DNA of 52,799 nucleotides, from NCBI GenBank assembly GCA_031177865.1, contig JAPSKD010000008.1, positions 1 to 52,799 of the forward strand, written 5' to 3'. Positions 1 to 52,799 of this stretch are shown one piece after another. The notes under the pieces were generated by a model. It was not told the origin of the DNA and made no database searches. It saw nothing but the letters and a program-made list of their open reading frames with translations. The translations under genes were made by a program, and so were the position numbers. Position 1 is the stretch's first letter. Each line of letters opens with the position of its first letter. The stretch is from Bacillus sp. (in: firmicutes). GTDB taxonomy: Bacteria > Bacillota > Bacilli > Bacillales > Cytobacillaceae.

Positions 1-1
1 A

Positions 2-64
2 GCAATCCTTGCTTATCGCTTTGATGATTTAATCGACATACTTTCCGTACTTGCAAACAAGTAA
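2..64 (+). CDS. C-terminal end of an unidentified protein (partial)
   Basis: An open frame runs from the window edge to a TAA at 62-64 and gives a 20-residue tail (ends in ...SVLANK). A terminator-like hairpin follows within 10 bases, which supports a real gene end. The fragment is too short to assign a family. Confidence 0.5.
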   Translation, partial: AILAYRFDDLIDILSVLANK

Positions 65-67
65 AAA

Positions 68-99
68 GGGGGCCCTCATAAAGAGGGCTCTTATTTCTT
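68..99 (+). terminator. Rho-independent terminator of the partial gene
   Basis: A 6-bp GC-rich stem (GCCCTC / GAGGGC) with a short AT loop is followed by a T-rich run. It directly follows the stop codon of the truncated gene at the window edge. Confidence 0.7.
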
Positions 100-208
100 T
101 ATCTGTCCATCTTACATAATTACGTAAAATATAGTTTTTACGCAGTTTTGTTCAACAACCCCTTGGGAGAGTAAGATTCTACCCGTATGGTAAAATTACG
201 CAAAAAAA

Positions 209-256
209 TATCGTGTCTCATTTCAGCAAGTATACTTGAGAAACTGAGACACGATA
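209..256 (-). terminator. Long near-perfect hairpin ending the secreted-protein gene
   Basis: The arms at 209-220 and 245-256 are a perfect 12-bp inverted repeat. Inside lie TTTC/GAAA and the 12-bp palindrome 227-238, so almost all 48 bases pair. On the minus strand the hairpin is followed by a T-run (complement of 201-208), giving rho-independent terminator form, 10 bases after the stop codon at 266. It is much longer than a usual terminator. Confidence 0.75.
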
Positions 257-265
257 AAAAATGAC

Positions 266-937
266 TTAATAAATAACTCTTAAATAAGCAGCTCCAGCCG
301 GATCAATATCCATTCTATACAAGTATGTTCTAGTATAATAATCCCCTGCATATGGTGCTGTTGTGGTGAATTGCCCATTTAATTCAGTGGTAGCATAATC
401 AGTGTTATAACCTGTTCCATCAATCGTTCTAGTTTTCTGCCAATCACTCTTCGTATATGTACCTTGGAAGAATGGGAAATTTCCTCTTACATAAACATAA
501 CGCTCATCATGTTTTACATCCGTATACAATGCGGTATTAGCATTTGCCGTGCCATAGAAATACTGCTTCTTTACATTGTAAGTCTTGTATATAATGGCTG
601 AGATTGACACCGTTCCATCCTGTGTAACAGGCATCCTTTCCGCAGGAGTTGGCTCTACTCCCAATGAATATTCGACTCTACTTCCATCATCAAAATTTAG
701 AATTAAAGGCTCTCCCTCTGAAAGCTTGATTCTCTTACCTTCTAACCCTAACTCCTTCAACTTCTTCTGTTCTTCTTGGGGATTCATTGCCTTGGATTTT
801 GCTAACTTCTCTTGATCAGCTTTAAGCTTGTCTTGTTGGGTAATAACAGAGGTGTCTGGTGTTTGTGCGAATGCGCTCACAGGGGTTAATAATGCTAGAG
901 ACAATGGTACGGACAGTAATGCATTTTTAATTTTCAA
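266..937 (-). CDS. Secreted protein of unknown function (223 aa)
   Basis: I do not recognise this family. The start is TTG at 937, preceded at 946-951 by a strong AGGAGG site. The N-terminus is a classic signal peptide: Lys at 2 and 4, a hydrophobic core rich in L/S/A, and an AFA-Q cleavage site near residue 24. A Lys/Gln/Glu-rich, probably helical stretch (about 30-70) precedes a C-terminal half rich in Tyr, Thr and aromatic residues that looks like a beta-rich secreted domain. No cysteines, lipobox, membrane segment or cell-wall anchor are visible, so the product is probably released. It is monocistronic, with a large terminator behind it and a divergent 33-residue membrane peptide gene in front. 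A bacteriocin-like or surface-active protein is possible but unsupported. Confidence 0.75.
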   Translation of the reverse strand: MKIKNALLSVPLSLALLTPVSAFAQTPDTSVITQQDKLKADQEKLAKSKAMNPQEEQKKLKELGLEGKRIKLSEGEPLILNFDDGSRVEYSLGVEPTPAERMPVTQDGTVSISAIIYKTYNVKKQYFYGTANANTALYTDVKHDERYVYVRGNFPFFQGTYTKSDWQKTRTIDGTGYNTDYATTELNGQFTTTAPYAGDYYTRTYLYRMDIDPAGAAYLRVIY

Positions 938-964
938 ATTATTTTTCCTCCTTTTGGCACTGGC

Positions 965-987
965 GTATTCAACTAGGAATTGAATAC
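965..987. promoter_or_regulatory. Inverted repeat between divergent genes, candidate operator
   Basis: GTATTCAA (965-972) and TTGAATAC (980-987) form a perfect 8-bp inverted repeat with a 7-base spacer. It lies between the secreted-protein gene and the divergent 33-codon gene, where a shared operator would be expected. No regulator can be named. Confidence 0.35.
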
Positions 988-1072
988 ACTAGAATTATTG
1001 GGAAAAATTGGCATAGTGTAAATGCTATTTTTCCAAAATAAGTAAAAATATCTAGTATTTCGGAGGTAATTT

Positions 1073-1174
1073 ATGGAAACGGTTGGTGCTATTGTTCCTT
1101 TAGTCCTATGGGGAGGAATAATCCTAGGTGCGGTATGGCTCGTTGTTAGAGCATTAAAAAAGAAAAATAATTAA
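1073..1174 (+). CDS. Small single-span membrane peptide (33 aa)
   Basis: A 33-codon frame starts at ATG 1073 behind a good GGAGG site (1062-1066) and ends at TAA 1172-1174. The peptide has a short N-terminus, one hydrophobic helix from about residue 5 to 25 with a GG pair, and a Lys-rich tail (ends ALKKKNN), a type I-like positive-inside membrane microprotein. It is divergent from the secreted-protein gene and has its own terminator downstream. It could be an immunity or toxin-type peptide or an uncharacterised membrane microprotein; the sequence does not decide. Confidence 0.6.
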   Translation: METVGAIVPLVLWGGIILGAVWLVVRALKKKNN

Positions 1175-1182
1175 ACAAATTA

Positions 1183-1238
1183 AAGGCATAACACCTAAAT
1201 ACTTCTATTAAGAGTTTAAGTGGTGTTGTGCCCTTTTC
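1183..1238 (+). terminator. Terminator after the 33-aa peptide gene
   Basis: GGCATAACACC and its near-complement TGGTGTTGTGCC bracket a large AT-rich loop, followed by CTTTTCTTT. It sits about 10 bases after the microprotein stop codon. Confidence 0.6.
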
Positions 1239-1280
1239 TTTCAATATTCAACTGCCGAGAAAATAGATTATGTAAACTAA

Positions 1281-1464
1281 CTATTTATCACGACTATTCA
1301 GTGCGTATAATTCTTCGAATCGTTGCTGATCCCAAAGCTTATTAACCGGGACAGTCCATTCCTCAATTGATTTAATTCGGAATCGATTTTCGCTTTCTTT
1401 CCATTCCACTATATTTCCCTCAACTAATTTTTCTAGCTCTTCCCGCACCTTCGAACGGCCTAGG
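1281..1464 (-). pseudogene. 3' remnant of an unidentified gene fused to a RIC remnant
   Basis: On the minus strand a coherent frame (from about 1464 down to TAG at 1281-1283) encodes a charged segment beginning near LGRSKVREELEKLV and containing WTVPVNKLWDQQ. It has no start codon and no upstream domain. It overlaps, in another frame, the end of the iron-sulfur repair remnant next to it, so the junction looks like an old deletion. I cannot assign the family. Confidence 0.4.
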
Positions 1465-1720
1465 GAATAAAATATTATTTTCTAAATGCACATGCTTAAA
1501 TGTAAGTCCCTCTAGGTCTTCTAGCCGTTTTATATACTAAACGGTAGGTTCCACAAGCGTCTAAAGGCAGAGTGTAATCAGAAGTGACGGCACGAATCTG
1601 TCTTAGAATTTCACCTGCATGGTCATGTTCTTTTTCAAGCTCAACAATCATGTTAATGGCTTCTTTGTTTATAGCATAAGAATAAGGTATTCCACAAAAA
1701 AAATGGGTGACCTGAATCAC
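1450..1720 (-). pseudogene. Remnant of iron-sulfur cluster repair di-iron protein (RIC/ScdA/YtfE)
   Basis: The minus strand carries the second half of the RIC hemerythrin-like domain. The first frame contains EHDHAGEILRQIRAVTSDY and LPLDACGTYRLVYK. After a frameshift near 1525 the adjacent frame continues with KHVHLENNILFPR. These His and Glu residues are di-iron ligands of the family, which repairs nitrosative or oxidative damage to Fe-S clusters. The N-terminal domain and first hemerythrin helices are missing, and the end runs into another broken gene. Truncation at both ends plus an internal frameshift make it a pseudogene. It lies between an FNR-like palindrome and molybdenum-cofactor genes, consistent with a former anaerobic/NO-stress region. 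Confidence 0.75.
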
Positions 1721-1721
1721 A
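1706..1721. promoter_or_regulatory. FNR/CRP-type palindrome upstream of moeA
   Basis: GGTGA-N6-TCACA matches the FNR consensus TGTGA-N6-TCACA at 9 of 10 positions. It lies between the RIC remnant and moeA, and an fnr gene is 2.6 kb away. A second half-site TGTGA (1757-1761) lies about 41 bases upstream of the start expected for the TATAAT at 1794-1799. Which site works for moeA is unclear. Confidence 0.45.
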
Positions 1722-1856
1722 CATTTGCTATGATTTAATAATTTTTTATCTTATGTTGTGATGTTTGCTATATTTTTGACTTTTCGATAGGCTTATAATG
1801 AAATATGAATAAATAATTTATTTAATATGATTTGTGTCCTGCAGGAGTTGATGGAA

Positions 1857-3122
1857 TTGTTAGAGAGAAGAAAACCGATCCCGATTGGGGATGCAGTTAA
1901 AAAAATAATGGAATATCAATTAAATGGGGAAATCGAATATGTATCAATCGATGAAAGCTATGGCCGTTTTTTATCAGAAGACTTAATTGCTACGAGTGAT
2001 GTCCCTCATTTTGATCGAGCACCTTATGACGGTTTCGCTGTCCGATCAGTTGATACCAAAGAAGCTTCATTAAATAACCCAGTAGAATTTAAAGTGGTCG
2101 ACCATCTTGGAGCGGGAATGACATCTTCTAAGATCATTAATGAATATGAAGCAGTACGAATTATGACCGGAGCAATGATGCCTGAAGGAACAGACGCAGT
2201 GGTCATGTTTGAAGTAGCAAAAGCGTATGAGAAAAATGGGGCGCCATTTATGTCAATAAAACGAAGCTTTAATAAAGGTGACAATGTCTCCTATCGAGGC
2301 GAAGATGCCAAGGAGGGTGAAATCTTAGTAAAAAAAGGCACATTGATCAACCCAGGGATTCAAGCGATGCTAGCTACTTTTGGCTATCACCAGGTGCCTG
2401 TTGCTAAAAAACCAATTATTGGGTTGTTTGCCACTGGAACAGAATTGCTGGAAGTAGATGAAGAATTAGTACCTGGAAAAATTCGAAATAGTAATTCACA
2501 TATGATCGCTGCCCAAATACAGAGAACTGGAGCAAATGTTCAATATTATGGCAAGCTGCCTGATGTATTTGAAACATGTTTTACTGCAGTAAAAACTGCT
2601 TTAGATAAAGTAGATATACTTATTACAACGGGTGGCGTTTCTGTTGGTGATTTTGATTATTTGCCTGCCATTTATGAAAAGCTAGGTGCAGAAGTTTTAT
2701 TTAATAAAGTTGCTATGAGACCTGGAAGTGTTACGACAGTAGCTCAAATAGAAGGGAAATTGCTATTTGGTTTATCGGGTAATCCTTCGGCCTGTTATGT
2801 TGGTTTTGAGTTGTTTGTACGGCCAATTATTCGCAAAATGCTGTTTTCCACAACACCACACCTGCGAAAAGAAAAAGCTATCCTTGAGGTTGATTTTCCA
2901 AAAGCTAACCCATTCACAAGATTTGTCCGCAGTGCTTTTTCCATAAAAGAAGGAAAATTAATTGCAACGCCTAGTGGTTTAGACAAATCCAATATTATTA
3001 TGAGTCTTTCTGGAGCTAATTCGTTGATGATTCTCCCTGGAGGAACAAGAAGCTTTAAAGCAGGTGATGAGGTTGATATTGTATTGCTTGAAGACCAAGC
3101 AGGCAGTGAATGGCCTTGGTGA
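1857..3122 (+). CDS. moeA: Molybdopterin molybdenumtransferase MoeA
   Basis: MoeA inserts molybdate into adenylylated molybdopterin, the last step of molybdenum cofactor synthesis, in the cytosol. Family motifs are clear: the N-terminal PIPIGDAV segment, FDRAPYDGFAVRS, GDNVSYRGEDAKEGE, the FATGTELLEV start of the MogA-like domain, ILITTGGVSVGDFDYL and the GLSGNPSACYVGF loop. I prefer the TTG at 1857: AGGAG at 1843-1847 gives 9-base spacing and the product starts MLERRKPIP as in homologues. The in-frame ATGs at 1827 and 1851 have no well-spaced site. Length 421 aa is typical. The stop overlaps mobB, so the two are translationally coupled. The cofactor would serve nitrate reductase or another molybdoenzyme not in this window. 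Confidence 0.95.
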   Translation: MLERRKPIPIGDAVKKIMEYQLNGEIEYVSIDESYGRFLSEDLIATSDVPHFDRAPYDGFAVRSVDTKEASLNNPVEFKVVDHLGAGMTSSKIINEYEAVRIMTGAMMPEGTDAVVMFEVAKAYEKNGAPFMSIKRSFNKGDNVSYRGEDAKEGEILVKKGTLINPGIQAMLATFGYHQVPVAKKPIIGLFATGTELLEVDEELVPGKIRNSNSHMIAAQIQRTGANVQYYGKLPDVFETCFTAVKTALDKVDILITTGGVSVGDFDYLPAIYEKLGAEVLFNKVAMRPGSVTTVAQIEGKLLFGLSGNPSACYVGFELFVRPIIRKMLFSTTPHLRKEKAILEVDFPKANPFTRFVRSAFSIKEGKLIATPSGLDKSNIIMSLSGANSLMILPGGTRSFKAGDEVDIVLLEDQAGSEWPW

Positions 3123-3658
3123 AGCCAATAATTTATCAAATAGTAGGATACCAAAATAGCGGTAAAACCACTATCATATTGAAACTTATTGAAATCTTAA
3201 AAAATGAAGGGATTAAGAGTGCTACCATCAAGCATCATGGACACGGAGGTAGACCTGACATCCTTTCCCAAAAGGACTCGGCTAAGCACATAAACGCAGG
3301 GGCAGTTGCTTCATTGGTTGAAGGAGAGGGCAGGTTATGCCTGCAAGCAGATGAAACTGCTTTTACACTTGAAGACCAAATTCGATTTGTTGATTTCTTT
3401 CGCCCAGATATTATCTTAATTGAGGGCCATAAAATGAAGTCTTATCCCAAATTACTAATTCTCAGAGACGAAAACGACCTTTCTCTTATTTCCGATGTAT
3501 GTAACATTTTGACCGTCATTGTCTGGAATAAAGAATTGATAAATACGGTTAGAGAAAAACTTAAGGTTCCAGTGTTTCATATTACAGAGGAAAAGGCCCT
3601 GACGGAGATTTCAAAGGAATTAATAAAACTTGTTCATAATATTGATGAAAAAAATTAA
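3110..3658 (+). CDS. mobB: Molybdopterin-guanine dinucleotide biosynthesis GTPase MobB
   Basis: MobB is a small P-loop GTP-binding protein that assists formation of the guanine-dinucleotide form of the cofactor. The Walker A motif GYQNSGKTT is at residues 13-21 behind a short first strand, followed by ATIKHHGHGG and a DIILIEGHK segment typical of the family. Length 182 aa is normal. The ATG at 3110 lies inside the end of moeA, overlapping it by 13 bases; a GTG at 3119 is an alternative. moaE and moaD do not follow as in some bacilli; a terminator ends the operon instead. Confidence 0.92.
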   Translation: MALVKPIIYQIVGYQNSGKTTIILKLIEILKNEGIKSATIKHHGHGGRPDILSQKDSAKHINAGAVASLVEGEGRLCLQADETAFTLEDQIRFVDFFRPDIILIEGHKMKSYPKLLILRDENDLSLISDVCNILTVIVWNKELINTVREKLKVPVFHITEEKALTEISKELIKLVHNIDEKN

Positions 3659-3763
3659 TAAAATCGTCAAAAATGTTACTTTTATCACGGTGGAAGTTAG
3701 ATAATTGCGCTAAAATACAAATTGGGGATTATATGTTTGTTCAATTAAAGAGTAGTTTAATTT

Positions 3764-3822
3764 AGAAATGCTCCAGCATTATCCATGATGTTCCATGAAT
3801 ATCTGGGGCATTTCTATTTCTT
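3764..3822 (+). terminator. Terminator after moeA-mobB
   Basis: AGAAATGCTCCAG and CTGGGGCATTTCT pair over 13 bp with one G-T wobble around a 26-base loop, followed by ATTTCTTC. It lies 105 bases after mobB, in a stretch where I see no other gene. Confidence 0.6.
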
Positions 3823-3883
3823 CAAACATAAAAGTGACAATATTGTTAGAAGGTGCTTTGCCTTCATTTATGTTTCTACTATT

Positions 3884-3926
3884 TGTGATGTGTTTCACTT
3901 TTTTATTCTTTTGGCTGCTCTATAGT
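3884..3926 (+). promoter_or_regulatory. FNR-dependent type promoter of ywiC
   Basis: TGTGA-TGTGTT-TCACT (3884-3899) matches the FNR palindrome at 9 of 10 positions. A TATAGT -10 box at 3921-3926 would start transcription near 3933, putting the palindrome centre at about -41.5, the class II activator position. There is no good -35 box, as expected for an activator-dependent promoter. The downstream gene is broken, so this is a promoter without a working product. Confidence 0.6.
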
Positions 3927-3950
3927 GAAGGAAAGCAGAGGAATGAATGA

Positions 3951-4345
3951 GTGGAAAAAATGAAGTTATTCTTACCGAAACAACATGGCGCATGGGCAAT
4001 GACAATTATCCCGTTCTGGCTTGGAGTAATAGACGGTGGATTTTTATGGCAGCACATTCCATTTTTTATTGGCTGGGTATTCCTATACGTAGCCCCCTAT
4101 CCGATGCACCTGTTATTTAAAAAGAAGGTTGTACTTTTTATGTCAAAACCATGATTCGAGAGAAAAAGAATCTTGAATATAAATGGATTTCATGGGGATA
4201 TCATGCGTTATTGCTCATCGTTTCGTTAGCTTTCGGCCACTGGATTGTAGCCATTGCATTCCTGCCAAGCTTAATAAGAGCCGTGATATTTTATGGGAAG
4301 CCATTGACGCCAATGAAAATTGGCATATATGAAATCTTTTTTTAG
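3951..4345 (+). pseudogene. ywiC: YwiC-like membrane protein, frameshifted and truncated
   Basis: The N-terminal frame starts LFLPKQHGAWAMTIIPFW, the hallmark of YwiC-like membrane proteins, and runs to about 4120. The family sequence then continues in another frame (YVKTMIREKKNLEYKW... to GKPLTPMKIGIYE), so one base was gained or lost in the A/G-rich stretch near 4120-4128. The family is about 240 residues; here only about 130 are left, and the frame ends 4 bases inside the convergent fnr gene, so the C-terminal half is gone. In B. subtilis ywiC neighbours narK-fnr, and the position next to fnr fits. Function is unknown even when intact. Confidence 0.8.
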
Positions 4346-5034
4346 TCTATTTTACAGATTTCTGGAGAACAGTTTTCACAATCAATTTCATTCTTTAAAT
4401 AATCTAGGTCATAAATTGTAATAGAGCCTTTATCAATGGAAATAATTCTTGCTTTTCTTAAATCACTAAGCAAGCGGTTGACCACCTCACGTGATGTACC
4501 ACAAAAATTAGCCAGTTCTTGATTCGTTAACGGTATTTCAATTAGAATTCCTTGATTGGTTTTCATACCATAGCTGTTTGTAATTCGAATAAGGGTAGAG
4601 TATAAAGCACCTTTCTTACCATGTAGGACTAAGTCTCGAAATTTAGTTTGGGTTTTCCGATACTGCTGGCTCATCCATTTCATGAATTCAAGTGACAATT
4701 CATGGTTTTTGGCAAGATTCTCCTCGAGCACATCCTTCATAATAACTGCTACGTCGCCGCTTTCCGCCACACGGGCACTTAACAAATACTTTGGTGCAGG
4801 ACAAAACAGATCAAGTTCCCCAATAAAGTCCCCTCTTGAACACATTCTTAATGTAAGTTCGCGGCCATCTGGAATAATCTTGCTAATTTGAATGATTCCG
4901 CTTTGAACAATATATAATTCATTTGCAGTAGAACCTTCCTGGAACAGAAAGGTGCCTTTTTCAATTTTCTTCATATGGTGAACCGTATCAAACAGTTGTG
5001 TTAACTTTACAGGTATTTCTTTAATTGACTGCAT
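4342..5034 (-). CDS. fnr: Anaerobic regulator Fnr (Crp/Fnr family, 4Fe-4S type)
   Basis: This is a 230-residue Crp/Fnr activator: an N-terminal cyclic-nucleotide-like beta barrel, a dimer helix, and a C-terminal winged helix with the recognition segment FCGTSREVVNRLLSDLRK. The tail carries C-x2-C-x4-C (CENCSPEIC), the cluster-ligand arrangement of Bacillus Fnr, where the Fe-S ligands are C-terminal rather than N-terminal as in E. coli. It should bind TGTGA-N6-TCACA sites and activate anaerobic genes when oxygen is absent. The ATG at 5034 is chosen because AAAGGTGG lies 8 bases ahead; a GTG four codons upstream has no site. The 3' end overlaps the broken ywiC by 4 bases with no terminator between. 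narK is not adjacent. Confidence 0.93.
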   Translation of the reverse strand: MQSIKEIPVKLTQLFDTVHHMKKIEKGTFLFQEGSTANELYIVQSGIIQISKIIPDGRELTLRMCSRGDFIGELDLFCPAPKYLLSARVAESGDVAVIMKDVLEENLAKNHELSLEFMKWMSQQYRKTQTKFRDLVLHGKKGALYSTLIRITNSYGMKTNQGILIEIPLTNQELANFCGTSREVVNRLLSDLRKARIISIDKGSITIYDLDYLKNEIDCENCSPEICKID

Positions 5035-5297
5035 AAGAATAACCACCTTTAAAGGGGCGAAATCAATCGCGAATTTGCTTTCCTAAATAAATGACAGTCA
5101 AGGTTTCATTTACTAGATAATACTATAATTATATTGGTAACAACGTTTATATATCAATAATTGTGGAAAAAGTTCATACAATCGTCAAAATATATTCACA
5201 TCAATGAAAGGCTGATGTTTTTACATAATAATTCCTTTAATGTCCCTAGAGCAAATGGAAATAATAAAATCGTACAGGAAAAGGAGGGACAGAAAAA

Positions 5298-5477
5298 ATG
5301 GGCCAAAGTCGTCATTTTAAATCTGGACAAAAAGCACCAAATAATGGTGTATATGTAGAAATCGGTGATACAGAGTCAAATGTCAATAATCCAAAAAAGA
5401 TAAGGCTTAAAGCAGGAGACAGGTTTCCTGAAACCTCAAATGATGAACGTGTTTGGACTTACCAGCATAAACCTTAA
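5298..5477 (+). CDS. yjzC: YjzC family small protein
   Basis: A 59-residue protein starting MGQSRHFKSGQKAPNNGVY, clearly of the YjzC family: GQKAPNNGVYVEIGDTES and LKAGDRFPETSN are the conserved parts. A strong AAGGAGGG site (5281-5287) lies 10 bases before ATG 5298. The function is unknown; it is a soluble basic/polar protein. It is monocistronic, followed by a terminator and then clpB, which matches the yjzC position in related genomes. Confidence 0.9.
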   Translation: MGQSRHFKSGQKAPNNGVYVEIGDTESNVNNPKKIRLKAGDRFPETSNDERVWTYQHKP

Positions 5478-5484
5478 TTATTCG

Positions 5485-5517
5485 AAAAAGTCATCCCCGA
5501 GGATGGCTTTTATTTTA
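5485..5517 (+). terminator. Terminator after yjzC
   Basis: AAAAGTCATCC / GGATGGCTTTT forms an 11-bp stem with one G-T wobble and a short CCGA loop, followed by a T-rich tract just after the yjzC stop. Confidence 0.85.
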
Positions 5518-5537
5518 TATTTCATTACATAATCGTA

Positions 5538-5571
5538 TATAATAAAATCAAATAGGTCAAAAATGGTCAAA
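5538..5571 (+). promoter_or_regulatory. clpB promoter -10 with a perfect CtsR operator
   Basis: GGTCAAA-AAT-GGTCAAA at 5555-5571 is an exact match to the CtsR heptad direct repeat (RGTCAAANANRGTCAAA). A TATAAT box at 5538-5543 places the operator right after the transcription start. The operator touches the ribosome binding site (AAAGGGGTG, 5569-5577). CtsR, the class III heat-shock repressor, should therefore block clpB until heat or protein-folding stress. Confidence 0.9.
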
Positions 5572-5584
5572 GGGGTGAAAAAAG

Positions 5585-8179
5585 ATGGATTTAAATCGTA
5601 TGACAGAGCGGTTGCAAAAGGGCATAATAGATGCCCAGTCTTTAGCGGTAAGAAGCAATCATCAAGAGGTAGATGAAGCCCATTTATTCTTAACGTTGAT
5701 TCGTCAAGAGGATAGTTTATTAGCTGCTATTTTAGAGAAAGCAGAAATCCAAACGGAAAGCATTGAAAGAGCATTGCAGGCTGTCCTTGATAAAAAGCCG
5801 CAAGTTACGGGAAGTGGTGCTGAGCAAGGGAAGTTATACATTACATCAAAACTTCAACGACTTTTTGTTAGTGCCGAAGATTTTGCTTCCAAGTTTACTG
5901 ATGACTTTATTTCAATTGAACATATTTTATTAGCAGCTTGTTATGCAAATAATTCGGAAATGAAGAAAATACTAGTATCTATTGGTAAAACTCCGGATTA
6001 TATTTTAGCTGCAATTAAGGAAATTAGGGGGAACCAAAGAGTGACATCACAAAATCCAGAAGCAGTTTACGATGCGCTTAATAAATATGGAAGAGACCTT
6101 GTAGCCGAAGTGACAGCAGGTAAACTGGATCCAGTTATTGGAAGGGACGCAGAAATCCGTCATGTCATTAGAATTCTTTCTAGAAAAACCAAAAATAATC
6201 CTGTATTAATTGGTGAACCGGGAGTAGGGAAAACGGCCATTGTGGAGGGGCTGGCTCAGCGGATTGTCAGGAAAGATGTTCCAGAGGGTTTAAAAGATAA
6301 AACGATTTTCTCATTAGATATGAGTGCATTGATTGCAGGGGCTAAGTTCAGAGGTGAATTCGAGGAAAGATTAAAAGCAGTATTGAATGAAGTGAAAAAA
6401 AGTGAAGGACGGATCCTATTATTTATTGATGAGCTTCACACCATCGTGGGGGCAGGAAAAACGGATGGAGCTATGGATGCAGGGAATATGCTGAAACCTA
6501 TGCTCGCTCGTGGAGAGCTTCATTGTATTGGGGCAACAACCCTCGATGAACATCGTAAATATATTGAAAAGGACCCTGCACTAGAACGAAGATTTCAGCA
6601 GGTACTTGTTCAAGAGCCTAATGTCGAGGACACAATTTCCATCTTACGTGGGTTAAAAGAGAGATTTGAGGTTCACCATGGGGTAAAAATACATGATCAT
6701 GCTCTCGTGGCAGCCGCAACATTATCCGACCGTTATATCACCGATCGCTTCCTGCCAGACAAAGCAATTGATTTAGTGGATGAAGCATGTGCCCTTATTC
6801 GAACTGAGATTGATTCCATGCCAACAGAACTTGATGAGGTAACCCGCAGAGTTATGCAGTTGGAAATTGAAGAAGCAGCCTTGAGAAAGGAACAGGATGA
6901 GGCGAGTAAAAAAAGGCTTGAGTCATTGTTAAAGGAGCTCGCTGAATTAAAAGATCAAGCAAACAGCATGAAAGCCCAGTGGCTTCATGAAAAACAAGGA
7001 ATACAAAAATTACAAGAGAAAAGGGAACAACTTGAGAAACTTCGAAGAGAATTACAGCAAGCCGAGGATAAATATGATTTAAACCGTGCTGCAGAGCTGC
7101 GTCATGGTCAGATTCCATTAGCCGAAAAAGAATTGAAGGAGCTTGAATCACAAACTGCGAAAAATGAACGGTTACTTCGAGAGGAAGTTACCGGAGAAGA
7201 GATATCAAATATTGTCTCAAGGTGGACAGGGATTCCATTATCTAAGCTGGTTGAAGGTGAAAGGGAGAAACTTCTTAGATTAGAAGCTCTGCTGAATGAA
7301 CGAGTAATCGGGCAAAATGAAGCCGTACAATTAGTTGCCGACGCGGTATTACGAGCACGTGCCGGAATCAAGGACCCAAACAGACCGATCGGATCATTCC
7401 TGTTTTTAGGACCAACAGGTGTAGGAAAGACTGAACTTGCTAAAGCACTTGCAGAGGCGTTGTTTGATAGTGAAGAGCAAATGATTCGAATCGATATGTC
7501 CGAATATATGGAGAAACACGCCGTTTCAAGGTTAATTGGTGCCCCTCCAGGGTATGTGGGCTATGAAGAAGGCGGGCAGCTAACAGAAGCTGTCAGAAGA
7601 AGGCCATATTCCGTTATCCTGATGGATGAAATTGAAAAAGCGCATCCAGAGGTATTTAATATTCTCTTACAGGCACTGGATGATGGCAGAATCACGGATT
7701 CACAAGGACGAATAGTCGATTTTAAGAATACAGTGATTATCATGACCTCAAATATTGGGTCTCATTTCTTATTGGAACGACATGAAAATGAGATTGAAAT
7801 TTCAGAGACAACAAGGGAAAAAGTTCTAGGACAACTAAAGAGTCATTTCCGACCTGAATTTTTAAATAGAATCGATGAAACCATCCTATTTAAACCTTTA
7901 TCGTTAACAGAAATAAAAGATATTGTCGTAAAAATGATGAAGGAGCTTCAGAGCAGGTTGAAGGAACAGGAAATTGAAGTAACCATTACAGACAATGCGA
8001 AAGAGTTCATCGCAGTAAATGGCTTCGATCCTAGATATGGTGCAAGACCATTAAAGCGGTTTATTCAACGTAATATCGAGACGAAACTTGCAAGGGCTAT
8101 TATTGCAGGCAATGTTCATGACTATTCCGTGGTCAGCGTTACAACTGATAATGGGGAATTAATCATATCTATACAGTAA
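5585..8179 (+). CDS. clpB: Chaperone ATPase ClpB (disaggregase)
   Basis: ClpB is the hexameric AAA+ disaggregase that works with DnaK to solubilise aggregates. Domain order: N-domain (1 to about 145), AAA1 with Walker A GEPGVGKT at about 210-217 and Walker B LLFIDELH, a coiled-coil middle domain (about 410-530, rich in E/K/L/Q, longer than in ClpC), and AAA2 with GPTGVGKT at 609-616 and the [14 protein letters not shown] pore loop. Length 864 aa is normal and the IGF/L loop of protease-binding Clp ATPases is not evident. It stands alone between terminators under a CtsR operator. B. subtilis 168 lacks clpB, so this is an insertion relative to that order, common in other bacilli. Confidence 0.98.
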
Positions 8180-8187
8180 GGAAATCA

Positions 8188-8220
8188 AAAAGGTCATCCG
8201 GTTAATGGATGACCTTTCTT
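8188..8220. terminator. Bidirectional terminator between clpB and yjzD
   Basis: AAAAGGTCATCC and GGATGACCTTT form an 11-bp perfect stem with A/T runs on both sides, between two convergent genes. Confidence 0.9.
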
Positions 8221-8228
8221 CACACTAT

Positions 8229-8414
8229 TTAGTGTTTTTCAACAGGATCATTAGGAAGTACTGCCGTCGCAATAACAATCAAAATGAAAACGCCCACAGA
8301 AACAATGGCGCCTGACTGGAAGTCGAATACTCCACCTTCTGTCATTGAACTAACTACATATGAAAGCATTTGCACTAAAACAAACACCCAAAAAAAAGTC
8401 CAAAAGTATCGCAC
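8229..8414 (-). CDS. yjzD: YjzD, DUF2929 small membrane protein
   Basis: A 61-residue protein with two hydrophobic helices (about 5-25 and 36-54) joined by an acidic loop (SSMTEGGVFDFQSG), the DUF2929/YjzD pattern. The start is GTG at 8414, with GAGGTG 7 bases upstream. It is convergent with clpB and shares its terminator. Function unknown; placement next to yjaU/yjaV-like genes matches the B. subtilis order. Confidence 0.85.
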   Translation of the reverse strand: MRYFWTFFWVFVLVQMLSYVVSSMTEGGVFDFQSGAIVSVGVFILIVIATAVLPNDPVEKH

Positions 8415-8598
8415 TATCTTTCACCTCTACCCTATTTATCATCTCTAATAATATTACCATATGCTATTGAAATAATAAAAGCAAAAATTGAAATCCCTCG
8501 CCGGAAAGGAAACGAAGCGCCTTGATTAGTAATCACTCTAGATAACAATAAAAACACGGGTGTATGACTGTCCAATAGGCTATTTTCCCTTTCATCTC

Positions 8599-8617
8599 AT
8601 GTGAAATCACATACAAT
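8599..8617 (+). promoter_or_regulatory. Palindrome and -10 box upstream of the yjaU-like gene
   Basis: ATGTGA-AA-TCACAT (8599-8612) is a perfect 6-bp palindrome directly abutting a TACAAT box (8612-8617). The 2-base spacer excludes a normal FNR/CRP site. It may be an operator for an unknown regulator. Confidence 0.3.
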
Positions 8618-8650
8618 ATTTTGAGGAAATATGTAAAAGGAGATTTAGCG

Positions 8651-9373
8651 ATGGAGAACCGGAATTTTCAGATGGATACCCAGTGGAATATCATCCATTA
8701 CCCTGAAAAGCCCACAGGTTTTGGAATTTTAATAATTGGAGATGAAAGGCATTTTGTTGACGAAAGCAAATGTTTTTGGACTCAAAATGAAGGTAGACTG
8801 GCCATTATCAACCAATTGAAAGAATCAGGATATACTATTTTTTCCTCAAATTTGTATGGGCGAAACTGGGGAAGTGACCATGCTGTGGAGCTCGCACAAA
8901 GGCTTTATCAGCAAGTAATTAGAAGTGAAATTCTTAATAATAAAGTTCATCTAATAGCCGAGGGTATGGGGGCTCTTGTGGCTGTTAGATTAATGGAGAA
9001 AATGCAGGGGCAATTAAGGTCTGTCGTTTTATTAAATCCCGTTCTTTCTCTAAAAAAACATATCGAACTTGAAAAAGAACACAAGTTTTTCTATAAAAAG
9101 CTAATGAAAGAATTAACAGCTGCACATAAGACGGATCAAGTCACTCTTGAGCAAGAACTTCAAGGTATGGAAGATGATGTTAAATTGAATATGGGTATTC
9201 CAATAAAAATTATCCATGTTATGTCCAGTGGTAAATCCTATAACCAATCAAAACAACTACAACAATTACTGGCTAATACCGATATTAGTCCAACATATAT
9301 TGTTCCGGAAAAAAAACAACAGCTCGGAAATATGATGAAAAAGTTTTTTAATCAGTTTGAAAAGGTACTATAA
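8651..9373 (+). CDS. Alpha/beta-hydrolase-fold protein (YjaU-like), probably non-catalytic
   Basis: A 240-residue protein with alpha/beta hydrolase layout: an early beta strand GFGILIIGDERHF, and a nucleophile-elbow-like stretch HLIAEGMGALVAVRLMEKM at about residues 102-120. The usual G-x-S-x-G is A-E-G-M-G here, so the nucleophile serine is missing and the protein may be a scaffold or binding protein. The start is ATG 8651, with AAAAGGAG 8 bases ahead; the TTG at 8621 lacks a site. It precedes the YjaV-like gene with an 84-base gap, as yjaU-yjaV do in B. subtilis, where the pair sits upstream of med-comZ; those are absent here. Confidence 0.75.
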   Translation: MENRNFQMDTQWNIIHYPEKPTGFGILIIGDERHFVDESKCFWTQNEGRLAIINQLKESGYTIFSSNLYGRNWGSDHAVELAQRLYQQVIRSEILNNKVHLIAEGMGALVAVRLMEKMQGQLRSVVLLNPVLSLKKHIELEKEHKFFYKKLMKELTAAHKTDQVTLEQELQGMEDDVKLNMGIPIKIIHVMSSGKSYNQSKQLQQLLANTDISPTYIVPEKKQQLGNMMKKFFNQFEKVL

Positions 9374-9457
9374 ATACCTTCCTCCCTATAGAGAGATATA
9401 ATTCTTCATGAAGCCGCATAGGATTCACTAATGAAGCTTGGGGAGGAAGGAATAGTA

Positions 9458-10276
9458 ATGGACAAGGTCGTTATTGTTGGAGTATTTGACTTTGTGAATT
9501 TTCATGTATGCAAAGCATTACTTGACCAAGGGATTGAGGTAAGGGGAGTACAACTTGAAACTCAAGAAAATGAGGATATGGTAATCGAGAAAAGATTAGA
9601 AATTGGGCGAAATGCTAACTTTGCTGAAGTTTCAATGGGGGAACTATCAAATCCTGCTTCCGAAAATGAAGCAATAGTACTCTCTGTTTATGACCTATAT
9701 ATGAACCATAAAGAAGATTACTTACTGAACGATCATTTGTTAAGCAAAATAATCAGTAGGTACAACTGGGAAAATATCGTGATTCTGGTTCCAAGTCAAT
9801 TGCTAAAAAATGTGATTGATTTGAAAGCCAAGGTTGTCATCGAGGATTTCTTAAAAAGGACTATTTCTAAGAATAAGGATTGTTATTTACTTTATTTACC
9901 AACGGTATTTGGACCCTGGCAGCCAGAAACCTTTATGTTTCAATCCACCATTTTAACGGAAATGAATAGAGGTAAGCCATTTAAAGGACTGCGGGAGGAA
10001 ACAAGTGACGCCCTGTTTGTTGAGGATACGGTGAAATCGATTATAGAAATCATTGAAAACAAGGAGCCTGGAAGATACCTGCTCCAAAGTGGAAAGAGCA
10101 ATCAATGGGATTTATGTGCAGCCTTACTTCAAATAAACGAACATGGTTTAAACAATCGAATACTTGAAATAAAGGAAGAGGATTTAACCAAAAAAATTGT
10201 TCCTAGCACCGTTCCAATATCTGTGGCGTTGACTAGGCAAATAGAACATGCTCATCGCTTAAATGCTGATAAATAA
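9458..10276 (+). CDS. NAD-dependent epimerase-like protein (YjaV-like)
   Basis: A 272-residue atypical extended SDR. It starts KVVIVGVFDFVNFHVCKALL, a Rossmann beta-alpha-beta whose glycine motif is degenerate (GVFDFVN instead of GxxGxxG). A later YLPTVFGPWQPETF resembles the R-x-x-x-V-Y-G-P segment of sugar-nucleotide epimerases. The usual catalytic YxxxK is not obvious, so catalytic activity is doubtful. The start is ATG 9458, with GGAGGAAGG 7 bases ahead; the ATG at 9431 is upstream of that site. It follows the hydrolase-like gene and ends at a terminator. Confidence 0.7.
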   Translation: MDKVVIVGVFDFVNFHVCKALLDQGIEVRGVQLETQENEDMVIEKRLEIGRNANFAEVSMGELSNPASENEAIVLSVYDLYMNHKEDYLLNDHLLSKIISRYNWENIVILVPSQLLKNVIDLKAKVVIEDFLKRTISKNKDCYLLYLPTVFGPWQPETFMFQSTILTEMNRGKPFKGLREETSDALFVEDTVKSIIEIIENKEPGRYLLQSGKSNQWDLCAALLQINEHGLNNRILEIKEEDLTKKIVPSTVPISVALTRQIEHAHRLNADK

Positions 10277-10279
10277 AAA

Positions 10280-10311
10280 AGCTGCCGTTTACCACGGCAG
10301 TTTATTTTTTC
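10280..10311. terminator. Terminator between two convergent genes
   Basis: CTGCCGT (10282-10288) and ACGGCAG (10294-10300) form a 7-bp stem with a 5-base loop, with A-run before and T-run after. It overlaps the last codons of the minus-strand gene. Confidence 0.8.
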
Positions 10312-10529
10312 TTCAAAAATCCCTGTACGAAAGGATAAACCATTTGAATTAATGGTTTAAGATTTTGCGAGGAATCCCTTAATTTGCTTATGTTTTCTAT
10401 TATTGATTCAATATCAAGTGTAGATGGATTTGACTGAGGAACACTGCCATGTTTGCCCTGTACACTCTCTCTTTTATCACCAAACATCATTCTGGAAAAG
10501 CGGTCATCCCGATAATTTTCTTTTCCCAT
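10302..10529 (-). CDS. Hypothetical small protein (75 aa)
   Basis: I do not recognise this family. The start ATG 10529 follows an excellent AAGGAGGGGG site. The N-terminal half is hydrophilic and basic (ENYRDDRFSRMMFGDKRE) and disordered-looking; the C-terminal half is a probable amphipathic helix ending in PFVQGFLKKK. There is no membrane segment or cysteine. It occupies the place where med and comZ lie in B. subtilis but on the opposite strand. A small sporulation protein is possible on composition alone. Confidence 0.65.
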   Translation of the reverse strand: MGKENYRDDRFSRMMFGDKRESVQGKHGSVPQSNPSTLDIESIIENISKLRDSSQNLKPLIQMVYPFVQGFLKKK

Positions 10530-10652
10530 CTTTCTGCCCCCTCCTTATAGTATGATTCTCCTTTAGATTATGAAGTTTATGAACAAATGGTATGGACATA
10601 AGCGGGGGATGGTTTATTTAAATGTTGCTTAATTATACTTTTATTTGATAAA

Positions 10653-10674
10653 ATTAGTACCAAGTCATAATAAT
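10653..10674 (+). promoter_or_regulatory. FapR-type operator upstream of fabH-fabF
   Basis: ATTAGTACCAAGTCATAATA matches the FapR box as I recall it (TTAGTACCTAGTCTTAATT). A close copy occurs in front of fabI (31450-31469). FapR represses fatty-acid and phospholipid genes and is released by malonyl-CoA, so fabH-fabF and fabI are predicted to be co-regulated. Confidence 0.85.
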
Positions 10675-10711
10675 TGATAATAATAGATTAATCATATAAG
10701 GGGATGATTCC

Positions 10712-11644
10712 TTGAACGCTGGAATTGTTGGAATTGGAAGGTTTTTACCAGAGAAGATTGTTACAAATGCAGATTTAGAAAAAATAATGGATACATCAGA
10801 TGAATGGATTCGAACACGAACAGGCATTGAAGAACGTCGTATCGCAGATGATAACACTAATAGCTCTGATATGGGGTTTGCTGCGGCTCAAAAAGCAATC
10901 CAAGATGCAGGTATCACTCCTGAGGATATTGATTTAATCTTGGTCGCAACCGTAACGCCAGATCATCCATTTCCGTCTGTTGCGTGTATGCTACAGGAAC
11001 GGTTAGGTGCTAAAAAAGCTGCTGCAATGGACGTTAGTGCAGCTTGTGCTGGCTTTATGTACGGTGTCGTTACTGGGAAGCAGTTTGTTGAAGCAGGAGT
11101 TTATAAGCATGTTTTGGTAGTGGGTGTTGAAAAACTATCAAAGATAACCGACTGGAATGATCGAAACACTGCAGTCCTATTCGGAGACGGTGCTGGTGCA
11201 GTGATCATTGGAGAAGTTTCTGAAAATAGAGGGATTCTCTCCTTTGAATTGGGTGCAGATGGTACCGGTGCCAAGCATTTATATCAAGATGAGTATATTA
11301 TCATGAATGGCCGGGAAGTCTTTAAATTTGCAGTGCGCCAGATGGGTGAAAGCTGTATTAACGTCCTCGAAAAAGCTGGACTGACAAAAGAGGATGTAGA
11401 TTTCCTTATCCCTCATCAAGCCAATATCCGTATTATGGAGGCTTCTAGACAAAGGCTAGAGCTTCCGGTAGAAAAAATGTCCAAGACGGTTCATAAATAC
11501 GGGAATACTTCCGCTGCTTCTATTCCCATTTCTATTGTTGAAGAAATAGAGGCAGGAAGAATTAAAGACGATGACCTTATTGTTATGGTTGGTTTCGGCG
11601 GCGGATTAACGTGGGGCGCCATTGCGATTAGATGGGGTAAATAA
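10712..11644 (+). CDS. fabH: 3-oxoacyl-ACP synthase III FabH
   Basis: FabH starts fatty-acid synthesis by condensing acetyl- or branched acyl-CoA with malonyl-ACP. The triad is visible: Cys in [12 protein letters not shown] (about residue 113), His in [12 protein letters not shown], and Asn in [26 protein letters not shown] and the C-terminal [10 protein letters not shown] are also typical. Length 310 aa is normal. The start is TTG 10712, with AAGGGGA about 8 bases ahead, and the product begins [10 protein letters not shown] as expected. It forms an operon with fabF 48 bases downstream. Confidence 0.97.
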
Positions 11645-11692
11645 AGGGAAATAGATAATTTATAACGAAGTGTATTAAAGGAGATGTCTTAT

Positions 11693-12934
11693 ATGGATAA
11701 GCGCAGGGTTGTGGTTACAGGTTTAGGAGCGGTTACTCCGCTTGGTAACGATGTTGAAACGACATGGAAAGGGATTATTGAAGGAAAGTCTGGTATCGGC
11801 CCTTTAACAAGAGTGAATGCAGAAGAGTATCCTGCAAAAGTTGCTGCACAGATTAACGACTTTAATCCTGAATCCTTTATGGATAGAAAAGATGCAAGAA
11901 AAATGGACCGTTTTACTCAGTATGCCGTTGCATCAGCACTGATGGCAGTTGAAGATGCAAAACTAACAATTACCGATGAAAATGCTCACCGTATTGGAGT
12001 GTGGATTGGTTCCGGTATTGGCGGAATGGAAACATTTGAAGAACAATATGAAATTTTTCAAAAAAGAGGTTACCGCAGAGTAAGTCCATTTTTTGTACCA
12101 ATGCTGATACCTGATATGGCAACTGGTCAAGTTTCGATAACACTTGGGGCAAAAGGATTTAATTCTTGTACCGTAACAGCATGTGCAACAGGAACGAATT
12201 CAATTGGTGATGCCTTTAAAGTCATTCAGCGTGGTGACGCTGATGCCATGATTACAGGTGGAGCAGAAGCGCCGATTACAAAAATGTCAGTAGCCGGCTT
12301 CTGTGCGAATACAGCTCTTTCTACAAATCCCGATCCTAAGAGTGCTAGCAGACCATTTGATAAAAATCGCGATGGCTTTGTTATCGGTGAGGGCGCTGGT
12401 ATTATTGTTTTAGAAGAATTAGAACACGCGTTAGCACGCGGTGCAAAAATATATGCTGAAATCGTTGGCTATGGTGCTACGGGAGACGCGTATCATATAA
12501 CAGCACCAGCACCTGGTGGTGAAGGCGGCGCGCGTGCGATGAAAATGGCCATTAACGACGCTGGACTAAATATTGAAGAAATCGATTATATTAATGCTCA
12601 TGGAACGAGTACTGAGTATAACGATAAATTCGAGACGCTTGCAGTGAAAGAAGTTTTCGGAGTCCATGCTTACAAGCTGGCAATCAGTTCAACCAAATCA
12701 ATGACCGGTCATCTTCTTGGAGCAGCAGGTGGTGTTGAAGCAATCTTTACTGTCCTTGCGATGAAAGACAGCATTCTCCCTCCGACCATTAATTATGAAA
12801 CGGCAGACCCTGAATGTGATTTAGATTATGTCCCAAATAAGGCACGTCAAAAAGAAATAAAAGCAGCAATGAGTAACTCTCTAGGCTTTGGCGGCCACAA
12901 TGCAACGATCGTCTTCAAAAAATATGTAAAATAA
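11693..12934 (+). CDS. fabF: 3-oxoacyl-ACP synthase II FabF
   Basis: FabF elongates acyl-ACP chains with malonyl-ACP. The active-site Cys lies in [12 protein letters not shown] (about 163), with His residues in [11 protein letters not shown] and [10 protein letters not shown] and the C-terminal [11 protein letters not shown]. The ATG at 11693 is preferred: AAAGGAG ends 9 bases upstream, while the ATG at 11684 abuts that site. The 413-residue product starts [12 protein letters not shown] as in homologues. It is second in the FapR-controlled operon and ends at a strong terminator. Confidence 0.97.
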
Positions 12935-12936
12935 GC

Positions 12937-12970
12937 AGCCAGACCAGGAGTCACCTGGTCGGCTTTTTTT
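12937..12970 (+). terminator. Terminator of fabH-fabF
   Basis: AGCCAGACCAGG and CCTGGTCGGCT pair around AGTCA and are followed by TTTTTTT, immediately after the fabF stop. Confidence 0.92.
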
Positions 12971-13048
12971 CTTTTATAGGACAACCAACCCGAACCACTT
13001 TTCATATCATTCATAATATGTAAAAAATGATATGGTTGGAGTGAGGAA

Positions 13049-13858
13049 ATGGGCATCATTCGAACAGATAAGTGGCTGGAGGAGGAGTTTAATCGACCAA
13101 TAAAAATATGCGAAAAGCTGCTCCCTGTTTTCAAGGGGCAAAGTGCCTCAAAAGTCTATAATCAATTAACTGATTTCGGGATGTACCGAGCCTCCCGGAG
13201 GACCGAGGAAATTTTCAGTTTGATGAAAGAAAACATGGTTTGGGAAGAAGTGGAAGGTGTTTTTCAGGAATATAAAAGGAAATGGGGAGGACCAGATATA
13301 CCTATCTACCTGTTTCCAATTGGACAAAATAGAGGCCTCTTTTTCAGACAAGAAGAAAAGGTGAAGGGTGGGGTCTCCTACCCGGATAAAATGTTTTTAT
13401 TTCTTTCCGACAGAATAACTTCAAAAGAGTTAGAGGCTTTATTTGTCCATGAATACCACCACGTTTGCAGGTTAAATAAACAACCTAAAAGATTTAATGA
13501 TTATACATTACTGGATTCAATCATTATTGAAGGACTCGCAGAATACTCTGTTTTAGTTCATTGCGGGAGAAACTATTTAGCCGATTGGTGTACGATGTAT
13601 TCAGGAGCAGAATTAGATGTTTATTGGGAAAAATTTTTACAAGGCAACTTAGACATAAAAAAGAGTGAAAGGAAACATGATGATTTATTGTATGGAGCAG
13701 GAAGGATTCCAAAATTACTTGGATACGCTGCGGGCTTTAAAGTTGTTGAAGATTATTATCGCCATAATCACTATTCTACAAAACTATCCTTTACGCTACC
13801 TACAAAGAAGTATTTAATAACTGAACATACCTATACTAAAAAAGGCCGAAAAAAGTAG
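13049..13858 (+). CDS. yjaZ: DUF2268 family predicted zinc protease YjaZ
   Basis: A 269-residue protein with an HExxH-type zinc motif in ALFVHEYHHVCRL (about residues 135-140, HEYHH) and a downstream Glu in IIEGLAEY that could be the third ligand, the pattern of DUF2268 metallopeptidase-like proteins. No signal peptide or membrane helix is visible. The start ATG 13049 follows a GAGTGAGG site. It follows fabF as yjaZ does in B. subtilis. Substrate unknown. Confidence 0.85.
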   Translation: MGIIRTDKWLEEEFNRPIKICEKLLPVFKGQSASKVYNQLTDFGMYRASRRTEEIFSLMKENMVWEEVEGVFQEYKRKWGGPDIPIYLFPIGQNRGLFFRQEEKVKGGVSYPDKMFLFLSDRITSKELEALFVHEYHHVCRLNKQPKRFNDYTLLDSIIIEGLAEYSVLVHCGRNYLADWCTMYSGAELDVYWEKFLQGNLDIKKSERKHDDLLYGAGRIPKLLGYAAGFKVVEDYYRHNHYSTKLSFTLPTKKYLITEHTYTKKGRKK

Positions 13859-13871
13859 GCTTTTTTTTTTG
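13841..13871 (+). terminator. Terminator overlapping the 3' end of yjaZ
   Basis: An A-run and GGCC, then TAGGCC-like bases and a run of ten T residues, form a short AT-closed hairpin across the yjaZ stop codon. The stem is imperfect but the U-tract is strong. Confidence 0.5.
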
Positions 13872-13968
13872 TGCCTCGGGCAAAGAGTATTTGGTTCTTA
13901 AGGAATAAATTAACTTATGTCTGCCCATACTGATTGACAAACAGTTTCTTGAAGTGAGGGGTTGTACT

Positions 13969-14715
13969 ATGTTGTATCTTCATGATGTTTGGGTAAATTG
14001 GTTTGAAGGTGAAGAAAACGGCTATAATGTGTGCCACTTTCATGAATGGCGCAAAGATGACGGTGTAGAGCTGTTAGACCAAGCTCCTTTGTTAAAAGTA
14101 GAACCGATTCTCTTTAACTATATTGAGAACGATCTCTCTGAATTACCTCAACAGCTTCTAGATGATATTTTTCAAAAGGCATACTTAAGGAAAAACCATG
14201 AAAGAGTTCAACTTGAGTACTGCTTTGTGGTTACAGATGGGGTTGGAATATTAGCAGTTGATACGATCGGATATTCAATACCGATTAGAAAGAGCAGACT
14301 CATACCGAGACAGGAGCAGCTTGTCTACGAAATGATTGCCAATCATGACGCAAAAAAATATCATTTTCAACAGAATTCAGTGGATAAAGATTTTCATATT
14401 TTATCACCTGAGCCAGAATTAATGACTGGGTTAACGCGAAAAGAGCGTCAACTAAAGCAGCTGTTATTTATGGCACTTGATCAATTACATACATCTCAGA
14501 ACGAGGCAGAAGTGCGCTATTGGTTTACTGAATGGTGTCCAGAGCGATACTCGGCGATTCAGGAATTGAATTTTGAGAAAGCATGGGAGCAGTTGTTTGA
14601 GGAAACGAAATATGGATGGTCTAAACGGCATGAAACATTTTGTGAGAATCTAATAAAAGGTCAGCCATTTTTCGAAAAGCTATGGGAAATGGAGCACGGT
14701 CCAAAAGTAAATTAA
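13969..14715 (+). CDS. yjbA: UPF0736 family protein YjbA
   Basis: A 248-residue cytosolic protein of the UPF0736/YjbA family: it starts [19 protein letters not shown] and contains HFHEWRKDD and [20 protein letters not shown], the conserved parts. Function is unknown. The ATG at 13969 has GTGAGGGG 7 bases ahead; a GTG at 13954 overlaps that site. In B. subtilis yjbA lies between appDFABC and trpS; app is missing here but trpS follows. Confidence 0.88.
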
Positions 14716-14761
14716 AAAACAGGTCACGAAAAGTTAAAAACTTTCGTGACCTGTTTTTTTG
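14715..14761 (+). terminator. Strong terminator after yjbA
   Basis: AAAAAACAGGTCACGAAAG and its complement CTTTCGTGACCTGTTTTTT form a stem of about 19 bp with a short A-rich loop and a T-run. Confidence 0.92.
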
Positions 14762-14780
14762 TTGGCTGTGTTAAATTTGT

Positions 14781-14972
14781 CTGTTGATTTGCGCTCCACT
14801 AAGGAATGCTTCTTGAAATAATCATCGCAGGGACAGGCGGTCTATGCCTGTCCCGAGGCACTTCGCGCACCTTAGGGCGTTCGGGAAGCCTCCTCGGCGC
14901 TTAAGCGCCTGCGGGGTCTCCCCTGTCCCGTCCTCCCGCAGGAGTCTTCGTGTCTTCCGCGCAAATCAACAG
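14781..14972. repeat. GC-rich palindromic repeat element (192 bp)
   Basis: CTGTTGATTTGCGC (14781-14794) and its exact reverse complement (14959-14972) bound an insert far richer in G+C than its surroundings. Inside are a perfect hairpin GGGACAGGC/GCCTGTCCC (about 14831-14855), the palindrome GGCGCTTAAGCGCC, and CCTCCCGCAGGAG. From memory, similar GC-rich dispersed repeats are common between genes in many Bacillaceae. It lies between yjbA and the convergent trpS. No transposase is encoded; it may be a MITE-like or REP-like element. Confidence 0.75.
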
Positions 14973-15013
14973 AGTGCAAATATCAACATTAAGCGTTACA
15001 CAGCCTTGTCATT

Positions 15014-16310
<1,297 letters not shown>

Positions 16311-16366
16311 AATTTATTTATTCCTATTATAAATAAATGTATATTGGGAATCAAGTCAACGATGGA

Positions 16367-16552
16367 TTACTTCTTCTTCCCGCCAACGCTCTTCCAACCT
16401 GTTTGGAATCTTGCACTTTGGTCAACAAATTCAGAGCGGTTTTTTCCTCCGAAAACCTTTTCGCCAAAACCATTCGTCATTACACCCATAAATGCAGTAA
16501 TTCCAATAATTAAAATCGCAACCATCGATAGATCAGCTATGTACCCAGCCAT
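16367..16552 (-). CDS. Small membrane protein of unknown function (61 aa)
   Basis: The start ATG 16552 has GGAGG with good spacing (complement of 16560-16564); an upstream ATG at 16618 lacks a site. One hydrophobic helix spans about residues 8-27 (LSMVAILIIGITAFMGVM), followed by a basic tail with GKNRSEFVDQSARF and ending KKK. It lies upstream of the trpS leader on the same strand, with no clear terminator between. I do not recognise the family. Confidence 0.7.
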   Translation of the reverse strand: MAGYIADLSMVAILIIGITAFMGVMTNGFGEKVFGGKNRSEFVDQSARFQTGWKSVGGKKK

Positions 16553-16618
16553 GAAAATACCTCCATATCTCAATTCAAAAGTTATCATAAACTGTTTGTA
16601 TTGTTTAAATCCCCTCAT

Positions 16619-16968
16619 GTATATTTTAAAAGAACTTGGGTGTTATTAAAAGAGGTAAAGCAATAAAAACATTAAAAGTTGCAGAAAATTGAATGCGTTT
16701 TCACTAAATAAGATTTAATTGAGAATATATCCTAAAAAAGAAAGGATGAAACTTTTTCGATATTTATTCGTCTAATATAATGAAAAGAATAAAATAGGCT
16801 AAAAGTTTGACATTCAATAAATTTTGAAAAAGGGATACCTTTTTTAGAAACAGTGGTGTATAATTAATGATATAAATTACTTATTTATAATAATTTTAAT
16901 CAAGAAACAAAACTTTGATAGATTTACTATAGATTTGAATAGTAATTAAAAGAGGAGTGTGGAGACGA
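16619..16968 (+). promoter_or_regulatory. Long spx upstream region
   Basis: About 350 bases with no gene. It contains a TATAAT at 16859-16864 and other AT-rich promoter-like boxes (a TTGACA at 16808-16813, TAATATAATG near 16773). In B. subtilis spx is read from several promoters under stress repressors; a long, promoter-rich leader is consistent, but I cannot identify PerR or YodB sites by eye. Confidence 0.4.
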
Positions 16969-17364
16969 ATGGTAACATTATACACTTCACCAAGTTGTAC
17001 ATCATGCCGGAAAGCAAAATCATGGTTAGAAGAACATGAAATTCCATATACCGAACGAAATATTTTTTCTGAGCCATTATCAATCGAAGAAATTAAAGAA
17101 ATTCTTCGTATGACTGAGGATGGTACAGATGAGATTATCTCTACAAGATCAAAGACCTTTCAAAAATTAGATGTTAATTTAGATACAATGCCGCTTCAGG
17201 ATTTATTTGAATTAATTAAAGCAAATCCTGGTTTATTACGCCGTCCAATTATTATTGATGAAAAGCGTCTTCAAGTTGGATATAATGAGGACGAAATTCG
17301 ACGGTTTCTACCGAGAAGAGTACGTACCTTCCAACTTAGAGAAGCACAGCGTATGGTAAATTAA
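16969..17364 (+). CDS. spx: Transcriptional regulator Spx
   Basis: Spx binds the RNA polymerase alpha C-terminal domain and switches transcription under disulfide stress. The sequence is nearly canonical: [17 protein letters not shown] with the redox switch Cys10/Cys13, [26 protein letters not shown], and [26 protein letters not shown]. Length 131 aa matches. ATG 16969 is chosen from homologue alignment, with GTGTGGAG upstream; the TTG/GTG at 16957 is too far. mecA lies downstream and its proteolytic adaptor spxH lies 7 kb away. Confidence 0.97.
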
Positions 17365-17377
17365 ACTAAAAAGATTA

Positions 17378-17402
17378 AGCCTTCAAACTGAAGGCTTTTT
17401 TT
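17378..17402 (+). terminator. Terminator after spx
   Basis: AGCCTTC / GAAGGCT is a perfect 7-bp stem with an AAACT loop and a seven-T tract. Confidence 0.92.
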
Positions 17403-17663
17403 GCACCCCTTTGGTTTGAGATTTCTGTGTCATTTTGATACAATGTAAGGAATATCTAATTAATAGGCAAATTAATGGTTTTTGCAATTACGGGTAAATT
17501 TATTTCCCAATTTAATACTTTTGTCATAAAATGAAAGTACAAGGATTATATTCTTTCTTTACAATACAATAATTGATCCTTTCTACTTGGGTAATTGCTA
17601 AAAAGCATTGTCTGCTGGGGGTATTTTGTCCCTTCAATAAGGAAACGGAAGGGAGAGGTAACG

Positions 17664-18338
17664 ATGGAAATCGAACGAATTAATGAGAATACAGTAAAGT
17701 TTTACATCTCTTATGGTGATATAGAAGAACGAGGTTTTGATCGTGAAGAAATTTGGTACAATCGGGAGCGAAGTGAGGAGCTTTTCTGGGAAATGATGGA
17801 TGAAGTTCATCAAGAGGAAGAGTTTGTTGTAGAAGGTCCGCTGTGGATTCAAGTGCAGGCGTTAGAGAAAGGGCTAGAAATTCTTGTAACCAAAGCACAG
17901 GTATCAAAGGATGGACAAAAGTTTGAGCTGCCAATTCCAAATGAAAAATTAAAAGATCTGCCTGTTGATGGTAATATTGAAGATATCTTGGATCACCATT
18001 TCAATCCTGGACATCGCGATGAAGATGATGACCTTTTACTGGAAGAAGAGTCTTTGGAGTTTTTAATTGCTTTCAAAGATTTTGAAGATGTCATTATGTT
18101 GTCAAATCGAGGCGGACTTGATGATTTAATTACAGTGTTGTACAACTTTGAAAATAAATATTATTTATATACTGAGTTTCCTGAAGATTTATTTGAAGAG
18201 GACGAAATTGATGATATCCTAAGTATCCTGCTTGAATATGGAAATGAAACACAGTTAACCATCCATCGCATTCAGGAGTATGGTAAAACGATAATTTCTG
18301 AGGATGTCTTTACTGAAATAAGAAAACATTTTAAATAA
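17664..18338 (+). CDS. mecA: Adaptor protein MecA
   Basis: MecA brings substrates such as ComK to the ClpCP protease. The protein starts MEIERINENTVKFYISYGDIEERGFDR in homologous register, has an acidic linker (about 115-140, EDDDLLLEEES), and a C-terminal ClpC-binding domain with YYLYTEFPEDLFEED. Length 224 aa is typical. ATG 17664 is preferred over the TTG at 17595 because GGGAGAGG lies 6 bases ahead. It follows spx as in B. subtilis. The 300 bases upstream hold AT-rich promoter-like sequence but no gene. Confidence 0.95.
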   Translation: MEIERINENTVKFYISYGDIEERGFDREEIWYNRERSEELFWEMMDEVHQEEEFVVEGPLWIQVQALEKGLEILVTKAQVSKDGQKFELPIPNEKLKDLPVDGNIEDILDHHFNPGHRDEDDDLLLEEESLEFLIAFKDFEDVIMLSNRGGLDDLITVLYNFENKYYLYTEFPEDLFEEDEIDDILSILLEYGNETQLTIHRIQEYGKTIISEDVFTEIRKHFK

Positions 18339-18341
18339 ACG

Positions 18342-18376
18342 TGCCGATTTCGATTATTGAAATCGGTATTTTTTAC
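18342..18376 (+). terminator. Terminator after mecA
   Basis: GCCGATTTC / GAAATCGGT, a 9-bp stem with one wobble, followed by ATTTTTT. Confidence 0.9.
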
Positions 18377-18401
18377 ATAGGATTAAATTTTTTTGAGGGT
18401 G

Positions 18402-19919
18402 ATGAGACTGAAGAACACAGTAAGGGTTGTATTGTTTGTACTGGTTCTATCCATACTTATGTTTTTCTTTAAGGAGTATTTACAGGGTGGAATATTTGGT
18501 TTACTGAGCCTCATAATAACGTTATCTGTTATTTTTATTGGGTTCGTTATATTTTTAGAAAATCGACATCCGACACAAACCATTACCTGGTTGGTTGTAT
18601 TAGGGAGCTTTCCACTAGTCGGTTTCTTTTTCTATTTACTTTTTGGAAGGAATTATCGTAAAGAGAAAATGTATCGGAAGAAATATTTTCTTGATAAACA
18701 AGCTTTTTTGACCGTGGAGGGTGAGAATGACCCGCGAAGTGAAGAAAAACTTGGATTAATGGCCGAGCACCAAGCAAGGCTATTTACTTTGGCGCAAAAA
18801 TTAGGTAACAGTCCGATTTCCTTTGATACAGCTACCAAGGTATTAACCAACGGGGAGGAGACCTTCCGTCACATTCTTGAGCAATTGAAAAGAGCGAGAC
18901 ATCATATACATATGGAATATTATATTGTTCGAGATGATGATATTGGACAAGAGATAAAGAAAATCCTAATTGAAAAGGCCGCCGAGGGGGTTAAGGTCCG
19001 ATTCTTATATGACGCAGTAGGTTCTTTTAGATTATCAAAAAAGTATATTAATGACCTGAAAAATGCTGGGATAGAGACCGTTTGTTTCGGCCCTGTTAAA
19101 CTGCCATTTTTAAATAATAAATTTAATTTCAGAAATCACCGGAAAATTATTGTCATTGATGGGATGATTGGATTTGTAGGCGGGCTAAATATTGGAGATG
19201 AATACTTAGGAAGAAATGACACCTATGGCTTTTGGCGGGACACCCACTTAATGTTACGAGGAGAGGCTGTAAGGTCGCTGCAGTTAATTTTTTTACAAGA
19301 TTGGTATTACATGACGAACCACAGCTTTTTAACAGCCGAATATTTGTCACCTCAGATTGATGAAAAAAATCATGGAGGCGTCCAATTAATTGCGGGCGGT
19401 CCAGACAATGAATGGAGTGTTATTAAGAATATCTTTTTCTCGATGATTACTTCGGCAAAGGAATCTGTTTGGATTGCCTCACCATACTTTATCCCTGATG
19501 AAGATATATTTTCAGCAATAAAAGTTGCTGCTCTTAGCGGCATTGATGTAAGGTTACTTGTTCCTAACCGACCTGATAAACGAATAGTCTTTCATGCATC
19601 AAGATCCTACTTTCCTGAGCTTTTGGAAGCGGGTGTTAAGGTCTATGAATATGAACGAGGATTTATGCATAGTAAAATCGTGATTGTCGACCATGAGCTT
19701 GCTTCGATTGGAACCTCTAATATGGATATGCGCAGTTTTCATTTAAATTTTGAGGTAAATGCCTTTTTATTTCGAACAAAAAGTACTCAAAAACTAGTGG
19801 CAGAGTATCTTAATGATCTAGAATATGCCAAACAGCTGGAATTAACCTCTTTTGGGAAAAGACATATTGGATTACGGCTCATTGAGTCTACTGCCAGGTT
19901 ACTATCACCGCTGCTTTAA
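18402..19919 (+). CDS. cls: Cardiolipin synthase (ClsA type)
   Basis: The enzyme joins two phosphatidylglycerols to cardiolipin at the membrane. Two N-terminal transmembrane helices (about 7-27 and 33-57) precede two phospholipase D domains with HxKx4D motifs: NHRKIIVIDG (about residue 248) and HSKIVIVDHE (about 425). Length of about 505 aa is typical. The start is uncertain: GAGG at 18395-18398 is only 3 bases from ATG 18402, so a nearby alternative codon may be used. It stands between mecA and coiA, an insertion relative to B. subtilis. Confidence 0.92.
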   Translation: MRLKNTVRVVLFVLVLSILMFFFKEYLQGGIFGLLSLIITLSVIFIGFVIFLENRHPTQTITWLVVLGSFPLVGFFFYLLFGRNYRKEKMYRKKYFLDKQAFLTVEGENDPRSEEKLGLMAEHQARLFTLAQKLGNSPISFDTATKVLTNGEETFRHILEQLKRARHHIHMEYYIVRDDDIGQEIKKILIEKAAEGVKVRFLYDAVGSFRLSKKYINDLKNAGIETVCFGPVKLPFLNNKFNFRNHRKIIVIDGMIGFVGGLNIGDEYLGRNDTYGFWRDTHLMLRGEAVRSLQLIFLQDWYYMTNHSFLTAEYLSPQIDEKNHGGVQLIAGGPDNEWSVIKNIFFSMITSAKESVWIASPYFIPDEDIFSAIKVAALSGIDVRLLVPNRPDKRIVFHASRSYFPELLEAGVKVYEYERGFMHSKIVIVDHELASIGTSNMDMRSFHLNFEVNAFLFRTKSTQKLVAEYLNDLEYAKQLELTSFGKRHIGLRLIESTARLLSPLL

Positions 19920-19923
19920 GTTC

Positions 19924-19955
19924 ACAAACTCGTCATAATGGCGGGTTTTCTTTTT
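19924..19955 (+). terminator. Terminator after cls
   Basis: AAACTCGTC and GGCGGGTTT pair over 9 bp with two G-T wobbles around ATAAT, followed by TCTTTTT. Confidence 0.7.
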
Positions 19956-20018
19956 ATTTAATAAAGGATTTTCTATAAGGTAACACGAATGTATGGAAGA
20001 AAAGGAGGTAGTTAACCA

Positions 20019-21215
20019 TTGCTGACAGCACAAACAAAATCAGGCATCATATTTAGCTTAGGTAAGGAATATAAGAAGGAGACGCTAGTGATTATACGGA
20101 AGAATGAGGAATTTTTCTGTCCAGCTTGTGGGGAGCGAGTATCTCTTAAATTGGGGACTCAAAGAATTAACCATTTTGCCCATCGAAGCGGTACGGTTTG
20201 CAGGGATTTCTATGAAGGTGAAACACTTTATCATATGAAAGGAAAACTTCAACTTTATCAGTGGCTTGATAGGCAAGGAATTCCTGTAGAATTAGAATAT
20301 TATGATTCTATCATTAAACAGCGCCCTGATATCGTATTCCAATACGGTGGAGAGAAATACGCATTGGAATACCAGTGTTCGCCGATTACAGAAGAAATAT
20401 TTATGAAGCGAACAGAGGCCTATTACCAACAGAATTATATTCCTCTCTGGATAATAGGCAGTAAGCATATGAAAGCAAAAAGGAGTAAAGTCTTCTCTTT
20501 GTCAAACTTTGATTTTTTCTTTTTGAGAAAAACAAAGGACAGCCAATTGATACTTCCCTCTTATTGCCCCGAAGAAAAACAATTTAAAATCCTCAGTTCG
20601 GTCTATCCTTATTCCATAAAAAATGCAATCGCAAACATCACCAATCATTCTATCCAAAAAACTGGAATTGAAGAAATTCTAGCACCGAAAATAATCAATC
20701 ACATCAGCTTCACAAAATGGTCAATGGAAATGGAGAAATTTACATTATACTGGTCACTCCATCCGAGTCCTGACCTAAATCGTTTTCTTCGCGAGATATA
20801 TACGGATAACCTCAACTTATATTTACTTCCTCCAGAAATCGGTTTACCTGTTCGTCACTCCCTATTCATTCAAACACCTGCAATTATTTGGCAAACCTAT
20901 ATATATTTAGATGTTTTGCAGAATAAAACACCTAATGATCTTATTGATTTGAAGGAAGTTGAAAGAAATTACAACAATAGAATAATGAAAAACGAGATTA
21001 TCGACAGGAATATACCCCAAATTACGAATGAAAAGTCTTTTCAAGCGGTGAAGGAATATTTTCTTCAATTAGAGAGACTTGGAATCGTCATGAAAAAAAG
21101 CGAAACTGTTTTTCAACTCCAAACTAAAATCGTCATCCCAAAATCTAATCGCGAAAAGGAAGAACGCAGGAATGAATTTTATCAAAAAAATAAGTCCATC
21201 CTAGCGAAAATATAA
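20019..21215 (+). CDS. coiA: Competence protein CoiA
   Basis: CoiA is a competence-linked nuclease-like protein needed for recombination of transformed DNA. The N-terminus has a zinc-motif FFCPACGERVSLKLG...HFAH...C (about residues 28-66), followed by a restriction-endonuclease-like core with PDIVFQYGGEKYALEYQCS (D...E-x-Q type) around 105-130. Length 398 aa is normal. The start is TTG 20019 behind AAAAGGAGG. It precedes pepF as in B. subtilis. Note the very similar zinc motif at the N-terminus of the helicase at 37.5-39.7 kb. Confidence 0.9.
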   Translation: MLTAQTKSGIIFSLGKEYKKETLVIIRKNEEFFCPACGERVSLKLGTQRINHFAHRSGTVCRDFYEGETLYHMKGKLQLYQWLDRQGIPVELEYYDSIIKQRPDIVFQYGGEKYALEYQCSPITEEIFMKRTEAYYQQNYIPLWIIGSKHMKAKRSKVFSLSNFDFFFLRKTKDSQLILPSYCPEEKQFKILSSVYPYSIKNAIANITNHSIQKTGIEEILAPKIINHISFTKWSMEMEKFTLYWSLHPSPDLNRFLREIYTDNLNLYLLPPEIGLPVRHSLFIQTPAIIWQTYIYLDVLQNKTPNDLIDLKEVERNYNNRIMKNEIIDRNIPQITNEKSFQAVKEYFLQLERLGIVMKKSETVFQLQTKIVIPKSNREKEERRNEFYQKNKSILAKI

Positions 21216-21348
21216 ATGAAATATAACTTTAGGGCATAATATATTGGGTAAAACTAAAAAAAATAAAGGAAAAACAATAAAAATGGAGAATATTAACAGG
21301 GTTAAAATTTTTTCGAAATCCGAATAATTTTTGAATGGAGGAAGAAAT

Positions 21349-23166
21349 ATGGCAAACGAAACTGCGGTAAAGGCGTTGCCTTCAAGAAGTGAAATACCTG
21401 TGGAAGATACATGGAGATTGGAAGATATCTTTGCTAACGATAAAGAGTGGGAAAATGAATTTCAAGAAGTAAAAAGCCAAATACCCGGGATTAAAGAGTT
21501 TGAAGGGAAACTTGGGGAAAGTGCCGATACTCTTTATAATGCTCTTCAATTTCAGGATAAGCTGCTTGAAAGAATTGGGAAGCTTTATACATACGCCCAT
21601 ATGCGTTATGACCAGGATACAACGAATTCCTTTTACCAAGGATTAGATGACAGGATGAAAAATCTATATTCACAAGCTGGCAGTCAATTAGCCTTTATTG
21701 TTCCTGAAATTCTTTCGCTAGAGGAAAGTAAGGTTAATGGATTTATAAATGAAAAACCCGAATTAAAGCTTTATGAGCATGCGATCGAGGAGATTAATCT
21801 TCAAAGACCACACGTTTTGTCAGCAGAGATGGAAGCATTGTTAGCAGAAGCTGGTGAAGTAATGGATGCTTCTAGTAACACCTTTGGGATGTTAAATAAT
21901 GCAGATTTAAAGTTCCCTTCCGTAAAAGATGAAAATGGTGAAGAGGTTGAGATTACTCATGGCCGATATATCCGTTTTCTAGAAAGTGCCGACCAAAGAG
22001 TTCGCCGTGACGCCTTTAAAGCTGTTTACGACACGTATGGAAAGTTCCGCAACACCTTCGCCAGCACGATCAGCGGGAATGTGAAAAAGGATAATTTTAA
22101 TGCAAGAATCAGAAAATATGATTCTGCTAGGCATGCTGCACTATCTGCCAATAATATTCCTGAAAGCGTGTATGATAATTTAGTAAACACGGTAAACGAT
22201 CATTTACACTTATTGCACCGCTACATTAAACTCAGAAAAAAGGTTTTAGGGGTAGACGAACTGCATATGTACGATCTTTACACTCCTCTTGTAAAAGATG
22301 TCAAAATGGAAATTCCTTATAAACAAGCAGAAGAGCTTGTGATAAAAGGGCTTGCTCCATTAGGTGAGGAGTATTCGCAGATTCTAAAAGAGGGTTTTGA
22401 GAACCGCTGGGTAGATGTACACGAAAATAAAGGAAAGCGAAGCGGGGCTTACTCTTCAGGAGCATATGGAACAAATCCTTATATTCTTATGAATTGGCAG
22501 GATAATGTGAATAATTTATTTACCTTGGCTCATGAATTTGGCCATTCCGTCCATAGCTACTATACAAGAAAAAATCAGCCTTATCCTTACGGAAACTATT
22601 CTATTTTTGTTGCGGAAGTGGCCTCAACTTGTAACGAAGCACTTTTGAATAATTATTTATTAAAAACAATTGACGATGAGCAAAAAAGAATCTATTTATT
22701 AAATCATTATTTAGAAGGCTTCAGAGGCACTGTATTCCGTCAAACGATGTTTGCTGAATATGAGCATTTAATTCACCAAAAAGCTCAAAATAATGAGGCT
22801 TTAACAGCGGATTCATTAACCAGTGAATATTATGCTCTGAATAAGAAGTATTTTGGTGAAGAGGATATCGTAATCGATGAAGAAATCGGCTTAGAGTGGA
22901 CTAGAATTCCACATTTCTATTACAATTATTATGTATATCAATATGCAACCGGCTTTAGTGCAGCAACTGCGTTAAGCAAGCAGATTCTAGAAGAAGGTGA
23001 GCCAGCGGTTAAACGCTATATCGATTTCTTAAGCGCAGGAAGCTCTGATTACCCAATAGAAGTACTAAAGAAAGCCGGAGTAGATATGACAAGCGCCGAC
23101 CCAATCACAGACGCATGTAAAGTATTCGAAGAAAAATTAAATGAACTAGAGCAGCTATTATCTTAA
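21349..23166 (+). CDS. pepF: Oligoendopeptidase F
   Basis: An M3-family zinc metallopeptidase that degrades short peptides in the cytosol; in B. subtilis excess PepF affects sporulation signalling. The zinc motif HEFGH is at about residues 395-399 (LAHEFGHSVHSY), and the third ligand region EVASTCNEALLN follows as expected. Length 605 aa is typical. ATG 21349 follows TGGAGGAAG with good spacing; the TTG at 21331 is upstream of it. A terminator shared with the convergent small gene follows. Confidence 0.97.
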   Translation: MANETAVKALPSRSEIPVEDTWRLEDIFANDKEWENEFQEVKSQIPGIKEFEGKLGESADTLYNALQFQDKLLERIGKLYTYAHMRYDQDTTNSFYQGLDDRMKNLYSQAGSQLAFIVPEILSLEESKVNGFINEKPELKLYEHAIEEINLQRPHVLSAEMEALLAEAGEVMDASSNTFGMLNNADLKFPSVKDENGEEVEITHGRYIRFLESADQRVRRDAFKAVYDTYGKFRNTFASTISGNVKKDNFNARIRKYDSARHAALSANNIPESVYDNLVNTVNDHLHLLHRYIKLRKKVLGVDELHMYDLYTPLVKDVKMEIPYKQAEELVIKGLAPLGEEYSQILKEGFENRWVDVHENKGKRSGAYSSGAYGTNPYILMNWQDNVNNLFTLAHEFGHSVHSYYTRKNQPYPYGNYSIFVAEVASTCNEALLNNYLLKTIDDEQKRIYLLNHYLEGFRGTVFRQTMFAEYEHLIHQKAQNNEALTADSLTSEYYALNKKYFGEEDIVIDEEIGLEWTRIPHFYYNYYVYQYATGFSAATALSKQILEEGEPAVKRYIDFLSAGSSDYPIEVLKKAGVDMTSADPITDACKVFEEKLNELEQLLS

Positions 23167-23172
23167 CAAGCT

Positions 23173-23210
23173 AAAGGGAGAGTACCAAGTGTACCCTCCC
23201 TTTAAAACCC
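23173..23210. terminator. Bidirectional terminator between pepF and the small membrane gene
   Basis: AAAGGGAG and CTCCCTTT, with an inner GTAC/GTAC pair, form a hairpin followed by AAAACCC on the plus side. It overlaps the end of the convergent gene. Confidence 0.7.
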
Positions 23211-23375
23211 TTTAAATCTTTTTCTATCATTGAGGTAAAAAAGCAACATAAAAATTCCAATAAAAAAAAGTGGAATACTAATTAGTAAAGGAAAGACCTT
23301 CATTAACGCAAGAACATGGAGAGAAAATCCGAAAAAAATAAACAAAATGATCAAGATAACAGATAAATTCTTCAT
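23202..23375 (-). CDS. Small two-helix membrane protein (57 aa), possibly anaerobically induced
   Basis: The product MKNLSVILIILFIFFGFSL... has two hydrophobic helices (about 3-24 and 28-48) and a basic C-terminus (DRKRFKGF). ATG 23375 is chosen because AAGGTGG lies 8 bases ahead; an ATG 4 codons upstream is too close to that site. The place corresponds to yizD in B. subtilis but I cannot confirm homology. The 5' region carries two or three FNR-like palindromes, one at about -45 of a plausible promoter, so Fnr control is suggested. Confidence 0.65.
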   Translation of the reverse strand: MKNLSVILIILFIFFGFSLHVLALMKVFPLLISIPLFFIGIFMLLFYLNDRKRFKGF

Positions 23376-23433
23376 ACGACATGCCACCTTATTTTTGAAA
23401 TTACTGAATCAACCTAGTTATAATGTATTGTCC

Positions 23434-23537
23434 AATATAGAAAAATATGATATTTTGACAATTATGTGAAATAACGCACAATCAGATTGTCAACAGGTTT
23501 AATCACATGGTATATTCTATATGTGAAGTTAATCACA
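23434..23537 (-). promoter_or_regulatory. Promoter with clustered FNR-like palindromes
   Basis: On the minus strand, TTGTCA (23456-23461) and TATATT (23434-23439) are 16 bases apart. Upstream lie TGTGA-N6-GCACA (23465-23480, one mismatch) and a perfect TGTGA-N6-TCACA (23522-23537). A further TCACAT near 23503-23508 pairs with ATGTGA at 23521-23526. The first palindrome is centred about 42-46 bases before the likely start, the class II activator position; the second is near -102. Confidence 0.6.
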
Positions 23538-23602
23538 TCAAACATATACCCCTTTGTTTGACCGTGAAAAATTTCTCCCATCCCCTTTGTTCGTATTAAT
23601 AG

Positions 23603-23637
23603 AAAAAGACCTTGCAGTGATAGCTGCAAGGTCTTTT
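23603..23637 (-). terminator. Terminator after spxH (also usable from the other side)
   Basis: AAAAGACCTTGCA / TGCAAGGTCTTTT, a 13-bp perfect stem with a 7-base loop and A/T runs on both sides, 20 bases from the spxH stop. Confidence 0.92.
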
Positions 23638-23656
23638 CATGTTCAAAAAAAAAGTG

Positions 23657-24523
23657 TTATTCTTCAACATAACGCCAAAAGGTTCCATATTTAGCCGGAA
23701 GATGTTCAACCTTTTGAAGTAATAGCAATTTTTTCATTTCCCGTTCAACCTGAGAAATGGACATGTTATAAACAACTGCAATTTCCTTAGAGGCCACTAG
23801 TTTAAAATACTTCAAAAATGTCTCTAATGACGGCGGCTGATTTTTTATAGGCTGTTCAGAAAGCATTTCTTCAAGAATTTGAACATAGACTTCATACGGG
23901 TAAGAACCAGTAATTTTTATTCCTTCATCTTCTGCATTCTCGTTAAAAAATACAAGGGTGGGAATCTCTTGTACCTCCATTTCAGTAGTGATTTTTAAGT
24001 CACACTGAAATGCTTTTGCTGCACTTTCAGAATGGAAATCAGAAATGAATTCATCGACATCTAATCCTGCGCTCTCTGCACAAGATTTTAATACCTCAAA
24101 ATGGGAGATGTTTTGTTTATCAATAAAGAGCTTTTCTTGTACCTTGCGAAGAAACCGTATACCAGCTCGTCTGCCTTGCAGTTCTGCAGCCTTTATTGCA
24201 ACAGAAGCAATATACGGGGAAGCTACCGGATCTTCTAACCAAAGGCTCCCATCACAGGACATTCCTGATCTGCTTGCTGTCTTCTCCCATAAATCTGCAA
24301 TCACTTCATAATTTTTCTTTTTGCTAACATTTAAATTTGCGATACGCCCACTTAATACGTGTTTAATGGAAAAATAGCGGCCATATTCAATGTGCAGTTT
24401 TTTTAAGATTGGCTCGAGTGCCCAGCACTCTGGGCATATAGGATCGATGAACATATATATTTCGAGTGGCTTCTTGTCATAATTGTAGACTTGCTGCTTA
24501 GAAGTGAACCAAGGGTTACTCAC
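23657..24523 (-). CDS. spxH: ClpXP adaptor SpxH (YjbH), DsbA-like fold
   Basis: SpxH delivers Spx to ClpXP and so keeps disulfide-stress transcription low. The sequence is a thioredoxin/DsbA-like protein with CPEC in [17 protein letters not shown] (about residues 34-37), the helical insert, the late cis-Pro strand [11 protein letters not shown], and a C-terminal helix-turn-helix-like tail. Length 288 aa is usual. The start is GTG 24523, overlapping the yjbI stop (GTGA), so it is translationally coupled. The yjbI-yjbH pair is conserved in bacilli; its target gene spx is in the same window. Confidence 0.94.
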
Positions 24524-24927
24524 GAATTTTCACCTGTTATCTCACTGTCATCTGGCTTATTAATCATGTGTTGTGCAGTAAGATAGAGCCTTGAATAAAA
24601 TTCATCCCGTATCGGACCCTCTAATCCAGTCTTGTCCATCGCTTGTTTCATGCAAGATAGCCATGCTTTTGCACGGGTAGGAGTAATGGGAAAAGGCAAA
24701 TGACGTGCACGCATCATCGGATGACCATGCTCTTCAGTATACAACGCTGGTCCCCCCAAATATTGTGTTAAAAATTGCTTTTGTTTTCGGGCAATTTCGG
24801 AAAATTCATTTGGAAAGATTGGTGCAAGATCAGGATGTTGTGCAACTAGACCATAAAAAGTATCCACTAGGCGGTGTAAGCTATCCTCGCCGAGAGCTTC
24901 ATATGGAGTAGGCTTTTTCTCATTCAT
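24520..24927 (-). CDS. yjbI: Truncated hemoglobin (group II, YjbI)
   Basis: A 135-residue 2/2 globin. A B-helix Tyr is seen in [13 protein letters not shown], and the F8 proximal His lies in [10 protein letters not shown], with the group II TrHb motif PFPxT and a Trp in RAKAWLSCM. It binds heme and oxygen and in B. subtilis is linked to peroxidase-like activity. It is first in the operon with spxH, overlapping it by 4 bases. The ATG at 24927 follows AAAGGAG. Confidence 0.93.
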
Positions 24928-24998
24928 GTTGACAACTCCTTTAAATATGTTTGTATTATTATTTTATCAATGCATTTTTGATATCTCAAATAAACCGC

Positions 24999-25571
24999 TT
25001 ATATTTTTTGCTGATAAAACCGAGCGATTTTATTCGGGGTTATCCGTAAGGGTATACTATATTGTTCGAGCAGCTCTTTAAATGCAAGTTGACCACGTTG
25101 AAAATCTTCCACTTCGTATTCCACCTCGTAGTCTTCTGTATTTTGATAGGAGCTATGATCTAATACTAGAAGTCCTTCCTTATAAGGGAACTCAGCCCTT
25201 TTGGTTGTGAGGGAACCGAAATATTCTAAGTACATAGACGATATATTTAACTGTTCCAATCGCTCGTGAATGATTCCCTTAGGAAGTATTTCATTTTTAA
25301 TCGCAGCCAGGAATTCATCTTGAGATAAAGTTTGTGTGGTTTCTAACAGACCAACGGCCGCTGGCTGCTTTAATGTCAATTCATAGTGATTATATTTTTC
25401 CCTAATTCTTAAAGCAGAACCAAATTCCTTTAATGTGAAATCGGGTGTGTCAAAATAATGATTTGTTTGGCTGATGATTTGTTCATCCTTTACTTTAAAT
25501 GCCTTAAGCAGTTTTTCATACTCCAATTTTGTGAGCAGGTTTTTAAATTCTATTTCAATTGTCTCTGACAT
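24999..25571 (-). CDS. yjbK: CYTH domain protein YjbK (triphosphatase family)
   Basis: The N-terminal EIEFK (residues 6-10) is the ExExK signature of CYTH triphosphate tunnel enzymes. Basic and acidic residues line later strands (FGSALRIREKYNHYELTLKQP, EYEVEYEVEDF), as expected for a tunnel that binds triphosphate and metal. Length 190 aa matches YjbK. It is probably an inorganic triphosphatase or related phosphohydrolase; the substrate is not shown. It is divergent from yjbL, as in B. subtilis. Confidence 0.92.
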   Translation of the reverse strand: MSETIEIEFKNLLTKLEYEKLLKAFKVKDEQIISQTNHYFDTPDFTLKEFGSALRIREKYNHYELTLKQPAAVGLLETTQTLSQDEFLAAIKNEILPKGIIHERLEQLNISSMYLEYFGSLTTKRAEFPYKEGLLVLDHSSYQNTEDYEVEYEVEDFQRGQLAFKELLEQYSIPLRITPNKIARFYQQKI

Positions 25572-25689
25572 CGTTAGTCATTCCTTTCTTTTCGCCTTTT
25601 TATTTTATCTTAGCATTTACCCGAACTGCAATTCCTGGGAGAAATGGATAGATTATGCTAAAATAGTAGGGTAAATGTTGGAGGTAAAA

Positions 25690-26052
25690 ATGATGAATAA
25701 AAGAATACTAATTAGCAAGGCGAACATTTCAAATAATAAGTTACTATTACAAGTAAATGAGCCGATTACCGGGTTAACCCAAACAGAACAAATTCTTGTT
25801 GATTCTAAGCAATTCTCTTTTGTTTATTTAATGGAGAATCAAGAGGGTTATACATATATCGACATTCCTGAACCCATTTGGCCATTATTAAAAGAGACAT
25901 TAACAAAACGAATTCCAGTATGGATACACTATGATGAGGAAGAATTGGAGTTAACTAATTTTAATGAGGAATTAGTAGAAGTTATCAACAACATAAGAGG
26001 AAATAGTAATTATGGTGAAGAGATGGTGACAAAAGTAGAAGGGATATTTTGA
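25690..26052 (+). CDS. yjbL: YjbL family hypothetical protein
   Basis: A 120-residue acidic protein of unknown function at the yjbL position between yjbK and relQ. No membrane segment or known motif is visible; PEPIWPLLKETL and IPVWIHYDEEELEL are the most structured parts. The start is ATG 25690 (or the adjacent ATG 25693), with TTGGAGG 5-8 bases ahead; the ATG at 25675 precedes that site. It lies 30 bases upstream of relQ, so it is probably cotranscribed. Confidence 0.8.
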   Translation: MMNKRILISKANISNNKLLLQVNEPITGLTQTEQILVDSKQFSFVYLMENQEGYTYIDIPEPIWPLLKETLTKRIPVWIHYDEEELELTNFNEELVEVINNIRGNSNYGEEMVTKVEGIF

Positions 26053-26082
26053 ACATATTATAGTTTTTATTGAGGTGGAATC

Positions 26083-26721
26083 ATGAAGCATTGGGACCAA
26101 TTCTTAGCACCATATAAACAAGCCGTATCAGAACTGAAGATAAAATTAAAGGGTATGAGAGGACAATTTGAGTTAGACTCCAGCCATTCACCGATTGAAT
26201 TTGTGACTGGCCGAGTCAAGCCAATTGCAAGTATCCTTGATAAAGCAAATCAAAAAGGTATTCCACTAGATAAATTGGAAGAGGAAATGCAAGACATTGC
26301 CGGTATGCGTATCATGTGTCAATTCGTGGATGATATTCATCATGTTGTGGGATTATTAAGGAACCGAAATGACCTGGAAATCGTCGAGGAAAGGGATTAT
26401 ATTTCACATAAAAAAACGAGCGGATATCGTTCTTACCATGTTGTGATACGCTATCCCGTACAAACAATCCATGGGGAAAAGAACATACTGGCTGAAATAC
26501 AAATCAGGACGTTGGCAATGAACTTCTGGGCCACAATAGAACACACGTTAAATTATAAATATAAAGGGATTTTCCCAGCTGATATTAAGATGAGGCTGCA
26601 AAGTGCTGCAGAGGCAGCGTTTCGTCTTGATGAGGAAATGTCTTTAATCCGTGGTGAGATTCAAGAGGCACAAGCATTTTTTACAAGAAATAAGGAGTTT
26701 AAGCAAGAGGAGAAAAGCTGA
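26083..26721 (+). CDS. relQ: Small alarmone synthetase RelQ (SasB)
   Basis: This GTP pyrophosphokinase makes (p)ppGpp from ATP and GTP/GDP. The synthetase fold is clear: FVTGRVKPIASI, EMQDIAGMRIMCQFVDD, the G-loop-like HKKTSGYRSYHVVIRY and the catalytic LAEIQIRTLAMNFWA. There is no hydrolase, TGS or ACT domain, and the length (212 aa) matches the small alarmone synthetases. It sits in the conserved relQ-nadK-yjbO operon. Confidence 0.96.
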   Translation: MKHWDQFLAPYKQAVSELKIKLKGMRGQFELDSSHSPIEFVTGRVKPIASILDKANQKGIPLDKLEEEMQDIAGMRIMCQFVDDIHHVVGLLRNRNDLEIVEERDYISHKKTSGYRSYHVVIRYPVQTIHGEKNILAEIQIRTLAMNFWATIEHTLNYKYKGIFPADIKMRLQSAAEAAFRLDEEMSLIRGEIQEAQAFFTRNKEFKQEEKS

Positions 26722-26763
26722 TAAAGGCATTGTAAGCATTTTTAGTACAAGGAGAAAACATTT

Positions 26764-27564
26764 ATGAAATTTGCGATTACATCCAAAGGAGATCAAAAAT
26801 CGAATATCTTAATGCATAAAATGCGTACTTATTTACTAGATTTTGATCTTATATACGATGAAGATCAACCGGATATTGTCGTTTCGATTGGCGGAGACGG
26901 GACACTTCTATATGCTTTTCACCGTTACAGCAGCCGCTTGGATAAAACTGCCTTTGTCGGAATACATACAGGGCACCTCGGCTTTTATGCGGACTGGACA
27001 CCTGATGAAATCGAAAAACTGGTGATTGCAATTGCCAAAACTCCATATCAGGTTGTTGAATATCCTTTAATAGAGGTTATCATTCGTTATCAGCATGCCG
27101 GTAAGGAATCTCGATATCTTGCCCTGAATGAATCAACTGTCAAAAGTGTCGAGGGCACATTGGTTATGGATGTTGAAATCCGCGGACAGCACTTTGAACG
27201 CTTTCGTGGTGATGGTCTATGTATTTCTACGCCCTCCGGCAGTACAGCATACAATAAAGCGCTTGGCGGGGCAATTATCCATCCTTCTATCTCTGCATTG
27301 CAGGTTGCAGAGATGGCTTCGATTAATAACCGTGTCTTTCGTACAGTCGGCTCACCGCTAATTCTGCCGTCCCATCATACCTGTATGTTAAAACCAGTTA
27401 ATCGTCTGGATTTTCAAGTAACTGTTGATCATCTTACTTTACTTCATAAGGATGTAAAATCAATCCAATTTAGGGTTCCAGATGAAAAGATTCGTTTTGC
27501 TCGTTTCCGGCCATTTCCTTTCTGGAAGAGGGTTCATGACTCTTTTATATCAGATTCGGACTAA
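26764..27564 (+). CDS. nadK: NAD kinase
   Basis: It phosphorylates NAD to NADP with ATP. The [10 protein letters not shown] motif (about residues 44-53) and the conserved NESTVKS and [17 protein letters not shown] segments identify it (ppnK/nadF). Length 266 aa is normal. It starts at ATG 26764 after AAGGAG, 42 bases after relQ, and is followed by the pseudouridine synthase gene with a 22-base gap, so a three-gene transcript is likely. Confidence 0.96.
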
Positions 27565-27586
27565 TCATCATGCCGGAGGACGCATT

Positions 27587-28486
27587 ATGAAACCAAATTT
27601 TGAATTGCAGTGGACCATTAATGAAAATCATGAAGGTAGAATGATCAAGGAGTTCCTGAAAGAAAAGGAAATCTCTCGGATTGCTCTAACGGATATAAAA
27701 TTCAAAGGTGGTAAAATTCTAGTAAATAATACGGAAGTGAATGTCCGCTATGTGTTAAAAGCAGATGATATCGTTACCGTTATTTTTCCTCCTGAAAACC
27801 CAAGTGAAGGTATTTTAGGCGAAAAAATCAAATTAGAGATTCTTTTTGAAGATCCATTTATACTTGTAGTTAATAAACCAGCGGGGATGAGTACCATTCC
27901 ATCTAGGGAACATCCTCATGGAAGCTTGGCAAATGCCTTGGTTGGGTACTACGAAGAAATTGGTATTAGAGCCACCTCCCATATTGTTACCCGTTTAGAC
28001 CGGGATACCTCGGGGATTGTTTTAATTGCAAAACATAGGCATGTACATCATTTATTAAGTAAGCAGCAACAAAATGGACATGTTAAAAGAACGTATGAAG
28101 CATTTGCTGAGGGTAGTTTAAAGCTTGAAATGGGCTCGATTGAAGAACCGATTGGCAGAAAGACTGACAGTATAATAGAGAGAGAAGTCCGTAATGATGG
28201 ACAATATGCATGTACCCATTACAAAGTGTTAAAAAGGTATAAAGCGTTCAGCCATGTTGAGCTGCAGCTAGAGACTGGCAGAACTCATCAAATACGGGTG
28301 CATATGTCATATATTGGTCACCCGTTACTGGGAGATGATTTATATGGGGGAAATCTTTTTCTTATTGAGCGACAGGCCTTGCATTGTAAAAAAATCCACT
28401 TCATACACCCTTTTAACGGCATGGAAATGAATTTCACTGCACCACTCCCTTTAGATATGGATCAAATAATAAAGGCTGCCCTTTAA
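27587..28486 (+). CDS. yjbO: RluD/RluA-family pseudouridine synthase (YjbO)
   Basis: It converts specific RNA uridines to pseudouridine. The catalytic Asp lies in VTRLDRDTSGIVLIAK; the family motifs VNKPAGMSTIP and LETGRTHQIRVHMSYIGHPLLGD are present. An N-terminal S4-like segment (about 15-75) matches the RluD layout. Length 299 aa. ATG 27587 follows CCGGAGG with 7-base spacing; the ATG at 27482 lies inside nadK. Confidence 0.93.
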   Translation: MKPNFELQWTINENHEGRMIKEFLKEKEISRIALTDIKFKGGKILVNNTEVNVRYVLKADDIVTVIFPPENPSEGILGEKIKLEILFEDPFILVVNKPAGMSTIPSREHPHGSLANALVGYYEEIGIRATSHIVTRLDRDTSGIVLIAKHRHVHHLLSKQQQNGHVKRTYEAFAEGSLKLEMGSIEEPIGRKTDSIIEREVRNDGQYACTHYKVLKRYKAFSHVELQLETGRTHQIRVHMSYIGHPLLGDDLYGGNLFLIERQALHCKKIHFIHPFNGMEMNFTAPLPLDMDQIIKAAL

Positions 28487-28502
28487 AAGGCCAGCCTTTT
28501 GC
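28471..28502 (+). terminator. Terminator of the yjbL-relQ-nadK-yjbO operon
   Basis: AAAGGCTG / CAGCCTTT with a short loop that contains the yjbO stop codon, followed by TTGCGTTTTTT. Confidence 0.75.
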
Positions 28503-28560
28503 GTTTTTTGATGATTTCCTAGGAAATTTGTCGATGTCATTAGGATTATTTTCCTTATTT

Positions 28561-29301
28561 TTATTCAAAGTCTTTAAACTTCTCTTTAACATATGGCATA
28601 GTAGAATTAACAGAAACGATTTCCAACTCGGGATATCGAAGCGCCGTTAACTTACCGCCAAAAACAGCTCCAGTATCAATATTATATGTATTATTGATTA
28701 CTCTTGGTTCTATTACTGGGGTATGCCCATATACGATAATTGCATTACCTGTGTATTGTTTCGCCCAATCTCTTCTAACTGGGGAACCATCAGGATGTTT
28801 TTCACCAGTTATATCTCCATAAAGGACAAAGGTCTTAACTTTAGAATTTGTTTTTCCGATAAATTCTTCCTTTATTCCAGCGTGAGCGATAACTAACTTA
28901 TTTTCATCTAATGCTAAATGTAGCGGTGATTTTTCATAAAGGTCAATAAATTTATTTCGAATTGATTGCTGATCTTTTTTGGGTAATGACTTATATTCTG
29001 CTACGGTCGTTTCAAGTCCATGCGTTTCCTGGACCTTATTCCCAAGGAAGTACCGATAAAGCTTATTGCAATGGTTTCCTGGTGTATAAAATGCCTGTTT
29101 CTGTTCGATTACAAGCCGCCAGACTATTTCAGCAACTTTTAAGGAAGATGGACCACGGTCCGTTAAATCTCCAACAAAGGCTAAACGCCTGTTTTCTGGG
29201 TGTATTGGGATTCCTTCCTTCCATTCGTAACCGCATTTTTTTGTTAAGGCTTCAAATTCTGGTAAACACCCATGTATATCACCGATGATGTCAATTTTCA
29301 T
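28561..29301 (-). CDS. prpE: Bis(5'-nucleosyl)-tetraphosphatase PrpE
   Basis: A calcineurin-like metallophosphatase that, in B. subtilis, acts on Ap4A and as a protein phosphatase in spore germination. The metal motifs are all visible: GDIHGC (residues 6-12), [23 protein letters not shown], and YGHTPV, with GDITG between. Length 246 aa. ATG 29301 follows AAGGGGG. It is convergent with yjbO. Confidence 0.93.
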
Positions 29302-29352
29302 TGAAATGATTCCCCCTTTATCTTTATTTTTTGTTGATTTAGTAATTTTTAT

Positions 29353-29543
29353 AAAAGGCTAGTTTCGTAAAAATTGTTGTTAAAATCTTAAAGCCGATTT
29401 TAACGTGGAAATAGTTATTTTTTGCTTTTGAACTTAGTTTACAGGCTCTTTTCTTATAAAATATACGTGATTTTCTGCGAAACATTAGCCTATCTTTACA
29501 TTTTGTTTCAAAAGCAACAAAGTATAAGAAAAGAGCCTTAAAA
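29353..29543. repeat. Structured ~190-bp repeat, copy A
   Basis: This stretch is clearly related to 32892-33080. Both begin AAAGGCT and TTCGTAAAAA, share the hairpin GTTAAAATC/GATTTTAAC (29379-29387 and 29396-29404), and end AAAGCAACAAAG..AAGAAAA.AGCCT. Copy A has a perfect 16-bp inverted repeat, AGGCTCTTTTCTTATA (29443-29458) with its complement (29523-29538). It sits in the 5' region of yjbQ and stops 8 bases before that gene's GGAGG, so it is probably transcribed with it. Confidence 0.8.
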
Positions 29544-29563
29544 GAAACGAAGGAGGATGATTT

Positions 29564-31411
29564 ATGGAACAGCATGCTTCTGTAATCTCTTTATTAGTGG
29601 TCGTGACAGTTGCCTTTGTTACACCTATTCTACTCCACAGGTTACGATTAAATTATATTCCTGTGGTGGTCGCCGAAATCATTATGGGGCTAGTGATTGG
29701 AAAAAGCGGTTTTAACGTAGTCCACGAAGATATGTGGTTATCAACACTTTCTACTCTAGGATTTATTTTCTTGATGTTCCTTAGTGGATTAGAGATTGAT
29801 TTTACTGCTTTTAAAGGGAGTAAGAAACCTATCACTCTGCCTAGTGGTAAAAAACAACCGAATACCTTTATGGTCTCGTCTATGATTTTTACAGGAATAT
29901 TTATCTTTTCATTAGGTTTATCCTATTTGTTTGTTTTTGCTGGTTTTATTGAAAATGCCTTTTTAATGACACTTATTATATCAACGATTTCTTTAGGAGT
30001 CGTGGTTCCAACCTTAAAAGAAGCACACCTTATGAAGACAAATATTGGTCAAATTATCTTATTGGTTGCCGTTGTGGCAGATTTAGTGACCATGATACTC
30101 TTGGCCATCTTTGTGTCTTTATATGACCCAGGACAGGGGAATACATGGCTGTTACTGATTTTGTTTGCAGCAGGTGTGGTCTTGTATTTTGTGGGAAAAC
30201 GGTTTAAAAATCGTCCTTTACTAGAATCTATGTCAAAAGGGACCGTACAAATTGGGACTCGTGCTGTCTTTATGCTTATAATCGTGTTAGTTGGGCTATC
30301 TGAAACGGTAGGGGCTGAAAATATACTAGGAGCCTTCCTGGCAGGGGTACTCGTTTCACTTCTGTCACCAAATCAAGAACTGGTCCATAAACTAGATTCC
30401 TTTGGTTATGGGTTCCTAATCCCAATCTTTTTCGTAATGATTGGTGTAGAACTAGATATTTGGTCACTTTTTGCGGATAAAAAACTATTATTATTAATCC
30501 CATTATTATTAGTAGGACTTTTACTTTCAAAGCTTGTCCCGGTTTATTTACTGAAAATCTGGTACGATACCAAGACTGTACTAGCTTCAGGTTTTTTACT
30601 CACATCTACTCTATCCTTAGTAATTGCTGCAGCTACCATTGGGGAGCGTATGGAGGTTATTACTCCGGAGATGAGTGGAACACTGATTCTTGTTGCCGTC
30701 ATAACTTCTATTTTTACACCGATTGCTTTTAAAAAATTATTTCCAAAAGAAGTGGGTGCACTCCCAAAAGTAAGAATTGCCTTTTTAGGAGCAAATCAAG
30801 TAACACTGCCTGTATCACGGGAACTTAAATCGGGTCTATACGAACCGGTCTTATATCATACGAAAATGGAAAAATCCGATAAAATGGTTTCAAATTCTTT
30901 ATTTGATATAGTCGAGATAGTGGATTATTCGTTGGAAACAATCGAAAAAAATAAAATTTTCCAAAATGATATCATAGTTATTTCTACCGGTCATGAACAG
31001 ACAAACGCAGATTTAGCTATAAAAGCTAAGGAAATGGGTGTATCCAGGGTAATAGCGCGTATTGAAGGTCCCGAACTAGAGCAAAGCCTGAGAGAAAAGG
31101 ATATTGAGGTTTTCTCATCATTCATGTCAACCAAAACATTGCTCCGTGCCTTAATTGAAACACCTAGTGTTATTAACATTTTAACAAATCAAGAAACATC
31201 ACTACATGAAATAAGAATGCAAAATGAACAGTTTGATGGTATGACATTAAGGAGATTCCCGTTTACAGGTGATGTAATCTTTGTAAGGATTTTCCGGGGA
31301 AAGGACTCCATTGTTCCTCATGGGGATACTGAATTGCTCTTAAATGACCGTTTGATTGTTACTGGATCAAAGGAATATGTGGATGAATTGAAAAGGGAGC
31401 TCGAGTTCTAG
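29564..31411 (+). CDS. yjbQ: Monovalent cation:proton antiporter YjbQ (CPA2/KefB type)
   Basis: The N-terminal 390 residues hold about 12 hydrophobic helices of the CPA2 Na+(K+)/H+ exchanger fold (EIIMGLVIGKSGF, FLSGLEIDFTAF, VVADLVTMIL, GAFLAGVLVSLLSP). A TrkA-N nucleotide-binding domain (about 400-520, AFLGANQVTLPVSREL) and a TrkA-C domain (about 530-615) follow. It is a membrane K+ or Na+ exporter gated by cytosolic ligand. Length 615 aa. The ATG follows AAGGAGG. Copy A of the structured repeat forms its leader. Confidence 0.93.
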   Translation: MEQHASVISLLVVVTVAFVTPILLHRLRLNYIPVVVAEIIMGLVIGKSGFNVVHEDMWLSTLSTLGFIFLMFLSGLEIDFTAFKGSKKPITLPSGKKQPNTFMVSSMIFTGIFIFSLGLSYLFVFAGFIENAFLMTLIISTISLGVVVPTLKEAHLMKTNIGQIILLVAVVADLVTMILLAIFVSLYDPGQGNTWLLLILFAAGVVLYFVGKRFKNRPLLESMSKGTVQIGTRAVFMLIIVLVGLSETVGAENILGAFLAGVLVSLLSPNQELVHKLDSFGYGFLIPIFFVMIGVELDIWSLFADKKLLLLIPLLLVGLLLSKLVPVYLLKIWYDTKTVLASGFLLTSTLSLVIAAATIGERMEVITPEMSGTLILVAVITSIFTPIAFKKLFPKEVGALPKVRIAFLGANQVTLPVSRELKSGLYEPVLYHTKMEKSDKMVSNSLFDIVEIVDYSLETIEKNKIFQNDIIVISTGHEQTNADLAIKAKEMGVSRVIARIEGPELEQSLREKDIEVFSSFMSTKTLLRALIETPSVINILTNQETSLHEIRMQNEQFDGMTLRRFPFTGDVIFVRIFRGKDSIVPHGDTELLLNDRLIVTGSKEYVDELKRELEF

Positions 31412-31449
31412 ATGTGATTAACTTTTCATTTTTTAGTAAATAGTGTAAT

Positions 31450-31469
31450 ATTAGTACCAAGTACTAATA
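31450..31469 (+). promoter_or_regulatory. FapR operator upstream of fabI
   Basis: ATTAGTACCAAGTACTAATA is a near-perfect palindrome and close to the FapR consensus; it shares ATTAGTACCAAGT with the fabH site at 10653. It lies 37 bases before the fabI start, covering the likely promoter. Confidence 0.9.
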
Positions 31470-31506
31470 ACTAATATAAATGTTTAGGTAGGGGGACTAT
31501 TTTTAT

Positions 31507-32277
31507 ATGAATCTTTCTTTAGCAGGAAAAACATATGTTGTAATGGGTGTTGCTAATAAACGTAGTATCGCATGGGGAATTGCTCGTTCGCTGAACAGTG
31601 CAGGAGCTCGATTAATTTTCACCTATGCAGGTGAAAGACTTGAAAGCAGTGTAAGAGAATTGGCGGAGTCATTAGAAGCAGAAGGTACACTTGTGCTGCC
31701 ATGTGATGTAACAAAGGATGAGGAAGTGGCTAAGTGCTTCGCTGAAATTAAGGAAGCAGTAGGTACCATCCACGGGGTTGCACACTGTATTGCATTTGCT
31801 AATAAAGAAGAATTAAGCGGAGAATATCTGAACACAACAAGAGAAGGCTTCTTGTTGGCGCATAATATTAGCTCTTACTCCTTAACGGCTGTGGCTAAAG
31901 AGGCTAGAGGGTTAATGACAGAAGGCGGAAGTATTGTCACCCTTACATATTTAGGCGGAGAACGAGTCATTCAGAATTATAATGTAATGGGTGTTGCAAA
32001 GGCTTCACTTGATGCAAGCGTTCGTTATTTGGCTGAAGATCTTGGCAAGGAAGGGATTCGTGTCAATTCAATCTCGGCTGGTCCAATCAGAACTCTGTCA
32101 GCTAAAGGTATTAGTGATTTTAATTCGATTACAAAGGTGATTGAAGAAAAAGCACCTTTACGTAGAACCACAACACCAGAAGAAGTCGGTGATACCGCAC
32201 TTTTCTTATTCAGTGATCTTTCTCGTGGTATTACAGGAGAGAACATTCACGTCGATTCAGGATTTCATATTTTATAA
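31507..32277 (+). CDS. fabI: Enoyl-ACP reductase FabI
   Basis: It catalyses the last reduction of each fatty-acid elongation cycle using NAD(P)H. The nucleotide site GVANKRSIAWGIA (about 14-26), the CDVTKDEEV segment and the catalytic Tyr-x6-Lys in YNVMGVAKASLD (Tyr about 158) match FabI, with a second conserved Tyr in TYLGG. Length 256 aa is normal. It is monocistronic under a FapR box, distant from fabH-fabF but likely co-regulated. Confidence 0.97.
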   Translation: MNLSLAGKTYVVMGVANKRSIAWGIARSLNSAGARLIFTYAGERLESSVRELAESLEAEGTLVLPCDVTKDEEVAKCFAEIKEAVGTIHGVAHCIAFANKEELSGEYLNTTREGFLLAHNISSYSLTAVAKEARGLMTEGGSIVTLTYLGGERVIQNYNVMGVAKASLDASVRYLAEDLGKEGIRVNSISAGPIRTLSAKGISDFNSITKVIEEKAPLRRTTTPEEVGDTALFLFSDLSRGITGENIHVDSGFHIL

Positions 32278-32284
32278 TAATCAT

Positions 32285-32314
32285 TGGCCCGCTATATAAA
32301 TAGCGGGCTTTTTC
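32285..32314 (+). terminator. Terminator after fabI
   Basis: GCCCGCTAT / ATAGCGGGC, a 9-bp perfect stem with a short AT loop and TTTTTC. Confidence 0.93.
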
Positions 32315-32391
32315 TTGCTTAATTCCATGAACGAGTATAGGCAATTTGCATACATATAGAGTGTAGGGCTAGGTAAATGGAGGTGAATTGG

Positions 32392-32889
32392 ATGGAGAAA
32401 AAGACAAAACGTGGACCGTTACTTTACGTTTCACAGACCTTTTTAGATACTCCTGTAAAAAACATGCAGGAAGTTTTTACAAACAGGCAGGAGGTTCAAC
32501 TGCCGATTGAAGATCCACATCTAGAGGAGGAAAGCAGCAAGAAAGTCCTTGAGGTCTCACTGGCTAAGACTGACTTACCAAGAGAGTCCAAAGTAAAAGA
32601 AGTGAAGCAGGAAGAAAAATCTCAAAGTAATCAGGAAAAAAAACGTACATTTAATCGGGTAAAAGGCTTTAAGGAAATGAATCTTATGGAGAGGTTAGAA
32701 TACCTGGACAATTTCCCTAAAGCGTTACCACCTGTTCCATGCGTCTTTTATACCGAAGAAAAGAACTACCAAGGATATTTAGTCGAGTACAACGAACAAG
32801 ATGTAACCATTCGATTTCCAAATCAAACAACTGAAACCATACCTTTCAAGAGTTTAAAAGATGTCATGATGATTGGAATAAAGCGATAA
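32392..32889 (+). CDS. cotO: Spore coat morphogenetic protein CotO
   Basis: CotO (YjbX) helps encase the coat and assemble CotE-dependent layers. The protein starts MEKKTKRGPLLYVSQTFLDTP, has a charged Lys/Glu-rich low-complexity middle (about 45-95), and a conserved C-terminal domain FNRVKGFKEMNLMERLEYL, then a beta-rich end. Length 165 aa. ATG 32392 follows GGAGGTGA by 7 bases. The neighbour is cotZ, as in B. subtilis. A CATACATATA stretch upstream (32350-32359) is a weak SigK -10 candidate. Confidence 0.85.
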   Translation: MEKKTKRGPLLYVSQTFLDTPVKNMQEVFTNRQEVQLPIEDPHLEEESSKKVLEVSLAKTDLPRESKVKEVKQEEKSQSNQEKKRTFNRVKGFKEMNLMERLEYLDNFPKALPPVPCVFYTEEKNYQGYLVEYNEQDVTIRFPNQTTETIPFKSLKDVMMIGIKR

Positions 32890-32891
32890 AC

Positions 32892-33080
32892 AAAGGCTGT
32901 TTTCGTAAAAAATGTTTGTTAAAATCCTAAAGCCGATTTTAACGCGGAACAATCTATTTTGTGCTTGAAATTAAGTTTGCAAGCTCTTTTCTTACAATTG
33001 AAGGCTATTTCAAGAAATCATCGCTCATTCAAACACTTTTAATCTCCAAAAGCAACAAAGTTTAAGAAAAAAGCCTAAAA
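32892..33080. repeat. Structured ~190-bp repeat, copy B
   Basis: This is the second copy of the element at 29353. The hairpin GTTAAAATC/GATTTTAAC (32918-32926 and 32935-32943) is conserved exactly, as are AAAGCCGATTTTAACG and AAAAGCAACAAAGT. The inverted repeat AGCTCTTTTCTTA / TAAGAAAAAAGCCT is kept but less perfect. It lies between cotO and the convergent cotZ. Confidence 0.8.
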
Positions 33081-33108
33081 AAAGCCAGCCGGATTAATCG
33101 ACTGGCTC
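33078..33108 (-). terminator. Terminator of cotZ
   Basis: On the minus strand, AGCCAG and CTGGCT pair around a 13-base loop, followed by TTTTTTT, 17 bases after the cotZ stop. Confidence 0.75.
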
Positions 33109-33124
33109 ATTTTATTACCAAGTA

Positions 33125-33643
33125 TTAGTCACAAAGACCAAGATCTACATCGGCAATACACTGTATAGCACAGAAACAATTTAAATCAACTGTAATACAG
33201 TCATTGGTTGCCCTGAAGCGATTAACCTGACAGACTCTTTCAAGGTTAATACAGCATCTGTCTGCGCCTGCAACGAGATTAACCGGCATAAATCTTCCAT
33301 CGTCGCTGCGTCCTGGCTCTATAACACGAAGTGTTGCACAACAGTTATCAAATACATCTTCCACGCGGAAGAAAATTGATACACATGCATTGCTATTGTT
33401 TGTGCCGTTAAAGAACGCGTGGAATGGTGAGCCATCGGCGTTTTTTAATACAAAAACACGAGTATCAGCACGATCTCTTCTTGCTGGTGACACTAATGAA
33501 CCAAGCGGTTCCAAGAAACAACTTGGACAATCTACACACTCATCATCTAATACAGCATTATCCTGGATGTCTTTAATTGCACGTACTACATCGCAGACGC
33601 AACCATTCTTGCCGTGAGAGTCACTATTTCTGCCACAACCCAT
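33125..33643 (-). CDS. cotZ: Spore coat/crust protein CotZ (CotY/ExsY family)
   Basis: A cysteine-rich 172-residue protein of the CotZ/CotY/ExsY family, which self-assembles into the outermost spore layer through disulfides. GKNGCVCDVVRAIKDIQDNA near the N-terminus and DECVDCPSCFLEPLG follow the family pattern, and at least a dozen Cys are present. ATG 33643 follows AAGGAGG. Only one family member is present here; cotVWXY of B. subtilis are absent. Confidence 0.93.
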   Translation of the reverse strand: MGCGRNSDSHGKNGCVCDVVRAIKDIQDNAVLDDECVDCPSCFLEPLGSLVSPARRDRADTRVFVLKNADGSPFHAFFNGTNNSNACVSIFFRVEDVFDNCCATLRVIEPGRSDDGRFMPVNLVAGADRCCINLERVCQVNRFRATNDCITVDLNCFCAIQCIADVDLGLCD

Positions 33644-33770
33644 TAACTACTCCTCCTTAATCCGGGATATATATCTTACATTACTAACATATTTTATGAG
33701 GACCAATTGGGTAACGGACAAACGCCTTTTTGAAGAAAATTAGGCTAATTATAGGGAAAGGACGGAAAAA

Positions 33771-34123
33771 ATGAACATTGATTTTTAAAATTTTACTATA
33801 TTAACATTGGCCTCGTTCCGGTTAACCAGGCTCATTGTATTTGACAAAATCACAGAGTTTCTCCGTGATCCGTTCTTTGATGAAATCGAAGAAGAAAATG
33901 AAGAGGGGACAATGGAAGTATAGTACCTTTCAAAGGGAACGCCAATATAAATAATTTATTGGGGAGCTACTTAGCTGTTATTGGTGTACAGGAGTTTGGG
34001 TTTAAAGCGACAGTGGTCAGTAGGTACCTGCTTTTACCCGCTGTCTTCGTACCAATCATCCTTGTGTTTGCTGTGGCAGGTTCAGCAGCAATAATAGAAT
34101 CCATTGTTCAGCTTTGGATTTAA
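33771..34123 (+). pseudogene. yjcA: YjcA-like DUF1360 sporulation membrane protein, broken
   Basis: Translation in three frames recovers a DUF1360 protein in pieces. Frame one has ASFRLTRLIVFDKITEFL and RDPFFDEIEEENEEGT but a TAA at codon 6 and a TAG before 33930. The conserved GELLSCYWCTGVW is in another frame (about 33962-34000). The tail PIILVFAVAGSAAIIESIV, to TAA 34121-34123, is in a third. The gene therefore has at least two stops and two frameshifts. The SCYWCTGVW motif and C-terminal helix identify it. It keeps its place after cotZ, so it decayed in situ. Confidence 0.82.
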
Positions 34124-34208
34124 TAAGCTAAAATAGTTGTCCGCCCGAGACAAGTTCTTGACTACTTTCATATCTTAACAGTAGGACTAAGTATGGGAGT
34201 GGTGAAAA

Positions 34209-34310
34209 GTGAATCGAGAAAATAAGAAAGCGCAAACAACAAAAAAATCTCAAACAAAAAAAACTTCTAAGAAAAAAGGCTGTGGCTGCGGCAAAAAAAC
34301 TAAAAGATAA
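34209..34310 (+). CDS. Lys-rich microprotein with GCGCGKK tail (33 aa)
   Basis: A 33-codon frame begins at GTG 34209 behind GGGAGTGG and ends at TAA 34308-34310, followed at once by a strong terminator. The peptide is almost entirely Lys/Thr/Ser/Gln/Asn with a terminal KKKGCGCGKKTKR. Lys-rich short peptides with a Cys pair occur in spore layers, and the gene lies between coat and spoVA genes, so a spore role is an inference. No family is recognised. Confidence 0.6.
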   Translation: MNRENKKAQTTKKSQTKKTSKKKGCGCGKKTKR

Positions 34311-34317
34311 TCGGTAT

Positions 34318-34348
34318 ACTGCCAGTTTTTTGACGGCAGTTTTTTTTG
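34318..34348 (+). terminator. Terminator after the Lys-rich microprotein
   Basis: ACTGCC(AG) and GACGGCAGT form a stem closed by a T-rich loop, followed by eight T residues. Confidence 0.85.
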
Positions 34349-34459
34349 CCCAATAGTAACCAATTTTAAAAGTTATCCTAACCTTGTCATAATTTCCGTC
34401 AATCTAGAAAAAACTACTATGTAGTAATTTCTATAATTTGAATAAGGGAAGGGAAAGAA

Positions 34460-34927
34460 ATGGTCTACATAATTCGAGTAATCTTAAGTGTAAGCGTAAC
34501 ATTATTGGTTTCCTGTGGTCAGGGGCAAATAGAAAAGGACAGCCAAATGGCTCTCATGAAAACGACCAATCCTAACCCGACTGTTACCGTAAAAAATAAG
34601 GGCCAGGAAAAAGTTGAAAGTATTGAGCGGGAAGTAGAAAGTATGGATGAGATATATGATGTGGCAGTAGTGAAGGGGAAAAAAGCTACACTTGTTGTCT
34701 ATAAAGTGAAGCATATGCAGCGTTTTAGAATGAAGCAAATTGAAAAGGAATTGAACAAAAAGTTGGAAGAGAAATACCCAAAGGAGCAATTCACAGTTTC
34801 GAGTGACTATAAAATATTTCTAGAGGCAGTGCGGCTTGTTGAAAGAAAAGAGAATGGAAGCCTTTCGGACAAGCAGGCTGAGAAACGGTTAAACGAGATT
34901 GTGAAAATGACATCAGATATGAAGTAA
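34460..34927 (+). CDS. YhcN/YlaJ-type sporulation lipoprotein
   Basis: A 155-residue lipoprotein: the N-terminal hydrophobic segment (4-19) ends in the lipobox LLVSC, so Cys 19 is the likely lipidation site. The mature part has an ESIEREVESMDEIYDVAVVKG-like YhcN/YlaJ domain and a Lys/Glu-rich helix (RFRMKQIEKELNKKLEEK). The family is found in spore membranes. It is 18 bases upstream of spoVAC and in register with the spoVAC-D-E genes, as in the accessory spoVA operons of other bacilli. Confidence 0.8.
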   Translation: MVYIIRVILSVSVTLLVSCGQGQIEKDSQMALMKTTNPNPTVTVKNKGQEKVESIEREVESMDEIYDVAVVKGKKATLVVYKVKHMQRFRMKQIEKELNKKLEEKYPKEQFTVSSDYKIFLEAVRLVERKENGSLSDKQAEKRLNEIVKMTSDMK

Positions 34928-34945
34928 GGAAGGGATGGACAGCGT

Positions 34946-35422
34946 ATGGCGAGCAAGCAGAAAAAAATGACGCCTCAGCAGCAAAAGTATCAGCAGCTTC
35001 AACAGAAGCATGAGTTAAAAAGACCTGTTTTAAAGAATTGTATTAAGGCGTTTTGGGTCGGCGGACTGATTTGTACTGTTGGTCAAGCAATAAGTTATTT
35101 TTATATTTACTTCTTTCACTTCACTGAACAAAATGTCGGGAATCCAACCGTTGCGACAATGGTATTTTTATCAATGCTGCTAACGGGGTTCGGTGTATAT
35201 GACCGTCTAGGACAATTTGCTGGTGCAGGAAGTGCTGTCCCTGTAACTGGCTTTGGAAATGCTGTGATATCCGCCGCTATCGAGCATAGAACTGAAGGAT
35301 TCGTGTTAGGTGTTGGAGGAAATATGTTTAAACTTGCAGGCTCTGTTATTCTTTTCGGGGTGTTCTCTGCTTTTGTTGTTGCGCTAATAAAAACGCTACT
35401 TGGAATGTGGGGGGTTTTGTAA
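34946..35422 (+). CDS. spoVAC: Stage V sporulation protein AC
   Basis: SpoVAC is a membrane component of the channel that moves dipicolinic acid into the forespore and out at germination. The cytosolic basic N-terminus (MASKQKKMTPQQQKYQQLQ) precedes about four helices, and the family motif AGAGSAVPVTGFGNAV is present. Length 158 aa. The spoVAD start follows the stop codon immediately, so C, D and E form an operon. Confidence 0.93.
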   Translation: MASKQKKMTPQQQKYQQLQQKHELKRPVLKNCIKAFWVGGLICTVGQAISYFYIYFFHFTEQNVGNPTVATMVFLSMLLTGFGVYDRLGQFAGAGSAVPVTGFGNAVISAAIEHRTEGFVLGVGGNMFKLAGSVILFGVFSAFVVALIKTLLGMWGVL

Positions 35423-36448
35423 TTGTTAAAAGGTCAACAATCTTGGGTCTTTCAAAACAGGCCAATGATCTTGGCAACGGGTGTCTCTGGCGGACCCTTT
35501 GAGGCAAATGGCAACTTAGCAGACGACTTCGATATTTTGCATGAAGATTTATGGATGGGAATGGATTCTTACGAGAAAGCACAAAAAGTTTTATTTGAAG
35601 AGGCGATAACCACAACATTAGAAAAAGCAAGAATGGATAAAGAGCAAATTGAATTTTTATTTGCTGGTGATTTAATCAACCAAATCACTCCATCTAGCTT
35701 TGCAGCGAGGACTGTACAAATCCCTTATTTCGGACTGTTTGGTGCTTGCTCAACTTCGATGGAAGGGTTGGCGTTAGCATCTTTTGTGGTCAATTACAAA
35801 GGCGCACGCAATGTGTTAACAGGAGCATCAAGCCATAACGCTGCAACTGAAAAACAATTCCGCTATCCAACTGAATATGGTGGACAGAAGCCGCCTACAG
35901 CACAATGGACGGTTACAGGCGCAGGGGTAGGGCTGGTAACTGAGAATGTCCCTGGACAACAGTATCCCGTTACCACATCTTCAACAATTGGGAAAGTCAT
36001 TGACATGGGATTGTCTGATCCTTTTAATATGGGCGGGGCTATGGCACCTGCAGCAGCCGATACCATTATGGCTCATTTTCGAGATTTGGAGATAGATCCT
36101 TCCCACTACGATTTAATCGTTACCGGTGACTTAGGGAGAATCGGGCATGACACAGCCTTTGAGTTAATTAATAAAAGCGGACTTAAATTAGAACGTAAAC
36201 AATTTCAAGACTGTGGACTATTAATATATAAGGATGATCAGCCCGTGCAGGCTGGTGCGAGCGGTGCGGGATGTTCGGCAACGGTTTTATATGGTCATTT
36301 GTTAAATCAGATGAAAAAGGGAGTATATAAGCGAATATTAGTGGTTGCAACTGGTGCATTGTTATCGCCGCTTAGTTTTCAGCAAAAGGAATCAATTCCT
36401 TGTATTGCACATGCAGTGAGCATTGAAATGAATGAAGTGGGAGGGTAA
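35423..36448 (+). CDS. spoVAD: Stage V sporulation protein AD
   Basis: SpoVAD is a thiolase-fold protein that binds dipicolinic acid at the spore inner membrane. Features: [13 protein letters not shown]-like start, [18 protein letters not shown] (the thiolase nucleophile region), and [14 protein letters not shown]. Length 341 aa. The start is TTG 35423, directly after the spoVAC TAA, with GGGGGG 8 bases ahead. It is coupled to spoVAE by a 5-base gap. Confidence 0.94.
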
Positions 36449-36453
36449 TTCTT

Positions 36454-36810
36454 ATGTTAGCAATGTATTTTTGGGCATTTGTGGTTGGCGGATTAATTTG
36501 TGTTATCGGACAGCTGTTATTTGATGTAGCCAAGCTTACACCTGGACATACCCTAAGCTTACTAGTTGTGATAGGTGCCATTTTAGATGGGTTCGGACTC
36601 TATGAGCCGCTCATTAACTTTGCTGGTGCAGGAGCCACCATTCCAATAACAAGTTTTGGCAATTCATTAGTGCACGGTGCACTTCAGGATGCAGAAAAGC
36701 ATGGCCTGATTGGTGTATTGACTGGCATGTTCCAAGTTACCAGTTCTGGGATATCAGCGGCAATTATTTTTGGATTTATCGGTGCATTAATCTTTAAACC
36801 AAAGGGTTAA
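36454..36810 (+). CDS. spoVAE: Stage V sporulation protein AE (SpoVAEb type)
   Basis: A 118-residue membrane protein with three to four helices and the motif [17 protein letters not shown], which mirrors the AGAGSAVPVTGFGNAV of SpoVAC; the two are homologous subunits of the channel. GGGAGGG precedes the ATG by 7 bases. It is last in the four-gene operon. spoVAA and spoVAB are not here, so this is probably a second spoVA-type operon. Confidence 0.93.
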
Positions 36811-36848
36811 AAAATTTCACAGGTTGTCTATAGAGGGGTGCCCAGTAC

Positions 36849-36895
36849 ACTTTGAAGCTATATCTCATATGTTAATTAATGAGACTACAAAGTGA
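36849..36895 (+). promoter_or_regulatory. Imperfect inverted repeat upstream of the YjcZ-type gene
   Basis: CACTTTG...TCTCAT and ATGAGA...CAAAGTG are nested inverted repeats around ATGTTAATTA. They lie just before the ribosome binding site of the microprotein, so this is either an operator, an mRNA hairpin or the terminator of spoVAE without a T-run. Confidence 0.35.
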
Positions 36896-36906
36896 GGTGA
36901 CACTCT

Positions 36907-37023
36907 ATGTTCTGTGGATATGGCGGCTATGGCTACGGCGGTGGATATGGCGGCGGTTCAACATTTGTTTTAATCGTCGTATTATTCATTCTTTTAATCA
37001 TCGTCGGTGCAAGCTTTTACTAA
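36907..37023 (+). CDS. YjcZ family sporulation microprotein (38 aa)
   Basis: The 38-residue product has a Gly/Tyr-rich N-terminus ([18 protein letters not shown]) and a single hydrophobic helix [19 protein letters not shown], the YjcZ/sporulation-microprotein pattern. GTGAGGTG lies 8 bases before ATG 36907. It is followed by its own terminator. The family is usually expressed late in sporulation; localisation to the spore membrane is an inference. Confidence 0.85.
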
Positions 37024-37053
37024 AAAACTGCATAAACGTGCAGGCGAAAGAAG

Positions 37054-37086
37054 AGGTTGGCCATATCAGCGGCCAGCCTTTTCTTT
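37054..37086 (+). terminator. Terminator after the YjcZ-type gene
   Basis: AGGTTGGCC / GGCCAGCCT, a 9-bp stem with one wobble and an 8-base loop, then TTTCTTTT. Confidence 0.88.
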
Positions 37087-37159
37087 TATCCATTTTTTTC
37101 ACGTTTTTACCCTTCCTTCATACACTATCAGTAGCTTATGAAGGAGCGTGATATTTACC

Positions 37160-37414
37160 ATGGATAATGGTTTTTTTAAAAATGTCGAAAAGAAAACTGG
37201 CGTAAATATGAAAGATATTTTTGACCTAGCGAATTCCTTACAAAATGCAAATTTTAAAGATGAAAACACGGTTCGTAATGTAATCCGCCGCGTTTCACAA
37301 ATTGCCAACAAACCAGTAGATAAAGCAACAGAAGATAAAATTGTGCAGTCCATTATTAACGACGGAAAACAGCTTGATTTTAATACAATTTCAAAAATGA
37401 TTAATAAGAAATAA
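37160..37414 (+). CDS. spoVIF: Sporulation protein SpoVIF
   Basis: An 84-residue soluble protein needed for coat assembly, cortex stability and germination in B. subtilis (YjcC). MDNGFFKNVEKKTGVNMKDI and the repeated helical DENTVRNVIRRVSQIANKPV are family hallmarks. ATG 37160 fits homologues; AAGGAG is 13 bases ahead, and a GTG at 37148 is a possible alternative. It lies between the YjcZ-type gene and yjcD, as expected. Confidence 0.88.
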   Translation: MDNGFFKNVEKKTGVNMKDIFDLANSLQNANFKDENTVRNVIRRVSQIANKPVDKATEDKIVQSIINDGKQLDFNTISKMINKK

Positions 37415-37417
37415 GTA

Positions 37418-37456
37418 AAAAAGACCTCTTTCCTTGATGGAAAAAGGTCTTTTTTT
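37418..37456. terminator. Bidirectional terminator between spoVIF and the helicase gene
   Basis: AAAAAGACCTCTTTCC and GGAAAAAGGTCTTTTTTT form a stem of about 14 bp with an A/C internal mismatch and T-runs on both strands. Confidence 0.88.
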
Positions 37457-39744
37457 TACTTTTTCTTTCTTTTCATTAAAGGGGATAAGAACCGCGAAGG
37501 GTTAGCTTTTTTGCCTCTGCGATTCTGGGGAACGGCCATTAGAAGCTCGCTTTTAGCGCGTGTCATAGCCACATAAAAAAGTCTTCTTTCTTCTTCAATT
37601 GCTGCAAAATCGCCATTCCTTGAGCTGTCAAGTGCGTAATCATGCGGAAGGCTGCCATCTACTGCTCCAATAATGTATACATTATTATATTCTAATCCTT
37701 TTGCCCGGTGGATGGTACTTAGACTAATGGCATCAGGAAAATGCTTGCTTAAATTTTTAATTTCCTTGTTCATGGCAGACATATGTTCAGCATGAGACAA
37801 GAAAGCTTGAATACTTGTAAAGCTTTTTGCTGCAACTTTTAAATCCTTTAAATCATCAGAACCTTTATCTTGCTGATTCGATTCATTGCCGCGTTTTTTC
37901 AAAAAGTCAAGAAAACCGAGGTCCTTTTCAATGGTTTCAATTGAATTTAACGGAGAGGCAAATTTCAATGAGCGAATCAGCTGCACTGCCTTTTTTAATT
38001 TCTTTTCTTGAAAAGCATGTTTTGTTTTTAAATGGGATAGGGCCTCTAGATAGGTACAATCTTTCAGTATGCTTTCTGCCTTTAGATCTTTAAGTACGGT
38101 TTGACTTAAAAAAAGAATAGGTAAGATATCAGATAATGCCTGGTTGTCATCTTCATCCAAGCTTATTTTTAGAAAAGCAAGAACGCTTTTTACAATTCTT
38201 CGCTCATAAAAAGCCTCTGAATCCAAATCTATTTTAAAAGGTAAGTTAGAACTTGCCAAACGTTCAAACACAGCCCGAGAACCTGCATTTGTCCGGTACA
38301 AAATCGCAAAATCAGATGGTTTTGCGCCCTTTACAATTTTCTCTTGGATGTCAGTTACAATCATCGTTGCCTCTTCTTCTTCATCGTAGGGAAAAAAGAG
38401 TATCGGAGAAATACCAGATTGAAAGTGTGCTTTCATTTTCTTTACTCTTCTAACTTTATTCTTTGAAATCATCTCATTGGCTGCAGAGACGATTTCATGA
38501 GAGGAGCGGTAGTTTTGTTCAAGCGAAACCAATTTTGCGTATGGAAAGTCTTTTTCAAATGCTAACAGATAACTAGGGTCACTTCCTCTAAAGGAATAGA
38601 TCGCTTGATCATCATCCCCAACAGCACAAACATTTTTATGTTTGCCTGAAAGGAGCTTTATCAGTTCATATTGAACCTTATTAATATCTTGAAATTCATC
38701 AATCAGAAAATACTGAAAGCGATTCTGGTAAAGATCAAGCAGGGACGGGGAGCTGCTCAGCAGCTGGTAACAGCCAATCAGCATGTCGTCAAAATCAAAT
38801 AAACCTTTTTGCGTTTTATAATCTTCATATTTTTTATAAAGGAAGGCGGCCTTCACTTCCCAATCACTTTCTGGCTTCACTTCATGAGGGAAAAGAAGCG
38901 AATTCTTCCAGAAACCAATCTGTTGAAGGGCTAAATCATAAGCAAATTCCTTTTCAGATAAATCGATTTCCCTGCCTGCTTCTTTCAAAATCTTATCGCG
39001 CTGCCATTCTTTCTTTAGAAGACGCTCTGACGACCAATTGCTTCCATCATGGAACATAAGAATTCGATAAAAAATACTGTGAAAGGTGCCAGTCACCAAC
39101 TTGCTTATTTGTTCCTTGTTAATCTGAGGATAGGAAAGTAAACGAGTTTTCATTTCTCCAGCAGCTTTTGAGGTAAAGGTGACGAGCATAATGGTGCGCG
39201 GATCAATTTTTTTTACATCTAACATATAAGCAGTACGCGCTGTAAGTACTCTTGTTTTACCGCTGCCCGCACCAGCAAGGACTAGTAATGATCCTTTTGT
39301 TTCCACAACTGCAGCCGCTTGGCTTTTATCAAGTATGACTCCGTTTACTGCCAGTTCTTTTAAATAGGAGTCATGCTCAAGATGGTTTACACCTTCAGTT
39401 TTTTTAAATGGAATGGAGCATTCTATCGTTTTGGCTGGACGGAATAAGCTTGTGTTTCTTGTAGTTTCAATAATCATTCTTCCTTGGGGGATACGAAAAC
39501 CATTCCGTTCCACAATCACCGGTTCCAATTCTTCTTCCATAACTGGTTCTGGGCATTTATGTTCCGGAGATTTTATGTGATAAAAATAGGGTTCTTCTTG
39601 GACGCCGAGAAATAACCGTACTTTTTCATTGCAAACAGGACAGGATAATTCGCCATTTTTCCCATGCAGATATAGTAGTTGATATTGTTCTCTTGCTAAT
39701 TGGTCAAGAATAATCCTTTGGTTTTGGTGCATTGCAGTTTTCAT
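37456..39744 (-). CDS. yjcD: UvrD/PcrA-like DNA helicase YjcD with N-terminal CoiA-like zinc motif
   Basis: A 762-residue superfamily 1A helicase. An N-terminal domain (about 1-65) has LSCPVCNEKVRLFLG, then H and HKC, the same CPxC-x-E-x-V-x-L-x-LG...H...C plan as CoiA in this window. The helicase core starts near 135 with LVLAGAGSGKTRVLTART (Walker A), FDDMLIGCYQLL, YFLIDEFQDINKVQ (DEFQD Walker B), GDDDQAIYSFRGSDPSY (motif III), LEQNYRSS (IV), STIHRAKGLEY (V) and ERRLFYVAMTRAK (VI). It unwinds DNA, probably in repair or recombination. ATG 39744 lies after a weak GAGG. Both neighbours match the B. subtilis order. Confidence 0.93.
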   Translation of the reverse strand: MKTAMHQNQRIILDQLAREQYQLLYLHGKNGELSCPVCNEKVRLFLGVQEEPYFYHIKSPEHKCPEPVMEEELEPVIVERNGFRIPQGRMIIETTRNTSLFRPAKTIECSIPFKKTEGVNHLEHDSYLKELAVNGVILDKSQAAAVVETKGSLLVLAGAGSGKTRVLTARTAYMLDVKKIDPRTIMLVTFTSKAAGEMKTRLLSYPQINKEQISKLVTGTFHSIFYRILMFHDGSNWSSERLLKKEWQRDKILKEAGREIDLSEKEFAYDLALQQIGFWKNSLLFPHEVKPESDWEVKAAFLYKKYEDYKTQKGLFDFDDMLIGCYQLLSSSPSLLDLYQNRFQYFLIDEFQDINKVQYELIKLLSGKHKNVCAVGDDDQAIYSFRGSDPSYLLAFEKDFPYAKLVSLEQNYRSSHEIVSAANEMISKNKVRRVKKMKAHFQSGISPILFFPYDEEEEATMIVTDIQEKIVKGAKPSDFAILYRTNAGSRAVFERLASSNLPFKIDLDSEAFYERRIVKSVLAFLKISLDEDDNQALSDILPILFLSQTVLKDLKAESILKDCTYLEALSHLKTKHAFQEKKLKKAVQLIRSLKFASPLNSIETIEKDLGFLDFLKKRGNESNQQDKGSDDLKDLKVAAKSFTSIQAFLSHAEHMSAMNKEIKNLSKHFPDAISLSTIHRAKGLEYNNVYIIGAVDGSLPHDYALDSSRNGDFAAIEEERRLFYVAMTRAKSELLMAVPQNRRGKKANPSRFLSPLMKRKKK

Positions 39745-39868
39745 TTTTTAGCCTCTTTTTTCAAAAATACGACAAACTCTATGATAACAAAACCTGTTGA
39801 TATCGAAAAGTGCCCTTGTAATGAAGAAATGAAAAAAGCACTGCCGCTAGAAGGGCAAGTGCTTGGAA

Positions 39869-40291
39869 TTAAATTTTTTTTATCATTGTCTTATGTGGAA
39901 TTCCAGCGTCTAGAAATTCCTCTGAAACTACCTCATATCCAAGGTTAGCGTAGAAAGGGATAGCATGTGTTTGAGCATTTAATTTTAATTTATGTAATCC
40001 ATTTTTTAGTGCGTAAGCTTCAATTTCCAACATTATTGCTTTTCCAGAACCTGTTTTTCTTGCGTCCTTTAACACACAGATTCGTTCTACCTTACCGATA
40101 CCATCCACAACACGAAAGCGGCCAGCTGCAACGGGAGCACCTTCCTGGTAAGAAACGAAATGTACTGCGTCTTCCTCATACTGATCAATTTCTTCTTCTT
40201 CAGGGACATTTTGTTCGTCGATAAAAACGGTTCTTCTTACAGAGAAAGCGTCTTGTATTTCTTTTTCATTTTCACAAACTTTTACATTCAC
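39869..40291 (-). CDS. yjcF: GNAT acetyltransferase YjcF
   Basis: A 140-residue GCN5-related acetyltransferase. AGRFRVVDGIGKVERICVLKDARKTGSGKAI carries the acetyl-CoA pyrophosphate-binding pattern (R/Q-x-x-G-x-G/A, here RKTGSGK). The N-terminal VRRTVFIDEQNVPEEEEIDQ is typical of the ElaA/YjcF group. Substrate unknown. It follows yjcG with a 6-base gap and is cotranscribed with it. Confidence 0.9.
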   Translation of the reverse strand: MNVKVCENEKEIQDAFSVRRTVFIDEQNVPEEEEIDQYEEDAVHFVSYQEGAPVAAGRFRVVDGIGKVERICVLKDARKTGSGKAIMLEIEAYALKNGLHKLKLNAQTHAIPFYANLGYEVVSEEFLDAGIPHKTMIKKI

Positions 40292-40297
40292 AGTTGA

Positions 40298-40810
40298 TTA
40301 TTCCTTTCCTAGCCGAAATGTTTCATAAACCGTCCAAGAACCATTTTCTAACTGATATAGTAAATGGAAGCGGTCAATAGTCTCTTCATGGTCAAATCTC
40401 TTCATCCTTAGTGAGCCATAAACATCTGAATGCTCATCATTCGATAACTTTTGACCAATCGTAATATGTGGAACAAAAGCATATTCTAAATTTTGCTCAC
40501 TAAATTCTTGATTGATTTCATGATGCAATTGGTTTAATTCTTGAGTTGGTTCCACTTTAAAGTAAATTACATTATTTACTGGCTGAAAAGAGCTGATTTT
40601 TGTGGTTTTTAATGTAAAGGCACTGGTATTACTTGCAATTTGACGTAATTTTTCCGCAAAATGAACTACTTCTTGTTCCGTTGTTTCAAAAGCATTCTTC
40701 AACGTTAAATGCGGAGTAATTAGTGAATAATGTGGGTCATAACGCTTACGATAGGAATTCGCTAAATCTTGCAGTTTTTTTGATGGGAAAATAACAACCC
40801 CAAATTTCAT
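40298..40810 (-). CDS. yjcG: 2'-5' RNA ligase/phosphoesterase-like protein YjcG
   Basis: A 170-residue member of the 2H phosphoesterase superfamily with two HxTx motifs: PHLTLKNA (His 34) and VPHITIGQK (His about 115). These place it with 2'-5' RNA ligase/cyclic phosphodiesterase-like YjcG proteins. The precise substrate is unknown. ATG 40810 follows GGAGG. It is immediately upstream of yjcF on the same strand. Confidence 0.92.
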
Positions 40811-40911
40811 ATGTCTAACCTCCAGATTACAAGAATTTTTCTGTAATTAATCGGTGCTGTCATGGACCTTCCTAATATTATAGCAAATATTCAAAAAATA
40901 TGAAATCACCT

Positions 40912-41634
40912 TTAAAACATCTTCTTAATGGCTCTCTTTAAATCTGGCTGCCAATATGTCCATGTATGGTCGCCATCAAATTCATCGTAGAAGTATGTAA
41001 ATGACTTGCTTGTAAAGAGTGCTGAAAGCTCTCGATTTGGAGTAAGAAAGTCACTAATTCTTCCGTTAGTGGTTTGGACTTCTGTTTCTTGGTTCCCAAC
41101 GATGTGATATATTTCTAAAAGTTCAGTTTCTGTAAAGCTGTTAACCATATCCAAGACCTTTTCATTGATGTATGGTGATTGTAAAAGAACTTTTCCAAAA
41201 CTGTGCGGGTATTGGAGAGCGGTCATTAACGATACGGTTGCTCCAAGTGAGTCACCGATTAGCGCTCTTGTATAGCCCATATGATAAGTAGGAAACTTTT
41301 GGTCAAGGAACGGAACTAATTCATGTGCTAAGAAACGTATGTACTTTTGATGTTGATCACCATCAGGGTGGTACTTCCTGCGTCGATCCTCTACATTCTT
41401 ATAGGGTATCCCAACAATGATTAAATTTTCAATTTCTCGCTCAAAAAGGTACTCATCTGCTAATCGGCCGATTTTGCCAAGTTGAAAATAATCTTTGCCA
41501 TCCTGGGCAATCAACAGTGAGTACTTATATAATGGTGAGAAATTTGCTGGCAAATAAACGAGAAGAAGGATTTCTTCGCCCAGCTCATTACTTTTAATAG
41601 TATGTTCTTTTATCGTTCCTTTTGGTATCCCCAT
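40912..41634 (-). CDS. yjcH: Esterase family protein YjcH
   Basis: A 240-residue esterase (enterochelin esterase/EstD type) with nucleophile motif LIGDSLGATVS (GDSLG), a conserved LLIAQDGKDYF early strand, and a His near the end in FDGDHTWTYWQP, completing Ser-Asp-His. No signal peptide is visible. The start ATG 41634 follows GGGGGAA. It keeps the B. subtilis place next to yjcG. Confidence 0.9.
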   Translation of the reverse strand: MGIPKGTIKEHTIKSNELGEEILLLVYLPANFSPLYKYSLLIAQDGKDYFQLGKIGRLADEYLFEREIENLIIVGIPYKNVEDRRRKYHPDGDQHQKYIRFLAHELVPFLDQKFPTYHMGYTRALIGDSLGATVSLMTALQYPHSFGKVLLQSPYINEKVLDMVNSFTETELLEIYHIVGNQETEVQTTNGRISDFLTPNRELSALFTSKSFTYFYDEFDGDHTWTYWQPDLKRAIKKMF

Positions 41635-41726
41635 GCAACAATTCCCCCAATGTTCGATAGATACAAATGCATTTTATCATAACTATGTTGGAAATGCTCA
41701 AGGGGAGAGAAGGGATATAGGAGGGA

Positions 41727-41951
41727 TTAGTGTAGGAAGCGATCATTGGAGCGAGTGTGTGGCATTAAGGATAAGATATTTTCCCGGCGGAAGGTGCGAA
41801 CCTGTTTACGAAGCAAACAATAAGCGCGAATGTACTCATCATTCACTTCCTTCACAAGTAATTTACGCTGCGAAATTTGCTGGTCACTAGACAGATAAAT
41901 TATTTCTAACGGAACATTTTCCTCTAAAGAACGTAACAAAAGTCCATCCAT
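41727..41951 (-). CDS. Small WYL-domain-like protein (74 aa)
   Basis: The sequence LEIIYLSSDQQISQRKLLV..., then YIRAYCLLRKQVRTFRRENIL, resembles the later half of a WYL domain (ligand- or nucleic-acid-sensing domain of transcription regulators), with the ending R-x-F-R-x-E-N-I. No helix-turn-helix is present, so it is a stand-alone WYL-like protein, as found near yjcH in other bacilli. ATG 41951 follows AAAGGTGG. It is the last core gene before the tRNA. Confidence 0.65.
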   Translation of the reverse strand: MDGLLLRSLEENVPLEIIYLSSDQQISQRKLLVKEVNDEYIRAYCLLRKQVRTFRRENILSLMPHTRSNDRFLH

Positions 41952-42098
41952 GTCTTTCCCACCTTTCTTGATGTTCTATACTATTATTATACCCGAACAT
42001 TCGTTCTTTATTCTGGTTATTTCAAAACATGTGTTTTTCATGAAAACTATTGACTTTTTGTGAGTTTTTACTATAATTATATTTGTAGCTTAATAAGA

Positions 42099-42171
42099 GA
42101 TCTGTTAGCTCAGCTGGGAGAGCGCAACCTTGACAGGGTTGAGGTCGGGGGTTCGAACCCCTCACAGGTCA
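42099..42171 (+). tRNA. tRNA-Val (anticodon GAC)
   Basis: A full cloverleaf can be drawn: acceptor GATCTGT/ACAGGTC (one G-T) with discriminator A, D-stem GCTC/GAGC, anticodon stem CAACC/GGTTG with loop TTGACAG so GAC is at 42132-42134, and T-stem GGGGG/CCCTC with TTCGAAC. GAC reads GUC and GUU valine codons. No CCA is encoded. Its 3' end is a common integration target, and mobile remnants follow. Confidence 0.97.
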
Positions 42172-42177
42172 TAAGTA

Positions 42178-42220
42178 GGGTAGAAACGTTGATATAACGG
42201 TGTTCTACCTTTTTTAATTT
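42178..42220 (+). terminator. Terminator after tRNA-Val
   Basis: GGGTAGAA-ACGTTG and AACGGT-GTTCTACC pair around ATAT, followed by TTTTTT. Confidence 0.8.
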
Positions 42221-42247
42221 CCGTTGAATTATGCGTTGTGTTACTCG

Positions 42248-42293
42248 CAGGGTAGCGGTCCTATTTTTATCAGGGTAGCGGTAATTTTTGCGT
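42248..42293. repeat. Two 23-bp-spaced direct repeats upstream of the integrase
   Basis: CAGGGTAGCGGT occurs at 42248-42259 and again at 42271-42282, exactly 23 bases apart, with ATTTTT after both. It lies between the tRNA 3' end (likely attachment site) and the integrase start, where arm-type integrase or excisionase sites are usual. That role is an inference. Confidence 0.5.
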
Positions 42294-42333
42294 CATTTGT
42301 TTCGTTTAATTAGCGAACAGGAGGCGTTTTTTT

Positions 42334-43182
42334 ATGTCTGATAAAAGGACAGGTAAGCGTGTAAAAAATGTTAGGGCATTACGAAAATCAGCATATAATC
42401 TCGATACGTTATTTCAATCCTTTAAGGGGATTAAACGTGCCTAGGGTAGAGCGGAAAGTACACTAAATCAGTATGAGGATAACTATGGTTACTTTGTCGA
42501 ATATCTCGATAGGCACAATATTAAGCGATCCGTAAAGGATATTACTAAGTCGACCATTCGAGACTACATTGTTTATATGCGCGATAAGTGGGTTAAATTT
42601 GAGGATCATAAGTTTAAGCCGGAGGAATCAATGACTGTAGGACTTTCGCCAGCATCTATAAATACGCGGCTTAAGACCCTGCGCGTAATGTTTAAGTGTT
42701 TGTATGAGGAGGGCTTAATCGACAATAATCCGATGGAAGGAGTTAAGAATGTTAGTGAGCCGGAAGAGGAAATAGTTGTACTTAATGCCGTTGAATTAAA
42801 ACGGATACTCAACGTGCCTAACCAGAGACATTTTGCAGAGTTCCGTGATTATTGTTTAATGAATCTTCTAATTGGCGGAATGATGCGCATAAGTGAGGCA
42901 CTAGGCCTGCGTCATTCAGATGTTGATCTGCCAGCCAGAATTATTACTATACCAGCTTCAATTGCAAAAAGTAGAAAGGCGAGAACAATACCGCTGCAAC
43001 CGAATACGGCCCGCTTAATAAAGGATCTCATTACCGAAAACAAAACGGACTTCGACAACGATTATATATTTTTAACCAACTATGGAGAACAATTAACACG
43101 AGATCACTTTCGTAAGAGATTAAATGGTTACGCTAAAGAGGCCAGTATAACTAAGAAGGTTCATCCTCACTTATTCCTTTAA
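42334..43182 (+). pseudogene. Tyrosine recombinase (integrase), broken
   Basis: The frame opens at ATG 42334 behind AGGAGG but hits TAG at 42442-42444. The same frame then continues with an SAM-like N-terminal domain (STLNQYEDNYGYFVEYL) and the catalytic core, including MMRISEALGLRHSDV with the first active-site Arg. It breaks off at KKVHPHLFL just before the HxxR...H...Y half of the active site, where an IS110 remnant begins. Adjacent to tRNA-Val, it is probably the integrase of an island that entered at the tRNA gene. Confidence 0.85.
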
Positions 43183-44064
43183 TCATAAGTAGTTTTTTTG
43201 CAAAAGGTATTTTGTTGAGAACTTCTTTAACTTGGTGTTCAACTCTTTCGAGTTGTTTTACAGCGAGGTCATATTCCTCTAATAATTGTTCTAAATGGAA
43301 TTTATAAGCATCAAGAGCTTGTCCGGTCCCAATAGAGGATTTTGCTAGATTGATTAGTAACTGAGCTTTCTTTGGTCCTGGTTGTCGTTTCATTAAAGAC
43401 TTCCAACCCCTCATGACATCTAGTGTTTCTAGTGAAGATATTTCATCTGGTGTAGGAAATAAACGAAGGGTTGCAATCGCCCCTTTGCACGTTACATCTT
43501 TAAACACTTGTCTGAGTTCTGGAAAGACCACATCTACCCATCGATTTACTTGATTAATAGACATCACGAGACGTTTAACAATTACATCTCGGTTAGAAAT
43601 TAGAACCCTAAGTTTCTCAAATGATTCCGATGTTGGACGAACAAAGGAATAATAGCCGTTTTTCACCATATCCGCTATAACAAGGGCATCTTTTTTATCA
43701 CTCTTCGATTGAGTATTGTCACGATTCTCTTTATTCCTTTTTACTAAGTGGGGATTCACCGTAACTACCTCAATGTTTTGTTTATCCAGCCATTTTGATA
43801 GGTTAATCCAGTAATGTCCTGTAGGTTCCATACCCACTATCGTTGAATCTAAGTCTTTTAGTCTTTGTAAGTTTTGAATCCAACTTAATAGTTTTACGAA
43901 CCCCTCTTCATTATTTTCAAATGTAAGAGGATCTCCAACTACAATTCCACGGAAGTTAACAGCTCGAGCAACGTGTAATTGTTGGGCTATATCCACACCT
44001 ACAATTAGATGTATATCGGAAATTCTATTAGTTGATTTTGTTTGTCTTGCATTTTAAAATTCAT
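43151..44064 (-). pseudogene. IS110-family transposase remnant
   Basis: The main frame (43151-43996) is the N-terminal DEDD nuclease domain and coiled coil of IS110 transposases: VGMEPTGHYWINLSKWL, VNPHLVKRNKENRDNTQSKSDKKDAL. The C-terminal Transposase_20 domain is missing after LLMIKGIS. At the 5' end a frameshift separates the ATG-containing start MNFKMQDKQNQLIE (44064) from IVGVDIAQQLHVARAV. It is therefore dead. Its 3' break coincides with the break of the integrase within 30 bases, so the IS inserted into or recombined with it. Confidence 0.88.
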
Positions 44065-44277
44065 AGTAGGGCTTCCTCCTTAAGACTTTGAGTTAGATTG
44101 GACTCTATACTCGTATCTTACTGAGGGGCTCTATTTTTTTCAAACCTGAAATTTAACGATCTACAGGAATGCTAACCTGCTCCGTTAGTTAAACAAGCAC
44201 CTTTTCTTCTATTGCACATTATCCTCTAATTGTGATATATTTTTCCGTTTATTGTCGAACTTTTCTGAATTTATTTC
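44065..44277. other. Spacer between IS110 remnant and the riboswitch
   Basis: About 210 bases without a gene. It contains one degenerate copy of a repeat seen further on: CTGCTCCGTTAGTTAAAC at 44177-44194, then TTCTTCTATTGCAC at 44204-44217. Confidence 0.4.
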
Positions 44278-44307
44278 GTTCAATATAGTGAACATTTGTA
44301 GTACAAT
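44278..44307 (+). promoter_or_regulatory. Promoter and GTTCA inverted repeat before the riboswitch
   Basis: TTCAAT (44279-44284) and TACAAT (44302-44307) are 17 bases apart, giving a start near 44314, just before the aptamer. A perfect inverted repeat GTTCA-N6-TGAAC (44278-44293) covers the -35 box. Both half-sites read GTTCnnT, close to the SinR motif GTTCTYT, so autoregulation by a SinR-like protein is conceivable but unproven. Confidence 0.45.
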
Positions 44308-44330
44308 CGTTTCATATGATTGACAATATT

Positions 44331-44411
44331 TAGAAAAAGGCAAACCATACGAAAGTTTGGGTCGCAAAGCTACAGGTCTAAGGTTAAAACTATGATGGTT
44401 GAGATTCCTAA
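44331..44411 (+). promoter_or_regulatory. c-di-GMP-I (GEMM-I) riboswitch aptamer
   Basis: The segment has the conserved GEMM-I elements in order: AAAAAGGCAAACC, a stem CCATAC/GTTTGG closed by a GAAA tetraloop (44351-44354), GGGTCGCAAAGC, ACAGGTCTAAGG, and the closing ATGATGGTT...ATTCC. AGCTA (44368-44372) can pair with TGGTT (44396-44400) using G-U wobbles for P3. The GCAAACC motif is the tetraloop receptor side. The 3' P1 strand CCTA (44407-44410) could alternatively pair with TAGG (44427-44430), which is part of the gene's ribosome binding site, so c-di-GMP binding should free translation (inferred ON switch). Confidence 0.85.
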
Positions 44412-44440
44412 AAATGGTACATATTCTAGGGGGCAATATT

Positions 44441-44560
44441 ATGACTGCAATTGCTAGTGAAAAAGAAGTAGATGAAGAATGGGTGGAACTTATTAGGAAA
44501 GCTTTAGATATAGGTATTCCTGCTGATGAAATTAGAGATTTTCTAAATAAGTTTTCTTGA
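44441..44560 (+). CDS. SinI-like antirepressor microprotein (39 aa)
   Basis: A 39-residue protein starting at ATG 44441 with TAGGGGG ending 7 bases upstream. Its core, DEEWVELIRKALDIGIPADE, aligns with the helix-turn-helix-hook of SinI (DQEWVELMVEAKEANISPEE in B. subtilis), then IRDFLNK. SinI binds SinR and frees biofilm-matrix operons. The N-terminal extension and C-terminal tail of SinI are absent, so it is a minimal SinR-binding module. No sinR is in the window; the partner must be elsewhere. Expression is probably governed by the GEMM-I riboswitch immediately upstream. Confidence 0.85.
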   Translation: MTAIASEKEVDEEWVELIRKALDIGIPADEIRDFLNKFS

Positions 44561-44584
44561 CCTCTATGAGGTCTATTTTTTTTG
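44559..44584 (+). terminator. Terminator after the SinI-like gene
   Basis: GACCTC / GAGGTC with a TAT loop and TATTTTTTTTG, directly after the stop codon. Confidence 0.9.
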
Positions 44585-44647
44585 TTTACTACACACTTTG
44601 GGTCAAATGCGACATAAATGTAAGGTGGATTTTCTTATTTCTTGTTA

Positions 44648-44751
44648 CACTAACCTGACCTTTAGTTCAATAAAGAAAAGGCTGCCGTATTTAGCAGCCA
44701 GTTCGTGAGGTAAAGTACCCTTTAGTTTAAGTATAATTCTTCACAAAATAA
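44648..44751. repeat. Degenerate ~100-bp repeat unit with central hairpin (copy 1)
   Basis: CTAACCTGACCTTTAGTTCAA is followed by the hairpin GGCTGCC...GGCAGCC-like bases (GGCTGC/GCAGCC, 44680-44699) and then TACCCTTTAGTTTAAGTATAATTCTTCACAA (quoted in two parts: TACCCTTTAGTTTAAG, TATAATTCTTCACAA). The same layout recurs at 45716-45820, and partial copies occur at 44177, 45196 and 47600. Confidence 0.55.
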
Positions 44752-44826
44752 GATTCTTCCACCACATAGCGATCTCTATCTTTATCTTCTGCTACCCATA
44801 GTTCAAGAGGTGAATTCAGTTCAATA

Positions 44827-44864
44827 AAAAAGAAGAGCAGGCTAGGTTTACCTAATCCTGCTTT
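44827..44864 (-). terminator. Terminator of the small minus-strand gene
   Basis: On the minus strand AGCAGG-ATTAGGT and ACCTAG-CCTGCT pair around AA, followed by CTTCTTTTTT. It overlaps the stop codon of the 53-residue gene. Confidence 0.75.
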
Positions 44865-45013
44865 TCTCTTTTTTCTTCAATTAACTCTGACATATGAACT
44901 AATTCAATTCTGTTAAGAGAGAATCCCTCTTTTTTTATTTCACAATAGCCGGAATCGTATTGATAAATAAGCCAACACTTCTCTCCTTTATATATTACAA
45001 TTTTAAAACTCAT
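44852..45013 (-). CDS. Hypothetical small protein (53 aa)
   Basis: A 54-codon frame starts at ATG 45013, with AGGGTGG 5 bases ahead, and stops at TAG 44852-44854, inside a terminator. The peptide (MSFKIVIYKGEKCWLIYQYD... to HMSELIEEKREKQD) has a beta-rich Tyr/Trp start and a charged helical end. It is unrecognised, but well-placed signals make it likely real. Codon use resembles the neighbours. Confidence 0.55.
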   Translation of the reverse strand: MSFKIVIYKGEKCWLIYQYDSGYCEIKKEGFSLNRIELVHMSELIEEKREKQD

Positions 45014-45378
45014 TAATTCCACCCTGAATACTACGATTTATAAAATGATTATATAAGATAATATTCATATTTTCTATATTTTTTTTTTTTAATACAACCT
45101 TTATGCCACCCGTTTGGCAACACGTGGGGGAAATGAATCTTGAACAATAAATAAAGTTATCTAAACCATTATATATATAACGCTTTATTAAAATAAACCG
45201 CTTCGTTAGTTGACCAGCGTAAAAAGAGCTGCTTGCCGCAACTCCATCTTCAACTCAAGCACCCATTTACTTTAATCACAATACTTCACAATCTTTAATT
45301 CTATAAACAAACCAAAATAGATTTCTAAGCATTCCAACTAATAATAATTTACAAACCTGTTATACATACTTGAATATT
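45014..45378. other. Intergenic stretch with low-complexity DNA and a degenerate repeat
   Basis: No gene is apparent. It has a run of 14 T residues near 45078, an imperfect GCCACCCGTTTGGCAACACGTGGG hairpin (45112 on; shown only by outline: GCCA/TGGC), and a degenerate repeat copy: CGCTTCGTTAGTTGAC (45199-45214), then AATACTTCACAATC (45279-45292). Confidence 0.45.
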
Positions 45379-45626
45379 TCAATTGTTCAAACTACTATCA
45401 ACACAATCAATAGTGACTAATAAACTTTCCATTACTGCCCTAGTATGGACTTCAATTATGTACTCATAATCGTAAAACCTACCAAAAATAGTTTCTTCCC
45501 TTCCAAATCAAGTAAATAACGCATAGCCACTTTTTCCTTGACCATCGCAATTATTGGTAAAATGTCAGGGTTTTCTTTTTCAAAAAAGATAGTAGAATTT
45601 TCTTTTAATTTAAACCTGACCAACAA
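45379..45626 (-). pseudogene. Frameshifted small protein of unknown function
   Basis: A frame begins at TTG 45626 (GTGAGGTG 6 bases ahead) and encodes MLVRFKLKENSTIFFEKE, then NPDILPIIAMVKEKVAM and RYLLDLEGKK before ending at 45456 in non-coding-like residues. The neighbouring frame then continues with ETIFGRFYDYEYIIEVHTRA and VMESLLVTIDCVD to TGA 45379-45381. Joining the two near 45505 gives about 81 coherent residues, so a one-base indel is likely. The family is not recognised. Confidence 0.5.
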
Positions 45627-45715
45627 AAGAAACACCTCACAAAGTTTTTTTTTCTTAGATTTCTCCTTTCTATTTAAAAATTCCCAATATATAGACTTAT
45701 ATGTAAGCTGTTCTT

Positions 45716-45820
45716 GAACTAAACTGCACCGTTAGCTCAAAAACAAAAAAGGATCGCCGCAGCAATCCTCGTTCTTCCTCTATTGCACCCGATAGTTTAA
45801 GTACAATATTTCACAATCTT
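45716..45820. repeat. Degenerate ~100-bp repeat unit with central hairpin (copy 2)
   Basis: CTGCACCGTTAGCTCAAA, a hairpin GGAT-CGCCGCAGC-ATCC (45751-45768 region), TTCTTCCTCTATTGCACCC, and TAGTTTAAGTACAATATTTCACAATC (two boxes: TAGTTTAAGTAC and TTTCACAATC). It has the same order of boxes as copy 1. It holds no gene. Confidence 0.55.
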
Positions 45821-45942
45821 TCTTTTGGAAAAGAAAAAAGCTCAATTCAACTTGAAGTATCGCACCAGTTAGGCGAATATTAAGTGTAATAATTACGCTT
45901 CTTTGTAGTATCACTACCCAAGCTGTAACAAAAACCAAATTT

Positions 45943-46956
45943 TTATCCTTTTGCTAATTGGTCTCTATCAGTTGCTTGTGGCGGTTGCTCTAACCATTCG
46001 TTCTCAATCATAATATTCATTCCGTCTTCCGCATATTGTAAAGTTTCTGTCGTAAGTCTAACATAATCAGCTCCTAAATCCCGTCTTGGGCTCAATCCGA
46101 GACCTCTTCCATAATGGGCAATTCCTATGGAATTTAATATTTGAACATGAAACATCATGAGTTTATCTGAAAATGGCGGAATTGTTGACTCAGTCGGTAT
46201 TGTATCCCATGCACTAGCCGAAGGAAGAAATTCTTTACTTAATAATGAACCAAAAATTTCAACATGCTTGTCAGCAATATTTCTCCCTCTTACCATATAA
46301 TCGCGGACTTGTGGAGATTTCGCCACCTGACTAAATCCCATAAGCAATGTTCGACCTAACTGATTTTTTGTCAGATTAAAATAAATTTGTGATATTTCAA
46401 TTGCATTTAAAGGGCGGCGATTACCGAACCATCCTGCTAAATAACTTTGCTTTTGGACATATTCCACTGTTTTCGAAAAAGGGATAAATGGTGCTCGAAT
46501 GAACGTGCCCTTTGTTAACATGATTTCCGTAGCCTTATTGAAGAGCCTTGCCGATTCATTTAAACATTCAGTAAAGTATTCACATATATCCAAACGGGAA
46601 GAATTTGACAAACTCATGGTGTAAACTTCCATACCCATTTTTCCTATATTTTGAATGTAGAAAAGATAAAAATCATCCGTAAATAAACGAGGAGCTTCTT
46701 TATTAACATCTGTATTTACTGAAAATCCTTCTGGAATGGGATGCTGTTCCTCGGCAAAAATTGACTGTAATTTCTGAACATGCGCTTGAGAAAGCTGCAT
46801 TGCAAATTCGAGGGCGGAACGAATTTCAGTTTCCTCTACATGGGACAAGAAGGTTCCAATTGTGCAGATTGCTGAGGTGTCACTCATATAATTTGACCAA
46901 AGGCTCGCAATTTCTGCTGATGTTAATTCTATCTTATGGTTTGTTAACAATACCAT
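45943..46956 (-). CDS. DUF3231 family protein
   Basis: A 337-residue helical protein made of two tandem copies of the DUF3231 module: each begins with a TSAEIASLWSNYMSD-like or NAIEISQIYFNLTKNQLG-like helix and contains a CTIGTFLSHVEETEIRSAL-type second helix. These proteins are predicted ferritin-like bundles, often encoded on islands in bacilli, function unknown; I see no clear metal-ligand set. The ATG at 46956 has GGGAGG only 2 bases away; a TTG two codons later has better spacing. No signal peptide or membrane helix. Confidence 0.85.
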   Translation of the reverse strand: MVLLTNHKIELTSAEIASLWSNYMSDTSAICTIGTFLSHVEETEIRSALEFAMQLSQAHVQKLQSIFAEEQHPIPEGFSVNTDVNKEAPRLFTDDFYLFYIQNIGKMGMEVYTMSLSNSSRLDICEYFTECLNESARLFNKATEIMLTKGTFIRAPFIPFSKTVEYVQKQSYLAGWFGNRRPLNAIEISQIYFNLTKNQLGRTLLMGFSQVAKSPQVRDYMVRGRNIADKHVEIFGSLLSKEFLPSASAWDTIPTESTIPPFSDKLMMFHVQILNSIGIAHYGRGLGLSPRRDLGADYVRLTTETLQYAEDGMNIMIENEWLEQPPQATDRDQLAKG

Positions 46957-47098
46957 TACCTCCCTCAAAAGGATTTTAATCTTAATATTCCATCCCAATA
47001 AATCATTATTCATTAGTATATTTGGCGATATCGTTATTCAATAGTGATAGCTCTGCTTTTTCTTTGTTTGTTCATTTAGTTGAAGAAGGATATGAATA

Positions 47099-47533
47099 CT
47101 AGTTAGATTGGGATAACATTTTAACAAAGTATTTTGGAAATTCAGTAAATCCTTGTCTGATATAAAACCTATGTGCATCGATTCTTCTTGAATGGCAATG
47201 CACTTCAATTCTATCGCAATTTCTTTTCTTAGCTAAATTAGTACAATATTCTTCAATCTTAAATCCTATTCCCTTACTTCTTATGTTTGTATCTACTGTA
47301 AAATAACTTATCCTTGCGAAATCTCCTTTTACAGCTAATTGAGGTATAAAATGAATTGAAATTAAAGCAATTACCCCTTTATCTTCCTCATAAACCAATA
47401 ATTCCTCATTCGGGTCAATAAGAAGTGTTTCTATTTTTTCTTTTATAAAAGTGTCCGTATCTGGATAGTCCAACTGGTTTAACAACAGGGAAATTTCCTG
47501 CCAATCCTCAACATTTGCTGTTCTAATCCCCAT
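47099..47533 (-). CDS. GNAT family N-acetyltransferase
   Basis: A 144-residue GCN5-related acetyltransferase. ISYFTVDTNIRSKGIGFKIEEY is the acetyl-CoA-binding motif A (R-x-x-G-I-G), and YIRQGFTEFPKYFVKML is the usual C-terminal Y-x-x-x-G-F. ATG 47533 is preferred: TTGGAGAG lies 8 bases ahead, while a GTG at 47542 abuts that site. The substrate is unknown. It is a stand-alone cargo gene of the accessory region. Confidence 0.88.
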   Translation of the reverse strand: MGIRTANVEDWQEISLLLNQLDYPDTDTFIKEKIETLLIDPNEELLVYEEDKGVIALISIHFIPQLAVKGDFARISYFTVDTNIRSKGIGFKIEEYCTNLAKKRNCDRIEVHCHSRRIDAHRFYIRQGFTEFPKYFVKMLSQSN

Positions 47534-47593
47534 TTGATCCACTCTCCAATTTTATTTGTTTACCTATAACCAAGATAATTCGCTTTTCTTCTT

Positions 47594-47640
47594 CAACTAT
47601 CCTGCTTCGTTAGTTTAAGTAGAAATCTTCACAATCTCAT
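47594..47640. repeat. Degenerate repeat fragment
   Basis: ATCCTGCTTCGTTAGTTTAAG followed by TAGAAATCTTCACAATCTC is another, shortened copy of the TTAGTTTAAG/TTCACAATC boxes seen at 44.7 and 45.8 kb. It cuts into the 3' end of the pseudogene beside it. Confidence 0.5.
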
Positions 47641-47985
47641 ACTTAGAACATAAAAGGATCCGCTGTTTGCTCTTAGTACACAAGGAAGGTCAGTAATTCT
47701 TGTTAGTTCTTGATAAACTTTCTTTTGATTTTCAAGTTTACGGTTAATCTTTAAGGTACCTCCAGGAAGTCTATCCATTTCTTGAGCACCATTCTTGCCA
47801 CCATCAGCTTTGGCTTTAACTACAGTCGCTACTGTTGAAAGGGTAGTTCTCATGTCTTTGATACTGCCTTTAGCATTCCTGAATGATGCGGTTAGCTTCT
47901 CAACAATAACTTTTACGTCTCGGCCATATTGTTGTAGCTTTTGAGTTAATTTAGATTGTGATGCCTCTGCCTTTTCATTATGTTT
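47629..47985 (-). pseudogene. Fragment of an unidentified helical protein
   Basis: A frame without a valid start (an in-frame TGA lies directly upstream, 47986-47988) encodes a Lys/Gln/Thr-rich helical segment with NEKAEASQSKLTQKLQQYGR, VIVEKLTASFRNAKGSIKD and KINRKLENQKKVYQELTRIT. It ends abruptly in the degenerate repeat. Coiled-coil composition suggests a phage- or secretion-related protein but no family is assigned. Confidence 0.45.
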
Positions 47986-48077
47986 TCATTAGATTCTTGA
48001 TTCCGTCACTCTATTCACTTCCTTACTAACAGTGATACGACTGAATATAAGTTCCCAAAAACAAGGTGGAAAAAAGC

Positions 48078-48821
48078 ATGGCTATTAATTTAAAAAATAA
48101 AGTCGCCATTGTGACAGGCGGTACACGAGGAATAGGTGAAAAAGTAGTTGAAAAATTAGTTTCTGGGGGAGCAAATGTAATAATTAACTATGTAAATAGT
48201 GCAAAGAAGGCAGAAGAACTAGTGAATCGTTTGAATTTGGAAGGAGGTAGTGCAATTGCTGTTCAAGCAAATATCTCAAAAATAAAAGATATAAAAAAGT
48301 TGTTTGATATTGCCATTGAAACGTACGGAAAGGTAGATATATTAATCAACAATGCTGGTATTATGATTACGAAACCGATTGATCAAGTTACGGAAGAAGA
48401 TTTTGATATTCAATTTTTAACAAATGCAAAAGGAACTTATTTTGCCATACAAGAAGCTTTTCATCGTTTGGCAAAAGGAGGACGAATCATAAATATTTCT
48501 ACATCTGTTAATGGAAATATGCTTCCTACATATAGCGTTTATGCTGGAACAGAAGGAGCCGTTGAACAATTTACTCGCTAATTGGCAAAAGAATTTGGAC
48601 CAAAGGAAATTACCATTAATGCTATTGCACCAGGGCCAATTGCTACAGAATTATTTATGAATGGTAAATCGGACCAACAAATTGAAATGTTTAAAAATAT
48701 GAATGCTTTTCGTCGGTTAGGTACTCCAGAAGATGTTGCAGGAGCAATTAATTTATTTCTGAGCGAAGAAGCCTCTTGGATTACTGGACAAACGATACGT
48801 GTCAACGGTGGATTTATTTAA
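48078..48821 (+). pseudogene. Short-chain dehydrogenase/reductase with nonsense mutation
   Basis: Classical SDR sequence: cofactor motif TGGTRGIGEK, NNAG (about residue 91), and C-terminal ITINAIAPGPIATELF and DVAGAINLFLSEEASWITGQTI. Two defects stand out. A TAA at 48579-48581 interrupts the frame right after EQFTR, where Q (CAA) or another residue is expected. The catalytic YxxxK reads YAGTE, so the Lys is Glu. The downstream half (to 48821) remains open. The gene is probably inactive. ATG 48078 is used; GTG 48066 is an alternative. Confidence 0.85.
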
Positions 48822-49118
48822 TTCTAAAAAAGGTTTGTGAATAAATATTATTAATTTCACATTAAACATTGCAGTGTTGCTAAAGGCGATTGGATACCAT
48901 TGACTTACATGGACACACTATATAAGTGAAAATGACCTGCGAAGGTTTGTCCATTGGAAAATCTGCAAAATATTTTAAAGTATTATATTGAAGGAATCAT
49001 GAATGACTACGAGAAGCCGAGTCGATTTTAGCGAATGCACTGCAGACTGAAGAGGCTGATGTCGCCATTACTGAACGGATCATCAGTACGATGGAAGGGA
49101 AGAAATGTTACAGAGGTA
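48822..49118. other. Stretch with unassignable coding fragments
   Basis: No complete gene. Short plus-strand frames such as ENLQNILKYYIEGIMNDYEK (near 48958-49017) and LANALQTEEADVAITERIIS (near 49029-49085) look protein-like but lie in different frames without starts, so the stretch seems to be decayed coding DNA. Confidence 0.35.
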
Positions 49119-49503
49119 ATGTTAAGTGAAGCCCTTGAAAGTTCCTTGGAACATATTAATAAATTAAAAATTAATCCTGCAATTAATGATCTTTTCATGA
49201 GGAAAGGTAATTATAAACACTTACATCCTTATCAAGTAAAGAGAAAAATGCTTTATGCTGTTGATTCTTCCTTTTATCGATTCATATGAGAATGCAGAGT
49301 TTGATTTGGTTTATGATTGTATTTGTGAGGTTTCTTCTGGAAAAAGAAGATGTCCTTATTTATCCAAAAATTGGATAGTAAATGATTACTTAAAGGACTC
49401 TTTAGCAATTAGATATTTTAGTAATCATCGGAAGACTAAAGGATTATATTTAAAGGTTGATGCTGAAACTAATTTAGTTTTATATGTTTATATTAAGTAT
49501 TAA
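49119..49503 (+). pseudogene. Two overlapping fragments of an unidentified protein
   Basis: Frame one (ATG 49119 to 49289) encodes MLSEALESSLEHINKLK... then HLHPYQVKRKMLYAVDSSF. Frame two (from about 49255 to TAA 49501-49503) continues with DSYENAEFDLVYDCICEVSS, then KRRCPYLSKNWIVNDYL and GLYLKVDAETNLVLYVYIK. A shift near 49270 would join them. A strong terminator follows. I cannot name the family; two separate small genes are a less likely reading. Confidence 0.4.
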
Positions 49504-49513
49504 TTTGAAGATC

Positions 49514-49546
49514 AAAAAGAGTCTGCAAAAAGCAGACTCTTTTTTG
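49514..49546 (+). terminator. Strong terminator after the fragments
   Basis: AAAAGAGTCTGC / GCAGACTCTTTT with an AAAAA loop and a T-run. The 300 bases behind it (49547-49861) hold no gene that I can support. Confidence 0.9.
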
Positions 49547-49861
49547 ATTTGTTTAGTTAATTGAACAGCCTTTTCCATCAGGACTTGGATTTTCGATTTG
49601 AAGATCTTTTTCAATACCGATAATGCTTCATTATGTTAACAAGAAATGTATAGAGTATTCATTTGATACTAGACCTTTTTCAACAACCATGAAAATAAAA
49701 TTCTCTAACTCCAAAAAAAGATAAAACTAAAGAAGACCTGTCTCAATTCGTTCTTAAAAATGGAGAGAGCCAAATCATCAGGTCATAATAGCAAGAATGG
49801 AAAATAAGGAACACATATACTTGGTAACTGAGAGACGGGTGGACGGTGCCTTGCGATTTTC

Positions 49862-50311
49862 TTATAAGGCAGAATCTACTTGAGCTGATAAGTGTTTAAT
49901 CGCCTTATTTAATTCTTGGATCTTTTCCATTGACATACCGGAAGTGTTTAATAGGGATTGAGGAATACACATAGCTTTTTCTCTAATAGAAGCCCCTTTT
50001 TCAGTAATGCTCACAAGTACGATTCGCTCATCTTCCTTATCACGTTTTCTTTCAATAAGTTGAGCAGTTTCCATTCGTTTTAGCATGGGTGTTAGTGTTC
50101 CAGAGTCAAGTTCAAGCAGTTTACCGAGTTCTTTAATTGAGCTTTGCTGTTTCTCCCACAGTACTAACAAAACTAAATATTGGGGATACGTAAGATTCAG
50201 TTCATCCAAAAAAGGACGATAAAGTCGAAGGATTGCTCGAGAGCAAGCATATAGAGAGAAGCAGAGCTGGTCTTCTAATTTAATCTCTTTGTTATTATTC
50301 AATGTTCGCAC
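49862..50311 (-). CDS. ohrR: Organic hydroperoxide-sensing repressor OhrR (MarR family)
   Basis: A 149-residue MarR regulator. EDQLCFSLYACSRAI places the reactive Cys (Cys17 here, Cys15 in B. subtilis OhrR) in the expected LCF context, and the winged helix LGKLLELDSGTLTPMLKRME is almost identical to OhrR. Oxidation of that Cys by organic peroxides releases DNA. It is divergent from a gene group that ends in ohr, its usual target. The ATG/GTG at 50311 follows a weak GAGGTG. Confidence 0.93.
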   Translation of the reverse strand: MRTLNNNKEIKLEDQLCFSLYACSRAILRLYRPFLDELNLTYPQYLVLLVLWEKQQSSIKELGKLLELDSGTLTPMLKRMETAQLIERKRDKEDERIVLVSITEKGASIREKAMCIPQSLLNTSGMSMEKIQELNKAIKHLSAQVDSAL

Positions 50312-50446
50312 CTCATTTAATTTTATATAAAACTTTATTTATATTGTAACAAATTAAAATATAATTAAACAATTTAATTTCACAAAATATAATTGTTGAC
50401 AACTGATAAATTTGAACGCAATATAATGTTATAAACAATTATATTT

Positions 50447-50465
50447 TACAAAATCTAATTTTGTA
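50447..50465. promoter_or_regulatory. Candidate OhrR operator
   Basis: TACAAAAT-CTA-ATTTTGTA is a perfect 8-bp inverted repeat close in style to OhrR sites (TACAATT...AATTGTA). Related AT-rich pieces (AACAATTATATT, AAACAATTTAATTT) lie on either side between the divergent genes. It would control ohrR and the downstream genes to ohr. Confidence 0.6.
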
Positions 50466-50553
50466 AAATTTATTTTGGTTAGAATTTTCTCCCCTTTTAA
50501 TGGGGAATGTAGTCGAAGGTGACTACTTAAAAATATCTTTTGGAGGTAGAAGA

Positions 50554-50711
50554 ATGGCAAAAATTACTGTAGGAACAGAAAATCAAACACCCATTGAACT
50601 ATATTATGAGGATCATAGTACAGGGAAACCAGTTGTATTATTCACGGTTGGCCATTGAGTGGTCGATCTTGGGAATACCAAGTTCCTGCTCTCGTTGAGC
50701 AAAGAATTTAA
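50554..50711 (+). pseudogene. Alpha/beta hydrolase (haloperoxidase-like), eroded
   Basis: The start is intact: ATG 50554 behind TGGAGG, encoding MAKITVGTENQTPIELYYED. A deleted base in what should be VVLIHGWPLSGRSW (read across frames near 50640-50670) causes a TGA after GH. The correct frame continues to WEYQVPALVE and then stops at 50711, so the catalytic core is gone. Intact homologues of this family are common beside ohrR/ohr. Confidence 0.8.
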
Positions 50712-50795
50712 TGAAGCACTGCTATTATTTTTTAAAGGGCTAATTATAAATGAATATTTTTTTTCGGATAGAAAAGGCATTATTTTACCTTCCCT

Positions 50796-51076
50796 GAAAA
50801 GGTTGTTGGTAAGAAATTAGTTACATCCGATTCTCAAATCTAAATAGAAATCACCTATGAGGAGGCATAATTGCAACAATCACGTATATGAGGAAAATGA
50901 GTCTGTTTCCTATGTCGTTCAAGGTAAGTTAGAAGTACAAATTCGTAAAGCAACAGTGATTATTGAACCAGGAGATAGCTTTTATGTTTTATCTAAGAAC
51001 ACTCTACATCTCGCTCACTTTACAAACAACAGTAACGATTGATGTTTTTACACCTATACGAAAAGAATTATTGTAG
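50796..51076 (+). pseudogene. Cupin-domain protein, frameshifted
   Basis: The cupin core SVSYVVQGKLEVQIRKATVI then IEPGDSFYVLSKNTLHLA is in one frame (from 50857), preceded in another frame by KVVGKKLVTSDSQI and IEITYEE, and followed in a third by IDVFTPIRKELL to TAG 51074-51076. At least two frameshifts and one stop make it a pseudogene. The HxH metal ligands are degraded (HNCNNH). It lies between the hydrolase remnant and ohr. Confidence 0.75.
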
Positions 51077-51120
51077 AAGATAACTGTTAAGTTAATTATT
51101 TTTAAAACGGGGGAATATTT

Positions 51121-51543
51121 ATGTCAAATACATTATTTACAGCTACCGTATCAGCAGTAGGGGGACGCGAAGGCAGGGTAGAATCATCAGATGGAGTTAT
51201 TAAGTTAGACATTGCAATGCCTGGTACACCTAGAGCAAAGAAATTACCTGAAGCAACAAACCCAGAACAACTTTTTGCAGCTGGTTATTCAGCATGTTTT
51301 GATGGCGCATTACAATTTATTGCTAGGAAGGAACGCAAATCATTTGAATCTGAAGTAAAAGTAAATGTAAGTCTATTAAAAGATGAGTCTGATCAAGGAT
51401 TTAAATTAGGGGTGACTCTCCAGATAAAGGGAACAGGTATTGAAAAATCTGAGCTAGAGGAATTAGTACACAAAGCACATGCATTGTGCCCTTATTCAAA
51501 AGCAACAAGAGGAAATATTGATGTGACGTTAGAAATTTTGTAA
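51121..51543 (+). CDS. ohr: Organic hydroperoxide resistance protein Ohr
   Basis: A thiol peroxidase that reduces organic hydroperoxides using lipoylated or dithiol partners. The two catalytic Cys are present: Cys59 in GYSACFDGALQF and Cys123 in ALCPYSKATRGN; Arg in GGREGRVESSDG completes the site. Length 140 aa is normal. ACGGGGG precedes the ATG by 8 bases. It is intact although the two genes ahead are eroded, so it must have its own expression or read-through from the OhrR-type promoter. Confidence 0.95.
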   Translation: MSNTLFTATVSAVGGREGRVESSDGVIKLDIAMPGTPRAKKLPEATNPEQLFAAGYSACFDGALQFIARKERKSFESEVKVNVSLLKDESDQGFKLGVTLQIKGTGIEKSELEELVHKAHALCPYSKATRGNIDVTLEIL

Positions 51544-51632
51544 ATACTCAGATAATATGCAATTTTGGGAGATGAGCCTATGTTATTAGGCTAAATAACA
51601 TCATATCATATAGCAAAAAGGATCTATCAGCT

Positions 51633-51700
51633 TGAACTGCACCCCAATTGTTAGACACAACTAACAATTGGAGGTGCAGTTTTTGTTATGACCAAATTCC
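51633..51700 (+). mobile_element. Left end of an IS3-family element (remnant)
   Basis: TGAACTGCACCCC...TTGTTAGACA has the form of IS3-family (IS150-like) terminal sequences. It folds into a hairpin with CTAACAATTGG-AGGTGCAG, which also supplies GGAGGTG in front of an ATG (51688) starting MTKF, as in orfA of such elements. Homology is lost a few codons later, so only the end remains. Confidence 0.6.
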
Positions 51701-51821
51701 TTCCGGTCACTAACCTAGTGCCCAAAGGAAGGGATCGTTCCTATTCCGATTCAGAATCAAGAAGTCTTTTTGTGAGGTCCCTTACATCATTCGCAGGATG
51801 GCTTTGATCTTAAATAACTAT

Positions 51822-51959
51822 ATGAGAAAAAATGTGTTACTAACAGTACACCTAGCTGGAGGGGACTTGAAAATCACTTGGACAGAGGAGGGTGATGTAC
51901 TCATGACTGGTTATGCGCATACAATTTGTGAGGGCACTTATTATTATGAAACAAATTAA
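51822..51959 (+). pseudogene. 3' fragment of diaminopimelate epimerase (dapF)
   Basis: The frame encodes [20 protein letters not shown] then [16 protein letters not shown] and a TAA at 51957-51959. This is the C-terminal strand of DapF (GGDLxIxW...VxMTGPAxxVFEG), with the conserved GPA altered to GYA. Only about 45 of roughly 280 residues remain and both catalytic Cys are absent. It lies between the IS3 end and the MOSC gene, a deletion scar. A short frame ending KLGYKVEENYICPDCKD (52027-52085) is another coding scrap. Confidence 0.7.
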
Positions 51960-52108
51960 ATAATCCAACGATGGATGGGAACTTTCTCACTAGTATCCAA
52001 ATTAATGATAAAACACAAGATACTTTATTTCAAAACTTGGCTATAAAGTTGAAGAAAATTATATATGTCCTGATTGTAAAGATTAAAAAGAAATGAGGTA
52101 AATTTACG

Positions 52109-52741
52109 ATGGACCGCAAAATCATTCATTTAGCTGTTGGAAAACCGAAGGAATACGATTGGAACAGAAAAAAAGAATTTTCCGCAATAGGAAAATCATT
52201 TGTGCAAGTTGTTGAGTTGAAAAAGTATGGTTTCATTGGTGATGATGTTGCAAACCACAAGTTTCACGGCGGCATTGATCGTGCAGTATGTTTATATCCA
52301 TTTGAGCATTACTCCTATTGGGAAGACATGTTCAATAAGAAACTGAATCCTCCAGCTTTTGGAGAGAATATCACAGCAACAGGAATGTTGGAAGAACAGG
52401 TTTATATAGGGGATATATATAGAATTGGGGAGACTGTTATTCAGGTAACACAGGGAAGAGTACCTTGTGCCACTATCTCTAACTATAATGAAGAAAAGTC
52501 TTTTTTAAAAAAAGTCATTGAAACATCTCTAACAGGTTACTTTTTTAAAGTGATAGAAGAAGGAATCATTAACTCCAATTCAGAAATAGAGCTTGTGGAA
52601 AGAGATAAAAACCAGATATCTGTATTTTTTGCTACAAAAGTTCTTTTTCATCAAAAAACGGACAAAGCAGCCATTGAAAAAATATTAGAAGTTGAGGCTC
52701 TTGCAGAGGACTGGAGAAAAAGATTTTTAAAGTTATTATAA
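52109..52741 (+). CDS. MOSC domain protein (YiiM-like)
   Basis: A 210-residue MOSC protein. GDDVANHKFHGGIDRAVCLYP (residues about 44-64) and the sulfur-carrying Cys120 in QVTQGRVPCATI are family signatures, and FGENITATGM is the middle motif. MOSC proteins use the molybdenum cofactor, for example to reduce N-hydroxylated compounds (YiiM type). The C-terminal helical extension is also of the YiiM type. ATG 52109 follows ATGAGG. It could use the cofactor made by the moeA-mobB genes at the other end of the window, although the link is only functional. Confidence 0.9.
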   Translation: MDRKIIHLAVGKPKEYDWNRKKEFSAIGKSFVQVVELKKYGFIGDDVANHKFHGGIDRAVCLYPFEHYSYWEDMFNKKLNPPAFGENITATGMLEEQVYIGDIYRIGETVIQVTQGRVPCATISNYNEEKSFLKKVIETSLTGYFFKVIEEGIINSNSEIELVERDKNQISVFFATKVLFHQKTDKAAIEKILEVEALAEDWRKRFLKLL

Positions 52742-52799
52742 TTGCCCATTATTTAAAACTTTAGCTCTAATAAAGCATTCCTTGTTAACTTTAATTTTC

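Follow-up and report, generated by a model that had tools for sequence, protein, structure and literature searches.

The analysed window, a stretch of 52,799 nucleotides from Bacillus sp., carries a c-di-GMP-I (GEMM-I) riboswitch directly in front of a small sinI-like gene, and it is highly probable that this leader acts as a translational ON switch. Both the riboswitch class and its pairing with sinI were known; the new findings are the wide distribution of the pairing and the conservation of the switch architecture across the genus and much of the order. The proposed mechanism is as follows. In the absence of ligand the strand UCCUA at the 3′-edge of the aptamer would pair with UAGGG of the Shine-Dalgarno site and hide this site. 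In the presence of c-di-GMP, which the leader is predicted to bind, the first C of UCCUA (44407) would be paired to the ligand, and the bases that follow it would join the 5′-end of the aptamer to build P1. When P1 is formed the ribosome site would be free and SinI would be made, so that the predicted direction in cells is ON. SinI would then bind SinR-type repressors, and the presumed effect on the biofilm is that matrix genes would be relieved.

An Rfam search of the window revealed a full-length match to RF01051 (model positions 1-87) at positions 44329-44411 of the forward strand, with a score of 71.1 bits (E 5.1e-12) and a gathering score of 35 bits. The earlier note had named the GEMM-I elements in their order, and all of them were found in place, i.e., GGCAAACC at 44339-44346, the GAAA tetraloop of P2 at 44351-44354 (+), CGCAAAGC at 44363-44370, and the CTAAGG strand of the tetraloop receptor at 44378-44383 (+), with tetraloop and receptor strand identified by sequence and by RF01051. 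On the basis of the covariance-model score the leader is classed as a c-di-GMP-I riboswitch, and it is expected to bind this ligand. By model position, the equivalents of G20, A47, and C92 are all found in the window aptamer (G at 44339, A at 44366, and C at 44407), and the G at 44339, which is model position 11, is shared with c-di-GMP-binding members. Position 44407 was taken to be C92 of Vc2, and C92 and C93 were mapped to model positions 83 and 84. This mapping fits the positions G11 and A38 given for Bc1 in the accessible part of PMC11218506. The roles of G20, C92, and C93 in ligand contact and P1 are treated in PMC3764141, according to excerpts of which C92 of Vc2 contacts the ligand and C93 closes P1; ligand-contact positions are also treated in an excerpt of PMC4744006. 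Two further RNA elements of the window were matched, an RsaE/RoxS small RNA at 23523-23637 (102.1 bits, gathering score 79) and a T-box leader at 16063-16306 on the reverse strand (129.7 bits, gathering score 93).

The downstream gene (44441-44560, +) starts with an ATG at 44441, 30 nt after the last base of the aptamer, and ends with a stop codon at 44560. It is preceded by a Shine-Dalgarno sequence, TAGGGGG at 44427-44433 (+), which was read directly from the sequence and leaves seven bases to the ATG. The product of 39 amino acids had been proposed to be a SinI core, and indeed its residues 11-36 matched the Pfam SinI antirepressor domain PF08671 with 40 bits (cut-off 31.4). A phmmer comparison with the PDB yielded SinI and SinR chains as the best matches, which were weak (E 0.004 to 0.033). 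The score against NF046031, the NCBIfam equivalog of the B. subtilis-type SinI, was 39 bits versus a cut-off of 80, and therefore the window gene is described as encoding a SinI-domain protein and is not called an ortholog of B. subtilis SinI. A second SinI of the host genome, encoded on contig C12, likewise stayed below this cut-off (24.6 bits). Binding and inhibition of SinR are predicted for the window protein. A terminator-like site at 44559-44583 (+), consisting of GACCTCTATGAGGTC and a T-rich tail, overlaps the stop codon, and thus the transcript is probably a single-gene transcript with the riboswitch as its leader. Next to the window gene no sinR was found, and there was no second SinI-domain match within 700 nt.

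The central feature of the leader is that two structures require the same bases. The 5′-strand of P1, UUUAG at 44329-44333 (+), can pair with CUAAA at 44408-44412. The earlier note had suggested that the 3′-strand of P1 can also pair with the ribosome site and that this constitutes a translational ON switch. The pairing was recovered in the local minimum free energy fold, in which a sequestering hairpin at 44406-44431 (+) is formed by 44406-44410 and 44427-44431 together with an inner stem of 4 bp (-3.1 kcal/mol). The hairpin includes 44407, the C that is expected to contact c-di-GMP, as well as 44408, the C that closes P1. Hairpin and P1 are thus mutually exclusive, and because the same Cs serve the ligand and P1 on the one hand and the pairing with the Shine-Dalgarno site on the other, the ligand should free the ribosome site. 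When P1 was forced in a folding model, the ribosome site became more open in 112 of 115 leaders, an effect that is partly there by construction; the set comprised those 115 of 134 leaders in which both inner P1 pairs were possible, as was required. For the window the modelled openness of the site rose from 0.10 to 0.76. The cost of forcing P1 was about 4 kcal/mol in the window leader and averaged 7-8 kcal/mol, in a model that contains neither the ligand nor tertiary contacts, and in the unforced window leader the model did not fold the aptamer. The opposite direction, an OFF switch by which c-di-GMP would lower SinI and the messenger would repress matrix genes, has a precedent in Vc2, which is described as translational OFF in the accessible part of PMC9262584, so that the class can act either way. 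However, ligand and P1 engage the very Cs that the hairpin ties to the ribosome site, and the forced P1 opened this site in the models just described, so that an OFF switch is regarded as quite unlikely.

The sequestering hairpin was found at the same place in most sinI leaders of the relatives. The leaders of the genus have CCUGGAAUAC-loop-GUAUUUUAGG at the 3′-edge of the aptamer, with AGG being the start of the ribosome site, and leaders of the sinR-less type typically have CCUAAAAUA-loop-UAUUUUAGG. In local folds both Cs were paired in all 46 distinct leaders of the genus and in 72 of 74 leaders that had been selected without the hairpin pattern. Pairing of the Cs specifically to the ribosome site was found in 70 of these 74 by reading of the folds and in 61 by a strict script. 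The exceptions were two leaders with unpaired Cs (L130, L156) and two with the Cs paired elsewhere (L145, L155). In two further order-level leaders, which have no anchor and are outside the 74 (L152, L154), the Cs were not paired to the ribosome site. Leaders of the class sample contained the hairpin in seven of 13 cases (L287-L290, L292, L293, L299), and it was absent from the other six (L291, L294-L298). Three of the latter (L296, L297, L298) are aptamer-sinI pairs of one genome (G132, family f73) with a different downstream hairpin, so that the same pairing may be switched in another way there.

As a comparison, the 27 non-sinI c-di-GMP-I loci among the matches listed for the host genome and the genus were used. 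Both Cs were paired to GG in only two of them, and in none were they paired beside a ribosome site and start codon, it being the case that only two have a ribosome site near. T runs come after many of these 27 aptamers, and for 25 of them a ribosome site with a start codon is lacking in the next 55 nt, which would be in line with control by transcription termination, a mode used by other c-di-GMP-I switches. For the window leader such a mechanism is nevertheless very improbable, since the start codon already follows 30 nt after the aptamer and a terminator scan of the sequence between aptamer and sinI was empty; termination was therefore rejected for the window. The proposed ON switch agrees with the competition between P1 and the Shine-Dalgarno site, which was conserved across the genus and over much of the order, was not seen in the 27 non-sinI aptamers, and is the feature from which the ON behaviour was inferred.

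Conservation and covariation were analyzed for both structures. Hairpin cells were paired in 93.4% of the cases, compared with at most 56.8% when the structure was slid along the alignment. Covariation of the hairpin was no better than in shuffles (one pair changed on both sides versus 1.1), and thus conservation argues for the predicted hairpin while covariation is weak. In the 46 distinct genus leaders nine P1 cells were changed on both sides, versus 3.5 in shuffles, and none of 500 shuffles was as high; P1 slid by +1 still had eight such cells, with a score of 0.094 versus 0.118 for the true P1. In the same 46 leaders the pair 3/86 was C-G in 31, U-A in eight, and unpaired in seven cases, and the two outermost P1 pairs were mostly unformed in the relatives. 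A wider P1 analysis used 134 of 158 leaders, with 18 duplicates and six leaders without anchor (L176, L184, L232, L238, L152, L154) left out; over these 134 the three inner pairs were well formed and the two outer pairs were below shuffles.

The earlier note had proposed a survey for GEMM-I aptamers near genes of the SinI family, and this revealed that the pairing recurs. In the genus, at least 47 aptamer-SinI pairs were found in 33 of 40 genomes, with a distance of 45-66 nt between the aptamer and the SinI domain. This count was based on 150 of the 249 c-di-GMP-I matches listed plus two rows of the host genome, and on 148 SinI rows, two more rows of the list being left out for a score under the Pfam cut-off. 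Among the matches listed, 47 of 94 short SinI frames of the genus had no aptamer, and six of these were later shown to have one. Of the 47, 14 were searched directly with Rfam; five were positive and added five genomes, and one additional genome (G025) has a leader that was read as sequence and matched by the leader model. The pairing was thus present in 39 of the 40 sampled genomes; at the SinI locus searched in G006 no aptamer was found. Many sinR-less SinI genes of the genus are without a listed aptamer, and therefore the pairing is not universal for SinI copies.

In the order sample SinI was found in 38 of 61 genomes. Aptamer-sinI pairs were present in at least 27 of the 38, namely in 17 of 37 genomes, in the host, in seven genomes added by a direct search, and in two more from 11 further loci. 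For this count the host was left out of the SinI rows, and the aptamer rows were hand-picked on SinI contigs among the matches listed. Of 42 unpaired rows 20 were searched, eight with a positive result, followed by 11 loci, 10 of them new places; two of these 11 loci were positive for c-di-GMP-I. Among the positives, L153 scored 57.5, short of the cut-off of 59 for its best family, and the SinI match of G098 is below the Pfam cut-off. The class sample contained SinI in 17 of 121 genomes, and 10 of 13 newly examined ones have the pair, as read by eye. A DNA pattern comprising the 3′-end of the aptamer and the hairpin was used to screen 84,980 species genomes and yielded at least 119 loci. All of the 80 readable loci lead into an open reading frame of 37-56 amino acids that matches Pfam SinI; the genera named in their records include Neobacillus, Peribacillus, Metabacillus, Mesobacillus, Cytobacillus, Rossellomorea, Sutcliffiella, Gracilibacillus, and Oceanobacillus. 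Because the pattern itself contains the hairpin, these loci were left out of the count of 72 of 74 leaders given above. No match to RF01051 was obtained in 14 control genomes, including that of B. subtilis.

Several individual loci of the survey deserve mention. Two records, Chryseobacterium sp. ISL-80 (L177) and Paenibacillus sp. BSR1-1 (L213), have a leader of the Bacillaceae type together with sinI, and their titles may be wrong. Two weak aptamer matches in a row precede sinI in Bacillus sp. MUM 116 (L184, 7695-7999), in Rossellomorea marisflavi (L232, 2062-2302), and in L117 (G002:C128). These are possible tandem or degenerate c-di-GMP riboswitches; an Rfam search of L117 revealed no aptamer.

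The host draft genome (5.43 Mb, 486 contigs) contains five c-di-GMP-I matches and five SinI-domain matches, and two of the five aptamers precede a sinI gene, i.e., the window copy and a copy at C12:26270-26357. The C12 sinI has its own c-di-GMP-I riboswitch and is convergent with a SinR-like gene, which encodes an HTH and a SinI domain. The classical sinI-sinR arrangement is thus absent at the window gene and present at C12 of the same genome. Upstream of the window sinI there are a tRNA-Val gene (42099-42171), a tyrosine recombinase fragment behind it (42577-43182, +, PF00589 with 87 bits), and an IS110-type transposase fragment (43151-43996, -, PF01548 with 111 bits and below both NCBIfam IS110 cut-offs). 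The window copy is an extra, sinR-less member of the family in a recombined region. Two further SinI genes of the host also lack a sinR and have no match to the leader model or to an aptamer (L007, G000:C413:6528-6608; L010, G000:C368:1896-1976).

Riboswitch-sinI copies also occur on plasmids. A plasmid search with the window query matched 25 records, one of which covers most of the query. This closest match, a plasmid of Mesobacillus foraminis (87% of the query, 76% identity), carries an aptamer and a hairpin of this kind, and its gene is annotated as "anti-repressor SinI family protein". Two Priestia plasmid matches, annotated SinI, cover 64% of the query, and the other Priestia plasmids listed matched in the aptamer part only (24-34%). 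With the C12 leader as query, only partial matches to five records were obtained. Eight phage records (E 6e-3, 46 bits, 18% of the query) were rejected as chance matches; they were E. coli phages, mostly with tail-fibre genes. The sinR-less copies L302, L303, and L304 have unlike neighbours, and the copies of the riboswitch-sinI pair on plasmids and in recombined regions are read as putative mobile extra cassettes. On a plasmid of Priestia aryabhattai (NZ_CP128553.1; L308, 3004-3408) two convergent SinI genes were observed, the first behind a c-di-GMP-I aptamer (83.5 bits), and they adjoin an AbrB-type and a Spo0E-type gene.

This genomic context raises the question whether the window copy is a decaying extra with a non-working switch in an otherwise working family. 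Its hairpin is the weakest among 47 genus leaders, the energies ranging from -7.0 to -12.6 kcal/mol in 31 sinR-side leaders and from -4.2 to -11.2 kcal/mol in 15 others, it adjoins the integrase and IS110 fragments, and the SinI genes at C413 and C368 are without aptamer match. On the other hand, the aptamer still scores 71.1 bits, the open reading frame, the ribosome site, and the terminator-like site are intact or present, all five P1 pairs are possible, and the modelled openness of the site rises from 0.10 to 0.76. Decay is therefore judged to be rather unlikely, albeit the least unlikely of the alternatives, and a working translational ON switch is the preferred reading also for the window copy.

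With respect to the identity of the ligand, 131 of 134 leaders, including that of the window, keep G at the position of G20, and the host has 13 GGDEF matches, two of which are apparently pieces of one interrupted stretch. Three leaders have A at this position (model position 11), L104 (G031:C2:3242066-3242149), L105 (G031:C2:6343737-6343820), and L155, the anchor of which is doubtful. The change to A was studied in 3′,3′-cGAMP-bound GEMM-I, according to the accessible part of PMC6274999, and from their sequence these three leaders might sense another dinucleotide. That the window leader itself responds to another cyclic dinucleotide, e.g., 3′,3′-cGAMP, has hardly any likelihood in view of its conserved G and the GGDEF matches of the host. 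An unrelated riboswitch class points in the same direction. One sinI of G090 is preceded by a c-di-GMP-II aptamer (RF01786, 63 bits, cut-off 53.5), which is separated from the SinI domain by 71 nt (L317, 44-278; G090:C1:4366003-4366237, -). By eye, ACCTCC at the 3′-end of this aptamer could pair with GGGGGAG of the ribosome site. A search of 70 genomes yielded 35 class-II matches in 28 of them, and this was the one case observed beside a listed SinI match. That a second riboswitch class with the same ligand stands in front of this gene family speaks for c-di-GMP as the signal that matters.

Transcription of sinI may also need Spo0A, which would be a second input. The sequence TGTCGAA at 44253-44259 (+), found by direct reading, resembles a Spo0A box and is a possible site of transcriptional input; we take TGTCGAA to be the core of this box. 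A weak candidate -10 element, TACAAT at 44302-44307 (+), was found by direct reading only; it was not reported by the promoter scan, and a good -35 element for it was not found. In the 250 nt upstream of sinI riboswitches TGTCGAA occurred in 19 of 78 regions, compared with 1.2 in shuffles (maximum 3), and GACAAAA, which was picked post hoc from enriched 7-mers, occurred in 49 of 78, compared with 5.8; the 78 regions are related and thus the counts are not independent. Spo0A activates sinI in B. subtilis according to excerpts of PMC8876208 and PMC8470499. A scheme in which Spo0A drives transcription and c-di-GMP gates translation fits the motif count and may apply here. If Spo0A is also needed for transcription, sinI would be an AND gate.

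The earlier note knew of no description of the pairing; however, the association had already been printed. In the accessible part of Irla et al. (2015; PMC4342826), a study based on Rfam and RNA-seq, a putative "(c-di-GMP)-sinI" riboswitch is given for BMMGA3_08510 of Bacillus methanolicus MGA3, in the 5′-UTR of sinI as in the window. That report concerns one species, with one table row and one sentence, and its accessible part gives no platform, direction, distribution, or test. Compared with other known systems, the window leader shares the RF01051 aptamer fold and the ligand-contact positions with Vc2 of Vibrio cholerae, but Vc2 is the OFF switch mentioned above, whereas ON is predicted here because ligand and ribosome site compete for the Cs. 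Within Bacillaceae, the Bacillus cereus group likewise has c-di-GMP-I switches, namely Bc1 and the leader of cbpA. Bc1 differs by two terminators and a long platform (excerpt of PMC11218506), and the cbpA "on" riboswitch differs in that it precedes an adhesin gene (excerpt of PMC7793685). The latter source, the MogR paper, describes in the same excerpt that sinI is up at high c-di-GMP in B. thuringiensis and makes no claim of a sinI riboswitch there. The sinI-sinR pair of B. subtilis resembles the host genes in the SinI domain and, at C12, in the location of sinI next to sinR, but B. subtilis has no RF01051 match. A sinI riboswitch is not mentioned in the accessible parts of PMC12747935, PMC6143707, PMC3764141, PMC4744006, PMC11218506, PMC9262584, PMC6274999, PMC10240345, PMC8876208, PMC4879592, and PMC8470499. 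Within the open-licence literature, subscription journals being outside this scope, no description of the platform and distribution of the sinI riboswitch was found.

SinR and SinI form the textbook matrix switch, which was worked out in B. subtilis. Our judgement is evenly balanced as to a more general reading, in which RNA-based control of SinI by c-di-GMP is a widespread and, as we infer, probably old wiring of Bacilli, with sinI as an AND gate that responds to Spo0A in transcription and to c-di-GMP in translation, where ligand and ribosome site would compete for the Cs. This wiring would have been reinvented with c-di-GMP-II in G090, would be missing in B. subtilis among others, and would have extra cassettes that move on plasmids and in recombined regions. 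If c-di-GMP sets SinI translation in this way in many Bacilli, it would reach the matrix repressor by RNA, without a protein receptor, and B. subtilis would be an incomplete guide to biofilm control among its relatives. The general question of how c-di-GMP promotes biofilm formation in Bacilli would thereby be narrowed to a reporter question on a single leader.
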